This document shows positions 1 to 51,648 of a DNA stretch of 51,648 nucleotides, piece after piece. The notes under the pieces are model-generated. The model did not search any database and was not told the DNA's origin. It was given only the letters and a program-made list of their open reading frames with translations. The stretch lies in NCBI GenBank assembly GCA_017623055.1, contig JAGAPX010000001.1, positions 1-51,648 on the forward strand, in the 5' to 3' direction. Made by a program: the position numbers and the translations under genes. Source of the stretch: Phascolarctobacterium sp. (GTDB lineage Bacteria > Bacillota > Negativicutes > Acidaminococcales > Acidaminococcaceae). Within the stretch, counting starts at the first letter, position 1. Every line of letters starts with the position of its first letter.

Positions 1-1008
1 CTTGTCAGCAGACATTTTGCTAATTCTTTGTTCAAGATTTTGCTTTTTGTCAATTAACGCATCAAGTTTTACTTCCCCTGCAGCAATTTCTGTTCTAGCT
101 TCCAGTCTTACTTTGCCTTGTAATTCTGCAAGCTCTTTTTTAGTTTCTTGCACATCAGGGTGTTTTTCTGTATATTTTTGCAGTTGTTCCTGCAATTTAA
201 GTTGCTTTTGAAGCAAACTGGAACGTACTGCATTTGTAGTGCTATCACCAACATTAAACGCAGACGCGGATACACCGTCGTCTAAAAGCTCCATCTGCTT
301 TTCTCTAATATCTAAGGTAGTTTTGGTATTGGTAATTTCTTTATCAACTTCATTAAGTTGTTTTACAAGACTATCTAATTGGCTGTCAGGGGCAAAAACT
401 TTGCTGTCTTGTTTGAAGGTTTCAAGTGCAGCTTCTGCTTCCTTCATTTCCTTTTCAGCCACGTCTTTACGCTCCTGTAAAAAATCAATGTGGGTAGAGC
501 GTCCCATCTTATTGATATTAGTCAAAGTATCGGTAGAGTTTTCCATTACATTTTGCGCAATGAATTGTGCCTCTTCCGGAGTTTTGGCAGTGGCAGTGAT
601 TTTGATAAGGTCTGTTCCTTTAGGATTACTGTATTTCAAATAAGTCTTTACAAACGCAGCAACATCCTTATTTTTACGAATACCACTTTCAGCAGTTAAG
701 CTCGGTGTCTTTTCAATAATGGGTTCAATTACGCTTCTGCTTTGCATGATTTCAAGATAGCTTGCCATTTCGTCCTTGTTAGGCTTCTTGCCATCTAATT
801 GGTCAATGGCAGAAACTATCTTTGCCCTTACAACAGCAGTAGATTCGTACTTAGGCGGTTGCATAAAAGCAAATCCTAAAGCGACTGCTGCACAACCAGT
901 AATAACACCTACATATTTCACTTTGTTTTCTTTTAGAGTATTGAACACTTCGCTCAAATCTATTTCAATATCTTGGTCTACGTTTTGATTTCTATCTTTT
1001 TCTTCCAC
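1..1008 (-). CDS. Wzz-like polysaccharide chain-length determinant (3' end outside window)
   Basis: The frame is open from a GTG at 1008 to the left edge (336 codons), so the C-terminus is missing. The GTG has GGAGG at 1016-1020, 7 nt upstream; an ATG at 1015 is out of frame and stops after seven codons. Residues about 31-49 form a hydrophobic segment after an acidic N-terminus, and they run into QPPKYESTAVV, the usual Wzz layout. Residues about 160-330 are charged and Gln/Glu/Lys-rich, typical of the periplasmic coiled coil. The second membrane segment, and any fused tyrosine kinase, would lie outside the window. By family, such proteins sit in the inner membrane and set polymer length of capsule, exopolysaccharide or O-antigen. 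The export protein gene lies 64 bp upstream on the same strand, so the two probably form one operon. Confidence 0.85.
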   Translation of the reverse strand, partial: MEEKDRNQNVDQDIEIDLSEVFNTLKENKVKYVGVITGCAAVALGFAFMQPPKYESTAVVRAKIVSAIDQLDGKKPNKDEMASYLEIMQSRSVIEPIIEKTPSLTAESGIRKNKDVAAFVKTYLKYSNPKGTDLIKITATAKTPEEAQFIAQNVMENSTDTLTNINKMGRSTHIDFLQERKDVAEKEMKEAEAALETFKQDSKVFAPDSQLDSLVKQLNEVDKEITNTKTTLDIREKQMELLDDGVSASAFNVGDSTTNAVRSSLLQKQLKLQEQLQKYTEKHPDVQETKKELAELQGKVRLEARTEIAAGEVKLDALIDKKQNLEQRISKMSADK

Positions 1009-1072
1009 TTTGCATCCTCCACTATTTTTATGGATGGTTAAATAAAACATTTAAACTATTTGGAATAAAACC

Positions 1073-1639
1073 TTAGAACAATTTACCGTTGCCTTTGAAG
1101 TAAAGTACGTCTCCTTCGTTAAGCTCATAATTTTGTTCCATATTGCCTGTTTCAAGCATTTTCTTCAGGTTAATCTTAATAGGTTCTTCATCCTTACTTT
1201 TACGGATAAGATAAATTCTTTTCTTTGCAGTCTTGCTTGTCCAAGAACCAGCAGCACTAATTGCGTCTAAAACAGTTCTAGACTTTTTAAGTTCATACAA
1301 ACCAGGATGCTTAATTTCACCTAACAGGTAAACTCTTGTAGTACCTTCGCCTGCAACACTTACGTAAACCTCAGGGTCAGTTAAATATTCTTTTAGTTGT
1401 ACAGTAAGAGTGTCTGCCAATTCCACAGGGGTCATATCTTTTACCAAGAGTTCTCCCAAAAGCGGAAAGGTTATCTTGCCATCTGTACGCACGTGGTAAT
1501 TTGCGCTAAGCTCTGCATAACGCAAAACTTTTATTCCAAGATTATCTCCTGCGTGAATTTTATATTCTTCTTGTGCGAAAGCAGGAATGCTTAATCCTAA
1601 AGCCATTATCAATGTAAAAATCATTGTCTTAAATTTCAT
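1073..1639 (-). CDS. Polysaccharide biosynthesis/export protein (Poly_export plus SLBB)
   Basis: 188 residues from the ATG at 1639, chosen because GAGGAG lies 9 nt upstream; an ATG ten codons earlier has no such site. MKFKTMIFTLIMALGL followed by SIPAFA|QEE is a classic Sec signal peptide, with no lipobox Cys. Next come a Poly_export-like region (YKIHAGDNLGIKV, then DGKITFPLLGEL) and an SLBB-like region (VYLLGEIKHPGLYEL). This is the Wza-family architecture, at the short end of the family. The family exports capsule or exopolysaccharide through the outer membrane, which points to a diderm cell (inference). It appears to be the first gene of a polysaccharide cluster running off the left edge, with its own promoter at 1712-1739. 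Confidence 0.85.
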   Translation of the reverse strand: MKFKTMIFTLIMALGLSIPAFAQEEYKIHAGDNLGIKVLRYAELSANYHVRTDGKITFPLLGELLVKDMTPVELADTLTVQLKEYLTDPEVYVSVAGEGTTRVYLLGEIKHPGLYELKKSRTVLDAISAAGSWTSKTAKKRIYLIRKSKDEEPIKINLKKMLETGNMEQNYELNEGDVLYFKGNGKLF

Positions 1640-1711
1640 CTTATTTAACTCCTCTAAAACAATCAGCAAATTTCGACACTATCCTATTTTATATTTTAGA
1701 TTATCATAATT

Positions 1712-1739
1712 ATTATACCACTTATACTAATATAAGCAA
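1712..1739 (-). promoter_or_regulatory. Promoter of the polysaccharide export gene
   Basis: Minus strand: -10 TATAAT (1712-1717) with a weak -35 TTGCTT (1734-1739) at 16-bp spacing. The predicted transcript starts near 1705, leaving a leader of about 65 nt before the ATG. Confidence 0.5.
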
Positions 1740-1802
1740 TGCTATTTTTCATACTTCTGCCATTTATCGACCACTACCCCAAAACTTCAAACACTTTTCC
1801 GC

Positions 1803-1817
1803 AAAAAAAAAAAAAAA
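1803..1817. repeat. A15 homopolymer
   Basis: Fifteen consecutive A on the plus strand. No GC-rich hairpin precedes the T run on the minus strand, so it is not itself a convincing terminator. Its length may be unreliable in sequencing. Confidence 0.8.
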
Positions 1818-1887
1818 CTTGCGTTCTAATAAACTATTTTCATTTTACCTACAACCTTTTCAAACGCACTTCCCAAAAAACAAAAAT

Positions 1888-1911
1888 AGCTTCCTCATTT
1901 TTGAGAAAGCT
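1888..1911 (-). terminator. Second terminator behind pyrE
   Basis: Minus strand: AGCTTTCTC, loop AAAAAT, GAGGAAGCT (one G-T wobble), followed by ATTTTTGTTTTTT. It acts as a back-up to the hairpin at 1922-1953. Confidence 0.65.
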
Positions 1912-1921
1912 CTATTAAAAC

Positions 1922-1953
1922 CAAAGACCCCGTTCATACGAACGAGGTCTTTG
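1922..1953 (-). terminator. Terminator of the pyr operon
   Basis: Inverted repeat CAAAGACC / GGTCTTTG with an inner CGTTC / GAACG stem, one mismatch and a 4-nt loop, followed on the minus strand by TTTTAAT. It lies 35 bp beyond the pyrE stop. Confidence 0.8.
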
Positions 1954-1987
1954 CAATTTTTAAATTTCTTCTATTATTATAGTAGCC

Positions 1988-2563
1988 TTATTTGCCAGTT
2001 CTGCCGCGTTTGGTAAATTCTTTACCTTCTGCGCAGAGGGGGCAGGAGTTGGGGTCAAAGGTTTCTACGTTCAAGTGGAGCAATGCTTCAGTGCGGATAC
2101 CGAAGTCAACTTTGCCGCCGCTACGGTCAACGAGGAGACCTACGCCAACAAGTTCGCCGCCTTTTTCTTGAACAACTTCCATTACTTCTTTAACGCTGCC
2201 ACCAGTGGTAACGATGTCTTCTACAACCAGTACACGGGTACCCGGTTCAATGTGGAAGCCACGTTTCAAGGTCATTTTGCCATTGTCGCGTTCGGTGAAG
2301 ATTGCACGAGTGCCAAGTGCTTTACCTACTTCGTGTGCCAGCAGGATGCCACCAGTTACAGGGCCAACTACCAATTCTACGTTGTCATTTTCATAGCGAC
2401 GAGCGATTTCTTGGCAAAGTTTTTCAGTGTATTTGGGATGTTGCAGTACGTTGAATTTTTCAACATACATGGGGCTGTGCAAACCGCTAGTCAGCAAAAA
2501 GTGACCGTGCAGTACAGCTTGGGTTTCTTCCAACATTTTTAAGACGTCTTTTTCTTCCAACAT
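1988..2563 (-). CDS. pyrE: Orotate phosphoribosyltransferase
   Basis: 191 residues. Converts orotate and PRPP to OMP, the fifth step of UMP synthesis. The PRPP-binding loop VLVVEDIVTTGGS is at about residues 109-121, and the N-terminal HFLLTSGLHSPMYVEKF is typical. The C-terminus carries a CPLC motif (DPNSCPLCAEGKEF), as in the shorter PyrE subgroup also found in Thermus, rather than the enterobacterial form. It is the last gene of the pyr operon, 4 bp after pyrF, with two terminators behind it. Confidence 0.95.
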   Translation of the reverse strand: MLEEKDVLKMLEETQAVLHGHFLLTSGLHSPMYVEKFNVLQHPKYTEKLCQEIARRYENDNVELVVGPVTGGILLAHEVGKALGTRAIFTERDNGKMTLKRGFHIEPGTRVLVVEDIVTTGGSVKEVMEVVQEKGGELVGVGLLVDRSGGKVDFGIRTEALLHLNVETFDPNSCPLCAEGKEFTKRGRTGK

Positions 2564-2567
2564 TAGC

Positions 2568-3284
2568 TTACACTCCTTTAATTTCTGCTACGATTGCTGC
2601 CGCAGCTGCTTTTCTATCTTCTGCTTTGGTAATGGGGCGACCAACTACGATATGGCTGGAACCATTTTTGAATGCGCCTGCAGGAGTTGCTACGCGACTT
2701 TGGTCATCTAAGGATGCGCCTGCAGGACGTACGCCCGGGGTTACAATCAAGAAGCCTTCGCCACAAGCTTCACGGATAGCAGCAGCTTCTTTCGGAGAAG
2801 CAACAACGCCGTCCATACCAGCTTCTTTTGCCAATTTTGCCAAAGCAATTACTTGTTCAGCAATAGTGTTTTTATAGTTCAAATCACCAAATTGCTCGTC
2901 GTCCATACTGGTGAGAATGGTTACTGCAATCAGCTTGGGAGCCGGTTTGCCAGCTTTTTCTGCAGCTTCACGTACAGCTTTAACTGCTTCGGACATCATC
3001 TTTTTGCCGCCAACAGAGTGTACGTTCATCATATCTGCACCCAAGTCGCTGAGCACGGTAAGTGCGTGAGCAACGGTGTTAGGAATATCTTGCAGTTTCA
3101 GGTCAAGGAAAACTTCCTTGCCTTGTTCTTTCAAGAAGCGAATGATTTCACTGCCTACTGCGTAGTACAGTTCCATACCTACTTTGTAATGGCTAACGGT
3201 GTCGCCAAGTTCAAGCACGCAGTTTTTTGCTTGCTCCAGGTTGGGGAAATCAAGGGCAACTATCAAGCGATTATCATGTTGCAT
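2568..3284 (-). CDS. pyrF: Orotidine 5'-phosphate decarboxylase
   Basis: 238 residues, normal for the family. Decarboxylates OMP to UMP, the final step of the pathway. The catalytic Asp-x-Lys-x-x-Asp signature is present in VFLDLKLQDIPNTVAHA at about residues 58-74, and the phosphate-binding end VTPGVRP and IVVGRPIT are intact. It is a single TIM-barrel protein, not fused to pyrE. It lies between pyrD (26 bp upstream) and pyrE (4 bp downstream). Confidence 0.96.
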   Translation of the reverse strand: MQHDNRLIVALDFPNLEQAKNCVLELGDTVSHYKVGMELYYAVGSEIIRFLKEQGKEVFLDLKLQDIPNTVAHALTVLSDLGADMMNVHSVGGKKMMSEAVKAVREAAEKAGKPAPKLIAVTILTSMDDEQFGDLNYKNTIAEQVIALAKLAKEAGMDGVVASPKEAAAIREACGEGFLIVTPGVRPAGASLDDQSRVATPAGAFKNGSSHIVVGRPITKAEDRKAAAAAIVAEIKGV

Positions 3285-3310
3285 TTATTTTTGCTCCTTT
3301 CGGGAGTAAT

Positions 3311-4270
3311 TTATTTGTTCAGATACGGCATGCTTGCTTTGCCATTAGGCAGTGCCAAGCCTACGATATCGTTAATGCTTTGTACGTTGTGTCTATCCAA
3401 ATATTCCAGCATACCGTGAGCAATGGTCTCTGCAATATCAGGTTGGATAAAGTTCGCAGTGCCAACGGAAATTGCGCTTGCACCTGCCAGCATAAATTCG
3501 ATAGCGTCGTGTGCATTCATAATGCCACCCATACCGATGATGGGAACATTAACTGCTTGGGCAACTTGGTACACCAAGCGCACTGCCACAGGACGAACTG
3601 CAGGACCACTCAAGCCACCGGTGATGTTACCCAGTACAGGTTTTTGACGTTCAATGTCAATCACAGTACCAAGCAAGGTGTTAATCATGGAGATGGCATC
3701 AGTGCCAGCTTCCTCTACTGCTTTCGCCATGCTAACAATATCAGTTACGTTAGGAGAAAGCTTGGTGATTACCATTTTAGAGGTGTTAGCTTTTACTGCA
3801 CGTACAACTTCAGCAGCTGCTTCGGGGCAAGTACCAAAAACGATACCGCCTTCTTTAACGTTGGGGCAGGAGATGTTGATTTCTACAGCGTCCACGCCGT
3901 CAACGTCTAATCTTTTAGCAACTTCGCCGTATTCTTCAGGAGAATGTCCATAAATATTAACGATTACAGGCACGTCATATTTACGCAGCTCCGGCAAAGT
4001 TTTTTCCAAGAAATATTCGCTACCGGGGTTTTCCAAGCCGATGCAGTTAAGCATACCGGACGGAGTTTCCACAGCACGTTGACCTTTGTTACCAGCTGCC
4101 GGGAGCAAGGAGGTTCCCTTAACGGTAACAGCGCCAACTTTTTCAAGGTCGAGGAAGTCGGTGAACTCTAAACCAAAGCCAAAGGTACCGCTACCGGTAG
4201 TTACAGGGGTTTGCATTTTCAGACCGGCAATATCTACTGCAAGTCTGCCTTCGTACAATGCTTTTACCAT
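3311..4270 (-). CDS. pyrD: Dihydroorotate dehydrogenase, class 1B catalytic subunit
   Basis: 319 residues; SD GGAGG lies 7 nt before the ATG. FMN-dependent oxidation of dihydroorotate to orotate. The [11 protein letters not shown] loop supplies the Cys base typical of class 1 enzymes. The end of the barrel ([21 protein letters not shown]) binds FMN phosphate. The class 1B assignment rests on the adjacent electron-transfer subunit gene pyrK, which overlaps this gene by 7 nt; by family the two form a heterotetramer that passes electrons to NAD+. Cytoplasmic. Confidence 0.96.
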
Positions 4271-5031
4271 TCTACTACCTCCTCTGCCCAGAATACGGGA
4301 CCATCAGTACAAACTTTCATACGTTTGCCGATGCCACCGCAAGCGCAGGATAAGCAAGCGCCTAAGCCGCAGGCCATATATTTTTCCAAGGACACTTGGC
4401 ATTTTACATTAGCTTCCATGCAAGCATTTGCTACTGCTTTCATCATAGGCACGGGACCGCATACATAAACACAGTCGTACTCGCCACTTGCCAAAAGTTC
4501 TGGCAAGAGTGCCATAACAGTGCCTTTAGTTCCGTCGGTGCCATCGTCAGTAGTAACAAAAACTTTGTCGCTAAGTTCGTTATAGATGCAGGTCCAGCAT
4601 ACTTCTTCCTTGGTGCGACCACCCATGAGGATATCGCTCTTGCCAGCGCCGAAGCCTTCTGCCAAGAATTTCAAGGGTGCAAGCCCAAGGCCACCACCAA
4701 CAAGGAGGGGTTTCTTTGCGCTCATGTCAAAGCCTTTGCCCAAAGGACCAACGATGCTCAGCTCGTCACCGGAGCATACATCTGCCAAAATATGGGTAGC
4801 TTCGCCAATGATGCGGTAAATAATAAGGAAGGTTCCTGCTTCTTTATTAACTCCGGCTACGCCGAAAGGACGGCGCAGCAGCGGAGCAGTGTTCTTGCAA
4901 ACCTGTACGTTTACGAATTGACCGGGTTCGGCTTGGTTCGCAATTTCAGGTGCATAAACTTCTAATATTTTAATGGTACTGTTCAGTACCTTTTGTCCAA
5001 CAACTTTGGCTGTAGCAATTGTTTTTGCCAT
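4264..5031 (-). CDS. pyrK: Dihydroorotate dehydrogenase electron-transfer subunit
   Basis: 255 residues, SD GGGAGG. Carries FAD and a [2Fe-2S] cluster and moves electrons from PyrD to NAD+. FAD site: RRPFGVAG at about residues 54-61. Pyridine nucleotide site: [18 protein letters not shown]. Iron-sulfur ligands near the C-terminus: [14 protein letters not shown], with the fourth Cys in KVCTDGPVF. All cluster cysteines are present. The gene lies 3 bp after carB and overlaps pyrD, so translation is probably coupled. Confidence 0.95.
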
Positions 5032-5034
5032 AGC

Positions 5035-8000
5035 TTAGTCCTCCCAAGACAAATCTTGCAGTGCAACTACGCTTACTACACGGCGACGACGCATTGCGCT
5101 CATTGCACGTTGCAGTTCGCGAGCGGTATCCAAGGAAGTGAGGCAAGCGATTGCGTGTTCAACGGTGGAACGACGAATCTTGAAGCCGTCACGTTCAGAA
5201 TCACGACCATGGCTAGTGGTGTTAATTACCATGCTGATATGACCAGCTTTGATTTCGTCGATGATGTTGGGAACACCTTCGCCCAATTTGTTAGCCAGTC
5301 TTACAGGCACGCCTTGTTCTTCCAAATAACCTTTGGTACCAGCGGTTGCCATAATTTCGTAGCCCAAATCTGCAAAGCCTTTAGCAATTTCTACTGCTTC
5401 TGCTTTGTCAAGGTCAGCTACAGTGATGAGGATTGCGCCTTCGTTGGGCACGTTGATGTTGGATGCGATACATGCTTTGTAAAGTGCACGGCTGAATTGG
5501 TAATCGCAAGCCATAACTTCACCGGTAGATTTCATTTCCGGGCTAAGGGTAATGTCTACGTTGCTCATCTTGTTGAAGCTGAATACAGGAGCTTTAACTG
5601 CATAGTAGTCAGGGAAAAGTTTAAGACCCGGTTTGTAGCCTTGTTCTTTAATGGACAAGCCCATTGCAGCTTTAGTTGCTACGTTAATCATGGGGATACC
5701 GGTTACTTTACTCAGGAAAGGTACGGTTCTGGAAGAACGGGGGTTAACTTCGATTACGAATACGTCGTTGCCACGAACGATGTATTGAATGTTAATCATG
5801 CCCTTAACTTCCAAGCCCAGTGCCATTTTATTAGTATATCTGATGATAGTTTTGATTACGCTTTCGGACAGGCTTACAGGCGGATATACAGCGATGGAGT
5901 CGCCGGAGTGAACGCCTGCACGTTCAACGTGTTCCATGATACCGGGGATAAGCACGTCGGTGCCATCGCAGATTGCGTCAACTTCTACTTCTTTACCTTG
6001 CAGATAGTGGTCAACCAAAACAGGATGTTCTTGAGAAGCTTTTACTGCATAGGTCATGTAGTTTTTCAGTTCATCGTCGTTGTAAACGATTTCCATTGCA
6101 CGACCGCCCAATACATAGGAAGGACGAACCATTACCGGGTAGCCAACATTGTTAGCCGCCTTCAATGCGCCTTCGGTATCGAACACGGTGTGGCCTTGGG
6201 GACGAGGAATGTCACAATCGGTAAGGAGTTGTTCAAAACGTTCACGGTCTTCTGCACGGTCAATGCTGTCTACGCTGCTGCCGAGAATTTTTACACCACA
6301 TTTAGCCAGCGGGCCAGCCAAGTTGATTGCAGTTTGACCACCAAATTGTACGATAACGCCTTCCGGTTGTTCTTTTTCGATTACGTTGAGCACGTCTTCC
6401 AAGGTCAACGGTTCAAAGTACAGTTTATCAGAGATATCGAAGTCAGTGGAAACGGTTTCCGGGTTGTTGTTGATGATGATGGTTTCGTAGCCCATCTCGC
6501 GAAGCGCCCATACGGAGTGTACGGAGCAGTAGTCAAATTCTACGCCTTGACCGATACGGATAGGACCGGAGCCAAGCACAACAACTTTTTTCTTGTCGCT
6601 TACAGCAACTTCGTCTTCTTTTTCGTAGGTGGAATAGTAGTACGGGGTTGCAGCTTCGAATTCTGCAGCGCAGGTATCTACAATCTTATATGCAGGCAGG
6701 ATGTTGTTTTCTTTACGCATTGCACGTACTTCGAAAGCATCCTTGCCAACCAGCTTGCCAATTACAGGATCAGCGAAGCCCATTTTCTTAGCTTTCAACA
6801 AGAGTGCAGGGGTCAGCTCTTCATTTTTGAGAGCTTCTTCCATTTTCACGATGTTGGTCAGCTTGTGGAGGAACCATTTATCCATCTTGGTAATGTCATA
6901 GATGTAGTCAATGGATACACCACGGCGGATAGCTTCTGCGATAACAAAGAGGCGTTCGTCGTCAGTACGTTTAACGCGGTCTTTGATTTCGTCATCGCTA
7001 AGTGCTTTCAGTTCGGGCATTTCCAGATGAATCAAACCGATTTCCAAGGAACGGATTGCTTTCAAGAGGGAAGCTTCAAAGCTACGTTCAATAGCCATAA
7101 CTTCGCCGGTTGCTTTCATTTGGGTACCCAAGGTGCGGTCAGCAGTTACGAATTTATCGAAGGGCCAGCGCGGGAATTTCAATACGATATAGTCAACGGT
7201 AGGCTCGAAGCAAGCTTTGGTGGTTTTGGTTACAGCGTTTTCGATTTCGTCCAAGGTGTAACCGATAGCAATTTTACTGGTTACTTTCGCAATAGGATAA
7301 CCGGTTGCTTTAGATGCCAAAGCGGAGCTGCGGCTTACGCGGGGGTTAACTTCAATTACATAGTAGTTTTCAGAGAAGGGATCCAGTGCCAATTGTACGT
7401 TACAACCACCGCAAACACCCAGTTCACGAACGATGTCGATGGATGCTTGACGGAGCAGGGTCAATTCTCTTTCGTTAAGGGTTTGAGCAGGAGCTACTAC
7501 AACGGAGTCACCGGTATGTACGCCAACGGGGTCAACGTTTTCCATGGAGCAAACGGTGATGCAGTTATCTGCAGCGTCACGGATAACTTCGAATTCGATT
7601 TCTTTCCAACCAGCAATGCTGCGTTCAATCAAGCATTGACCGATGGGGCTGTAGCCCAAGCCTTTTTGTACGATATCAACCAGTTCGTCTTCGTCGTGAG
7701 CAATACCGCCACCAGTACCGCCCAAGGTGTAAGCGGGGCGAACGATTAACGGATAGCCGATTTGACGACCAAATTCGCAAGCAGCCATGATGGTTTCAAC
7801 GATGGTGCTTTCAGGAATAGGTTGGTTGATTTTTTCCATAGCTTCTTTGAACAGCTCGCGGTCTTCACCACGTTTAATAGCGGAGATTTGAGTGCCAAGA
7901 AGTTTTACATTGTAATCAGCGAGGATGCCTTTTTCTTCCAATGCCATTGCCAAGTTCAAGCCAACTTGACCGCCCAAGGTAGCAAGCAGGGAATCAGGAC

Positions 8001-8244
8001 GTTCACGTTTGATGATGTTTTCAAGGAATTCAACATTTACAGGTTCAACGTATACACGGTCTGCAATGTTTACGTCGGTCATAATGGTTGCAGGGTTAGA
8101 GTTTACCAGTACAACTTCAAAGCCTTCTTCTTTCAAAGCACGGCAAGCTTGAGTACCAGCGTAGTCAAATTCTGCAGCTTGACCGATGATGATCGGACCG
8201 GAGCCGATTACGAGAACTTTTTTAACATCTGCAAGTTTCGGCAT
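5035..8244 (-). CDS. carB: Carbamoyl-phosphate synthase large subunit
   Basis: 1069 residues, full length. Two ATP-grasp halves: the first starts [20 protein letters not shown] and makes carboxyphosphate; the second starts [19 protein letters not shown] and phosphorylates carbamate. The C-terminal ~130 residues form the MGS-like allosteric domain ([14 protein letters not shown], then [15 protein letters not shown]), the site where UMP inhibits in relatives. Both synthase halves look intact. This matters because the partner CarA looks glutaminase-deficient: this subunit alone can make carbamoyl phosphate from ammonia in characterised enzymes. SD GGAGGG overlaps the end of carA, 2 bp away. Confidence 0.97.
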
Positions 8245-8246
8245 AA

Positions 8247-9305
8247 TTAACGACCCTCCATCATATCAACAAAAGATTTCAGCAGGTAAACGTGTTCACC
8301 ATCCGGCAGGAATTGTACGGACAGAGCATTTTTACCTTCATATTTCAAGCCTTCAACGGTACCATCGTTGAGTGCTACGTGAGTTAAAGTAATATCCTTG
8401 CCTTCCAAGGATGCAGCGTCAACAACATAGCCATGGTTTTGCGCGCTGATGTAAACGCGGCCGGTTTCCAAACCCTTAACCGGTTGGTTGCCGTGATGAC
8501 CGAATTTCATTTTAGTAGCTTCAGCACCGTTAGCCATTGCCATTACCAAGTGACCCATGCAGAAGCCCAGCATAGGTTTCTTGCCCATAAGAGCTTTTAC
8601 GGTTTCGATAACTTCGGGCACATCAGCAGGGTTGCCGGGGCCGTTGGTGATTACGATACCATTGGGGTTGTGGCGCAGAATTTCTTCAGCGGTGGTGCTT
8701 GCCGGGAACACAGTCAGGTGGCAATCCATACCCATGAGGAAGTTGGTAACTTTCTTTTTGAGACCCAAGTCCAGTACAGCAACGTGAAGCTTGCCTTCGC
8801 CTACGGTGTAGGTTTCTTTGGTGGTTACTTGAGCAATTTGGTCGTGCATTTCCGGAGTAGCAAGAAGCTCTGCAATTTCAGCTTCGCTTGCTTCATCGGA
8901 AACGATTACGCCTTTCATCATACCATTGTCGCGAATTTTACGAGTGATGGCACGAGTATCAATGCCTGCCAAGGTAGGAACGTCTTGTTCATCGAGGAAG
9001 TCCTCAAAGGAACGTTCACTACGCCAGTTGCTAGGATAATCGCACAGTTCACCGATTACCAAGCCTTGGCAGTAAGCCTTACGGCTTTGGTTGAACATAT
9101 TATTTACGCCGGCATTGCCAACGATGGGATAAGTCAGAACCATAATTTGACCGCAGTAGGTGGGGTCGGTAAGCATTTCTTGATAACCACACATACCACC
9201 GGTAGTGAATACAACTTCGCCAACTGCATTGCGGTTACCGTAAAAATCGCCTTCGTAAACGCTACCGTCAGCTAAGATTAATTTACCTTTTTTTACTTCG
9301 CGCAT
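8247..9305 (-). CDS. carA: Carbamoyl-phosphate synthase small subunit with degenerate glutaminase site
   Basis: 352 residues. The N-terminal CPSase domain is well conserved ([15 protein letters not shown], then [13 protein letters not shown]). The C-terminal class I glutaminase domain keeps the nucleophile Cys249 in GFCMGH, but three other conserved sites differ. The canonical CxGHQ reads CMGHL (Leu253). The GGNHPVK segment reads GNQPVK. The catalytic VQxHPEASPGP stretch reads VQFLPDGEH, with Leu333 in place of His, Asp335 in place of Glu, and about five residues deleted. The frame around these residues was read codon by codon and is intact. Inference: glutamine hydrolysis is lost or weak, and the subunit may be structural. 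It overlaps pyrC by 13 nt. Confidence 0.93.
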
Positions 9306-10585
9306 ACTACACCATCTCTCATAACAAATTTGCCCGCAAGCATGGTTGCTACTGCTTTACCTTTGCACTCTTTACCTTCATAGGGAGTGAATTTGCCGCG
9401 AGTATAGAATTTGGAGCTGTCTACAGTCCATTCTTTATTCAAATCCATAATAGTAATGTCTGCTACAGCGCCTTCTGCCAGGGTACCACGTTCCAGCTTG
9501 AACAGCTTGGAAGGTTCGCAGCTCATTTTACTAATGATGGTTTTAAGGTCGAAAATGTTGGTGTGATACAAATCAGTGAGCATTACACCGAGAGAAGTTT
9601 CCAAACCGCAGAAACCGCAGGGAGCGTATCTGAATTCCACGTCTTTTTCTTCAGGTGCGTGAGGAGCGTGGTCAGTTACGATTGCGTCTACAGTACCGTC
9701 AAGCACTGCTTCACGCATTGCTTGTACATGGTCCCAGCTACGGAGCGGCGGGGAAACGCGAGTTGCAGGATTGTAGGTTGCGCAAGCTTCATCAGTCAAG
9801 GTCAGGTGATGAACGGTAACTTCACTGGTTACGTTTACGCCTTTAGCTTTGTATTGGCGGATGATGTCGATAGCGCCTTTACTTGCTACGTGAGCAATGT
9901 GTACGTGAGCACCAGTGTGTTCTGCGATAATGCAGTCGCGTGCTACAGCGATATCTTCGGAAACGGCGGGGATACCCGGTACGCCAATGCGTGCGGATAC
10001 AGCGCCTTCGTGCATATAGCCTTCTGCGTTCAGTTCAGGGTCAATTGCGTGGCAAATGAGACCTTTGTCAAATGCAGTGATATATTTTGCAGCCAACATG
10101 AAGAGACGGGTGCTCTTTACATATTTGCCGTCATCAGAGAATGCCATTGCGCCACGGAATGCCATGTCGCCCATTTCAGCCAGCTCGTCGCCACATTCGC
10201 CCTTGCTGATTGCGCCGATAACTTGTACGTTAGCGTAGCTTTCTTCAGCAGCGCGTTGTTTAATTGCAGAAACGATTGCTGCGTTGTCAACTACAGGTTT
10301 AGTATTAGGCATGCAGGCTACGGTAGTTACACCGCCGGCAGCAGCAGCCTTGGTACCGCTGATAACATCTTCTTTTGCTTCCAGGCCAGGTTCACGCAGG
10401 TGAACGTGCAGGTCAATCAAGCCAGGAGCTACAACCAAACCGGTTGCATCATATACTTCGTCACAAGCTTCGGTGATGTTTTCAGCCAAAGCTTTAACTT
10501 TACCGTCCTCAACAAGAACGTCCATTACAGCATCGAGGTTTTGGCTCGGGTCTACCACCCTGCCGTTTTTAATCAATGTTTTCAA
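9293..10585 (-). CDS. pyrC: Dihydroorotase, type I
   Basis: 430 residues. Zn-dependent cyclisation of carbamoyl aspartate to dihydroorotate. The HxH metal motif is in DLHVHLREPGLEAKEDV (about residues 58-74); MPNTKPVVDN and the late VTDHAPHAPEEK with its catalytic Asp are intact. The start is TTG at 10585: SD GGAGG lies 8 nt upstream and the protein begins MKTLIKNGRVVDP as expected. The TTG overlaps the last codons of pyrB by 17 nt, an arrangement that favours coupled translation. Confidence 0.95.
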   Translation of the reverse strand: MKTLIKNGRVVDPSQNLDAVMDVLVEDGKVKALAENITEACDEVYDATGLVVAPGLIDLHVHLREPGLEAKEDVISGTKAAAAGGVTTVACMPNTKPVVDNAAIVSAIKQRAAEESYANVQVIGAISKGECGDELAEMGDMAFRGAMAFSDDGKYVKSTRLFMLAAKYITAFDKGLICHAIDPELNAEGYMHEGAVSARIGVPGIPAVSEDIAVARDCIIAEHTGAHVHIAHVASKGAIDIIRQYKAKGVNVTSEVTVHHLTLTDEACATYNPATRVSPPLRSWDHVQAMREAVLDGTVDAIVTDHAPHAPEEKDVEFRYAPCGFCGLETSLGVMLTDLYHTNIFDLKTIISKMSCEPSKLFKLERGTLAEGAVADITIMDLNKEWTVDSSKFYTRGKFTPYEGKECKGKAVATMLAGKFVMRDGVVCAK

Positions 10586-11525
10586 TGTGCTTACCTCCTG
10601 TCAAGGTTAAGAATAAGAGGGCCATACGCACTGCTACACCATTTTGAACTTCGTCACGGATTTTAGCGTTGTCGCAGTAGCCAACTTCCCAAGAAATTTC
10701 CAAGCCACGGTTCATGGGACCGGGATGGAGAACGGTTACGTCAGGTTTCGCCAGTTTCAGGCGAGCTTCGTTAATACCAAAGATGCGAGCATATTCACGC
10801 GGGGTCGGGAACATACCTTTCTTTTGGCGTTCTAATTGAATACGCAGAATATCTACAACGTCTGCGCCTTCGATAGCTTCTTCAACACGTTTGTGTACGG
10901 TTACGCCCAAGCTTTCAATATCGTAGGGCATCAAGGTCATGGGGCCTGCAACGTGTACTTCTGCGCCCAGCTTAGTCCAAGCCGCAATGTTGGTGCGAGC
11001 TACACGGCTGTACAGTACGTCACCGATGATTGCCATTTTCAAGCCTTTCAAATCTTTACCTTGCTCACGAATGGTGAACAAATCCAACAAGCCTTGGGAC
11101 GGATGAGCGTGTGCACCGTCGCCTGCGTTGATGATTACAGGGTCAGCAACGTTAGCAGCGTAAGCAGCAGCACCTTCGATGGGGTGACGCATTACGATTG
11201 CATCGCAAGCCATGGATTGTACGGTCAAGATAGTGTCGCGCAAGCATTCGCCTTTAACAACACTGGAGGAAGCAGTAGTAATATTTACAACGTCAGCGCC
11301 CAAATATTTACCAGCCAATTCAAAGGAAGTGCGGGTACGGGTACTGGGTTCATAGAACAGGTTAATGATGGATTTACCACGCAGGGAAGGAACTTTTTTA
11401 ATGTCCCTTTTCATGATTTTTTTCATTTCCTCAGCAGTTTTCAGAACGAGCTCAATCTCTTCTACGCTGAGGCTTTCCAGGTCGAGTATATCTCTACCGC
11501 TGAGAGATACATTTGCTTTTGCCAT
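10569..11525 (-). CDS. pyrB: Aspartate carbamoyltransferase catalytic subunit
   Basis: 318 residues from the second in-frame ATG (11525), 8 nt after GGAGG; the ATG two codons earlier is only 2 nt from it. Condenses carbamoyl phosphate with aspartate. The carbamoyl-phosphate loop FYEPSTRTRTSFELA is present, as are MRHPIEGAA, HPSQGLLDLFTI and the C-terminal HPGPMNRGLEI. No regulatory subunit pyrI is nearby, in keeping with the Bacillus-type trimer. First gene of the pyr operon, behind a PyrR attenuator. Confidence 0.96.
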   Translation of the reverse strand: MAKANVSLSGRDILDLESLSVEEIELVLKTAEEMKKIMKRDIKKVPSLRGKSIINLFYEPSTRTRTSFELAGKYLGADVVNITTASSSVVKGECLRDTILTVQSMACDAIVMRHPIEGAAAYAANVADPVIINAGDGAHAHPSQGLLDLFTIREQGKDLKGLKMAIIGDVLYSRVARTNIAAWTKLGAEVHVAGPMTLMPYDIESLGVTVHKRVEEAIEGADVVDILRIQLERQKKGMFPTPREYARIFGINEARLKLAKPDVTVLHPGPMNRGLEISWEVGYCDNAKIRDEVQNGVAVRMALLFLTLTGGKHIENID

Positions 11526-11553
11526 TAGCATTACCTCCTGTGTTTTATATAAT

Positions 11554-11590
11554 AAAAAAAGCCTTCTTGCCCATGAGGGTACAAGAAGGC
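11554..11590 (-). terminator. pyr leader attenuator terminator
   Basis: Minus strand: GCCTTCTTG ... CAAGAAGGC (11561-11590) followed directly by TTTTTTTATT. It lies 29 bp before the pyrB start, so it must be read through for operon expression. The PyrR-binding hairpin is 25 nt upstream, which is the standard attenuation layout. Confidence 0.88.
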
Positions 11591-11611
11591 CTTAGCTTCA
11601 TTACGTAAAGT

Positions 11612-11645
11612 CTACCTTGAAGTCTCACGGGACCGATTTAAAGGT
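11612..11645 (-). promoter_or_regulatory. PyrR-binding loop in the pyr leader
   Basis: Minus-strand RNA GGTCCCGTGAGACT forms the upper stem GGUC/GACU with hexaloop CCGUGA, on a lower stem CCUU/AAGG. This matches the Bacillus PyrR RNA motif (AGUC-CAGAGA-GGCU type). By family, PyrR with UMP or UTP bound stabilises this hairpin, blocks the antiterminator and lets the downstream terminator form. No pyrR gene lies in the window. Confidence 0.85.
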
Positions 11646-11663
11646 ACAAATTTAACTGAATAT

Positions 11664-11692
11664 ATTTTATCACCGCACGTGCTCTACGTCAA
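11664..11692 (-). promoter_or_regulatory. pyr operon promoter
   Basis: Minus strand: -35 TTGACG (11687-11692), 17-bp spacer, -10 TAAAAT (11664-11669). The predicted start near 11657 gives a leader of about 130 nt that holds the PyrR loop and the attenuator. Confidence 0.8.
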
Positions 11693-11729
11693 ATATTTAC
11701 GTACTTTTTTTGAAGTTTTTTGTAAGAAA

Positions 11730-11755
11730 AAGCTCCGCAATTTCTTGCGGAGCTT
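11730..11755 (-). terminator. Terminator of pheST
   Basis: AAGCTCCGCAA, loop TTTC (plus strand), TTGCGGAGCTT: a perfect 11-bp stem, followed on the minus strand by TTTCTTACAAAAAA. It starts 9 bp after the pheT stop and separates pheST from the pyr operon. Confidence 0.88.
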
Positions 11756-11763
11756 TCTAAATT

Positions 11764-14211
11764 TTACGCTCTAAGTTCAGCCTTATATTCTTCGGCAACC
11801 TTAGCAATAACAGTCTTCATGCTTGCGTCAACCTCAGCATCAGTCAAGGTTCTGTCAGCAGCTTGATAGGTCAGGTTAAATGCCATGGATTTGCAGCCTT
11901 CTGCTACTTGTTTACCGGTGTAAATGTCAAATACTTTTACGCCTATTAGCAGCTCGCCAGCGTGTTCACGGATAACAGCTTCCAGTTCAGCATTGGTTAC
12001 TTCCAAGGGAACAACAACAGCGATGTCGCGGCTCATGCTAGGATATTTAGCCAAGTGTTTGTATTTGGGAACTGCGATGGCAGCAGCAACCAAGGGTTCA
12101 ACTTCCATTTCCAAAATGTAAGCTTCTTGGGGCAAGCCAAAAGCTTCTTGTGCCAGCGGATGCAATTCACCAAACCAGCCGATAATCTTGCCATCAACTT
12201 GTACAGCGCAGGATTTGCCGGGATGCAGGTACGGTACAGCATAGTGAACCAGCTTGTAATCGTTAAGCATCAATTTTGCCATCAAGCCTTCCACAACGCC
12301 TTTCATATCGTAGAAATCAACGTTGTCACGGCAGGTGCACCAGTTCAAATCGTTGCATTTACCACTGATTACAGCGCACAGCATGGATTTTTCAGTAGCT
12401 TGTTCTTTCAAGGGCAATTCTTTAGGCAGGTACACGCGACCAACTTCAAAGATTGCAACCTTGTTATGTTGACGTGCCAGGTTGTAGGCAGCAGCGTTCA
12501 AAACGCTGGGAGCCATGGTGGTACGCATTACTCTAAATTCGTCGGTAATGGGGTTCAACAGTTCGATTGCATTACGACGGCTGTCGTCAGCAGCTAATTG
12601 CAGTTTGTCAAAAGCGCTTTGGTTAATGAAGCTGTAAGTCATAACTTCGTTCATACCAACTGCTACCATGTAATCTTGGATGCTGTCTTTAACATCTTCA
12701 ACTACAAATTGACGACCTTGCGCCATGCCAAGTACGGGCATATGGGATTCGATATGGTCTAAGCCATGGATACGAGCGATTTCTTCGCTGATATCTGCGT
12801 TGCAGGTAACGTCATTACGCCAGCTGGGAGCAGTGATTACGAGAGCATCGCCCTCTTCTTCCACACCAAATTCCAAAGCAGTCAAGGTTTTAACCATTTC
12901 TTCCTTGCTAATGGTAATACCAACACGACCGCTGATAACTTCCGGAGTTACTTTGATTACAGCAGGTTTGATTTCTTCAGGATAAGCTTCTACGATACCT
13001 GCAACGGTTTCGCAAGCGCCCATTTGTTCAAGCAAGTAAGCAGCACGGTTCAGTGCGTTTTGAGTTTTGATGGTGTCCACACCACGTTCGAAGCGACCGC
13101 TTGCTTCACTGCGGAGGCCCAAGGAACGGGAGGTACGACGGATGGACGGACCATGGAAGCTTGCTGCTTCAAGCATTACGTTAACGGTTTCACCGGTAAC
13201 TTCGGTATCGAAGCCACCCATTACGCCGCCCAAGCCAACAGCACGTTCTGCATCACCAATAACGATCATAGACGGGTCAAGAGTACGTTCTTGTTCGTCC
13301 AAGGTCATCAACTTTTCGCCTTCGCCGCCACGACGAACTACCAAAGTGTGACCAGCAACTTTATCGTAGTCATAAGCATGCATGGGTTGACCAAGTTCCA
13401 GCATTACATAGTTGGTTACGTCAACTACGTTGCTGATGGGGCGCATACCGCAAGCACGTAAGCGTTTTTGCATCCATTCAGGAGATTCGGTAATTTTAAT
13501 GTTCTTCAATACGCGAACTGCGAAGCGGGGGCACAGCTCAGGAGCTTCAATTTTAATGGAAGCCATTTCTGCAGCGTTGCCACCAGCAGCTTCTGCTACG
13601 TCCATAGCAGGCATCTTCAAGGGACAACCAGTAAGAGCTGCAATTTCGCGAGCCAAACCAATGATGCTAAAGCAGTCTGCACGGTTAGCAGTAAGGTCAA
13701 TATCAATAACAACGTCATTCAAGCCAAGAACTTCTTTAACGTCAACGCCAATGGGAGTATCTGCAGGCAGAATGAAAATGCCGTTACGTTGTTCCGGAAG
13801 CAGCAGCTTGTTGTCAATGCCAAGTTCGTCAGCACTGCACAGCATACCGAAGGAATCCAAGCCACGCATTTTAACTGCGGCAAGCTTCATACCTTCCGGG
13901 TTACGGCTGCTAGGAGGCAGGGTGCTGCCTACAACTGCAACGGGAACGATGTCATTTTGCTTTACGTTTTGCGCACCGGTCAAAATTTGCACGATGCCTT
14001 GACCGTAATCCATTTGGCAAACCCACAGGTGGTCAGAGTCAGGATGACGTTCGATTTGGGTAACTTTACCGGTGAGTACGCCTTCCAATCCTTCGCCAAG
14101 GTTGGTTACGGTTTCTACTTCCAAGCCTGCACGGGTGATTTTATCCACCAGTACATCAACAGGAATATTTATATCAACATATTGTTTAAGCCATTCCAAA
14201 GATGCTAACAT
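11764..14211 (-). CDS. pheT: Phenylalanyl-tRNA synthetase beta subunit
   Basis: 815 residues, full length, SD GGAGG 6 nt before the ATG. It starts with MLASLEWLKQYVDI. The tRNA-binding EMAP-like domain follows (residues about 40-150, with HPDSDHLWVCQMDYG), then the B3/B4 editing region, B5 and the catalytic-like core, and a C-terminal anticodon-binding FDX-ACB domain (YPSMSRDIAVVVP, then FNLTYQAADRTLTD). It forms an alpha2-beta2 enzyme with PheS that charges tRNA-Phe and edits Tyr-tRNA-Phe. It lies 11 bp downstream of pheS. Confidence 0.97.
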   Translation of the reverse strand: MLASLEWLKQYVDINIPVDVLVDKITRAGLEVETVTNLGEGLEGVLTGKVTQIERHPDSDHLWVCQMDYGQGIVQILTGAQNVKQNDIVPVAVVGSTLPPSSRNPEGMKLAAVKMRGLDSFGMLCSADELGIDNKLLLPEQRNGIFILPADTPIGVDVKEVLGLNDVVIDIDLTANRADCFSIIGLAREIAALTGCPLKMPAMDVAEAAGGNAAEMASIKIEAPELCPRFAVRVLKNIKITESPEWMQKRLRACGMRPISNVVDVTNYVMLELGQPMHAYDYDKVAGHTLVVRRGGEGEKLMTLDEQERTLDPSMIVIGDAERAVGLGGVMGGFDTEVTGETVNVMLEAASFHGPSIRRTSRSLGLRSEASGRFERGVDTIKTQNALNRAAYLLEQMGACETVAGIVEAYPEEIKPAVIKVTPEVISGRVGITISKEEMVKTLTALEFGVEEEGDALVITAPSWRNDVTCNADISEEIARIHGLDHIESHMPVLGMAQGRQFVVEDVKDSIQDYMVAVGMNEVMTYSFINQSAFDKLQLAADDSRRNAIELLNPITDEFRVMRTTMAPSVLNAAAYNLARQHNKVAIFEVGRVYLPKELPLKEQATEKSMLCAVISGKCNDLNWCTCRDNVDFYDMKGVVEGLMAKLMLNDYKLVHYAVPYLHPGKSCAVQVDGKIIGWFGELHPLAQEAFGLPQEAYILEMEVEPLVAAAIAVPKYKHLAKYPSMSRDIAVVVPLEVTNAELEAVIREHAGELLIGVKVFDIYTGKQVAEGCKSMAFNLTYQAADRTLTDAEVDASMKTVIAKVAEEYKAELRA

Positions 14212-14222
14212 GGTAATCCTCC

Positions 14223-15248
14223 TTATTTGAATTGACGAATGAAGCGCAGGTCGTTTTCAAAGAACAGGCGCAAATCATCAATACCGTATTTAAGCATAGC
14301 AATACGTTCAACGCCCATACCAAAAGCAAAGCCAGTCATTTGGTCAGGGTCGTAACCGCTCATACGCAGTACGTTGGGATGAACCATACCGCTACCAAGG
14401 ATTTCCAGCCAACCAGAGTTCTTGCACACACGGCAACCCTTGCCACCGCAAATTACACAGGAGATATCAACTTCTGCAGAAGGTTCGGTGAAGGGGAAGT
14501 AGCTGGGACGCAGGCGAACCTTAACGTCGTTGCCAAACATTTCTTTCAAGAACAGTTCCAAAGTACCTTTCAGGTCAGCAAGGCTGATATTTTTGTCAAC
14601 AACGAGGCCTTCAACTTGGTGGAACATGGGGGAATGGGTTGCGTCATAGTCGCAACGATATACAGTACCGGGTGCAATCATACGGATGGGAGAATTAGGT
14701 TCGCGGGATTGCATGGTGCGTGCTTGTACCGGAGAGGTATGGGTACGCAACAAGAATTCTTCGGTAATGTAGAAGGTGTCTTGCATATCACGAGCAGGAT
14801 GGTCTTTAGGCAGGTTCAGCAATTCAAAGTTGTAGTAGTCTCTTTCAATTTCAGGACCTTCCATTACGTCAAAGCCCATACGCATGAAGATTTTTTTAAT
14901 TTCACGCATGGTCAAGGTAACGGGGTGCAGATGACCTTCGCGGGGTTGACGACCGGGCAAAGTGATATCTACTTTTTCGTTAGCCAATTTATCTGCCAGT
15001 GCTTTTTGTTCCAGCACAGTAGTTTTCGCAGTGATTTCTTCTTCCAAAAGGTTTTTGATTTCGTTTACGATTTGACCGATTTTCGGACGTTCTTCCGCAG
15101 ACAGTTTACCCATGCCGCGCAAAATCTCAGTCATAGGACCTTTTTTGCCAAGATATTTGACACGCAGGTCTTTCAATGCGTCCAAAGAGCTTACTTCTGC
15201 CAATTCTGCCAAGGCTTGCTCTTTAATAGCCAGTAATTGTTCTCTCAT
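14223..15248 (-). CDS. pheS: Phenylalanyl-tRNA synthetase alpha subunit
   Basis: 341 residues from the ATG at 15248, which has AGGAGG 6 nt upstream; the frame extends 24 codons further up, but that part overlaps the T-box terminator and is not coding. The N-terminus is a coiled-coil tRNA arm ([16 protein letters not shown]). The catalytic class II core carries motif 2 ([10 protein letters not shown], later [19 protein letters not shown]) and motif 3 ([17 protein letters not shown]). It supplies the active site for Phe adenylation. Expression is probably set by the T-box in the 270-nt leader. Confidence 0.97.
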
Positions 15249-15273
15249 GGTCTTCCTCCTAAAAATACTAACA

Positions 15274-15517
15274 CCCCTGTAATTAATAAAATTACAGGGG
15301 CGAATAAATCGCGGTACCACCCTTATTTGTACACTTCATTACGCCTTAACGCGGCTCACGCCTTGCCTACGCAGCTTGCGCCTTCAACAAGGGCACTCCC
15401 AAGTGAACTTCAACCATAACTTCCGGGCAAGGCTTACAGCCAGCGACCTTGCTCTCTTAACCATCGTTTATAGCCTACTTTCTTGCTCATCGTGCAGAAC
15501 AGGGGCATTTTCAATTA
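15274..15517 (-). ncRNA. T-box riboswitch controlling pheST
   Basis: The minus strand carries the T-box core AGGGTGGTACCGCG (15310-15323), which pairs with the uncharged tRNA acceptor end. It is followed by a terminator hairpin CCCCTGTAAT ... ATTACAGGGG (15274-15300) and a U-rich tail. The upstream ~190 nt are structured as expected for stem I. A TTC triplet, the phenylalanine specifier, stands at 15405-15407 in GAAGTTCACTTGG, on the 3' side of stem I; that assignment is less sure than the T-box itself. By family, uncharged tRNA-Phe stabilises the antiterminator and switches pheST on. Confidence 0.9.
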
Positions 15518-15523
15518 ACGATA

Positions 15524-15552
15524 ATTATAGCACAAAAGCCTGTGGGAGTAAA
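15524..15552 (-). promoter_or_regulatory. pheST promoter
   Basis: Minus strand: -35 TTTACT (15547-15552), 17-bp spacer, -10 TATAAT (15524-15529). The predicted start is near 15517, just ahead of the T-box stem I. Confidence 0.75.
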
Positions 15553-15575
15553 GGGATTGGGAAATCATAATGCCA

Positions 15576-16256
15576 TTAAAGCACTACCGGAATTGACTTG
15601 GTAATCTCTAAAGAGCTTGGCGTAACCTTACATTCGTAGGCGAGCACCTCAACGCCTGCCTTACGAGCTTGGCGCAAGGCTTCGCCAAATTGGGGATGGG
15701 TTTTATCGTTAGGTTCAAAGTGCTGCATGCCTTCCATCTGCACTACGAAAATTACAGCAGCTTTGTAGCCTGCTTCCAAACAAGCACATAGCTCTTCTAA
15801 ATGCTTAACGCCTCGTTCCGTAGGCGCGTCTGGAAAACGCACGATGCCATCTTCTTCCAAGGTAACGCCTTTTACTTCAATAAATATCTTCTCTGCTTCC
15901 GTTTCCAGATAAAAATCAAAGCGTGAAGATCCGTAGGTGCATTCTGGTTTCATCAGTTTAACCTTGCCAAAAGGCTCCTTTTCTAATAGCCACTCCCCTA
16001 CCACCTTGTTAGGAGCTTGGGAATCCATATTGATTAGCAGGTCGCCTTTTTCCACAGCTATAAGGGAATATTTAGTTTTGCGGTTGGGGTTATCGTGATG
16101 CTCCACATAAATAGTTGCCCTATCCGTAAGCAGTTCACGACAACGACCTGTATTCTTTACGTGGCAAACTTCTTCCCTGCCATCCACCTCGATATGCGCA
16201 ATGAAACGATTAGGACGACGCAGGAAGGTTGCACGCTGGATGTTGGAGTAATGCAT
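15576..16256 (-). CDS. sfsA: SfsA family protein
   Basis: 226 residues, usual family length. The N-terminus (RPNRFIAHIEVDG) is the OB-fold part; the C-terminal half has the nuclease-like core (SSRFDFYLE, then IFIEVKGVTLEEDG, then FPDAPTERGVKHLEEL). The name comes from sugar fermentation stimulation in E. coli; a DNA-binding or nuclease role is likely but not settled, and nothing here shows a sugar link. The start follows the rRNA methyltransferase stop by 10 bp, and only a distant AAGGTGA serves as SD, so translation is probably coupled. Last gene of the ktrB-ktrA-methyltransferase-sfsA group. Confidence 0.9.
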   Translation of the reverse strand: MHYSNIQRATFLRRPNRFIAHIEVDGREEVCHVKNTGRCRELLTDRATIYVEHHDNPNRKTKYSLIAVEKGDLLINMDSQAPNKVVGEWLLEKEPFGKVKLMKPECTYGSSRFDFYLETEAEKIFIEVKGVTLEEDGIVRFPDAPTERGVKHLEELCACLEAGYKAAVIFVVQMEGMQHFEPNDKTHPQFGEALRQARKAGVEVLAYECKVTPSSLEITKSIPVVL

Positions 16257-16266
16257 TATACTTTTT

Positions 16267-17052
16267 CTACTTCACCTTTCTTCTCAAGGCTTCGAACATC
16301 ACAATACCGGCAGCCATAGCTACGTTCAAGCTTTCTGCCCTGCCCGCCATGGGGATATAAACTCTTTTGTCAGCTTGTGCCAAGAGGCTTTCGCTTACGC
16401 CCCCAGCTTCGTTGCCCATGACAAAAGCAATACGCCCGCTTAAATCTGCCTTATAAAGATTATCCGCACCGTCGAGGCAGGTCACCAATAAATCGTAGCC
16501 TGCTTTCTTCGCCGCGCTTACAAATTCTTGCTCGCTAACACCGCTCAATACGGGAATGTGGAACAAGCTACCCATAGAAGAACGAACTGTTTTGGGAGCA
16601 TAGATATCTGCACAACCTTTCAAGAGCACCAAACCACCAATGCCTGCTGCATCAGCAGTGCGGAGCATAGTACCGATATTACCGGGGTCGCCCACTCTGT
16701 CCAAAACAAGGAGCATCTTTCCGCTTGCCAAAAGGTTCTCCAATTTAGGCTGACGCATTTTGCACACGGCAATAATCCCTTGAGGAGTTTCCGTATCAGC
16801 AATTTTCTTCATTACATTTTCGCTAACGCACACCAACTTGATGTTTTGAGCAGCTGCATCTTCCAACAAACGCATAGTGCGCTCGTCGTCAGTTGCAACG
16901 TAAAACAAAGTCTCTACTGTCTTGTACGCCACTGCTTCTTCCGCAGTACGCAAGCCTTCTGCCAAATACAAACCGTTTTGAGTGCGATATTTCTTTTGCT
17001 TTAATTCTGCTGCAGCTTTTACAACAGGGTTTTGCAAACCAGTTACTTCCAT
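16267..17052 (-). CDS. TrmH/SpoU-family RNA 2'-O-methyltransferase
   Basis: 261 residues. An N-terminal substrate-binding domain (VKAAAELKQKKYR, then YLAEGLRTAEEAV) precedes a SPOUT catalytic domain with the three SpoU motifs: DRVGDPGNIGTMLRTADAAG, then FVMGNEAGGVSE, then IPMAGRAESLNVAMAAGI. The Asn/Arg and Ser-Leu-Asn-Val residues are intact. By family it methylates a ribose in 23S rRNA with SAM; which position cannot be read from the sequence, so no symbol is given. It overlaps the end of ktrA by one base (TAATG). Confidence 0.92.
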   Translation of the reverse strand: MEVTGLQNPVVKAAAELKQKKYRTQNGLYLAEGLRTAEEAVAYKTVETLFYVATDDERTMRLLEDAAAQNIKLVCVSENVMKKIADTETPQGIIAVCKMRQPKLENLLASGKMLLVLDRVGDPGNIGTMLRTADAAGIGGLVLLKGCADIYAPKTVRSSMGSLFHIPVLSGVSEQEFVSAAKKAGYDLLVTCLDGADNLYKADLSGRIAFVMGNEAGGVSESLLAQADKRVYIPMAGRAESLNVAMAAGIVMFEALRRKVK

Positions 17053-17714
17053 TAAAATTCTACTCCCATCTTCTTCACACCGGCGTGAGTACCAATAATG
17101 ATAATTTCGTCGTCAGGCTGGAATACCTCCTGCGCCTTGGGGTTTACGATGGTCTCCCCATTACGCTTGATGGCAACCACGTTTACGTCATATTGTCTAC
17201 GCAAGTCAGCGTCGATTAAATTCTTGCCCACCAAATGTTTAGGAAGCTGCAAGTTCATCACGCTAATCTCGCGGGAAAGTTCTATGTAATCCATAACATT
17301 TGCGGATACCAGATTATGTGCAACACGCTTGCCCATATCCTTTTCCGGGTAGATGACATCGTCCGCGCCAAGCTTTTCTAACATGGCACCGTGCAGTTCT
17401 GTCAAGGCCTTGGCTACCACAACTGGTACGCCCAATTCTTTCAAGAGCATAGTACACATCATACTACGCTCCACATTGCCAATGGCAACGACTGCCACGT
17501 CAATATCACCAACGCTCAAGGAGCGCAGTACCTTTTCATCCGCAGCGTCACCGCACACAATGTAGGTAAACCTGTTGCTGTAATCCTGCACCACGTTTTC
17601 GTCAATATCTATACACAAAACATCGTAGTCCATTTCCTTGAGGGTTAAGGCAACGCTACTGCCAAAAAGCCCCAAGCCGGCTACTAAAAATTGTTTGCGT
17701 TTATTATTCTTCAT
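17052..17714 (-). CDS. ktrA: Potassium uptake regulatory subunit KtrA (RCK protein)
   Basis: 220 residues from the ATG at 17714, 8 nt after AGAGG; a GTG two codons earlier is too close to the SD. The N-terminal RCK_N Rossmann fold begins FLVAGLGLFGSSVA with the acidic DIDE at the end of strand 2, which binds ATP/ADP or NAD. The RCK_C domain (residues about 135-220) binds c-di-AMP in characterised Firmicute homologues. It forms a cytoplasmic ring that gates the KtrB channel encoded 11 bp upstream. Confidence 0.94.
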   Translation of the reverse strand: MKNNKRKQFLVAGLGLFGSSVALTLKEMDYDVLCIDIDENVVQDYSNRFTYIVCGDAADEKVLRSLSVGDIDVAVVAIGNVERSMMCTMLLKELGVPVVVAKALTELHGAMLEKLGADDVIYPEKDMGKRVAHNLVSANVMDYIELSREISVMNLQLPKHLVGKNLIDADLRRQYDVNVVAIKRNGETIVNPKAQEVFQPDDEIIIIGTHAGVKKMGVEF

Positions 17715-17725
17715 AAGCACAACCT

Positions 17726-19075
17726 CTATCCGATAAGAATATTTTCCGCAGGATGGCGGATTCTGTCAACCTTTTTGTTGAAGAAGGACATACTAAAGGT
17801 CAAGATGCCAATCCTGCCAATATACATAGTCGCAATTAAAATCAATTTGCACCAAGTGTTCCACTCCGTAGTTATACCCACGCCTAAACCAACAGTGCCA
17901 AAGGCAGAGATAAGTTCAAACAAAATCAATTGGTAGCTGTGACCACTGGTATCGAACACCAAAAGCATAAAGAAGGCAAGCACCAACCACAGCTGGGCAA
18001 GAACAAAGATAGCATAGCTTTTGCTGATGATATTGCCATCAATGCGACGTTTGAAAAGCAATACGTCCTTCTTACCACGCAAGAGCGCCAAAGTCGAAAG
18101 CATTAGCACCGTAAAGGTAGTAGTCTTGATACCGCCACCAGTTGAAGTTGAAGACGCACCGATGAACATCAAAATCATCATTAAAGTTAGGGATGCTCCG
18201 CTCAAAGCGCCAATATCTACGGTGTTAAAGCCTGCCGTGCGGGCAGTCACAGATTGAAAGGCAGAAGCAAGCCACTGCTCACCTACGGAAAGGGTACCAA
18301 TGGTAGCAGGGTTTTCCATTTCCAAAAGCCAGAACAGCACTGCCCCCACTACTAGCAAAATCGTATTAACGCTCAACACAATTTTGGTGTGTAAGGAAAA
18401 ATAACGCCACTTTCTCTTTTGCACCACGTCACCAATAACCGTAAAGCCAATACCGCCCAAGATTATCAGCACCATAAAGACAAGGTTCACCACCACGTTA
18501 CCCCTAAAGGCAGTCAGGCTGGCATAGTCACCCAATAGGTCAAAGCCTGCGTTACAAAATGCAGATATGGCGTGCCAGTAGCCCCAGTACAAAGCCTTGC
18601 CCCCCATTTCCAGCATTTCGTAAAAATAAAAGGCAAGTATGGTGCCAAAGATAAACTCAATAACCAAAGTGTACTTGATGATATCCAAGGCAATGCGTAC
18701 CACACCGGAAGGAGCATCTTGATTTAAAGATTCCTGAATCAAAAGCCTTTGACTGATATTGATACGCTTCCCCAAGCCTACGGCAAAAAGAGTAGTTATG
18801 GTCATCAAGCCCAAGCCACCAATTTGGATAAGAGTTATGAGCACCAGTTGTCCAAAGATTGTCAGGTCCTTGCCCGTATCAAGCACTGCCAAGCCTGTTA
18901 CGCAGGAAGCAGATGTTGCAGTGAACAGTGCGTCAATCACGGGCAACCATTTTCCGCTGGTGTTGGAGATGGGTAGCATCAAAAGCAATGTGCCAACTAA
19001 AATGATTGCCATAAAACTAAAGGCAATCAACGTGCTACGGTTCAAGCTATAAACTAAATGTAAGAGCCTTTGCAT
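17726..19075 (-). CDS. ktrB: Potassium transporter KtrB (TrkH family)
   Basis: 449 residues from the ATG at 19075, 6 nt after AGAGGTG; the in-frame GTG three codons earlier lies inside that SD. Multiple hydrophobic segments make the four-fold M1-P-M2 repeat. The first pore loop reads TATSASCVTGLAVLDTG, with the selectivity-filter Gly; others are SAFCNAGFDLLG, VTARTAGFNTVD and SAFGTVGLGVGIT. It is the membrane channel for K+ uptake (Na+-coupled in the Ktr family), paired with KtrA. First gene of its operon, with its own promoter. Confidence 0.95.
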   Translation of the reverse strand: MQRLLHLVYSLNRSTLIAFSFMAIILVGTLLLMLPISNTSGKWLPVIDALFTATSASCVTGLAVLDTGKDLTIFGQLVLITLIQIGGLGLMTITTLFAVGLGKRINISQRLLIQESLNQDAPSGVVRIALDIIKYTLVIEFIFGTILAFYFYEMLEMGGKALYWGYWHAISAFCNAGFDLLGDYASLTAFRGNVVVNLVFMVLIILGGIGFTVIGDVVQKRKWRYFSLHTKIVLSVNTILLVVGAVLFWLLEMENPATIGTLSVGEQWLASAFQSVTARTAGFNTVDIGALSGASLTLMMILMFIGASSTSTGGGIKTTTFTVLMLSTLALLRGKKDVLLFKRRIDGNIISKSYAIFVLAQLWLVLAFFMLLVFDTSGHSYQLILFELISAFGTVGLGVGITTEWNTWCKLILIATMYIGRIGILTFSMSFFNKKVDRIRHPAENILIG

Positions 19076-19125
19076 AGGCTTCACCTCTTAAAATTTCATC
19101 GAGCTAAAAATCTTTCATTGCCAAA

Positions 19126-19155
19126 ATTATACAAGACCACCACTTCAAGCGTCAA
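19126..19155 (-). promoter_or_regulatory. ktrBA operon promoter
   Basis: Minus strand: -35 TTGACG (19150-19155), 18-bp spacer, -10 TATAAT (19126-19131). The leader before ktrB is about 45 nt. Confidence 0.75.
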
Positions 19156-19195
19156 ATTCACTAGCAACATATAACAAAGAGTTCAAAAAGCAGAA

Positions 19196-19222
19196 AAAGT
19201 GCGAAGCAAAGCCTCGCACTTT
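19196..19222 (-). terminator. Terminator of ftsZ-nrdR
   Basis: Minus strand: AAAGTGCGAG, loop, CTTCGCACTTT, followed by TTCTGCTTTTT. It lies right behind the nrdR stop. Confidence 0.8.
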
Positions 19223-19224
19223 AA

Positions 19225-19707
19225 TCATTTGTTTTCAATTGGATTGTCCAGATTGTTCTTGTTCATAATTCTTTGCAGCTCTTGCATAAAATTATTTACG
19301 TCAGCGAACTGTCTGTAAACGGAAGCGAAACGCACGTAAGCGATTTGGTCAGTTTGTTCCAAATACTTCATAACGATTTCGCCAATCACAGCACTATCCA
19401 CTTCGGATTCGCCACGCATACGCAGTTCACGTTCAATCTTTTCAGCAATTTCTTGTACCTTTTCGTAGGCAATGGGACGTTTTTCAAAAGCCTTCAGCAA
19501 ACCACCCAACAGCTTTTTGTTGTCGAACAGTTCACGTCTGCCATCCTTTTTGCTTACAACCAAGGGAGTTTCTTCATATTTTTCGTAAGTGGTAAAACGT
19601 CTACCACATTCCGGACATTCACGACGACGACGGATGGAGCTGCCATCTTCTACAGAGCGGCTATCCACTACACGACTGTCACGATAGGAACAGAAAGGAC
19701 ATTTCAT
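19225..19707 (-). CDS. nrdR: Transcriptional repressor NrdR
   Basis: 160 residues. N-terminal zinc ribbon with ligands Cys3, Cys6, Cys31 and Cys34, and the Arg-rich DNA-contact stretch IRRRRECPECGRRFTTYE, followed by the ATP-cone domain (VVSKKDGRRELFDNKKL) that senses ATP/dATP. By family it represses ribonucleotide reductase genes when dATP is high; none of those genes is in the window. It lies 15 bp behind ftsZ and ahead of a terminator, so it is likely co-transcribed with ftsZ, which would link dNTP control to division (inference). Confidence 0.96.
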   Translation of the reverse strand: MKCPFCSYRDSRVVDSRSVEDGSSIRRRRECPECGRRFTTYEKYEETPLVVSKKDGRRELFDNKKLLGGLLKAFEKRPIAYEKVQEIAEKIERELRMRGESEVDSAVIGEIVMKYLEQTDQIAYVRFASVYRQFADVNNFMQELQRIMNKNNLDNPIENK

Positions 19708-19722
19708 ACTGCAAGTCCTCCC

Positions 19723-20829
19723 TTAGCCGCGCAGCCAAGGCGGAATTTCAGTATTGTCACGAGCAGGGAACGGTCTTACAGGAGAAGAAGGTCTTTCGGC
19801 AGTAGTTTCCGGATTTTGAATGGTAGGATTGTTATAGGCAGGGCGATAGCCAGTAGCTTTATTACCAGCAGGAACAGCAGGGTTTTCGCCTTTGAAACCA
19901 GTTGCAATAACGGTAATGCGGATTTCGTCTTCCAAGGATTCGTCAATTACTGCACCAAAGATGATGTTCGCATTGGGGTCAACAGCTTCGGTGATGATAT
20001 TGGATGCTTCGTTTACATCAAAGAGGGACAGGTCTTTGCCACCAGTAATGTTGAACAATACACCTTGCGCACCGTTGATGGAAGCTTCCAAAAGCGGGCT
20101 CTTAATTGCGGCTTCAGCAGCAGCCATAGCGCCGCCTTCACCTTTAGCAGTACCAATACCCATTAAAGCACTGCCTGCGTTGGACATAATAGTTCTTACG
20201 TCTGCAAAGTCAGCGTTGATGAAACCGGGAACGCTAATCATTTCGGAAATGCCTTGTACGCCTTGACGCAGTACATCGTCAGCAATGCGGAAAGCATCCA
20301 GCATAGAGGTTCTTCTATCAATAACTTGCAACAATCTATCATTAGGAATGGTGATGAGGGCATCAACTTTGGATTTCAAAGTTTCCAAACCGCTCAAAGC
20401 TTGGTTCATACGGCGTTTGCCTTCGAACATAAAGGGTTTGGTAACTACGCCAACAGTCAGCGCGCCAACTTCTTTAGCACATTCAGCAACTACGTGAGCA
20501 GCACCAGTACCGGTACCACCGCCCATACCAGCAGTTACGAATACCATATCCGCACCTTTCAGTACTTCCATGATTTGTTCGCGAGATTCTTCTGCAGCTT
20601 TTTCACCAATTTCAGGATTTGCGCCTGCGCCCAAACCTTTAGTAAGCTTTTCACCAATTTGGATGCTGGTTTCTGCCTTGGAAAGCATCAACGCTTGTGC
20701 GTCACAGTTAACCGCAATAAATTCTACACCTTTTACGCCAGCGGTAATCATACGGTTTACAGCGTTATTACCGCCACCACCAACACCGATAACTTTAATA
20801 TTAGCTAATGCTTCAAATTCTTCAAACAT
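19723..20829 (-). CDS. ftsZ: Cell division protein FtsZ
   Basis: 368 residues. Tubulin-like GTPase that forms the Z ring. The GTP-binding loop GGGTGTG is at residues 103-109; the T7 loop ([20 protein letters not shown]) carries the catalytic acidic residues. A short linker follows, then a canonical C-terminal tail EIPPWLRG that binds FtsZ partners. SD GGGGGA lies 8 nt before the ATG. ftsA does not precede it; instead there is a 186-bp AT-rich gap with a promoter, then ftsQ. Confidence 0.98.
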
Positions 20830-20933
20830 CTTACACGTTCCCCCTTAAAACTCCTGGGATTCAATTTATATTAACAAAATAAAAAATTCCTAAATTCTTA
20901 CATTCAACATTGCAATAAAAATTTCCTGCTAAT

Positions 20934-20962
20934 ATTTTAATCTTTTCTCAAGAAAAACTCAA
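20934..20962 (-). promoter_or_regulatory. Candidate ftsZ promoter
   Basis: Minus strand: -35 TTGAGT (20957-20962), 17-bp spacer, -10 TAAAAT (20934-20939). The predicted start near 20927 gives a ~98-nt leader. It would allow ftsZ-nrdR to be expressed apart from the upstream dcw genes. Confidence 0.6.
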
Positions 20963-21015
20963 GATTTAGAAATATTTACAGGAAAATTTTTCTGATAGCC
21001 ACCACATGTAGCTAT

Positions 21016-21804
21016 TCACTTTTTAGTATCCTCTGCCTTGTCTTTTAATCTAATGTAAGGCTTGGAATAAGTTAAGTCGATATATTCAGCGACAATTTTC
21101 TTGCCTTTAATCTCGTTAAAAACAGTCATAAAGAGTTCAGTTTTATTCTGCAATTCTTCAACGGGTCCAAGCAGTATGGGGAAACCCACCTTCAGCTGAA
21201 TCTTAACGTTTTTATCCTTATCAATGACGATTTGCACGAACTGATCCTGCGCCGCAAGGTCGATAGCGTTTAAGAAATCAAGCACCCTTAAAACGTCTTT
21301 GTTCTCTACCACATCACCAATATACAGGCTACCGCAGTCCTCCCCTGTCAGCATGGGAGCGTTGTCATCAGGAATACCACTGGTCACATCCATAACCGTG
21401 CCACAATAGCCAAGCTTAGCGTAACCTTGGTAAGCGTTTTCTACATATAAAGCAGGCTTCCGCTCTTGCACGTTGATGTGCAAAACACCGGGCCATTTGT
21501 ATTCTGCGTGAACAGTTTTAAAACGTACATCGTGACGAAGCGCTTCTTCAACCTTATCAGCATCCACGTTGAACATATTGAAAGGCTTTTGTGACCCAGC
21601 TAAGCGTAAAATTTCCTCTTCGTTTAATTGCTTAGTGCCGTGAATAGCAACACTACCACAAGCAAAATTAGGTCTGTGTAGATAGTGGTAGATACCAGCG
21701 AACACCGTAACAACCACTGCACAAATCATAAAAAGGCGTAGCATACGCAAGCGACGCTCTTTACGGCGTTGACGCAATTTTTCTCGCATTGTCATTTCTT
21801 GCAT
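21016..21804 (-). CDS. ftsQ: Cell division protein FtsQ/DivIB
   Basis: 262 residues. Basic cytoplasmic N-terminus (REKLRQRRKERRLRM), one membrane segment (about residues 24-42, LFMICAVVVTVFAGIYHYL), then a POTRA domain (CGSVAIHGTKQLNEEEIL, then WPGVLHINVQERKPALYVEN) and the FtsQ/DivIB beta domain. It is the bitopic scaffold that joins FtsL and FtsB/DivIC in the divisome. SD AAAGGGGG is 8 nt before the ATG. It stands where ftsQ normally stands, after ddl, but with neither murB nor ftsA beside it. Confidence 0.9.
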   Translation of the reverse strand: MQEMTMREKLRQRRKERRLRMLRLFMICAVVVTVFAGIYHYLHRPNFACGSVAIHGTKQLNEEEILRLAGSQKPFNMFNVDADKVEEALRHDVRFKTVHAEYKWPGVLHINVQERKPALYVENAYQGYAKLGYCGTVMDVTSGIPDDNAPMLTGEDCGSLYIGDVVENKDVLRVLDFLNAIDLAAQDQFVQIVIDKDKNVKIQLKVGFPILLGPVEELQNKTELFMTVFNEIKGKKIVAEYIDLTYSKPYIRLKDKAEDTKK

Positions 21805-21841
21805 AACGCTAACCCCCTTTCATTATGCACAATATAAGTAA

Positions 21842-21872
21842 GAAATAGTTAGAAGTGCCAGATAACTATTTC
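21842..21872 (-). promoter_or_regulatory. Perfect inverted repeat at the ddl stop
   Basis: GAAATAGTTA and TAACTATTTC, a perfect 10-bp stem with an 11-nt loop, contain the ddl stop codon. No T tract follows on the minus strand (TTACTTATATTG), so it is not a typical terminator. It could be an mRNA stability or processing hairpin between ddl and ftsQ. Confidence 0.6.
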
Positions 21873-22804
21873 GCGGTCAACAATATCATTTCGCACAAAG
21901 AAGCAAAGTCAATATCAATCGCAGCTGCCTCCTTCGGTACTAAACTTGTAGCAGTCATACCGGGAATGGTGTTTGCTTCCAAAACGTAACCAATGTTTTC
22001 CGCATCAAGCATTACGTCAATACGGGCAACGCCACTCAAACCAAGCACCTTGTAGGTTTCAACCGCCAAGCCTTGTACGTAGGCAGTAACTTCTTCGCTC
22101 AAAGGTGCAGGCACCAGATAATCAGTTGCACCCTTGGTGTATTTGGATTCAAAATCGTAGGAACCGGAGTGAGGAACAATCATTACGATGGGCAATGCTT
22201 TCAGTTCGCCATCTACTTCCATCACACCACAGGTAAGTTCCTTACCATTAATACATTCTTCAACTAAAACTAAATCACTGTATTTGAAAACATTTTCCAA
22301 AGCAGTCTTTACGTCAGCTTCGGACTTCACAATTTCTACGCCAATGCTAGAGCCTTGGTCAGCAGCCTTGATTACCACAGGCACACCAAAGGTAGCAATA
22401 ATTTCTTTTTCAATCATCTCTGCATCCTTATCGAAGCGTTTATTATACATCAAGGATTTAGGAGTGCTGATATTTGCAGAAATCAGGAAGCGTTTAGTAG
22501 CAATTTTATCCATTGCCACTGCGCTTGCCAGCACACCACTACCGGTGTAGGGCATTTTAATTGCTTCCAGCATACTTTGCAGTCGACCGTCTTCACCGTA
22601 CATACCATGCACAGCGTTGAATACAACCTTAGCATCTATTTCTTTTAATTGTTCTACTAATTTTTCGGGAACAAGCTCAACTTCCACGGCGTTGTAGCCT
22701 TTTTCACGCAGTGCTTCGGCAATGGCAGCACCAGTTCTACGAGACACCTCTGCTTCGGAGGAAGGGCCACCTAAAACAACTGCAACAACATCTTTTTTAT
22801 TCAT
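21866..22804 (-). CDS. ddl: D-alanine--D-alanine ligase
   Basis: 312 residues, typical. ATP-grasp enzyme making D-Ala-D-Ala for the peptidoglycan stem. N-terminal VVLGGPSSEAEVSRR; central KAADQGSSIGVEIVKS; and C-terminal SGVARIDVMLD and LEANTIPGMTATSLVPKEA, which hold the Mg and substrate ligands. It overlaps murC by 4 nt (ATGA), so translation is coupled. Cytoplasmic. Confidence 0.97.
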   Translation of the reverse strand: MNKKDVVAVVLGGPSSEAEVSRRTGAAIAEALREKGYNAVEVELVPEKLVEQLKEIDAKVVFNAVHGMYGEDGRLQSMLEAIKMPYTGSGVLASAVAMDKIATKRFLISANISTPKSLMYNKRFDKDAEMIEKEIIATFGVPVVIKAADQGSSIGVEIVKSEADVKTALENVFKYSDLVLVEECINGKELTCGVMEVDGELKALPIVMIVPHSGSYDFESKYTKGATDYLVPAPLSEEVTAYVQGLAVETYKVLGLSGVARIDVMLDAENIGYVLEANTIPGMTATSLVPKEAAAIDIDFASLCEMILLTAK

Positions 22805-24183
22805 TTATTTTTACGCTCCAATTCTCTAACCAGTTCTTCGCCAACTTTGAATACGTCGCCAGCGCCAATGGTCATGATTAAATCTCCTGCCTCCGCCTTA
22901 GCTTCCAAGTATTCTTCTGCTTTGGCAAGTCTGGGAATGTAGGTAACTTCTTTACCCAAAGCCTTACGCACGCCTTCAGCCAAAGCTTCGGAGGTAATTC
23001 CGGGAATAGGCGCTTCGCTGGCAGCATAAATATCTGTCAGAATAAGCTCGTCACAATCAGCAAAGCAGTTGCAGAATTCATTGAACAACAGCTTAGTACG
23101 GGTATAGCGATGGGGTTGGAACAAACACAGCAAACGCTTGGGTTGAGTTTGACGTGCTGCCTTCAAGGTTACTTCAATTTCCGTAGGGTGGTGAGCGTAA
23201 TCGTCAACTACCCACACGCCGTTAACCTTGCCTTTAGTTTCAAAACGACGTTTCGCACCGCCAAACTTCGCCAGGGAGGCAAGAATGCTTTCTTTCGCAA
23301 TACCCATCTCCCTTGCCGCAGCAAATGCACCAACGGAATTCAGTACATTGTGACGACCGGGAACGATAAGTCTAACATCAGTTACAAATTCATCTTTATA
23401 GTACAGCTTGTAGGTAGTGCCATCCACGCCGTAGTGAATATCCTTCGCCACGTAGTCAGCATCTCCCAAGCCGTAGGTAATAACTTCTTTATCAGTTTCC
23501 TGTGCCAGCGCTTTCACCTTTGCATTATCAACGCACAAGATTGCTTTGCCGCCTTCAACAAGATTACCTAAGAATTGCTTGAAGGCTTTATAAATATTTT
23601 CTTCGGTACCGTAATAATCAAGGTGGTCATCCTCGATATTGGTTACAAGTGCCAAGCAGGGATTCAGCTTGAGGAAGGAACCGTCACTTTCGTCAGCTTC
23701 TGCCACGATGAAGCGACCTGCGCCGTTACAAGCGTTACCGTTCAACGCACTTACTTCGCCACCAATGATAACGGTCGGGTCAGTGTTGCCCTCTACTGCA
23801 ATGCAGGCAATCATGGCGCTGGTAGTAGTCTTGCCGTGAGCACCTGCCACAGCCACACCGTCGCCTTTGTTAAAGATTGCTGCCAACACATCACTGCGAT
23901 GGTAAACAGGAATATTTTGCTCCTTGGCAGCCACAACCTCCGGGTTATCTGCCTTAATGGCAGTGGATACTACTACAGCCTCTGCATCGGCGTCGCTAAC
24001 CTGACAAGCGTCGTGACCCATAAATACCATAGCACCTTCACTTGCCAAACGTGCAGAAACACGCCCTGCATTTAAATCAGAACCGCTAACATTATAACCG
24101 CGTTTTATTAAAACATGGGCAATGGCGCTCATACCAGCGCCACCAATACCGATGAAATGAAAATTGCGCAATTTATCTAACAC
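22801..24183 (-). CDS. murC: UDP-N-acetylmuramate--L-alanine ligase
   Basis: 460 residues. Adds L-Ala to UDP-MurNAc. The N-terminal UDP-binding Rossmann loop is HFIGIGGAGMSAIAHVL; the P-loop is GAHGKTTTSAMIA; EADESDGSF and the catalytic DDYAHHPTEI of the Mur ligase core follow. The C-terminal domain ends normally. It lies 13 bp after murG and overlaps ddl. murB, often fused or adjacent to murC in other bacteria, is not here. Confidence 0.97.
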   Translation of the reverse strand: MLDKLRNFHFIGIGGAGMSAIAHVLIKRGYNVSGSDLNAGRVSARLASEGAMVFMGHDACQVSDADAEAVVVSTAIKADNPEVVAAKEQNIPVYHRSDVLAAIFNKGDGVAVAGAHGKTTTSAMIACIAVEGNTDPTVIIGGEVSALNGNACNGAGRFIVAEADESDGSFLKLNPCLALVTNIEDDHLDYYGTEENIYKAFKQFLGNLVEGGKAILCVDNAKVKALAQETDKEVITYGLGDADYVAKDIHYGVDGTTYKLYYKDEFVTDVRLIVPGRHNVLNSVGAFAAAREMGIAKESILASLAKFGGAKRRFETKGKVNGVWVVDDYAHHPTEIEVTLKAARQTQPKRLLCLFQPHRYTRTKLLFNEFCNCFADCDELILTDIYAASEAPIPGITSEALAEGVRKALGKEVTYIPRLAKAEEYLEAKAEAGDLIMTIGAGDVFKVGEELVRELERKNK

Positions 24184-24196
24184 AGGAGAACCTCCT

Positions 24197-25300
24197 CTAT
24201 TTTTTCAGCAGAGCTAACGCCTGCTTGGCAATGTCTTCTGCAGCTTGGGGTTTGCCCAATTTCTTCGCCGCTTCTGCCATTGCAGTTAATTCTTCTTCGT
24301 GCACCAAAAGATGCTCTATAGCTTCCAAAATCTTTTCGCCAGTCATTTCTTTATCAAGAATAACCTTTGCCGCACCGGCAGCCTCCACCGCACGAGCGTT
24401 GAACTCTTGGTGATTTGCAGTTGCGAAAGGATAAGGAATTAAAACAGAAGGAATACCTTTAGCAGTAATCTCTGCCAAACCAATAGCACCAGCACGGCAC
24501 ACAGCTAAATCTGCCGCCGCAAGGGCTACTGGCATATTGTGGAGATAGGGTTTGATAATAATATTATCTTCCACACCACCACGCTTGGTAATTTCTTCCA
24601 TATAATCTTCGTAGTTAACGTCGCCAGTTGCGTGCAATACCTGTACGTCGTGGCGACCGGACAGCGCCAACTCTGCTTCCAACATTGCCTTATTGATACT
24701 CTTGGCACCACGGCTCCCGCCAAAAACAAGCACTGTTTTCTTAGCAGGGTCTAAGCCCAGCTCTTCGTAAGCATCCGCACGTTTATTATTTAAAATTTCC
24801 GTACGGATGGGGTTGCCCGTATAAACGTATTCTGCATCACCACTAAAATACTTTCTGCCCTCTTGGTAGCCTAAGAAAACCTTTTTCACAAAGCGAGAGA
24901 GAATTTTATTAGTAACACCGGGCATGGCGTTCTGCTCTTGAATGCAGGCAGGAACGTTGTGAAGTGCAGCCATAAAGGTAATGGGCCCACACACAAAGCC
25001 ACCGGTACCAATTACCAAGTCAGGCTTCTCTTTTTTCAGAATGTTATAAGCATCCTTCAAACCGGTAAAGAGCTTGCCAAAGCTACGCAGGGTGTCCAAG
25101 CTCAAGCTACGTCTAAAGCCAGCCACCTCAATAAATTCCAAAGAATAACCGTAACGGGGAATAATATCTTTTTCTAAACCTTGCTGTGTACCGACAAAGA
25201 TTATCTCCGCTTCGGGGTGCAGCTTCTTAATTTCGTCTGCAATGGTCAAAGCAGGATAAATATGTCCGCCGGTACCACCACCGGAAAGAATAATTTTCAA
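24197..25300 (-). CDS. murG: UDP-GlcNAc:lipid I GlcNAc transferase
   Basis: 367 residues. GT-B glycosyltransferase that converts lipid I to lipid II on the inner face of the membrane. The glycine-rich loop SGGGTGGHIYPALTIADEI is at the N-terminus, a second one (VFGGSRGAKSIN) is central, and the donor site CRAGAIGLAEITAKGIPSVL is in the C-terminal half. It lies directly after murD (18 bp), with no ftsW between them. Confidence 0.97.
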   Translation of the reverse strand: MKIILSGGGTGGHIYPALTIADEIKKLHPEAEIIFVGTQQGLEKDIIPRYGYSLEFIEVAGFRRSLSLDTLRSFGKLFTGLKDAYNILKKEKPDLVIGTGGFVCGPITFMAALHNVPACIQEQNAMPGVTNKILSRFVKKVFLGYQEGRKYFSGDAEYVYTGNPIRTEILNNKRADAYEELGLDPAKKTVLVFGGSRGAKSINKAMLEAELALSGRHDVQVLHATGDVNYEDYMEEITKRGGVEDNIIIKPYLHNMPVALAAADLAVCRAGAIGLAEITAKGIPSVLIPYPFATANHQEFNARAVEAAGAAKVILDKEMTGEKILEAIEHLLVHEEELTAMAEAAKKLGKPQAAEDIAKQALALLKK

Positions 25301-25318
25301 GGGGAATACCTCCTCAAC

Positions 25319-26680
25319 TTAGCGCTTAGCAAGCTCCATCACTAAATCCTTGAAGCGTCGCCCGCGCTCGGGGTAATTTTTAAACATGTCATAAGACGAA
25401 CACGCCGGAGCAAGCACTACCACCTGGGGCTCCTTTGCCACAGCGTAAGCACGCTCTACCGCATCTTCAAAACTGCTGGCAATTTGGATATTTTCTACGC
25501 CACAAGCAAGAGCAGCAGCGTTGAAGCGCTCCTTAGCGTTACCCAAAAGAATGAGCAAATCGGTTTTTTCTTTTACGACCTGCATCATAGGCTCCAGCTC
25601 CGTCATCTTGTCGTAGCCACCAGCCAGCAAAATAACGTGTCCATTTTTAAAAGCTTGCAGTGCCTTAATGGCAGAATCCGTATTGGTAGCCTTGGAATCG
25701 TTGTAATACTTTACGCCCTTAATGGTGGTAACATATTCCAGACGATGTTCCACTGCTTTAAAGTTACGCAGCACCTCTGCCATATCTTCGACGGCAACTC
25801 CTGCGAAAAAGCCACAGGCAATGGCAGCCAAAATATTTTCTTCGTTATGACCGCCAAAAAGATGCACATCGTCTAAACCGCAAACGATTGCTTCTGTATC
25901 TTTCCATTTTATCACAAATTTATTGTCTTGTATAAAAACGCCTTGTTCTAACGGGAAAATTCTGCTAAAGAAGCAAATTTGTCCCTTACTTTCCTTAGCC
26001 CAAGAGCGTACTTCTTCATCGTCATAGTTAAGAACAGTCACTTGCCCTGCACTTTGCTTAGCAAAGATATTCTTCTTGGCAGCACCGTATGCTTCCATGG
26101 TGTAGTGACGTTCCAAATGGTCAGGAGTTAAATTCAAAACTACTGCAATATCAGGAGCAAAGCTTTGCACCTTTTCCAGTTGGAAGCTGGAAAGTTCTGC
26201 TGCCAGCCACGCATCATTAGTTAAAGGCTCTACCTCCTTGCTCAAGGCAAGTCCAATATTACCACCCACTGCGGAAGGCACGGGAAGCTTTTTAAACATC
26301 TCACCTACAATGCTAGTGGTAGTGGTCTTACCGTTGGTACCGGTAATGGCAGCAATGTGTCCGCCATAATTGCGGTAGGCAAGCTCCACCTCGCTGATTA
26401 CCTCCACCCCACTACGCTCTGCCAATAAGACATTTTCGTTGTCGCAGGCAACGCCCGGAGAAAGCACCAAAAGCCCGGCATTAGAGCCGAGCAATTTAGC
26501 AAAATTACCACAAACTAAACCGCCACCATGGGCAGCTAAAGCCTGCGCTAAACTATCTTCAATTTCACAATCAGTATCATTATATAAGAACACCTGCTGT
26601 CCGTGCTTGGCAAGCACTTCAGCAGCTCCACGCCCGCTAACGCCGGCGCCGTACACAATAACAGACTTTGTATCAGCCAC
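25319..26680 (-). CDS. murD: UDP-N-acetylmuramoylalanine--D-glutamate ligase
   Basis: 453 residues, starting at a GTG 8 nt after GGGGGC. Adds D-Glu to UDP-MurNAc-L-Ala. N-terminal VIVYGAGVSGRGAAEVLAK; P-loop ITGTNGKTTTTSIVGEM; then LNLTPDHLERH, YNDSKATNTDSAIKAL and LLAGGYDKM, all typical of MurD. It lies between mraY (18 bp) and murG (18 bp). Confidence 0.97.
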   Translation of the reverse strand: MADTKSVIVYGAGVSGRGAAEVLAKHGQQVFLYNDTDCEIEDSLAQALAAHGGGLVCGNFAKLLGSNAGLLVLSPGVACDNENVLLAERSGVEVISEVELAYRNYGGHIAAITGTNGKTTTTSIVGEMFKKLPVPSAVGGNIGLALSKEVEPLTNDAWLAAELSSFQLEKVQSFAPDIAVVLNLTPDHLERHYTMEAYGAAKKNIFAKQSAGQVTVLNYDDEEVRSWAKESKGQICFFSRIFPLEQGVFIQDNKFVIKWKDTEAIVCGLDDVHLFGGHNEENILAAIACGFFAGVAVEDMAEVLRNFKAVEHRLEYVTTIKGVKYYNDSKATNTDSAIKALQAFKNGHVILLAGGYDKMTELEPMMQVVKEKTDLLILLGNAKERFNAAALACGVENIQIASSFEDAVERAYAVAKEPQVVVLAPACSSYDMFKNYPERGRRFKDLVMELAKR

Positions 26681-26698
26681 GTTAATGAGCCCCCTAAA

Positions 26699-27673
26699 TT
26701 AGTTTATACCTAAATGATAAATACGCATGAGGAACAAGCCAAAGGAAACCAAGGACAACGCCACGCTTGCACCGGTGAACACTGCCACGACCTTAGTTTC
26801 ACGCCAGCCACCTAATTCAAAATGATGGTGCAAGGGGCTCATTCTAAAGATGCGCTTACCTCCACTCAAACGGAAGTAGGTTACTTGAATAATAACCGAA
26901 GCAGCCTCCGCCACGTACACACCACCTAAAATTACAAGAAGCAGTTCCGTATTGGTCAACAGCGCCAAAGCTGCCACGCCACCGCCCAAAGCAAGGGAAC
27001 CTGTATCACCCATGAACACCTTTGCCGGATAACGGTTAAAGAGCAAGAAGCCAAGGCACGCACCGGTCATAGCATAAGCAAAGCCACCCAAACCATTAGC
27101 ACCCAAAGTAATAAAGCCAAAAGTCAAAGTTACAGGAATAGTTACGCTGGCAGCCAAGCCATCCAGACCATCAGTAAGGTTTACCGCATTGGTAGTACCC
27201 ACCAAAAGCAGGAACGCCAGCACATAGTAGAACCAGCCCAAGTCAAAGATGACATCCACACCGGGAATCCACACAGTAGTACTTTTAATGTAGTGTTCTG
27301 CGTAGTAAACGTAAGCACCGGCAAGAGCAAATTGCATCAACAGCTTTTGCAGTGCAGTCAAACCAAGGTTACGCTTCATAACAACCTTGATATAATCGTC
27401 AATAAAACCAATCACACCGTGACCAAGTATCAGCACCAAGGCAATCAACACTTGAGGAGTCAAATCTCCCCAGATTACCAAGGACACTACGATGGCAGTG
27501 ATAATCATAATACCGCCCATGGTAGGAGTGCCACTTTTCTTTTGGTGGCTTTCTGGACCACAGCCACGAATGCTTTGTCCAAATTTTAATCTGTGCAAAA
27601 AAGGAATCAAGAACGGACCCATTACTGCGCACACAGTAAAAGCCGTAATCAAAATCAAAAGTTCAGAACTCAT
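26699..27673 (-). CDS. mraY: Phospho-MurNAc-pentapeptide transferase
   Basis: 324 residues from the ATG at 27673, which follows GGGGGAA by 5 nt; the seven codons above it are not needed. Integral membrane enzyme with about ten hydrophobic segments that makes lipid I from UDP-MurNAc-pentapeptide and undecaprenyl phosphate. Signatures: KKSGTPTMGG, NAVNLTDGLDGLA, FMGDTGSLALGG and the cytoplasmic SPLHHHFELGGW loop. It sits between murF and murD. Confidence 0.97.
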   Translation of the reverse strand: MSSELLILITAFTVCAVMGPFLIPFLHRLKFGQSIRGCGPESHQKKSGTPTMGGIMIITAIVVSLVIWGDLTPQVLIALVLILGHGVIGFIDDYIKVVMKRNLGLTALQKLLMQFALAGAYVYYAEHYIKSTTVWIPGVDVIFDLGWFYYVLAFLLLVGTTNAVNLTDGLDGLAASVTIPVTLTFGFITLGANGLGGFAYAMTGACLGFLLFNRYPAKVFMGDTGSLALGGGVAALALLTNTELLLVILGGVYVAEAASVIIQVTYFRLSGGKRIFRMSPLHHHFELGGWRETKVVAVFTGASVALSLVSFGLFLMRIYHLGIN

Positions 27674-27696
27674 TACAGTTCCCCCAAGCATCAAAT

Positions 27697-29064
27697 TTAT
27701 TTAAACAGCTCCAACATTTTATCCACTTGCATGGAGTGAGAGCCTTTCAGCAAAATAATATCGCCTGCATTGGCAATGGTACGCAGTACATTGGCAGCCT
27801 CGTGCCTATCTGCGCAATGCTGTACGTTACCGCCCAGCTTCTTCGCTTCATCAGAAATATACGCCGCCTCGTCACCATAGGTCAAGATAAAGTCAGTGCC
27901 ATTTTCCACTGCCCATTTACCTACACGACGATGACCATCCTCAGAGATCGCACCCAGCTCCAACATATCAGCTAAAACTGCAATGGTGCGAGCATTTTTC
28001 GCTGCCTTCTTAGCTTCTGCCAAGGTTTTCAGGGCTGCTTCCATAGAGGCAGGACTTGCATTGTAAGCATCGTTGATAAAGGTAATATCGCCAATGTAGA
28101 TAATCTCTTGACGACTACCAGTTAAGCGGGCAGTTGCCAAAGCCTTAACACTTTCTTCCAAAGTTACGCCATAGCAAGCAGCACCAGCGATTGCGCTCAA
28201 TGCGTTGTAAACATTGTGCTCACCAATCAATTGCAGTTTCACTTGAACCGCTTTGCCAGTTACCTTTTCAGTGCAGGTAAAGGTAGTGCCTAAACCAGTA
28301 GTAACAATGTCACTACCTCTGTAGTCGCAAGCTTCGCTCAAGCCAAAGAACACAACCTTAGCCTTGGTCTTGCTAGCCGCAGCCACAACGTACTCATTAT
28401 CACCGTTCAACACTGCAAAGCCGTTAGCAGGCAAATTCTCTACAATCTCACCTTTAGCCTTGCCAATATTTTCCATACTGCCCAAAAGCTCCATGTGGGT
28501 TTCGCCCACGTTGGAAATAAGACCACTGTCGGGCTCTGCAATCTCGCACAGCTCTGCGATTTGTCCCAAGCCACGCATACCCATTTCCACAACGGCAATG
28601 TCCGTATCAGCAGTAATGTTCAGCAAAGTTTTGGGCAAGCCAATCTCATTGTTAAAATTACCTTGAGTTTTTACTACATTATATTTAGCACCTAAACAAG
28701 CTGCCAGTAAATCCTTAGTAGAAGTCTTACCATTGGAGCCTGTAATAGCAAACACTTTTAAATCAGCAAAGCTTCTGCGGTAAGCGCGGGCGATTTCTTG
28801 GAACGCCTTTAAGGTGTTGGATACTTTAAACACTGCAACATCTTCCGGCAAACCTTCCACATCTTTAGAAACAAGCACACCAGTTGCGCCTAGCTCCACT
28901 GCTTTTGCGCAGTAGTTATGACCATCAAAAGTTTCACCGCTAAAAGCAACGAACAGTTCCCCTGCCTTCACCGCACGAGAATCCGTAGTCAAACCGGTAA
29001 ACTCAATATTTTCTCCAGTATATTCTGCATTGGTTGCGCTAACAATCAATTTAGCATCAATCAT
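27697..29064 (-). CDS. murF: UDP-MurNAc-tripeptide--D-Ala-D-Ala ligase
   Basis: 455 residues. Attaches D-Ala-D-Ala to the UDP-MurNAc-tripeptide. The N-terminal domain has TGLTTDSRAVKAGELFVAF and DGHNYCAKAVELGATGVLVS; the P-loop is AITGSNGKTSTKDLL; later VVEMGMRGLGQIAEL and INDAYNASPASMEAAL match MurF. It overlaps murE by one base (TAATG). Confidence 0.97.
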   Translation of the reverse strand: MIDAKLIVSATNAEYTGENIEFTGLTTDSRAVKAGELFVAFSGETFDGHNYCAKAVELGATGVLVSKDVEGLPEDVAVFKVSNTLKAFQEIARAYRRSFADLKVFAITGSNGKTSTKDLLAACLGAKYNVVKTQGNFNNEIGLPKTLLNITADTDIAVVEMGMRGLGQIAELCEIAEPDSGLISNVGETHMELLGSMENIGKAKGEIVENLPANGFAVLNGDNEYVVAAASKTKAKVVFFGLSEACDYRGSDIVTTGLGTTFTCTEKVTGKAVQVKLQLIGEHNVYNALSAIAGAACYGVTLEESVKALATARLTGSRQEIIYIGDITFINDAYNASPASMEAALKTLAEAKKAAKNARTIAVLADMLELGAISEDGHRRVGKWAVENGTDFILTYGDEAAYISDEAKKLGGNVQHCADRHEAANVLRTIANAGDIILLKGSHSMQVDKMLELFK

Positions 29065-30557
29065 TATTTTTCACTCCAATATTCCAAAACCACTTCACGG
29101 TCGTCAAAATGAATGGTTCTGTCCTTTAAGATTTGGTAGTTCTCGTGTCCCTTGCCTGCAATCATAATTACATCATCTGCTTCTGCATTGGCAAGTACAT
29201 ATTCAATAGCCTCACGTCTGTCGCTGATGCGGTAAACCTCTTTGCCCGCAGGAACATCTTGCAAAGCTACGAAGATTTGGTCAATAATTTTTTCCGGGTC
29301 TTCGGTACGGGGGTTGTCAGAAGTAACAACAACCTTATCCGCCAGTTCCAGAGCGATACCGCCCATGATGGGACGTTTTTTGTTGTCGCGGTCACCACCG
29401 CAACCAAAGATTGCCCACAGCTTACCTTTGGTAATACTACGAGCGGTCTTTAAAACATTGTCCAAACCGTCGGGAGTGTGAGCGTAGTCTACGATTACCG
29501 TGTAGGGTTGACCAGCTTCTACAAGTTGGAAGCGACCGGGAACACCGTCAAAACCGTTGAGCACGTCGCAGATAATTTCCTTATCCACCTTTTCAGCAAG
29601 GAGGCAAGCTACTGCGCTCATTACGTTATACACGTTGAACTCGCCGGTAATCTTTAAGTTCAGATTCATTTCGCCCACAGGAGTTGCCAGCTGCAAAGCC
29701 ATTTCTTTTGCCTGTACGTCAAAGGAGATGGGGTAAATATCATTGTCGTGACCTTTACCGTAGGTTAAGCAGTTCACTTTAGTACGAGCCTTGATGATTT
29801 CACTGGAAGCATCGTCCATATTGAACACTGCGTTTTTATTTTCTTTAGTGCCATTTGCCAAGCCTTCGAACAGCAGGCTCTTGGCATCACGATAATTTTC
29901 AATAGTTTTGTGGAAGTCCAAATGGTCTTGGGTAATGTTGGTCAAAACTGCGCAATCATATTCACAACCTGCCACACGGTTCAAAACAAGAGCGTGACTG
30001 GAAACTTCCATGACAACGTAGTCACAGCCAGCATTCTTCATTGCGTAAAGAGCCTTTTGCAAATCCACCACGTCGGGAGTAGTGTTGTGAGCTTCGGTCA
30101 CTTTGTCCTCAATCATAATGTTGATAGTACCAATCAAGCCCACCTTATAGCCTGCGCGACGCAGAACAGTGCGGATGATGTTGGTAGTAGTAGTTTTGCC
30201 ATTGGTACCAGTGATGCCAAGCATACGCATATTTTTACCGGGGTAATCGTAAAAATAAGGAACAACAGCTTCCATTGCCTTACGAGTATCCGGAACAACA
30301 AGGAGAGTTACGCCCTCAGGGATTTCTTCAGGAACATCCTCCACCAACGCAGCAACAGCACCCTTTTCTACAGCCATCTGCAAAAATTTATGACCATCAA
30401 CGGTTGCACCCTTCAAGCAGATGAACAGGCTACCTTCCTCTACGACGCGGGAGTCTGCAGTAATATCGGTAATAATTTTATCGTCAGCGCCTAAAACTTG
30501 TACTTGGCGCACTTCTTCTATGATTTTATCGATAATTAAGGTTAATTGTTTTTGCAT
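29064..30557 (-). CDS. murE: UDP-MurNAc-L-Ala-D-Glu--meso-DAP ligase
   Basis: 497 residues. Adds the third residue of the stem peptide. P-loop ITGTNGKTTTTNIIRTVL, then TTPDVVDLQKAL and VMEVSSHALVLNRV. The specificity loop reads TSDNPRTEDP: DNPR is the signature of meso-diaminopimelate-adding enzymes, so the wall should be DAP-type. It directly follows ftsL in gene order, without the usual ftsI/spoVD between them, and it seems to have its own promoter and a leader hairpin. Confidence 0.97.
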   Translation of the reverse strand: MQKQLTLIIDKIIEEVRQVQVLGADDKIITDITADSRVVEEGSLFICLKGATVDGHKFLQMAVEKGAVAALVEDVPEEIPEGVTLLVVPDTRKAMEAVVPYFYDYPGKNMRMLGITGTNGKTTTTNIIRTVLRRAGYKVGLIGTINIMIEDKVTEAHNTTPDVVDLQKALYAMKNAGCDYVVMEVSSHALVLNRVAGCEYDCAVLTNITQDHLDFHKTIENYRDAKSLLFEGLANGTKENKNAVFNMDDASSEIIKARTKVNCLTYGKGHDNDIYPISFDVQAKEMALQLATPVGEMNLNLKITGEFNVYNVMSAVACLLAEKVDKEIICDVLNGFDGVPGRFQLVEAGQPYTVIVDYAHTPDGLDNVLKTARSITKGKLWAIFGCGGDRDNKKRPIMGGIALELADKVVVTSDNPRTEDPEKIIDQIFVALQDVPAGKEVYRISDRREAIEYVLANAEADDVIMIAGKGHENYQILKDRTIHFDDREVVLEYWSEK

Positions 30558-30579
30558 AACATTACCTCCAAAAGTGAAA

Positions 30580-30600
30580 GAGCAGCCAAAAGGCTGCCTC
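30580..30600 (-). terminator. Terminator-like hairpin between ftsL and murE
   Basis: Minus strand: AGGCAGCC, loop TTTT, GGCTGCT (one bulged base), followed by CTTTCACTTTT. It could end the mraZ-rsmH-ftsL transcript, or act as a leader hairpin of the murE transcript, since it lies between the murE promoter and start. Confidence 0.5.
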
Positions 30601-30617
30601 TCTAAAATCTTATAAAA

Positions 30618-30626
30618 ATTATATCA
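30618..30626 (-). promoter_or_regulatory. Candidate extended -10 promoter for murE
   Basis: Minus strand TGATATAAT: a perfect -10 hexamer (30618-30623) with a TGn extension. No good -35 is visible, as is common for extended -10 promoters. It lies in the gap after the ftsL stop; the start is predicted near 30611. Confidence 0.55.
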
Positions 30627-30649
30627 CAAAGACTGCTAAAAGGCTACGC

Positions 30650-31057
30650 TTATTTGCTTGCTAAAACGGTGGGACCATTATAATTTTTCGCCACGCCTGC
30701 TTTAACGTAAATATTGCTACGCGCCACGCTCATACCCAATTCTCTTTCTGCAAAGCGGATCACACGACCGGGACCTTTAAGCTGCTCTACTTCAATTTTT
30801 AATTCATTATTCTTATTGATAAGTCTTGTTTCCTGACGTTGCAAAGCAATGATTTCATTACCATAATGCACCACATCAGAGCTACGCCAAACGGAATACA
30901 TATAAGTTGCTAAAACCACTGTTGCTACAACCATAACTCGACGACGTAAAAGTTTATGTCTGTCAGCCTTCCTCTGCTGTTGGCGTATCTGAACTTCTTC
31001 AATTGTATATTGCTGTTGCTCTTGCCATACAGCGTTGTCTAACTTCCTTGCTAACAT
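30650..31057 (-). CDS. ftsL: FtsL-like cell division protein
   Basis: 135 residues. Basic cytoplasmic part (residues 1-40, QQRKADRHKLLRRR), one membrane segment (about 41-58, VMVVATVVLATYMYSVW), then a periplasmic coiled coil (EIIALQRQETRLINKNNELK), ending with RVIRFAERELGMS, the conserved end of the FtsL/DivIC family. Sequence similarity in this family is weak; the call rests on this topology and on its place between rsmH and murE. It should join FtsQ in the divisome. Confidence 0.82.
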   Translation of the reverse strand: MLARKLDNAVWQEQQQYTIEEVQIRQQQRKADRHKLLRRRVMVVATVVLATYMYSVWRSSDVVHYGNEIIALQRQETRLINKNNELKIEVEQLKGPGRVIRFAERELGMSVARSNIYVKAGVAKNYNGPTVLASK

Positions 31058-31080
31058 TTACTTTACGTATCCTTATATCC

Positions 31081-32013
31081 TTAAATTTTAATTGCGTATC
31101 TTAATCTTGCGCTTCTGGAGCGAGGATTTTCTTCAACTTCCTCTTTGCTGGGAGTAATGTTTCCTACCTTCTTCAGTAGCGGTTTCTTACCACACACGCA
31201 CACCGGCAACTGGGGTGGACAGGTACAGCCCTTCGACAATCTCGCAAAGGTTTGCTTAATAATCCTATCTTCCAAGGAGTGGAAGGTAATAACACCAATG
31301 CGACCACCGCTTTTTAAGCGTTCCACTGCGGTAATCATAGTCTGTTCCAAAATGCCAAGTTCATTATTTACTTCAATGCGAATGGCTTGGAATGTTCTCT
31401 TAGCAGGATGGGGTCCATCAATGCGCGCTCCCTTGGGAATCGCCTTCTTGATAATGTCCACCAGTTGATAAGTTGTAGTGATGGGAGCGTTCTTACGCTC
31501 GTTGACAATGAACTGAGCAATACGCTTACTCCAACGCTCTTCGCCATATTTATAGATAAGCTCTGCCAGCTCGTCTTCTTTGTAATTATTAACAATGTAC
31601 TCTGCATCCAGCTTGGCATCCTTATTCATACGCATATCCAAAGGGCCATCGTGCATATAAGAGAAGCCACGTTCCGGAGTATCAAGTTGATAGCTGGAGA
31701 CACCTAAATCGAAAAAGATACCGTCTATTTCATCAATGCCCATGCTGTCCAGCACGTCTGCAAAATCCCTAAAATTAGATTTGGCAACTGCTGTCCTGCA
31801 GGTGAACTTGTCTAACAAGCGTTCACTTGCGGCAGCAATGGCATCATCGTCTTGGTCAATGCCTAAAAGCAAGCCGTCCTTTTCCAGCTGGGAAGCAAAG
31901 CCTCTGCTATGACCAGCACCACCCATAGTGCAGTCAACGTAGATACCGTTTTTATCTGTAATCAGAAAGTCTACACTTTCATTGAATAAAATACTTACAT
32001 GTTTAAATTCCAT
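31081..32013 (-). CDS. rsmH: 16S rRNA (cytosine1402-N4)-methyltransferase
   Basis: 310 residues. SAM motif [19 protein letters not shown] at about residues 26-44; [22 protein letters not shown] is the family signature (split here: [14 protein letters not shown] and TPERGFSY). Also [15 protein letters not shown] and [13 protein letters not shown]. Methylates C1402 in the ribosomal decoding centre. Second gene of the dcw cluster, 12 bp after mraZ. Confidence 0.97.
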
Positions 32014-32025
32014 TGTAACCGCCTA

Positions 32026-32457
32026 TTAGATACCCAAGTCTGCCAGCTGTTCAGCCAGTTCGTTAACGTCTTCCGCACTTTCTTCATTGTATGCATTCCA
32101 CTTAGCAGCGTCCCAAATTTCGGCTCTACTGCCTACTCCAACGATAATTGCGTTTTTCTCCAAGCCTGCGTAAGCACGCAAGTTTGCCGGAATAAGCACC
32201 CTGCCTTGTTTGTCGCACTCACCCTCGCAAGCACCGCTAAAGAAGAAGCGGGCAAAATCGCGGGCATTTTTACGACTCATAGGCAAACCGGTAAGCTTAG
32301 CTTCCAAAATGTGCCATTGTTCCATATCGTAAACGAAAAGGCAACCATCAAGACCTTTGGTAATAATAAACTTGTTACCTAAACTTTCGCGGAGCTTCGC
32401 GGGCATAGCAAGGCGTCCTTTAATGTCTAAGGTATGTTCATATTCACCTAATAACAT
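32026..32457 (-). CDS. mraZ: MraZ transcriptional regulator
   Basis: 143 residues from the ATG at 32457, with AAGGTGG 7 nt upstream. MLLGEYEHTLDIKGRLAMPAKLRE starts the first SpoVT/AbrB-like half (written here as MLLGEYEHTL, then DIKGRLAMPAKLRE); the second half has CDKQGRVLIPANLRAYAGL. Each half carries the DxKGR/DxQGR DNA-contact motif. By family it forms a ring that binds repeats in the dcw promoter and represses the cluster. Three matching repeats lie directly upstream. First gene of the dcw cluster. Confidence 0.97.
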   Translation of the reverse strand: MLLGEYEHTLDIKGRLAMPAKLRESLGNKFIITKGLDGCLFVYDMEQWHILEAKLTGLPMSRKNARDFARFFFSGACEGECDKQGRVLIPANLRAYAGLEKNAIIVGVGSRAEIWDAAKWNAYNEESAEDVNELAEQLADLGI

Positions 32458-32462
32458 CTTGA

Positions 32463-32492
32463 CACCACCTTTCACCACTTCACACCACTTTT
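32463..32492 (-). promoter_or_regulatory. MraZ operator: three 10-bp direct repeats
   Basis: The minus strand carries GTGG three times at an exact 10-bp period (plus-strand CCAC at 32465, 32475 and 32485) within AAAAGTGG-TGTG-AAGTGG-TGAA-AGGTGG. Known MraZ boxes are short GTG-containing repeats at this period. The operator lies between the -10 and the ATG and overlaps the SD of mraZ. Confidence 0.8.
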
Positions 32493-32496
32493 CTCC

Positions 32497-32525
32497 ATTA
32501 TACAGACTTTTTTCACAAAAAACAA
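32497..32525 (-). promoter_or_regulatory. mraZ promoter
   Basis: Minus strand: -10 TATAAT (32497-32502), weak -35 TTGTTT (32520-32525), 17-bp spacing. Transcription should start near 32490, inside the first MraZ repeat. Confidence 0.65.
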
Positions 32526-32563
32526 TAGTCCACTTTTAGATTGTGTGAATTTTTTACCTATCG

Positions 32564-32579
32564 CACAAAAATTTTTGTG
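32564..32579. promoter_or_regulatory. Perfect 16-bp palindrome between divergent promoters
   Basis: CACAAAAATTTTTGTG, fully symmetric. It lies upstream of both the mraZ promoter (minus) and the DUF1858 promoter (plus). Its centre is about 60 bp before the predicted plus-strand start and about 80 bp before the mraZ start. It is a candidate regulator site; the regulator is unknown and the motif is not the TGTTGC palindrome found near the Crp gene. Confidence 0.5.
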
Positions 32580-32596
32580 AAATTACTCCAGAGAAA

Positions 32597-32625
32597 TTGG
32601 CAAGCTGGCAAGGAAATGCTATAAT
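32597..32625 (+). promoter_or_regulatory. Promoter of the DUF1858 gene
   Basis: -35 TTGGCA (32597-32602), 17-bp spacer, -10 TATAAT (32620-32625). The leader is about 39 nt, with AAAGGAG before the ATG. Confidence 0.8.
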
Positions 32626-32670
32626 GTTACAAGGAAATTTTAAAAATTAACTACAAAGGAGTTTTGCATT

Positions 32671-32871
32671 ATGATTACTAAAGATACCGGCATCATTGAA
32701 GCTGTTCAAAATCATCCTGAAATTTTGCAAGTTTTTGCTGAATACGGTCTGGGCTGCGTAGGCTGCATGGCTGCTCGTTTCGAAACCTTGGAACAAGGTG
32801 CTGCTGCTCACGGCATTGACATCGACGAACTTGTTGCTGACCTGAATAAAGCAATCGCTGACAACAAATAA
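32671..32871 (+). CDS. DUF1858 small redox-disulfide protein
   Basis: 66 residues, the only plus-strand gene. It starts MITKDTGIIEAVQNHPEILQ and has the family's GLGCVGCMAARFETLEQGA with a Cys-x-x-Cys pair at about residues 29-32. The fold is a small helical domain related to the N-terminus of ScdA/RIC iron-sulfur repair proteins; close relatives are described as hybrid-cluster-protein-associated. A redox or NO-stress role is plausible but not shown here, and no hcp gene is in the window. It has its own strong promoter and a terminator. Confidence 0.9.
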   Translation: MITKDTGIIEAVQNHPEILQVFAEYGLGCVGCMAARFETLEQGAAAHGIDIDELVADLNKAIADNK

Positions 32872-32885
32872 TCTACTTAAAACAC

Positions 32886-32917
32886 AAAAGCTCCCACTCA
32901 ATAGAGTGGGAGCTTTT
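32886..32917. terminator. Bidirectional terminator between DUF1858 gene and recO
   Basis: AAAAGCTCCCACTC, loop AATA, GAGTGGGAGCTTTT: a perfect 14-bp stem with T tracts on both strands. It serves the plus-strand DUF1858 gene and the minus-strand operon ending with recO. Confidence 0.9.
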
Positions 32918-32958
32918 TGATTTTAAACAACTTCAATTCTTTCAAGCATATTTATTTT

Positions 32959-33696
32959 TCACATTCCCATCTGGGATAAAAAGCTTATACTGTTAAGCGG
33001 TTTATCCGTTTGGAACATTATAAATTTATAAAGGATGGCTTCCAGTTCCATCAAATCCCCACCCTTTATGGAAAAAGGTGCCGGATTTTGGAAGTCTAAA
33101 TTTTTAAGGTGTTTGAACAAGTTGGAAGTGCCAAGGCTAAATTTTTCTTCGCCACTTGGATTATGGCAATCTTTACAAATTGCACTGCCTTGCAGCGGGC
33201 TAAACCAAGCATCTTCTTCTCCGATGATGCAACCGCACACACCACAAGCTTCTACTTGTGGCAAAAGTCCTACCAATTCCAAAAGCTTTAGTGCAAAGGA
33301 AAGCACTACGATGCGAGGATTGCGCTCTCGTAAAAGCTTTAAGGTTTCTTCAAGCAGTTCATAAACTTCCGGCTGAGGCTGATGGTCCTCCGTAAAGATG
33401 GCTGTCAGCTCCGTGACAACTGCTGCGTAAGCCATCTGTTTGAAGTCAAAGGCTTGGGGCATTTCCAAAAGCTCACAGCTTTTTAATTTGTCAATGCGCT
33501 GACCTGCAATAACCTCCAAGCTCAACTGAGCGAAGGGCTGCAGTAAACGACCTGCTACATTCTTGGGATAACGTCCACCATAAACAATGAAGCGGATTTT
33601 TCCGTGTTCACGAGTAAAGCAGACCGCGTACTTATCCGCAGTCTGCCAGTTTTTCACATGTAATACAATTGCATCATCACGAAAATCATTACTCAT
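32959..33696 (-). CDS. recO: DNA repair protein RecO
   Basis: 245 residues from the ATG at 33696, with GGGAAG 6 nt upstream; a TTG seven codons earlier is possible. N-terminal OB fold (AIVLHVKNWQTADKYAVCFT, then KIRFIVYGGRY), a helical domain, and a Cys4 zinc site: CGVCG at about residues 143-147 and ICKDC near 170. It works with RecF/RecR to load RecA on SSB-coated DNA. It ends an operon of housekeeping genes, 27 bp after era. Confidence 0.93.
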   Translation of the reverse strand: MSNDFRDDAIVLHVKNWQTADKYAVCFTREHGKIRFIVYGGRYPKNVAGRLLQPFAQLSLEVIAGQRIDKLKSCELLEMPQAFDFKQMAYAAVVTELTAIFTEDHQPQPEVYELLEETLKLLRERNPRIVVLSFALKLLELVGLLPQVEACGVCGCIIGEEDAWFSPLQGSAICKDCHNPSGEEKFSLGTSNLFKHLKNLDFQNPAPFSIKGGDLMELEAILYKFIMFQTDKPLNSISFLSQMGM

Positions 33697-33723
33697 ACAG
33701 CACTTCCCACGCTTCAAAGCAGA

Positions 33724-34623
33724 TTAAAATTCCTTATAACCAAATTGCTTCAAAGCTTTATCTTTATTACGCCAGTCAGCTTTAACCTTTACCCACAGCT
33801 CCAAGAACACCTTGCACCCCAGCAAAGCTTCAATATCCCTACGAGCCTGTTGGCCAATCTTTTTCAGCAGGCTACCTTTAGCACCAATAACGATGCCCTT
33901 TTGAGAATCACGTTCTACGAAAATGGTAGCGCGAATATAAACGTCCTCGTTTTCGCGCACTTTGAACTCGTCAACTTCTACTGCAATGGAGTGAGGCACT
34001 TCGTCGCGGGTAGAAAGCAACACTTTTTCACGAATCATTTCCGCGGCAATAACACGTTCCGGTTGGTCGGTAATCATATCGTCGGGGAAATAGTCGGGGC
34101 CTTCAGGCAAATGTTTAGTGATTTCTTCCACCAAGCCGGGGAACTCTTTATCTTCAAGAGCAGAAACGGGTACAACAGCAGCAAAGTTGTACAAAGCAGT
34201 GTACTCATTGATGATGTTGAACAATTTGCTCTTATCTTGAAGCTTATCAATTTTATTGGCAACGAGGATTACAGGAGTCTTAACCTTTTGCAAAAGCTCG
34301 AGGATATAATTTTCGCCTGCACCACGTTTTTCGCTAACGTCAATTACAAAAAGAATAACGTCAACTTCCTTCAAGGTGCTTTCTGCAGTGCGTACCATGT
34401 ATTCGCCCAGCTTGTGGTGAGGCTTATGGATACCAGGAGTATCCAAGAACATAATTTGCGCATTATCAGTATTTAAAATGCACATGATTTTATTACGAGT
34501 GGTTTGGGGTCTGTCGGACATGATGGCAATTTTTTCACCAATCAAGCCATTGGTCAAGGTGGATTTGCCCACGTTAGGACGACCAACGATTGCCGCAAAA
34601 CCGGAATAATGCTTATCTATCAT
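33724..34623 (-). CDS. era: GTPase Era
   Basis: 299 residues, family length. G1 GRPNVGKSTLTNGLIG, G3 DTPGIHKPHH, G4 NKID and a C-terminal KH domain with IVIGAKGSLLKKIGQQAR, which binds the 3' end of 16S rRNA. It assists small-subunit assembly. Neighbours ybeY, phoH, cdd and recO are its usual partners in Firmicutes. Confidence 0.98.
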   Translation of the reverse strand: MIDKHYSGFAAIVGRPNVGKSTLTNGLIGEKIAIMSDRPQTTRNKIMCILNTDNAQIMFLDTPGIHKPHHKLGEYMVRTAESTLKEVDVILFVIDVSEKRGAGENYILELLQKVKTPVILVANKIDKLQDKSKLFNIINEYTALYNFAAVVPVSALEDKEFPGLVEEITKHLPEGPDYFPDDMITDQPERVIAAEMIREKVLLSTRDEVPHSIAVEVDEFKVRENEDVYIRATIFVERDSQKGIVIGAKGSLLKKIGQQARRDIEALLGCKVFLELWVKVKADWRNKDKALKQFGYKEF

Positions 34624-34639
34624 AATCAGCTCCTGTCAA

Positions 34640-35017
34640 TTACAAACTAAATCCATACGGCAGTAATTCTTCCAAGGTATATTCTTTTACGTCACCCTTT
34701 AAATTCGCCAAGATGATGCAGGGAACCTTGAACTCTGCCATTACCTGACGGCAAGCACCGCAGGGAGAAATGGGCTCTTCTGTATCGCCTACCACGCACA
34801 ACGCAGTGAACTCCCGCTCCCCTGCCCCAACAGCAGAAAAAAGTGCGTTCCGTTCCGCACACACGGTCAATCCATAGGATGCGTTTTCGATATTACAACC
34901 TGTATATATTTTACCGCTCTTTGCCAGCACTGCTGCTCCCACCAAAAATTTAGAATAAGGAGCGTAAGCGCGTTCCCTAGCAGAGAGGGCAGCGTTTAAT
35001 AATTCTTGTTTCATCAT
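34640..35017 (-). CDS. cdd: Cytidine deaminase
   Basis: 125 residues, the tetrameric type. Zn-dependent deamination of cytidine and deoxycytidine. The catalytic motif is CNIENASYGLTVCAERNA, with the zinc Cys and catalytic Glu in CAE; the second pair of zinc Cys is in PCGACRQVM. The start overlaps the ybeY stop (ATGA). Two adjacent ATG codons make the first residue uncertain by one. Confidence 0.96.
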   Translation of the reverse strand: MMKQELLNAALSARERAYAPYSKFLVGAAVLAKSGKIYTGCNIENASYGLTVCAERNALFSAVGAGEREFTALCVVGDTEEPISPCGACRQVMAEFKVPCIILANLKGDVKEYTLEELLPYGFSL

Positions 35018-35493
35018 TTAAAATTCTCTTCTGCAAGGTTAATTGCACGCAAAGCTTCTTCTTCCTTAGCACGCATAATAACCTTGTCTTCTTCAACCAT
35101 ATGGTCATAGCCCAAAAGGTGGAGCAAGCCATGGACTGCAAGGTACACAATCTCACGCTCCAAGCCGTGACCAAACTCTTCTGCCTGACGAGTAGCAGTC
35201 TCTGCGGAGATGATGATGTCGCCCAAAAGGTGCAGCTGACCTTCCAAAAGTTCAGGCTCGTCTTCGTCATCTTCGTCAAGAGCAAAGCTCAATACGTCGG
35301 TAGGTCTATCCACATTGCGATAATCACGGTTCAGCTGGTGAATCTCTTCGTCATCAACAATGGTGATATCCACTTCTGTCATATCATCCAAATCATGAAG
35401 CTTTGCTACAGCGTTCAAGCCATCTTGCAGACGCTTCTCTAAATATTCTCCCAAGACAATCTTGTCTTGAGCATTTTCCATACTAATAATCAT
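35014..35493 (-). CDS. ybeY: Endoribonuclease YbeY
   Basis: 159 residues. The zinc motif HGLLHLLGYDH (His-x3-His-x5-His) is at about residues 121-131. It acts in 16S rRNA 3'-end maturation and ribosome quality control. SD GGAGG lies 7 nt before the first ATG. It overlaps both phoH (upstream) and cdd (downstream) by 4 nt, so the three are translationally coupled. Confidence 0.96.
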   Translation of the reverse strand: MIISMENAQDKIVLGEYLEKRLQDGLNAVAKLHDLDDMTEVDITIVDDEEIHQLNRDYRNVDRPTDVLSFALDEDDEDEPELLEGQLHLLGDIIISAETATRQAEEFGHGLEREIVYLAVHGLLHLLGYDHMVEEDKVIMRAKEEEALRAINLAEENFK

Positions 35494-36476
35494 GCTTCTT
35501 CCTCCGCTTTTTGACGCTTCTCGAATTTTTCGTAAGCCTTGATGATGGAGCCTACAATTTCGTGACGCACAACATCTTGGTCATTAAACTTCACGATGCC
35601 AATTCCAGGAACGTCCTTCAAAATTTTGGAAGCGTCCTTCAAGCCACTGGTCTTGCCACCGGGCAAGTCGATTTGGGTAATGTCACCGGTAATAACCATC
35701 TTACTACCAAAGCCGAAGCGGGTTAAAAACATTTTCATCTGCTCAGGCGTAGTGTTCTGAGCTTCGTCTAATATAATGAAGGAATCGTTCAAGGTACGAC
35801 CACGCATATACGCGAGGGGCGCAACCTCGATTGTCCCTTTAGTCAGATATTTTTGGAAAGTTTCGTTGCCCAGCATATCGTACAAGCCATCGTACAAGGG
35901 GCGCAGGTAGGGGTCAACCTTGTCCTGCATGTCGCCGGGAAGGAAGCCAAGCTTTTCACCAGCCTCAACTGCAGGGCGGGTGAGGATGATGCGTTCTACT
36001 TCCTTCTTCTTCAAGGCAGCAACCGCAAGGGCAACAGCCAAGTAAGTTTTGCCTGTACCCGCAGGTCCAATGCCTAAAGTGATGTGGTTATGACGAATGG
36101 TTTCCACATAATGCCATTGCCCCAAGGTCTTCGCCTTCACTTGACGACCACGATTAGTAGTAATAATGGTATCAGCATACATACGGTGGAGGCTTTCGGT
36201 CTTGCCTGCCTTCACCATATAAATACTGTAACGCACATCGTGAGAAGTCAAGGGCAAGCCTTGTCTATACAGGAACAAAAGCTCCATAAAAAGCTGACGG
36301 AGTTTTTCAACTTCGTCCTCTGCTCCGCTAATGGCAACCTGATTGCCACGAGCAACAATCTTGCAATTAAAGGCATCACGAATAATGCGCAGGAACTCTT
36401 CGTTTCTACCGCAGATGCCTACCATTTCCTGCTGATCTATAGTTTCTAAAATACGTTCATCTTGATTTACAGACAA
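35490..36476 (-). CDS. PhoH-like ATPase
   Basis: 328 residues. An N-terminal region with KH-like features is followed by the PhoH ATPase: Walker A LGIGPAGTGKTYLAVALAV and Walker B FIILDEAQNTTPEQM, with MRGRTLND ahead of it. Phosphate-regulated in name only; homologues beside ybeY (YbeZ type) take part in RNA metabolism. No Pho box was seen. It lies 17 bp after the peptidyl-prolyl isomerase gene. Confidence 0.95.
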   Translation of the reverse strand: MSVNQDERILETIDQQEMVGICGRNEEFLRIIRDAFNCKIVARGNQVAISGAEDEVEKLRQLFMELLFLYRQGLPLTSHDVRYSIYMVKAGKTESLHRMYADTIITTNRGRQVKAKTLGQWHYVETIRHNHITLGIGPAGTGKTYLAVALAVAALKKKEVERIILTRPAVEAGEKLGFLPGDMQDKVDPYLRPLYDGLYDMLGNETFQKYLTKGTIEVAPLAYMRGRTLNDSFIILDEAQNTTPEQMKMFLTRFGFGSKMVITGDITQIDLPGGKTSGLKDASKILKDVPGIGIVKFNDQDVVRHEIVGSIIKAYEKFEKRQKAEEEA

Positions 36477-36493
36477 ACTCTTTCCTCCTTAGC

Positions 36494-37051
36494 TTAACGC
36501 TTCTCGATAGTAATTTTTTCAATAACAACTTTCTTCAATGGTCTATCGTTCATGTCGGTATAACTTCTGCCAATTTTACGGACAACTTCCATACCGCTGG
36601 TTACTTTGCCAAAAACTGCGTGTTTGCCGTCAAGCCAAGGGCAATCGCGCAAGGTAATGAAGAATTGGCTACCACCAGTGTTAGGTCCACGATTTGCCAT
36701 GGAGAGCACGCCTTCGTCATTGTGTTTCAGCTTTTTGTGGAACTCGTCGGGAATAACGTAGCCCGGTCCGCCAGTACCGTCACCATTGGGGCAACCAGCT
36801 TGAATCATAAAATTATCAATGACACGGTGGAAGATGATGCCATTGTAAAAGCCTTTGTTCGCCAAGCTGATAAAGTTAGCGCAGGTGTTGGGAGCCATAT
36901 CTGTTGCTAATTTAATTTCAAAGCTTCCCATATTAGTAGTGAACACTGCTGTTGCAGGGTCCATTGCTACTTTCTTATCAGGCTCCTTACCGCAAGCAGT
37001 CATTGCCAACGCGCACACAAGGAGCAAGCATATCAATAAAATCTTTTTCAT
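36494..37051 (-). CDS. Lipoprotein cyclophilin-type peptidyl-prolyl isomerase
   Basis: 185 residues. The signal peptide [20 protein letters not shown] ends in a lipobox-like MTAC|G, so the mature protein is probably membrane-anchored at Cys20. The cyclophilin domain is complete: [20 protein letters not shown] carries the catalytic Arg and Phe, then [20 protein letters not shown] and [12 protein letters not shown]. It assists folding of exported proteins (inference from location). Confidence 0.94.
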
Positions 37052-37085
37052 TTTGAATAAGCCTCCAAAAAATGTTTTACATTAT

Positions 37086-37115
37086 ATTATACAACGGTTA
37101 AGTCCTTGAATACAA
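37086..37115 (-). promoter_or_regulatory. Candidate promoter before the isomerase gene
   Basis: Minus strand: -35 TTGTAT (37110-37115), 18-bp spacer, -10 TATAAT (37086-37091). It overlaps the 3' end of the hydrolase gene and could drive isomerase-phoH-ybeY-cdd-era-recO. Confidence 0.5.
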
Positions 37116-37820
37116 CCATTTCACAATCTGAGCGTTGGCTTCTGTGGCACATTCACTAAAGGTGTGGTCACCGTTGGCAAAGGTGTAAATTTCCTTGTCG
37201 CCACCTGCAAGCTCAAAGTTCTTCCTGCCTTGGGCAACATCAACGGTAACGTCCTGCTCTCCGTGCAAAATAAGGAGAGGTCTATCCTGCCACTTACTCA
37301 TAATTTCAGTTAAATTATATTTATCTAAGTCCGTCAAAAAATCGGAGGTCAAATCCATTTTGCCACGCTCGTCTTCCAAATGAAGGGTCTCCCCTACATC
37401 AAGCTTCTTGTATAACTCGTCACCCAAAGCGTTTAAAAAGGTTTTGCGTAAATCGTTGGGAGTTGCCCACAAAATTAAGCCGTCAATTTTTTCGTCACGG
37501 CTTGCAGTAACCATGGAAGCGGCTCCGCCAAGGCTACGCCCCAAAAGGAAAAGCTTTTCCGGATTATATTGCTCTCTTACCGCAGAGATGACAGCCTGCA
37601 ATTCTTCAACCTGTCTGCTCAAAATTTGGCTACCGTTAAAATTAAAGCGCACTACTTTGCACACGCCCTCTGCCAATTTGGCAAAGGCAGTACTGCGACC
37701 GCCGCCATCACGGCTACCACGAAAACCGTGTGCCATTATCAGCACTACGTCATTAAGCTTGTAATTATTAACTACACATTCTATATCACCGTAAGGTCCT
37801 GTAAAAGTAAAGTTTGGCAT
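37098..37820 (-). CDS. Alpha/beta hydrolase (serine hydrolase)
   Basis: 240 residues from the ATG at 37820, 8 nt after AAGGGAG; a GTG three codons earlier overlaps that SD. Nucleophile elbow LLGRSLGGAA (Gly-x-Ser-x-Gly), oxyanion HGFRGSRDGGG, acid in LHGEQDVTVD, and His in NGDHTFSE: a complete triad. No signal peptide, so cytoplasmic. It resembles small esterases and acylaminopeptidase-like hydrolases of Firmicutes; the substrate is unknown. Confidence 0.88.
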   Translation of the reverse strand: MPNFTFTGPYGDIECVVNNYKLNDVVLIMAHGFRGSRDGGGRSTAFAKLAEGVCKVVRFNFNGSQILSRQVEELQAVISAVREQYNPEKLFLLGRSLGGAASMVTASRDEKIDGLILWATPNDLRKTFLNALGDELYKKLDVGETLHLEDERGKMDLTSDFLTDLDKYNLTEIMSKWQDRPLLILHGEQDVTVDVAQGRKNFELAGGDKEIYTFANGDHTFSECATEANAQIVKWLYSRT

Positions 37821-37941
37821 CTTGCCCACTCCCTTTCATTTTATTACTACTTTCTTCTATTATATTGTATTTATTGGTATAAACAAATAGTCCCCACTAA
37901 ATTGTTCTGATAGTTCGACAGAAATATTTTCTTATAGCAAA

Positions 37942-37971
37942 AAAGACCTGCCGTTTTCACGACAGGTCTTT
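37942..37971 (-). terminator. Terminator behind the first DASS transporter
   Basis: Minus strand: AAAGACCTGTCG, loop TGAAAA, CGGCAGGTCTTT, followed by TTTTGCTAT. The T run starts inside the stem. Confidence 0.88.
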
Positions 37972-38006
37972 AATATTTGTATTAACTGTTAAACCCTAAC
38001 TAATTA

Positions 38007-39275
38007 TCAGGGGAAGAACGGCCATACCATCGGGATTACTACCAAGCAAACTGCAAAGGATACAGCTACGAGGCCGCAACCGCATTTTACATAGTCCATG
38101 AATTTGTAACCGCCAGGGCCGAGAACCAAGGTGTTCGGCGGGGTGCCTACCGGAGTTGCGAATGCGCAAGATGCTGCAACTGCGATTGCCATTACTACTG
38201 CTTTCGGGGAAGCGCCCAAGTTTTGAGCGATTGCGATACCGATCGGGCAGAGCAGAGCTGCGGAAGCGGTATTGGACATGAATTGGGTCAAGGTGCAGGA
38301 CAGTACGAACAGAACTGCAGTTACAACCAACGGGGACGGGGAGCCGCCCATGAGACCTACGGTCCATTCAGCGATGAGTTTGCCAGCGCCGGTTACGTCG
38401 ATTGCTTTGGATACAGGCATCATACCTGCAAACAAGAAGATGGTTACCCAGTCGATGGAAGCGTAAGCTTGTTTTTCAGTCAAGCAGCCGGTCAGTACGC
38501 AAACCAATGCGCCGATAACTGCTGCCATTTCCAAGGAAACGCCTTTAACGCCAACTGCCATTACCAATACTACGATTGCAAGGATAGCTGCAGAAACGTA
38601 TTGTTTGGTAGCGGAAGCTTCGTTAGCTTCGATTTCTTGTTCAATTTCTTGATCAGCATCGAGTTCAGCTTTCGGAAGCAGGTATTTACCTACGAACATC
38701 ATGTAGAGCATACCAGCTACGGATACAGGAACACCAATCCAAGCGAATTCGAAGAAGCCGAAGGATTCGAGACCAGCAGCATTCATAGCGCCTACTGCGA
38801 TGATGTTAGGCGGAGTACCTACCATGGTGATGATACCACCCCAACCGCAAGCGAATGCCAAAGGCATCAATTGACGGGAAGCGGGGATTTTAGCAGCGGA
38901 GCAGATACCCAAAGCTACGGGCAGCAAGCAAGCTGCAGTACCAGTGTTGGACAAGCAGGAAGACAGCACGGTGCCTACCAACATAAGACCAAACATAAGG
39001 CTGTTTTCGGAAGTGCCGCACATTTTTACTACGGTACCACCGATTTTTTGAGCAAGGCCGGTGTAGAACATGGAAGCACCTACAACGAACATACCGCCAA
39101 ACAATACTACGGTAGAGTTAGAAAGACCACTGAATACTTGTTTTGCCGGAATGAAGCCTAACAGGCCGCACGCAATAGCGCCGCCCATTGCAGTAATCGC
39201 CAAGGGAATAAGTTCGGTTACGAAGAAAAGCGCAACTACTGCCAACAGAATTAAACATTTAATTGCCGGGGACAT
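38007..39275 (-). CDS. DASS-family Na+/dicarboxylate transporter, intact copy
   Basis: 422 residues, about eleven hydrophobic segments. Both SNT signatures that bind Na+ and carboxylate are present (SNTGTAACLLPVA and SNTASAALLCPIG), each followed by a GTPPN motif (GTPPNIIAVGAMN, GTPPNTLVLGPGG). This is the SLC13/INDY pattern. Likely substrates are C4-dicarboxylates such as succinate, fumarate or malate; the exact one is not readable. ATG start with SD GGAGG. Upstream are a Crp-type palindrome and an extended -10 promoter. A tandem copy of about 94 percent identity (counted by eye) lies 338 bp upstream. Confidence 0.93.
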   Translation of the reverse strand: MSPAIKCLILLAVVALFFVTELIPLAITAMGGAIACGLLGFIPAKQVFSGLSNSTVVLFGGMFVVGASMFYTGLAQKIGGTVVKMCGTSENSLMFGLMLVGTVLSSCLSNTGTAACLLPVALGICSAAKIPASRQLMPLAFACGWGGIITMVGTPPNIIAVGAMNAAGLESFGFFEFAWIGVPVSVAGMLYMMFVGKYLLPKAELDADQEIEQEIEANEASATKQYVSAAILAIVVLVMAVGVKGVSLEMAAVIGALVCVLTGCLTEKQAYASIDWVTIFLFAGMMPVSKAIDVTGAGKLIAEWTVGLMGGSPSPLVVTAVLFVLSCTLTQFMSNTASAALLCPIGIAIAQNLGASPKAVVMAIAVAASCAFATPVGTPPNTLVLGPGGYKFMDYVKCGCGLVAVSFAVCLVVIPMVWPFFP

Positions 39276-39330
39276 ATTTGTTCCTCCTTTATAAAATTTT
39301 TACAAGTTATTAACAACAACTTGCAAAATC

Positions 39331-39374
39331 ATAATAGCAACAAGGGCAGTATGCTTTCTGTTGCAAAAGCAACA
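39331..39374 (-). promoter_or_regulatory. Promoter of the intact DASS gene with a Crp-type site
   Basis: The palindrome TGTTGC-TTTT-GCAACA (minus strand, 39359-39374) is perfect. Then, 22 bp downstream, comes TGCTATTAT, an extended -10 (hexamer 39331-39336). There is no -35 hexamer; the palindrome takes its place. With a start near 39324 the site is centred at about -42, the class II activator position. The leader to the ATG is about 49 nt. Confidence 0.7.
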
Positions 39375-39529
39375 ATTATTCATATACAAAACTTCTCACT
39401 ACTTAATTAACTTTATTAATCACCTTTTAAATTTTAAAACTATTTTTATGAAAAATACTTTTGACTTTTCTGTAACTCCTTGCCAGCACTTAATCTAAAG
39501 GAATTTTAGCAATTCTATTTATAAACAAA

Positions 39530-39556
39530 AACACCACGCTTTTAAAGCGTGGTGTT
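39530..39556 (-). terminator. Terminator behind the second DASS copy
   Basis: AACACCACGCTT / AAGCGTGGTGTT stem, followed on the minus strand by TTTGTTTATAAAT. It isolates the two copies from each other. Confidence 0.85.
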
Positions 39557-39613
39557 ATGTTAGTTTATTAACTTTTGTTATTGAATTTTAACTAAAGAAA
39601 TTAAACTATTTTA

Positions 39614-40852
39614 TCAAGGGAAGAAGGGCCATACCATCGGAATTACTACCAAGCAAACTGCGAAGGATACAGCTACAAGGCCGCAACCGCATTTTACATA
39701 GTCCATGAATTTGTAACCGCCAGGGCCAAGAACCAAGGTGTTCGGCGGGGTACCTACCGGAGTTGCGAATGCGCAAGATGCTGCAACTGCGATTGCCATA
39801 ACTACTGCTTTCGGAGAAGCGTTCAAGTTTTGAGCAATTGCAATACCGATCGGGCAAAGCAGAGCTGCAGAAGCGGTGTTGGACATAAATTGGGTCAAGG
39901 TGCAGGACAGTGCGAACAGTACTGCAGTTACAATCAACGGAGACGGGGAGCCGCCCATGAGACCTACGGTCCATTCAGCGATGAGTTTGCCAGCGCCGGT
40001 TACGTCGATTGCTTTGGATACGGGCATCATACCTGCGAACAGGAAGATGGTTACCCAGTCGATGGAAGCGTAAGCTTGTTTTTCAGTCAAGCAACCAGTC
40101 AGTACGCAAACCAATGCGCCAACTACTGCTGCCATTTCCAAAGAGATGCCTTTAACGCCGATAGCCATTACCAAAATTACTACGGTAAGGATAGCGCCAG
40201 AAATCATTTGTTTGGTTTTGTTGTCAGAAGAAGCTTCGATTTCTTGTTCAATTTCTTGATCAGCATCGAGTTCTGCTTTCGGGAGCAGGTATTTACCTAC
40301 GAACATCATATAAGCCATACCAGCCAAGGATACGGGGATACCGATCCAAGCAAATTCAAAGAAGCTGAAGGATTCGAGACCAGCAGCGTTCATTGCGCCT
40401 ACTGCGATGATGTTAGGCGGAGTACCTACCATGGTGATGATACCACCCCAACCGCAAGCGAATGCCAAAGGCATCAATTGACGGGAAGCAGGGATTTTTG
40501 CTGCGGAGCAGATACCCAAAGCTACGGGTAACAAGCAAGCGCAGGTGCCGGTGTTGGACAAGCAGGAAGAAAGTACGGTGCCTACCAACATAAGACCGAA
40601 CATAAGGCTGTTTTCGCCAGTGCCGCACAGGCTTACAACGGTGTTACCAATTTTTTGAGCAAGACCGGTGTAGAACATGGAAGCACCTACAACGAACATA
40701 CCACCAAAGAGTACTACGGTGGAGTTAGAGAGACCACTGAATACTTGTTTTGCCGGAATGAAGCCTAACAGGCCGCACGCAATAGCGCCGCCCATTGCAG
40801 TAATCGCCAAAGGAATAAGTTCGGTTACGAAGAAAAGCGCAACTACTGCCAA
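39614..40852 (-). CDS. DASS transporter, second copy with a lost start
   Basis: From a TTG at 40852 the frame encodes 412 residues, about 94 percent identical by eye to the intact copy, with both SNT and both GTPPN motifs. The homology begins at IKCLILL of the intact copy, but the first five codons and the GGAGG are gone. Upstream the frame reads TAA-ATT-TAT-TCG-TTT-AAA-TGT with no ATG or GTG, and no purine-rich SD precedes any candidate start. The crp terminator sits 43 bp upstream and no promoter is visible. The body is open to its normal stop, so the loss is recent, or a non-standard start is used. It may be a silent donor copy. Confidence 0.8.
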   Translation of the reverse strand: MAVVALFFVTELIPLAITAMGGAIACGLLGFIPAKQVFSGLSNSTVVLFGGMFVVGASMFYTGLAQKIGNTVVSLCGTGENSLMFGLMLVGTVLSSCLSNTGTCACLLPVALGICSAAKIPASRQLMPLAFACGWGGIITMVGTPPNIIAVGAMNAAGLESFSFFEFAWIGIPVSLAGMAYMMFVGKYLLPKAELDADQEIEQEIEASSDNKTKQMISGAILTVVILVMAIGVKGISLEMAAVVGALVCVLTGCLTEKQAYASIDWVTIFLFAGMMPVSKAIDVTGAGKLIAEWTVGLMGGSPSPLIVTAVLFALSCTLTQFMSNTASAALLCPIGIAIAQNLNASPKAVVMAIAVAASCAFATPVGTPPNTLVLGPGGYKFMDYVKCGCGLVAVSFAVCLVVIPMVWPFFP

Positions 40853-40894
40853 CAGAATTAAACATTTAAACGAATAAATTTATTTAAACAAAAG

Positions 40895-40945
40895 AAGACT
40901 GTTGCGAATCGAAAGCATATAACGATTTCGATTCACAACAGTCTT
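40895..40945 (-). terminator. Terminator behind the crp-like gene
   Basis: Two 20-bp arms with one mismatch (AAGACTGTTG then GAATCGAAA, against TTTCGATTC then CAACAGTCTT) around an 11-nt loop, followed on the minus strand by CTTTTGTTT. Very stable; it lies between the regulator and the second DASS copy. Confidence 0.85.
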
Positions 40946-40990
40946 TACATTGTCATTATATCTATATTTTAAATTCAGAACCTAGGTAAT

Positions 40991-41659
40991 TTACTGCTTC
41001 AAAATTTCAAAGGTATTCTTTTCAAAAGCAATCATACCTTCGTCACGCATCCTTGCCAATTCGCGAGTTAAAGCACTGCGATCAGCATCCAAATAGTTTG
41101 CTAAATCGGTACGGCTAAACGGAACAACAAACTTTTTTGTGCCTGCATTAGCAGCTTCTTGTTCAAGATAAGCAAGAATTTTACCACGCAAAGTTTTTTT
41201 ACATAAGATTTCAGTTTTTTCGATGAGTCTGCTATTATTGTCCGCCAAAATTGCTACAATATTGCACATTAATTTATTATATGCTTTAGAATTATGCGGA
41301 TTTTCCAAAAATCTACCAAAAGGAAGCATCAGCACTTCACTATCGCTGGCAGCGAAATAGCTAACTATGCTTTTATCATGACGTCTGCCCAAATAACTTT
41401 CTGCAAAAACAGAGCCTGCTCCCAAATTTGCAATGATAGACTTATCACCCCAAATATCTTCTTTAATCATTTGTACCTTGCCATTTACAACAATGCACAA
41501 ATTTTCTACGCAGTCTCCCGCTAAAAAGATATAGTCAGATTTACGAAAACGTTTTACAAGTACAGTTACTCTGCTTAAAACCTCACTAATCTCTTCGACA
41601 TCCAATCCTTGAAACAAAGGAAGATCTACCAAATTTTGCACAGACATTCTTACATCCAT
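40991..41659 (-). CDS. Crp/Fnr-family transcriptional regulator
   Basis: 222 residues. The N-terminal cyclic-nucleotide-binding-like beta roll spans residues about 12-125; the dimer helix about 126-165; the winged helix C-terminus about 170-222 has FSRTDLANYLDADRSALTRE, with recognition helix RSALTRELARM. Cysteines at 50, 55, 132 and 153 are scattered and there is no N-terminal Fnr-type cluster motif. The cAMP-site residues of true CRP are not evident, so the ligand is unknown. SD AGGTGA precedes the ATG. Three copies of TGTTGC-N4-GCAACA lie upstream of it and one before the intact DASS gene, so this is probably its operator. Confidence 0.92.
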   Translation of the reverse strand: MDVRMSVQNLVDLPLFQGLDVEEISEVLSRVTVLVKRFRKSDYIFLAGDCVENLCIVVNGKVQMIKEDIWGDKSIIANLGAGSVFAESYLGRRHDKSIVSYFAASDSEVLMLPFGRFLENPHNSKAYNKLMCNIVAILADNNSRLIEKTEILCKKTLRGKILAYLEQEAANAGTKKFVVPFSRTDLANYLDADRSALTRELARMRDEGMIAFEKNTFEILKQ

Positions 41660-41710
41660 CTACTTCACCTACATTAAAATTTTTTATATTCTTTCTAAAC
41701 TTATGCCCTC

Positions 41711-41738
41711 ATTATACATATAAAAATTTTCCTGTAAA
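41711..41738 (-). promoter_or_regulatory. Promoter of the crp-like gene
   Basis: Minus strand: -35 TTTACA (41733-41738), 16-bp spacer, -10 TATAAT (41711-41716). The start is predicted near 41704. The nearest palindrome (41772-41787) is centred about 75 bp upstream. Confidence 0.7.
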
Positions 41739-41771
41739 CATTTTGTAACTAAAGTAAGTATTAAGTAACTT

Positions 41772-41787
41772 TGTTGCTTAAGCAACA
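41772..41787. promoter_or_regulatory. Crp-type palindrome 1
   Basis: TGTTGCTTAAGCAACA, perfect 16-bp symmetry. Nearest to the crp promoter; a candidate autoregulatory site. Confidence 0.7.
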
Positions 41788-41822
41788 CTTTATTTACTGC
41801 TTACATAACTTTTTTAATTATT

Positions 41823-41838
41823 TTTTGCGTATGCAACA
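41823..41838. promoter_or_regulatory. Crp-type palindrome 2
   Basis: TTTTGC-GTAT-GCAACA: one mismatch from TGTTGC-N4-GCAACA. Centred 51 bp from palindrome 1, close to five helical turns. Confidence 0.6.
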
Positions 41839-41887
41839 CATTGGTTTTTCAATCTTTTATTTGAAATAAGTTATAGTCTTTTGAAAA

Positions 41888-41907
41888 TAAAGTAAGCAGT
41901 TACTTTA
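41888..41907. promoter_or_regulatory. Second palindrome type TAAAGTAA-GCAG-TTACTTTA
   Basis: Perfect 8-bp arms with a 4-bp spacer. A related stretch, TTACTGCTTAC, lies at 41795-41805 in the opposite orientation. It adjoins palindrome 3 upstream of the small RNA promoter; a second regulator is possible. Confidence 0.45.
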
Positions 41908-41914
41908 ATATTTG

Positions 41915-41957
41915 CGTTGCTTTCGCAACACCTAACTATTTTTATTAAGGCTATAAT
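41915..41957 (+). promoter_or_regulatory. Crp-type palindrome 3 and small RNA promoter
   Basis: CGTTGC-TTTC-GCAACA (41915-41930, one mismatch) is followed 21 bp later by a perfect -10 TATAAT (41952-41957) with no -35. With +1 at 41964 the palindrome is centred at -41.5, exactly the class II activator position. The spacing matches that before the intact DASS gene (22 bp). Confidence 0.65.
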
Positions 41958-41963
41958 TTTTCT

Positions 41964-42058
41964 TAATAGCAAACGAGACATTTGCTTGGGGCATTAGAGA
42001 ACCTCTGATGCAAACTTTCGCCGGGTATATGAAGTTCAGCATGTGCCCGGTATCTTTT
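41964..42058 (+). ncRNA. Predicted ~95-nt small RNA
   Basis: Plus-strand transcript with three hairpins. Hairpin 1: AGCAAA / TTTGCT (41968-41986). Hairpin 2: GCATTAGAG, loop AAC, CTCTGATGC (41991-42011; 9 bp, one G-U). Hairpin 3: CCGGGTATATG / CATGTGCCCGG (42021-42050; 11 bp, two G-U, 8-nt loop), followed by TATCTTTTT. Unpaired stretches are TTGGG and AAACTTTCG. No open frame with an SD exists on this strand. The loop side of hairpin 2 offers ACCUCU, complementary to AGAGGU-type Shine-Dalgarno sequences. I do not recognise it as a known RNA family. Expression is inferred, not shown. Confidence 0.6.
42021..42058 (+). terminator. Terminator of the predicted small RNA
   Basis: 11-bp stem CCGGGTATATG / CATGTGCCCGG followed by TATCTTTTT on the plus strand. 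On the minus strand the hairpin is followed by CGAAAGTTTGC, without a T run, so it is strand-specific. Confidence 0.75.
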
Positions 42059-42085
42059 TACAAATTTATATCGCCCTATTTCTCA

Positions 42086-42121
42086 CCTCCTGTCGATGAC
42101 TATTATTGTTTAGGCAGGAGG
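42086..42121 (+). terminator. Second plus-strand hairpin with T tract
   Basis: CCTCCTG / CAGGAGG, 7-bp stem with a 22-nt loop, followed by ATTTTTATTTT. Possibly a back-up terminator for the small RNA or the end of a longer form. Confidence 0.4.
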
Positions 42122-42144
42122 ATTTTTATTTTGGCAAATAAAAA

Positions 42145-42170
42145 CGGAGCTCCCAAACTCGAAAGCTCCG
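42145..42170 (-). terminator. Terminator behind pgeF
   Basis: CGGAGCT / AGCTCCG, 7-bp stem and 12-nt loop, followed on the minus strand by TTTTTATTTGCC. It lies 14 bp after the pgeF stop. Confidence 0.78.
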
Positions 42171-42184
42171 CTTAATTTTACTTA

Positions 42185-42994
42185 TTAATTTTTACGAGCG
42201 CAGAGGCACACGCCCATGCGACCAGTCTTGCCCTGTTCCGCACGATAGGAACAGAACAACTCTACGTTATCATTGGTACATACACCAGAAATCATAATAT
42301 TTTCTGCGGGAACACCTACTTGAACCAATTGATTCACATTCATTCCCCACAGGTCTAACTGGTACTTTCCTCCACCTTTAGGAGCAAAGAACTCTTCGTA
42401 GCCCTGCGCCTGGTCACGTACGAAATCATCCACCTCGTAGCAGCAGGTACCAATGGAAGGACCAACGCCCACCAAAACGTTTTGAGGCTTCGTGCCAAAG
42501 GCTTCCCCCATCGCCGCCAAGGTCTTAACTCCAATGTTAGCAACCGTTCCGCGCCAACCAGCATGCGCCAAACCAATGGCACCGCTTTCTAAATCCGCAA
42601 GCAATACGGGTACGCAGTCAGCATAAAACAGCATCAAGGGTACATCTGAAAGATTTGTAATTAACGCGTCAGTATCAGCAATGGTATCGGCAAAATTAAC
42701 TGCACCGCTACCAACTAAATCTTCAGTTACAAGGGTAACCTTACTGCCATGCACCTGCTGACACGTAGTAAAGCAATTTGCATCTAAACCAACAGCTTTA
42801 GCAAAAGCCTTACGGTTACGCAAAACCTTCTCCACGTCATCACCAACGTGCAACGCCAAGTTAAAAGTCCCTTCTACAATATCGCTCTCACCATGCAAGC
42901 GACAGCTACACGCATTTACAAAGCCTGCCTGCTCAAGAACAGGGAACGTACCATACCAAATATTATTGTTATTTTTAATAATAAAGTCTTTCAT
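42185..42994 (-). CDS. pgeF: YfiH-family peptidoglycan editing factor
   Basis: 269 residues from the ATG at 42994, 4 bp after the stop of the radical SAM gene; upstream codons of the frame overlap that gene and are not coding. No clear SD, so coupled translation is likely. Motifs: NACSCRLHGESD, QVHGSKV, FYADCVPVLLAD, AIGLAHAGWRGTV and GVGPSIGTCCYEV; the Cys and two His bind zinc. Homologues were called polyphenol oxidases and later shown to act on peptidoglycan precursors or as purine nucleoside enzymes. Substrate here not known. Confidence 0.9.
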   Translation of the reverse strand: MKDFIIKNNNNIWYGTFPVLEQAGFVNACSCRLHGESDIVEGTFNLALHVGDDVEKVLRNRKAFAKAVGLDANCFTTCQQVHGSKVTLVTEDLVGSGAVNFADTIADTDALITNLSDVPLMLFYADCVPVLLADLESGAIGLAHAGWRGTVANIGVKTLAAMGEAFGTKPQNVLVGVGPSIGTCCYEVDDFVRDQAQGYEEFFAPKGGGKYQLDLWGMNVNQLVQVGVPAENIMISGVCTNDNVELFCSYRAEQGKTGRMGVCLCARKN

Positions 42995-42998
42995 TCTA

Positions 42999-44711
42999 TT
43001 ATTTGCATACCCCACAACGCTTACAATTATCAAAGCACATAGGAGTAAACTTACCAATTTTACTTTTTTCTAATTCAGAAGCAAGGTACTGTTCCGTAAA
43101 GCCCATATCAAGATGAGCCCAAGGAAGCACTTGCCCTACCTCCAGTTCACGACAAGCATAGTCCTCGATATTCACTCCTCGTTGTTTTAAAACGTACTTC
43201 AACGGGTCACCACTTACGTGCGCTTCCAAAAGGGCTTCGCCAATTTGTCTGTCACCACGAGCAAGCACCGCCTGTACCACGGTTTCCTTCAAGGATTCTG
43301 TGATAAGCTTGATGCGTTTCTCCTTTTTCAGACCGTCGTTGAGCATTTTAAAACGACGCTTTAAAGTACTAGGATTACACAAGGGTGCCCATTGATAAGG
43401 AGTGAAGGGCTTAGGTACAAAACCGTTGACTGAAATTACCAGTTCACCCTTGTTACCGGCTTCATCCATTTTAGTGCGTATACGCTTAATCATGGCAATC
43501 ATTTCTTCGATGTCCACGTCTTCTTCGCCGGGCAAACCAATCATATAATACAGCTTAATATTTTTCATACCAGCAGCTGCTGCCAGCTCCATAGCATTGT
43601 AAACGTGTTCTTCCGTAATGCCCTTGTTAATACTTTCACGCATACGCTTACTACCCGCTTCGGGGGCTACGGTCATAGTACGTTGTCCGCTTGCCGCAAG
43701 AGCTTGGGTCATCTGCTCATCCAAGGTGTCAGCACGCAAGGAGGCTACAGAAAAACTTACGCCTTGACGTACCAGTTCAGCGGTCAATTCCTTAATTTGC
43801 GGATGATCGGACACAGCAGCACCCATCAAGCCAACTTTTTTAGTGCGTTCTGGGCGGTTGGCAATATCTGCCAAAATATTTTCCAGCGCACGGGGACGAG
43901 GCTTCCTAAAGCAGTAACCTGCCATACAGAAACGACAATGACGACCACAGCCACGAGCAACTTCTACAATATACATATCTTCAAACTCCGTACCACTGGT
44001 CACAATAGCAGAGGTGTGGGGATAAGCATCAATATCCTTTACCCATTGGCGAATAATCTTGGCAGGAACACGTTCGTCATGTTCCATATCTACCAATTCA
44101 TTTTCTTCATTATATATGGGCGCATAGAATTTAGGCACATACACACCGGGAAGATTTGCCAAATTCAAAAGCTTTTCTTCCTTAGATGTATTGGTATAGA
44201 TAGTATCTAAAATCTTTTGTACGGTCTCCTCACCTTCGCCAATGACAAAAGCATCTGCTACGCTTGCCAAAGGCTCTGGATTAAAGGTAGCACAGGGCCC
44301 ACCAATGATAATCAGCGGTTCCTTCTCGTTGCGTTGCTCCGCACGAAGCTTAATGTTACCAAGCTCCAGCACTGTCAGCAGATTATCGTAGTCCATTTCA
44401 AAAGACAGCATCACGAAAATAACGCTAAAATCCGAAAGCTGACGCTGTGTTTCCAAACTTAAAAGAGCAGTACGAGTTTTTTGATGCTCCTTAATTAAGC
44501 TGGTTTCTGGTAGGAAGAAACGCTCACAAGCGCTATCCCCACGGGCGTTAATCATTTGGTAGAGAATGTGCATACCTAAATTGGACATACCCAAATTATA
44601 AACGTTAGGGTACACGAAAGCTACAGGGTGGCGCAAGCCTGGTTGATAAACCTGTACACCCCATTCATCAGCAATTTTCTGTTTTAAATCATCTTTAATC
44701 TTCCAAGACAA
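42999..44711 (-). CDS. Radical SAM protein with B12-binding-like N-terminus
   Basis: 570 residues; start TTG at 44711, 7 nt after AGAGG. Residues about 25-190 form a cobalamin-binding-like domain (FVYPNVYNLGMSNLGMHILY, then FVMLSFEMDYDNLL, then IIIGGPCATFNPEPLA). The radical SAM core follows with EVARGCGRHCRFCMAGYCFR (Cys-x3-Cys-x2-Cys), then PEAGSKRMRESINKGI and YYMIGLPGEEDVDIEEM. The C-terminus ends in a Cys-rich CFDNCKRCGVCK. The family is widespread in anaerobes with no settled function. It lies 10 bp after the PPK2 gene and directly before pgeF. Confidence 0.88.
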   Translation of the reverse strand: MSWKIKDDLKQKIADEWGVQVYQPGLRHPVAFVYPNVYNLGMSNLGMHILYQMINARGDSACERFFLPETSLIKEHQKTRTALLSLETQRQLSDFSVIFVMLSFEMDYDNLLTVLELGNIKLRAEQRNEKEPLIIIGGPCATFNPEPLASVADAFVIGEGEETVQKILDTIYTNTSKEEKLLNLANLPGVYVPKFYAPIYNEENELVDMEHDERVPAKIIRQWVKDIDAYPHTSAIVTSGTEFEDMYIVEVARGCGRHCRFCMAGYCFRKPRPRALENILADIANRPERTKKVGLMGAAVSDHPQIKELTAELVRQGVSFSVASLRADTLDEQMTQALAASGQRTMTVAPEAGSKRMRESINKGITEEHVYNAMELAAAAGMKNIKLYYMIGLPGEEDVDIEEMIAMIKRIRTKMDEAGNKGELVISVNGFVPKPFTPYQWAPLCNPSTLKRRFKMLNDGLKKEKRIKLITESLKETVVQAVLARGDRQIGEALLEAHVSGDPLKYVLKQRGVNIEDYACRELEVGQVLPWAHLDMGFTEQYLASELEKSKIGKFTPMCFDNCKRCGVCK

Positions 44712-44721
44712 AGTATTACCT

Positions 44722-46191
44722 CTAATCTTTACCTAATTTTTTCTCGAATAAATCTATAACTGTTTTTAAAACTTTCAGACGGGCGTAGTACTTATTGTTG
44801 CCTTCAACGATAGTCCAAGGTGCGTAGGATGTATCAGTACGAACTAACATTTCGTTAACTGCCTCCTCATAAGCATCCCACTTCTCACGGTTACGCCAGT
44901 CCTCGTCAGTAATTTTCCAATTTTTAAAAGGATTTTCCTCACGCTCTTTGAAGCGTTTGTACTGCTCATCCTTATCTATTTGCAGCCAGAACTTGGCAAT
45001 GGCTATGCCATGCTCTGCCCACTGTGCTTCCATATCCTTAATTTCATCGTAAGCACGCTGCCACTCGTGAGGTTTGGCAAAGCCTTCCAAGCGCTCCACC
45101 ATTACCCTGCCATACCAAGTTCTGTCGAAGATGGCAACGGTTCCCGAATTGGGTAAGTGCGTCCAGAAACGCCACAGGTAATGGTACTGGTTTTCCACAG
45201 CATTTGGTGCAGCAACGGGGTTTACACTGTAACCCAAGGGATCCAGCGCCGCAGTCAAGCGACGGATGGCACCGCCCTTACCAGCAGCATCCCAACCCTC
45301 AAAGCCAATGACCGCAGGAATTTTTGCCCTGAACATCTCAATTTGCAGGGCAGTGAGGCGCTCTTGGTACTTATCTAATTTTTCCTTGTATTCTTCTTTA
45401 GAAATGGTCTTATCCAAATCAACCTTGCTCAGCACATCATACGCGGTAGCAGGACGTTCCTGCTCTTGAACTTTTGCTTCGTTTTCCAAAGCATATTCGA
45501 TTGCTTCCACAATGGTAGTAAAAATTTCCACTTGCGCACGACGACTATCGTTGGCTCCAATTAAATGCCACGGTGCGTTAACCGTGTCCGTTGCTTCCAG
45601 CATTCTTTCGTAGCGCTCCAAAAATTTTTCATAATGACCTGTTTCGTCATAGGCAGGAGAGACTTCTCGCCACGCCTTGCCTAAAGTCTTATAATTCTTG
45701 GCTAAATTTTCCTTCTGACGTTTTTCAGAAACGTGGAGGAAAAATTTTAACAGGATGTAATTATCAACAGTCAGTTCTTTTTCAAAGGTGTTGATATGCT
45801 CAAAGGTAGTATCGTTCCACTTGCAGCAATCACCCTTGGGCGCAACCTCACACTCGTTCTTTTGGTAGTACCAGCTACGGTGAAAGACTGCCATATTACC
45901 CTTGGCAGGCAGGTGCTTCCAAAAATAATGAAAGAAAGGCATCTGACGTTCTTCATCAGTTAAATGCACCACGGAATAAACATTAAAGCCACGGGCATCC
46001 ATCTGCTGCATCATCTTGTTAATAATTAAGCTACGTCGAGCGCCACGCCAGCCTTCAAAGACAAGGATAACTGGACGCTTCGCTTCCCTAGCCTTGCGCT
46101 GTACCAGGCCTAAACGCAAACCTAAGTCGTCCATAATCTCATTATATTCGGTTTTAGGTAGCTTATTTTTCAAATCCAATCTTTCTAACAT
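44722..46191 (-). CDS. Two-domain PPK2 polyphosphate:nucleotide phosphotransferase
   Basis: 489 residues with two PPK2 domains. The C-terminal one (about 250-489) has an intact Walker A (FEGWDAAGKGGAIRRL) and Walker B (AIFDRTWYGRVMVERLEGF). The N-terminal one (about 10-240) has degenerate versions: FEGWRGARRSLIINKM lacks the GKGG loop, and HRSWYYQ replaces DRTWYGR. This matches class II PPK2, the polyphosphate:AMP phosphotransferases, in which the second domain is catalytic. It would make ADP from AMP with polyphosphate. SD AAGGTGA precedes the ATG. Confidence 0.92.
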   Translation of the reverse strand: MLERLDLKNKLPKTEYNEIMDDLGLRLGLVQRKAREAKRPVILVFEGWRGARRSLIINKMMQQMDARGFNVYSVVHLTDEERQMPFFHYFWKHLPAKGNMAVFHRSWYYQKNECEVAPKGDCCKWNDTTFEHINTFEKELTVDNYILLKFFLHVSEKRQKENLAKNYKTLGKAWREVSPAYDETGHYEKFLERYERMLEATDTVNAPWHLIGANDSRRAQVEIFTTIVEAIEYALENEAKVQEQERPATAYDVLSKVDLDKTISKEEYKEKLDKYQERLTALQIEMFRAKIPAVIGFEGWDAAGKGGAIRRLTAALDPLGYSVNPVAAPNAVENQYHYLWRFWTHLPNSGTVAIFDRTWYGRVMVERLEGFAKPHEWQRAYDEIKDMEAQWAEHGIAIAKFWLQIDKDEQYKRFKEREENPFKNWKITDEDWRNREKWDAYEEAVNEMLVRTDTSYAPWTIVEGNNKYYARLKVLKTVIDLFEKKLGKD

Positions 46192-46222
46192 ACCTTCACC
46201 TTACTTCCCACCAAAAGCTTAT

Positions 46223-46654
46223 CTAAAATTCTTCGCCGTAGGGCTTTAATCCACGGGGCTTTTCCAAAATCTGTTCCATAATTAAACCTTGCACCAATTT
46301 AGGATGGGCAAACTTTTTCTTGGCAACCTCCGTCTGCACAGCTAAAAGCTTAGCTGTTACCACAGGTTCCTCCTGCATAAAGCTTGGTTCTGTGTACAGC
46401 TTGCCCTTATCGTGTTTAAGCTCGCAGTTGTCTGTATGAATTTTATTCTGCTTCTTTCCTAAGACACGCTCAAATTCTTCTGCCAAATCCCTGTCAGATT
46501 TTTCTTTAGTAGGGTAATCATTTTCCTCCTGCGGTTCAGGCATAGGAACACGACGTTTACCACTGCTCATAAAAATTGTCAGTAAAAAATTCAGCAGAAT
46601 GAAAGCGAAGAGTATCCAGAAGAAGCTATTATTATCGCTTACATAAAAGAACAT
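46223..46654 (-). CDS. Hypothetical single-pass membrane protein
   Basis: 143 residues; SD AGGAGA is well placed. Residues about 10-29 (FFWILFAFILLNFLLTIFM) form one membrane segment; the rest is charged, with KRRVPMPEPQEEND just after it and a C-terminal helix-like end (VVTAKLLAVQTEVAKKK, then LVQGLIMEQILEKPRGLKPY). I do not recognise a family. It lies 17 bp after floA and 31 bp before the PPK2 gene, so it may act with the flotillin-like protein; in other Firmicutes a membrane NfeD-like protein accompanies FloA, but this one has no clear NfeD feature. Confidence 0.75.
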   Translation of the reverse strand: MFFYVSDNNSFFWILFAFILLNFLLTIFMSSGKRRVPMPEPQEENDYPTKEKSDRDLAEEFERVLGKKQNKIHTDNCELKHDKGKLYTEPSFMQEEPVVTAKLLAVQTEVAKKKFAHPKLVQGLIMEQILEKPRGLKPYGEEF

Positions 46655-46671
46655 AGCTATCTCCTAAGCAA

Positions 46672-47664
46672 TTATTCCTTTTCGCTTACAGGGCTAACCT
46701 CTGCAATGGTCTTACGCATTTCAGTATCAGCATTGATATTGTTCATACGGTAGTAGTCCATTACACCCAAGCGTCCGTTTTCCAAAGCGTCTGCTAAAGC
46801 AGCAGGAACCTTAGCCTGTGCTTCTACAACTTTCGCTTGCATCTCTTGGGTATAGGCTTTCATTTCTTGTTCTTTCGCAACTGCCATAGCACGACGTTCT
46901 TCCGCGCGAGCTTGAGCAATGCGTTTATCAGCTTCCGCTTGGTCAGTCATCAGGGCAGCACCAATGTTACGACCTACGTCTACGTCCGCAATGTCAATGG
47001 ACAAAATCTCAAAGGCAGTACCAGCGTCCAAGCCTTTTTCCAATACAGTCTTAGAAATATAATCAGGGTTTTCCAAAACGTCAGTATGTTCTTTGGAAGA
47101 ACCTACATTAGTTACGATACCTTCACCAACACGAGCGATAATAGTAGCCTCGCCTGCACCGCCAACCAGTCTGTCGATATTGGCACGCACGGTAACGCGA
47201 GCCTTAACTTTAAGTTCGATACCGTCCTTTGCCACAGCAGATACAACAGGAGTTTCGATAACCTCAGGGTTAACGCTCATTTGCACTGCTTCTAGTACGT
47301 TACGACCTGCCAAGTCAATAGCACAGCCACGTTCAAAGTTCAGGTCAATGCCCGCACGATGAGCTGCAATCAAGGCATCAATTACACGGTCAACATTACC
47401 ACCTGCCAAATAGTGTGCTTCCAGCTGGTCAACATTCACGTCCAAGCCAGCCTTATTTGCTTTAATAAGGGGCAGTACGATTTGAGCAGCAGGCACGCGA
47501 CGCAAACGCATACCAATCAAATCTATAATGCTAACACTCACACCAGCAGCAATAGCAGAAATCCACAAGCCAACAGGTACAAAATTTAAGAACACCATAA
47601 AGCCAATAATAGTAGCAATGATAGAAAAGCCACTGCCAAAAACATAATTTGCTAATTCAAACAT
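46672..47664 (-). CDS. floA: Flotillin-like protein FloA
   Basis: 330 residues. Two close hydrophobic segments at the N-terminus (residues about 12-50) are followed by [22 protein letters not shown], the FloA/YqfA signature (here given as [13 protein letters not shown] and LIKANKAGL), then the SPFH-like domain ([20 protein letters not shown]) and a C-terminal Ala/Glu-rich coiled coil ([20 protein letters not shown]). By family it organises membrane microdomains. Its own promoter is at 47708-47736. Confidence 0.95.
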
Positions 47665-47707
47665 TTACTTCACTCCAATCTCTTGGTCTAAAAATTTTCA
47701 TAGTATT

Positions 47708-47736
47708 AGTATATCAAATAATGAAGCGTTAAACAA
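47708..47736 (-). promoter_or_regulatory. floA promoter
   Basis: Minus strand: -35 TTGTTT (47731-47736), 17-bp spacer, -10 TATACT (47708-47713). Close behind the yqeY terminator. Confidence 0.6.
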
Positions 47737-47743
47737 AATAAAA

Positions 47744-47773
47744 ATAACCGTGCTGGTTTCCCAACACGGTTAT
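47744..47773 (-). terminator. Terminator of rpsU-yqeY
   Basis: Minus strand: ATAACCGTGTTGG, loop GAAA, CCAGCACGGTTAT, followed by TTTTATTTTG. Stem of 13 bp with one wobble. Confidence 0.9.
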
Positions 47774-47781
47774 CGTTAATA

Positions 47782-48234
47782 TTATTTTGCGAGTAATTCT
47801 CGAACCATGGCATTAATTCGTTTGCCATCAGCACGACCTTTAGTCTTTGCCATTACAGCAGGCATTACCTTACCCATATCTTTGGGACCAGTAGCACCAA
47901 CTTCAGCTACAACCTCAGCAACGATAGCACGAAGCTCGTCGTCACCAAGAGCTTCCGGAAGATATTTTTTGAGAATCTCAATCTCTTCCTTAGCTTGGGC
48001 AACCAACTCATCACGTCCAGCCTTTTGGAATTCTTCCAAAGAGTCTTGACGCATTTTAACCTCTTTCATCAACACAGCAAGAACTTCGTCATCGCTCAGC
48101 TCTTGTTTGTTGTTGATTTCTACGTTCTTGATATTGGCACGAACCATACGAATTACAGCGAGACGAAGTTTTCCGTTCTCTCTGTCTTTCATAGCTTCTT
48201 TCATATCAACAGTTAATTGGTCTTTTATAGACAT
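47782..48234 (-). CDS. yqeY: GatB/YqeY domain protein
   Basis: 150 residues from the ATG at 48234, with GGAGG 8 nt upstream (a TTG five codons earlier overlaps the SD). MSIKDQLTVDMKEAMKDRE, then RLAVIRMVRANIKNVEINN, and the end DMGKVMPAVMAKTKGRADGK are typical of YqeY, which resembles the tRNA-binding tail of GatB. The exact role is unknown. It lies 15 bp after rpsU, its usual neighbour in Firmicutes. Confidence 0.93.
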   Translation of the reverse strand: MSIKDQLTVDMKEAMKDRENGKLRLAVIRMVRANIKNVEINNKQELSDDEVLAVLMKEVKMRQDSLEEFQKAGRDELVAQAKEEIEILKKYLPEALGDDELRAIVAEVVAEVGATGPKDMGKVMPAVMAKTKGRADGKRINAMVRELLAK

Positions 48235-48249
48235 AACGTCCACCTCCAA

Positions 48250-48426
48250 TTATCTGGTTTTACGTTTTCTAGCTGCTTCGGATTTTTTCTTACGGGCAAC
48301 GCTCGGTTTTTCATAATGTTCGCGTTTTCTAACCTCAGAAAGAATACCAGCCTTTTGGGTTGCTCTTTTGAATCTGCGCAGTGCGCTGTCTAAAGTTTCG
48401 TTTTTGCCAACTTTAATTTCTGCCAT
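48250..48426 (-). CDS. rpsU: 30S ribosomal protein S21
   Basis: 58 residues from the ATG at 48426, preceded by GGAGGGAGAACAG; upstream codons in the frame fall in the leader. [20 protein letters not shown], then [19 protein letters not shown], is unmistakable S21. It binds the small-subunit platform and aids initiation. The promoter is a perfect consensus and the ~80-nt leader holds two hairpins. Confidence 0.98.
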
Positions 48427-48445
48427 CTGTTCTCCCTCCCTCCAC

Positions 48446-48461
48446 ACACTTAGGGAAGTGT
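48446..48461 (-). promoter_or_regulatory. Leader hairpin before the rpsU SD
   Basis: ACACTT, 4-nt loop, AAGTGT: 6-bp stem about 9 nt upstream of the GGAGGG. Another hairpin (TTTGGG / CCCAAA, near 48480-48500) lies further up. Possible leader control of S21. Confidence 0.4.
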
Positions 48462-48515
48462 ATCTGCAATTTATTGTTATTTGGGCGAAATTCACCCAAA
48501 AACACTTACTGAACA

Positions 48516-48544
48516 ATTATACAAGAAATTTCAAGTTATGTCAA
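48516..48544 (-). promoter_or_regulatory. rpsU promoter, perfect consensus
   Basis: Minus strand: -35 TTGACA (48539-48544), 17-bp spacer, -10 TATAAT (48516-48521). All twelve consensus bases and ideal spacing. Confidence 0.9.
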
Positions 48545-48550
48545 CGAATT

Positions 48551-48889
48551 TTAGCACGGAGGCCAACCTAAAGCTTTGCCGCCAATAACGTGGATATGGA
48601 GGTGATTTACAGTTTGTCCTCCATCTTCACCAGTATTCATGACAACGCGGAAACCTTTTTCTGCGATGCCGGTCTTTTCAGCGATTTCCTTAACCTTGCC
48701 AAGCATATAAGCCACAATTGCAGGGTCTGCAGTGGTTACGTTAGCAGTGTGTTCCTTGGGAAGAAGCAACACATGCACGGGAGCAGCAGGAGCTACATCG
48801 TGAATGGCAAGCATTTTATCATCTTCATATACTTTATTGGAAGGAATATCGCCTTTGATAATTTTACAAAAGATGCAGTTTTCGTCCAT
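48551..48889 (-). CDS. hinT: HIT-family purine nucleoside phosphoramidase
   Basis: 112 residues. CIFCKIIKGDIPSNKVYED at the start and the histidine triad NHLHIHVIGGKALGWPPC at the end. It hydrolyses AMP-lysine and related phosphoramidates in characterised homologues. It lies 82 bp after mtaB; no clear terminator between them, so it may share the upstream transcript. Confidence 0.96.
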   Translation of the reverse strand: MDENCIFCKIIKGDIPSNKVYEDDKMLAIHDVAPAAPVHVLLLPKEHTANVTTADPAIVAYMLGKVKEIAEKTGIAEKGFRVVMNTGEDGGQTVNHLHIHVIGGKALGWPPC

Positions 48890-48971
48890 GGGATTCAGTC
48901 CCCTTTCAAAAAATTTTCTTATAGAAATTTATTCTGCGTACAGTGTTCAAATCCTGCACGACGTTTCAAAA

Positions 48972-50279
48972 TTATTCTGCAAGCTCGCCCACAAGGAAGT
49001 CCTCTTGCACGCCAACGATTTTCACTTTGGCAATCTCTCCACACAAGCTAACAGGAGCCTTCACGATGACACGTTGGTAGCTGCTGATCAAGCCTTCGAT
49101 ATGCTCGTCATCTACTGGCTGCTCAAAAAGCACTTCGCTTTCACTTCCTACTGCTTTCTCTAAGCAAGCGTGGAACATTTTTTCATCAAGCGCGCCTAAT
49201 CTTGTAGCACGTTCTTCCTTGACTGCCTCAATAATTTGGTTAGGCATCTTTTCCGCAGGGGTACCCTTACGCTTGGAATAGGGGAAGATGTGCATTTTAG
49301 CGAAGCCACATTCTTCGGCAAAACGCATGGTCTCTGCGAAGTCATCTTCTGTTTCACCGGGGAAGCCTACAATAATATCAGTAGTAATGGCGATATCAGG
49401 AAGCTGTGCCTTGATATTGCGTAACAGCTCGCCGTAGCGGGCAGTATCGTAGGGGCGGTGCATTGCCTGTAAAATTTTGTCGCAACCGGATTGCAAAGGC
49501 AGGTGCAAGTGACGGCACAAGCGACTATCAACTTCCATCAAGTCCAAAATGCGCGGGTCAACCTCTACAGATTCCAAGCTGCCCAAACGCAAACGCTTCA
49601 ACCCATCTACGGAAAGAGCTGCCAAAACAGCATCGTATAAAGTAACTTCTCCACCTTGTTCCTTACCGTAACAGCCCAAGTGAATACCAATCAGCACTAC
49701 TTCCTTATAGCCTGCGGCAACCAGCTTGGCAACTTCTGCTTTGATATTCTCAAGGCTTCTGCTACGCAAGGGACCACGTGCATAAGGAATGATGCAGTAA
49801 GTACAATATTGGTTACAGCCTTCTTGAATTTTCAGGAAAGCTCTTGTTTTATCGGTCTCAGTTCCTGCGCCCAGCTCTTCAAACTTGGTATCAACGGTCA
49901 TCTTCTGCACATTGTCCAAAATTTCCGTGCGCTTTTCGTTGAGCGCAGTCTCTACCAGCTCTACAATGCGACCTCGCTCCTGGTTACCAATTATAACGTC
50001 CACGCCCTCAATCGCCTTCACTTCTTCCGGCGCAGTTTGAGGATAGCAGCCTGTTACCACAGTCAAACTTAACGGATTATGACGCACCGCACGGTTGATA
50101 ATCTGTCTGGAGCGACGTTGACCATTATTAGTTACAACGCAGGTATTTATCAAATACACATCGGCAGCTTGGTTAAAGGGCACAATCTCATAGCCTGCTT
50201 TACGGAAGATTTCTTCCATGCTGGCAGTATCTGCCTGATTAACCTTACAACCCAAGGTATAAAAAGCAATCTTTCTCAT
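48972..50279 (-). CDS. mtaB: tRNA t6A37 methylthiotransferase MtaB
   Basis: 435 residues. The UPF0004 domain has three cluster Cys (TLGCKVNQAD, INTCVVTN, VTGCYPQ); the radical SAM core has EGCNQYCTYCIIPYARG; a C-terminal TRAM domain ends the protein. TLGCKVNQ is the MtaB type (MiaB has a different loop). It adds a methylthio group to t6A37 of tRNAs reading ANN codons. It lies 7 bp after rsmE. Confidence 0.95.
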   Translation of the reverse strand: MRKIAFYTLGCKVNQADTASMEEIFRKAGYEIVPFNQAADVYLINTCVVTNNGQRRSRQIINRAVRHNPLSLTVVTGCYPQTAPEEVKAIEGVDVIIGNQERGRIVELVETALNEKRTEILDNVQKMTVDTKFEELGAGTETDKTRAFLKIQEGCNQYCTYCIIPYARGPLRSRSLENIKAEVAKLVAAGYKEVVLIGIHLGCYGKEQGGEVTLYDAVLAALSVDGLKRLRLGSLESVEVDPRILDLMEVDSRLCRHLHLPLQSGCDKILQAMHRPYDTARYGELLRNIKAQLPDIAITTDIIVGFPGETEDDFAETMRFAEECGFAKMHIFPYSKRKGTPAEKMPNQIIEAVKEERATRLGALDEKMFHACLEKAVGSESEVLFEQPVDDEHIEGLISSYQRVIVKAPVSLCGEIAKVKIVGVQEDFLVGELAE

Positions 50280-50286
50280 AGTCAGC

Positions 50287-51021
50287 TTAATCTCCTAAAT
50301 CCCCTGTTTCATAAAAAATAGCAGACATAGCTACAAGTCCAGCGGTTTCTGCTCGCAAAATGCGACGACCAAGGCTTACAGGTACAGCTCCCGCCTCACG
50401 CGCCTTAGCAAGCTCGCCCTCACTGATACCGCCTTCAGGACCAATAATCAAAAGCAAATCGTCAAGCTGACCTGCTTCTCGCAGGGCAATCTTGAGGCTC
50501 ATTCTATCTTCACATTCATAAGCGATGATTTTAGCCTTGCAGTTATTGTTGGCAAGCATTTGGCTAATGCTTTGCACTGCCTGCACTTGGGGAATAATGT
50601 CACGCTTGCTTTGCTTCGCTGCTGCTTCCGCAATCTTTTGCCAACGCTCCACTTTCTTATCTGCCTTCGCACCGTCAAGACGCACCACGCTATGCTCCAT
50701 TGCCACAGGCACAATGCTATAGACGCCAAGCTCCACTGCCTTTTGGATGATGAAGTCCATCTTCTCACCCTTTGCCAAGCCTTGGGCAAGAGTAATCTTC
50801 ACCGCAGGTTCGTGGCTTTCAGCAAGCACTTCAAGACAACGCACGGTAACAGTGCTTTCAGAAATAGCAGTAACCTCTGCCAAAGCACTTACCCCGTCGT
50901 CGCTAACGATTTGCAGCTTATCACCAGGCTGCATGCGCAGAACCTTGCCAATATGCTTAGCATCCACGCCTGTGATACTCATTTCTTCATTATATAATTG
51001 CGGTATAAAAAACCTATGCAT
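50287..51021 (-). CDS. rsmE: 16S rRNA (uracil1498-N3)-methyltransferase
   Basis: 244 residues. N-terminal PUA-like domain (MHRFFIPQL, then HIGKVLRMQPGDKLQIV) and a SPOUT knot: LIIGPEGGISEGELAKARE, then SLGRRILRAETAGLVAMSA. It methylates U1498 near the decoding site. Its ATG directly abuts the prmA stop, so the two are co-translated. Confidence 0.97.
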   Translation of the reverse strand: MHRFFIPQLYNEEMSITGVDAKHIGKVLRMQPGDKLQIVSDDGVSALAEVTAISESTVTVRCLEVLAESHEPAVKITLAQGLAKGEKMDFIIQKAVELGVYSIVPVAMEHSVVRLDGAKADKKVERWQKIAEAAAKQSKRDIIPQVQAVQSISQMLANNNCKAKIIAYECEDRMSLKIALREAGQLDDLLLIIGPEGGISEGELAKAREAGAVPVSLGRRILRAETAGLVAMSAIFYETGDLGD

Positions 51022-51648
51022 TTATTTCACCTTGCTCATTTGCATTACGACCCAACCGCCTTTTTCATCAACGTGGTCTACTTGCATACCTACTTCTTTA
51101 GCTGCAGCTTCAATGTCAGCACGTCTTTCGCTGATGATACCACTTGCCAGGAAAACACCATCGTCTTCCAGCTTGCCAGGGATATCCTTCAAAAGCATAA
51201 TGATGATATCCGCAATGATGTTGGCAATGATCACATTAGCCTTGCCCTCAGTACCGTGGAGCAGATCGCCCTCTTTAACATCAATCTTATCAGCCAAACC
51301 ATTGTCAGCGATGTTTTCTTTAGCAACACGCACAGCAACAGCGTCAATGTCAACAGCTTTAACCTCTTTAGCACCTAACAGCGCAGCTGCAATGGCAAGA
51401 ATACCACTACCGGTACCAACGTCAAAAACAACGTCATCTTTAGTCAAGATTTTTTCCAAGCGAGCCATACACATATTGGTAGTGTGGTGAGTACCGGTAC
51501 CAAATGCCATACCCGGGTCAATCTTAATTACGTGCTCGCCCTCTTTAGCTTCGTATTCTTCCCAGCTGGGTTTAATAACCAGGCTTTCGCCTACGTGAGT
51601 AACGTGGAAGTACTGCTTCCATTCGTTTGCCCAGTCCACTTCGGACAC
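51022..51648 (-). CDS. prmA: Ribosomal protein L11 methyltransferase (5' end outside window)
   Basis: 208 codons are in the window, starting inside the protein at about DWANEWKQYFH, which normally lies near residue 100, so roughly the first 100 residues are missing; the GTG at the edge is not the real start. The SAM domain is intact: DPGMAFGTGTHHTTNMC, then VVFDVGTGSGILAIAAALLGA, then IIANIIADIIIMLL. It trimethylates L11. Confidence 0.96.
   Translation of the reverse strand: MSEVDWANEWKQYFHVTHVGESLVIKPSWEEYEAKEGEHVIKIDPGMAFGTGTHHTTNMCMARLEKILTKDDVVFDVGTGSGILAIAAALLGAKEVKAVDIDAVAVRVAKENIADNGLADKIDVKEGDLLHGTEGKANVIIANIIADIIIMLLKDIPGKLEDDGVFLASGIISERRADIEAAAKEVGMQVDHVDEKGGWVVMQMSKVK

Follow-up and report, generated by a model that had tools for sequence, protein, structure and literature searches.

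The best starting point for the locus described here is SgrR/SgrS of enteric bacteria, in which a short, nearly invariant stretch of SgrS pairs with the translation start region of the ptsG mRNA; in the canonical mechanism, the Shine-Dalgarno and AUG region is where pairing blocks ribosome binding (PMC4021124). Our candidate, too, is encoded beside the regulator that would activate it, as SgrS is beside SgrR (PMC4021124), and it shares with SgrS a short, near-invariant stretch complementary to the start of a transporter mRNA, an intrinsic terminator of its own, and Hfq in the genome. The differences are several: SgrS has 227 nt and the RNA here about 95, SgrR has its place taken by a Crp/Fnr-type regulator, dicarboxylate (DASS) transporters stand where SgrS has a sugar PTS transporter, and the predicted pairing, unlike that of SgrS, spans the AUG and early codons as well as the Shine-Dalgarno sequence. 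The SgrS family of Rfam does not match the RNA (no chance match was SgrS), no SgrT-like frame was recognised, every frame inside it is shorter than 40 aa, and at only 95 nt it has no room for the 43-aa SgrT. In other words, the RNA resembles SgrR/SgrS in its mode of action as predicted, is unrelated to it in sequence, and stands outside the SgrS family.

Other small RNAs—CyaR, Spot 42, FnrS and the NtcA-activated NsiR4—answer to Crp-superfamily factors and control metabolism by base pairing. The type of promoter and the predicted base-pairing regulation of metabolism are the same here, but their factors are global, whereas the boxes here are nearly limited to one cluster in most genomes, and none of the four matches the RNA in sequence or through Rfam. 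Like cis-encoded antisense RNAs, it has long, nearly gapless complementarity to the Shine-Dalgarno sequence, AUG and first codons of its target; unlike them, it is encoded in trans, is matched to several paralogs, and leaves a 4-nt gap in most duplexes. For Phascolarctobacterium itself, we found no small RNA described in the open-access literature, and the motifs that a structured-RNA survey lists from Negativicutes (gltD, ldh2, ilvD and potE) are all 5' elements of other genes.

What, then, might a small RNA be doing beside such a regulator in such a bacterium? Phascolarctobacterium is a gut succinate specialist, turning the succinate made by Bacteroides into propionate, and the DASS transporters presumably carry succinate in this strain. 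We think it probable (about 0.74) that the window (the whole 51,648-nucleotide stretch of DNA that was analysed) encodes a trans-acting, base-pairing small RNA that is activated by the adjoining Crp/Fnr regulator alongside DASS genes and that represses DASS mRNAs. The grounds are computed ones: promoter layout, a conserved structured RNA, a terminator specific to one strand, operators in common, complementarity that is both ranked and conserved, and an Hfq gene. What is new is the probable target, mRNAs of SLC13/DASS dicarboxylate transporters. The proposed local regulon (Crp/Fnr regulator, DASS transporters and small RNA) comes with a mechanism testable at the level of single bases, and the predicted pairing shows experimenters which bases to alter.

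The candidate RNA and its promoter

The element has the following parts in the window.

41915-41930 (centre 41922.5), plus strand: GTTGC-N4-GCAAC operator CGTTGCTTTCGCAACA, presumed Crp/Fnr-type activator site in class II position
41952-41957, plus strand: -10 hexamer TATAAT of the small RNA; 7 of the 8 genomes scored match it at 5-6 of 6 positions, 20-21 bp past the box
41964-42058, plus strand: candidate small RNA; fold z -4.3; covariance-model matches in nine genomes, E 4e-25 to 5e-5; Rfam blank
41968-41986, plus strand: hairpin 1, AGCAAA-CGAGACA-UUUGCU, invariant in 7 sequences; its loop and 3' arm are part of the target-pairing core
41974-41997, plus strand: antisense core CGAGACAUUUGCUUGGGGCAUUAG, which matches DASS mRNAs as complement of AUG and codons 2-8
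41991-42011, plus strand: hairpin 2, with compensatory changes; CU-rich loop in all homologues
42020-42058, plus strand: intrinsic terminator (hairpin 3 and T run) from the terminator scan, with compensatory changes

A sequence-only reading had proposed that an undescribed small RNA starts here from a class II Crp-type promoter and ends at a terminator of its own, and had placed a TGTTGC-type palindrome 41.5 bp before the start predicted from TATAAT; the proposal was borne out and its coordinates hold. The predicted start, 41964, lies 7 nt after TATAAT (it is inferred from that -10), and the operator is therefore centred at -41.5, upstream of a -10, where a Crp/Fnr-activated small RNA would have it. 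The promoter scan paired no -35 hexamer with the TATAAT, as one would expect of an activator-dependent promoter.

The RNA folds into three hairpins with a minimum free energy of -35 kcal/mol, against -21.1 +/- 3.2 for shuffled sequences, none of 200 being as good. Its terminator stem (42020-42051) has 12 pairs by scan and by minimum-free-energy fold, one more than the 11 that had been claimed, and it works, as had also been claimed, on the plus strand only; terminator-like sites in the region number three, with 0.3 expected. Promoter, intrinsic terminator and the lack of a conserved downstream gene are what marks a small RNA encoded in trans. At gathering and at relaxed thresholds alike, Rfam has nothing at the locus (best chance matches, E about 1). 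On the minus strand, ATGCCCCAAGCAAATGTC... and an SD-like AGAGG look like a DASS start, a likeness that comes from the plus strand being antisense to such a start; by inspection, frame and stops vary among genera, and a coding role was rejected.

Three observations lie to the side. Just past the small RNA, at 42077-42131 on the plus strand, CCTATTTCTCACCTCCTG...CAGGAGG is followed by a T run. Versions of this hairpin with different stems are present in each of the four genomes of the genus, and it would be another small RNA or a terminator in reserve. GTAA/TTAC motifs are repeated in front of the regulator gene (AAGTTACTTAATACTTACTTTAGTTAC, 41722-41770) and in front of the box of the small RNA (AAAGTAAGCAGTTACTTT, 41890-41907); they are largely conserved in relatives, which suggests a second DNA-binding factor. 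Elsewhere in the window, the minus strand carries a T-box leader at 15293-15499 (RF00230, 102.6 bits).

Had neither the hairpins nor the -10 been conserved in relatives, the sequence-only reading would have counted itself refuted; both are conserved. Box, spacing, -10-like hexamer and RNA occur together in every one of the four genomes that the GTDB genus has here and in five more from four other genera of the family, much more conservation than chance would give; the nine, all Phascolarctobacterium or near relatives, include P. faecium DSM 14760, whose copy lies on the minus strand of NZ_QLTS01000004.1 (L117:3480-3600). A DNA search alone finds the element in the same four of four, almost whole in another genus (two genomes) and partly in two further genera, each copy consisting of GTTGCNNNNGCAAC, an A/T-rich spacer with a -10-like hexamer, and then GCAAACGAGACATTTGC. 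A covariance model built from seven sequences and searched over 300 Negativicutes genomes added G035, where the first hairpin has diverged and the GAGACATTTGCTAGGGGGCATT core is unchanged. The 291 other sampled genomes gave no convincing covariance match (weak ones, L076-L082 and L087, were read and judged chance). To call the RNA Negativicutes-wide would overstate its range, since Phascolarctobacterium and its close relatives are the only places where it turned up.

In hairpins 2 and 3, four pairs have changed on both sides, which 7 of 500 shuffles equal, and 94.5% of cells pair, vs 26-44% when the structure is slid. Hairpin 1 is invariant in the alignment and so is neutral for covariation; in G035, its 5' arm has diverged and can still form the hairpin with a G-U. 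The RNAs of P. faecium (G031), G035, G027 and G057 fold well below their shuffles (z -4.2 to -6.2), the minimum-free-energy structure of G057 being without hairpin 1. G036 has regulator and box and no small RNA at that locus, and G038 gives no covariance-model match, from which it follows that the RNA is dispensable. In G027 (an incomplete MAG), neither regulator nor DASS was detectable.

Shared operators and the neighbouring regulator

Around the small RNA lie the genes and boxes that would make up its regulon.

40991-41659, minus strand: Crp/Fnr-family regulator gene (cNMP_binding + HTH_Crp_2), divergent from the small RNA
41772-41787, no strand assigned: TGTTGCTTAAGCAACA box upstream of the regulator gene, from the box search
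39359-39374, no strand assigned: box TGTTGCAAAAGCAACA in the promoter of the DASS gene; TATTAT follows 22 bp downstream
38007-39275, minus strand: DASS (SLC13/CitMHS) transporter gene, TIGR00785 above cut-off; regulon member and weak predicted target of the small RNA

The regulator is like FtrB, FixK, Fnr and CRP only far below the curated cut-offs. The arrangement of a small RNA divergent from the regulator gene, with a DASS gene behind the regulator, recurs in the genomes of g1, g13, g14 and g18, and the genes on the far side of the small RNA vary (yfiH, an ogt-like gene and others). Exact TGTTGC-N4-GCAACA sites lie upstream of the regulator gene, the small RNA and DASS genes, and in the GTDB genus of the window and in G035 they are limited to this cluster; P. 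faecium has eight, three of them before DASS genes on three different contigs. The box before the regulator gene probably serves autoregulation.

Beyond the region of the small RNA and the crp-type gene, most of the genes that a box precedes belong to the DASS family, and the box keeps the same distance from the -10. That spacing is constant across the small-RNA promoters of nine genomes and the DASS promoters; a -10-like hexamer stands 20-22 bp behind the box in seven of eight small-RNA promoters (G002, with a poor -10, is the exception) and in most DASS promoters. Since palindrome and -10, about 21 bp apart, precede DASS genes as well, the small RNA and some DASS genes would form one regulon, and the class II geometry at both kinds of promoter makes it most likely that the same factor activates both. 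From the co-occurrence of gene and box, we infer that this factor is the adjoining Crp/Fnr protein, acting on the small RNA through the operator. In P. faecium, DASS transcripts are much higher in co-culture with a succinate producer, in a study that names no regulator (PMC7568257).

The genomes hold many near-identical DASS paralogs. Directly behind the regulator gene lies a second copy (39614-40870) that has no Shine-Dalgarno sequence and no ATGTCCCC... start, its remaining frame being intact; it would be decayed or silent.

Predicted pairing with DASS mRNAs

The conserved core, GAGACAUUUGCUuGGG(G/A)CAUUAG, and the pyrimidine loop of hairpin 2 are together antisense to the Shine-Dalgarno sequence, AUG and codons 2-8 of DASS genes. 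In P. faecium, the RNA contains UGCUUGGGACAU, which pairs without a mismatch over 12 nt with AUGUCCCAAGCA, the opening four codons in two DASS genes; the match was spotted by eye, and the test that followed took no account of annotation. RNAduplex scored every ORF start that an SD precedes; target ranking covered 0.84 of about 2.3 Mb in P. faecium (1,910 start regions) and 0.65 of 1.72 Mb in the genome of the window (G000).

When the 1,910 are ordered by duplex energy with the full 5' part of the RNA, the first three are DASS starts, and the same three lead when the 24-nt core is used by itself (z -4.4 to -5.5, full part or core); one of them, G031:C1, was outside the first by-eye observation. 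Sixty shuffled cores brought a DASS start to rank 27 at best. With intramolecular folding allowed to compete (cofold), the three rank 1, 5 and 8. In the genome of the window, one DASS gene (G000:C26) ranks 2, 6 and 4 of 1,654 by the three measures, where a few unrelated starts score equal to it. The in-window DASS gene has a core dG of -20.3 (minimum-free-energy duplexes overstate energies) and rank 25, and is poor once folding competes (cofold rank 904). That is, the complementary stretch sets DASS starts above other genes clearly in P. faecium and places a single DASS start in the top 6 in the genome of the window.

The predicted duplex has two parts, the core lying on the AUG to codon 8 and the CU-rich loop of hairpin 2 on the Shine-Dalgarno sequence, with a 4-nt bulge on the mRNA side in most core-DASS duplexes. 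The sequence-only reading had paired ACCUCU with Shine-Dalgarno sequences of the AGAGGU type, and in kind it was right: this loop (ACCTCT, 42001-42006) is anti-SD in the predicted duplex. Its choice of targets, ktrB and ktrA, was not supported; AGAGGT starts in the window reach only -16 to -26 kcal/mol, about 1 sd around the mean of -21.4 +/- 4.5, and ktr mRNAs were rejected because such starts do not stand out.

Judged by sequence, the pairing also follows its target when the target changes between genomes. MSQA-type DASS genes of P. faecium (CCCAAGC) meet GCUUGGG in the small RNA, and UGCUGGG in the RNA of G027 fits CCCAGCA (MSPA) of a DASS gene in its congener G026. Of six cores compared, that of the G035 RNA, which has one G more and is shifted by a base, suits the four G035 DASS genes best, and in G001-G003, G057 and G058, at least one DASS paralog reads ...AAAATGTCTC..., the pairing being extended through GAGACAUU of the hairpin-1 loop. 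Hfq (PF17209) is encoded in six of six genomes tested. The strongest targets in P. faecium adjoin the gene for the beta subunit of a sodium-translocating decarboxylase, an enzyme that is part of succinate fermentation.

Put together, the mechanism would run as follows. The regulator next to the small RNA would bind the GTTGC-N4-GCAAC box and activate transcription of the RNA, and would likewise activate the box-bearing DASS genes for dicarboxylate (succinate) transport. The exposed loop and linker of the RNA (GAGACAUUUGCUUGGGGCAU) would then pair with the first eight codons of DASS mRNAs, start codon included, its CU-rich loop with their Shine-Dalgarno sequence, and ribosome binding would be blocked, probably with the help of Hfq.

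Feedback, transporter switch and other readings

Suppose that the RNA and its DASS targets are real: what would such a circuit be for? It may be plain negative feedback (an incoherent feed-forward loop), in which the RNA damps the very transporters that the regulator turns on and no paralogs are exchanged, a plausible reading on which we would nonetheless not put even odds. Two box-bearing DASS genes are indeed among the best targets in P. faecium (the duplex ranks 2-3, cofold ranks 5 and 8), and in all of the best P. faecium DASS targets, the duplex covers Shine-Dalgarno sequence and AUG. Plain feedback sits poorly, however, with the cofold result that the strongest DASS target has no operator within 250 nt in eight of eight genomes (chance about 0.015 by simple multiplication, the genomes not being independent) or with the box-bearing DASS genes of G000 and G002, which pair at merely -4.0 and -2.7 kcal/mol.

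Because the strongest predicted targets are box-less paralogs, an active regulator might have the regulated transporter made and the others silenced. Such an exchange of DASS paralogs by one regulator is suggested and we rate it no higher, since the genomes are not independent and the difference between box-bearing and box-less DASS genes by duplex energy is weak (p 0.04, with the same dependence among genomes); the cofold comparison is more consistent and itself no more than suggestive. If true, a single transcription factor would replace one transporter of succinate by its paralog. Once reverse-complemented, the P. faecium RNA can be aligned over 56 columns with the start of a DASS gene, Shine-Dalgarno sequence included; the score is 42, and the highest among 500 shuffles is 28. 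Such a likeness could come from a target start that was duplicated in inverted orientation or from convergence, with pairing under selection. We venture, tentatively, the idea that the small RNA is a switch born of such a duplication, its regulator inducing one DASS gene and the RNA silencing the operator-less sisters.

It is unlikely that the RNA, though real, has its main targets elsewhere, with DASS a minor one. Two starts have long perfect complements to it and good duplex energies: in P. faecium, that of a 1,261-aa protein (L130:14857-14900, MQMSRKAGLAKKIAHTL...; 13 nt, to hairpin 1), possibly a second target, and in the genome of the window, that of the aspartate carbamoyltransferase gene pyrB (11525, minus strand; 10 nt). 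Each, however, was ranked in one genome only, whereas DASS is the only family high in both scanned genomes and pairs in the other genomes examined as well. Less likely by some way is that the locus is a leftover: a DASS start copied in inverted orientation, which came by chance to lie behind a Crp box, inherited its complementarity and has no regulatory role. The alignment just described is what inverted duplication would leave, but a leftover would not, in five GTDB genera, still have its box, spacing and -10 together with covarying hairpins and a terminator for one strand, and it would not track changes in the target. We give almost no weight to the idea that the RNA belongs to a plus-strand gene farther down, as its leader or attenuator, which would fit the ogt-like gene on the same strand behind the terminator in G057 and G058, but which leaves the DASS complementarity unexplained and meets downstream genes that vary among genera, a convergent next gene in the window, and a strong terminator with no alternative antiterminator seen.

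Against these readings, we keep to the trans-acting small RNA of the regulator and its DASS genes. A hairpin shared by seven genomes, GCAAAC[CGT]GGACATTTGC, was considered as a second copy of it and rejected, since it belongs to a different noncoding element, one that adjoins an AdoCbl riboswitch wherever such a riboswitch was detected. This conserved noncoding stretch (L049:1380-1560, minus strand; also L065, L064, L040, L041, L061, L060 and L066) has no Rfam match, carries pyrimidine-rich, anti-SD-like runs and, where looked at, has a terminator of its own. In L049 and L005, it follows the AdoCbl riboswitch and the riboswitch terminator with no intervening gene, and it may be a riboswitch-controlled small RNA.
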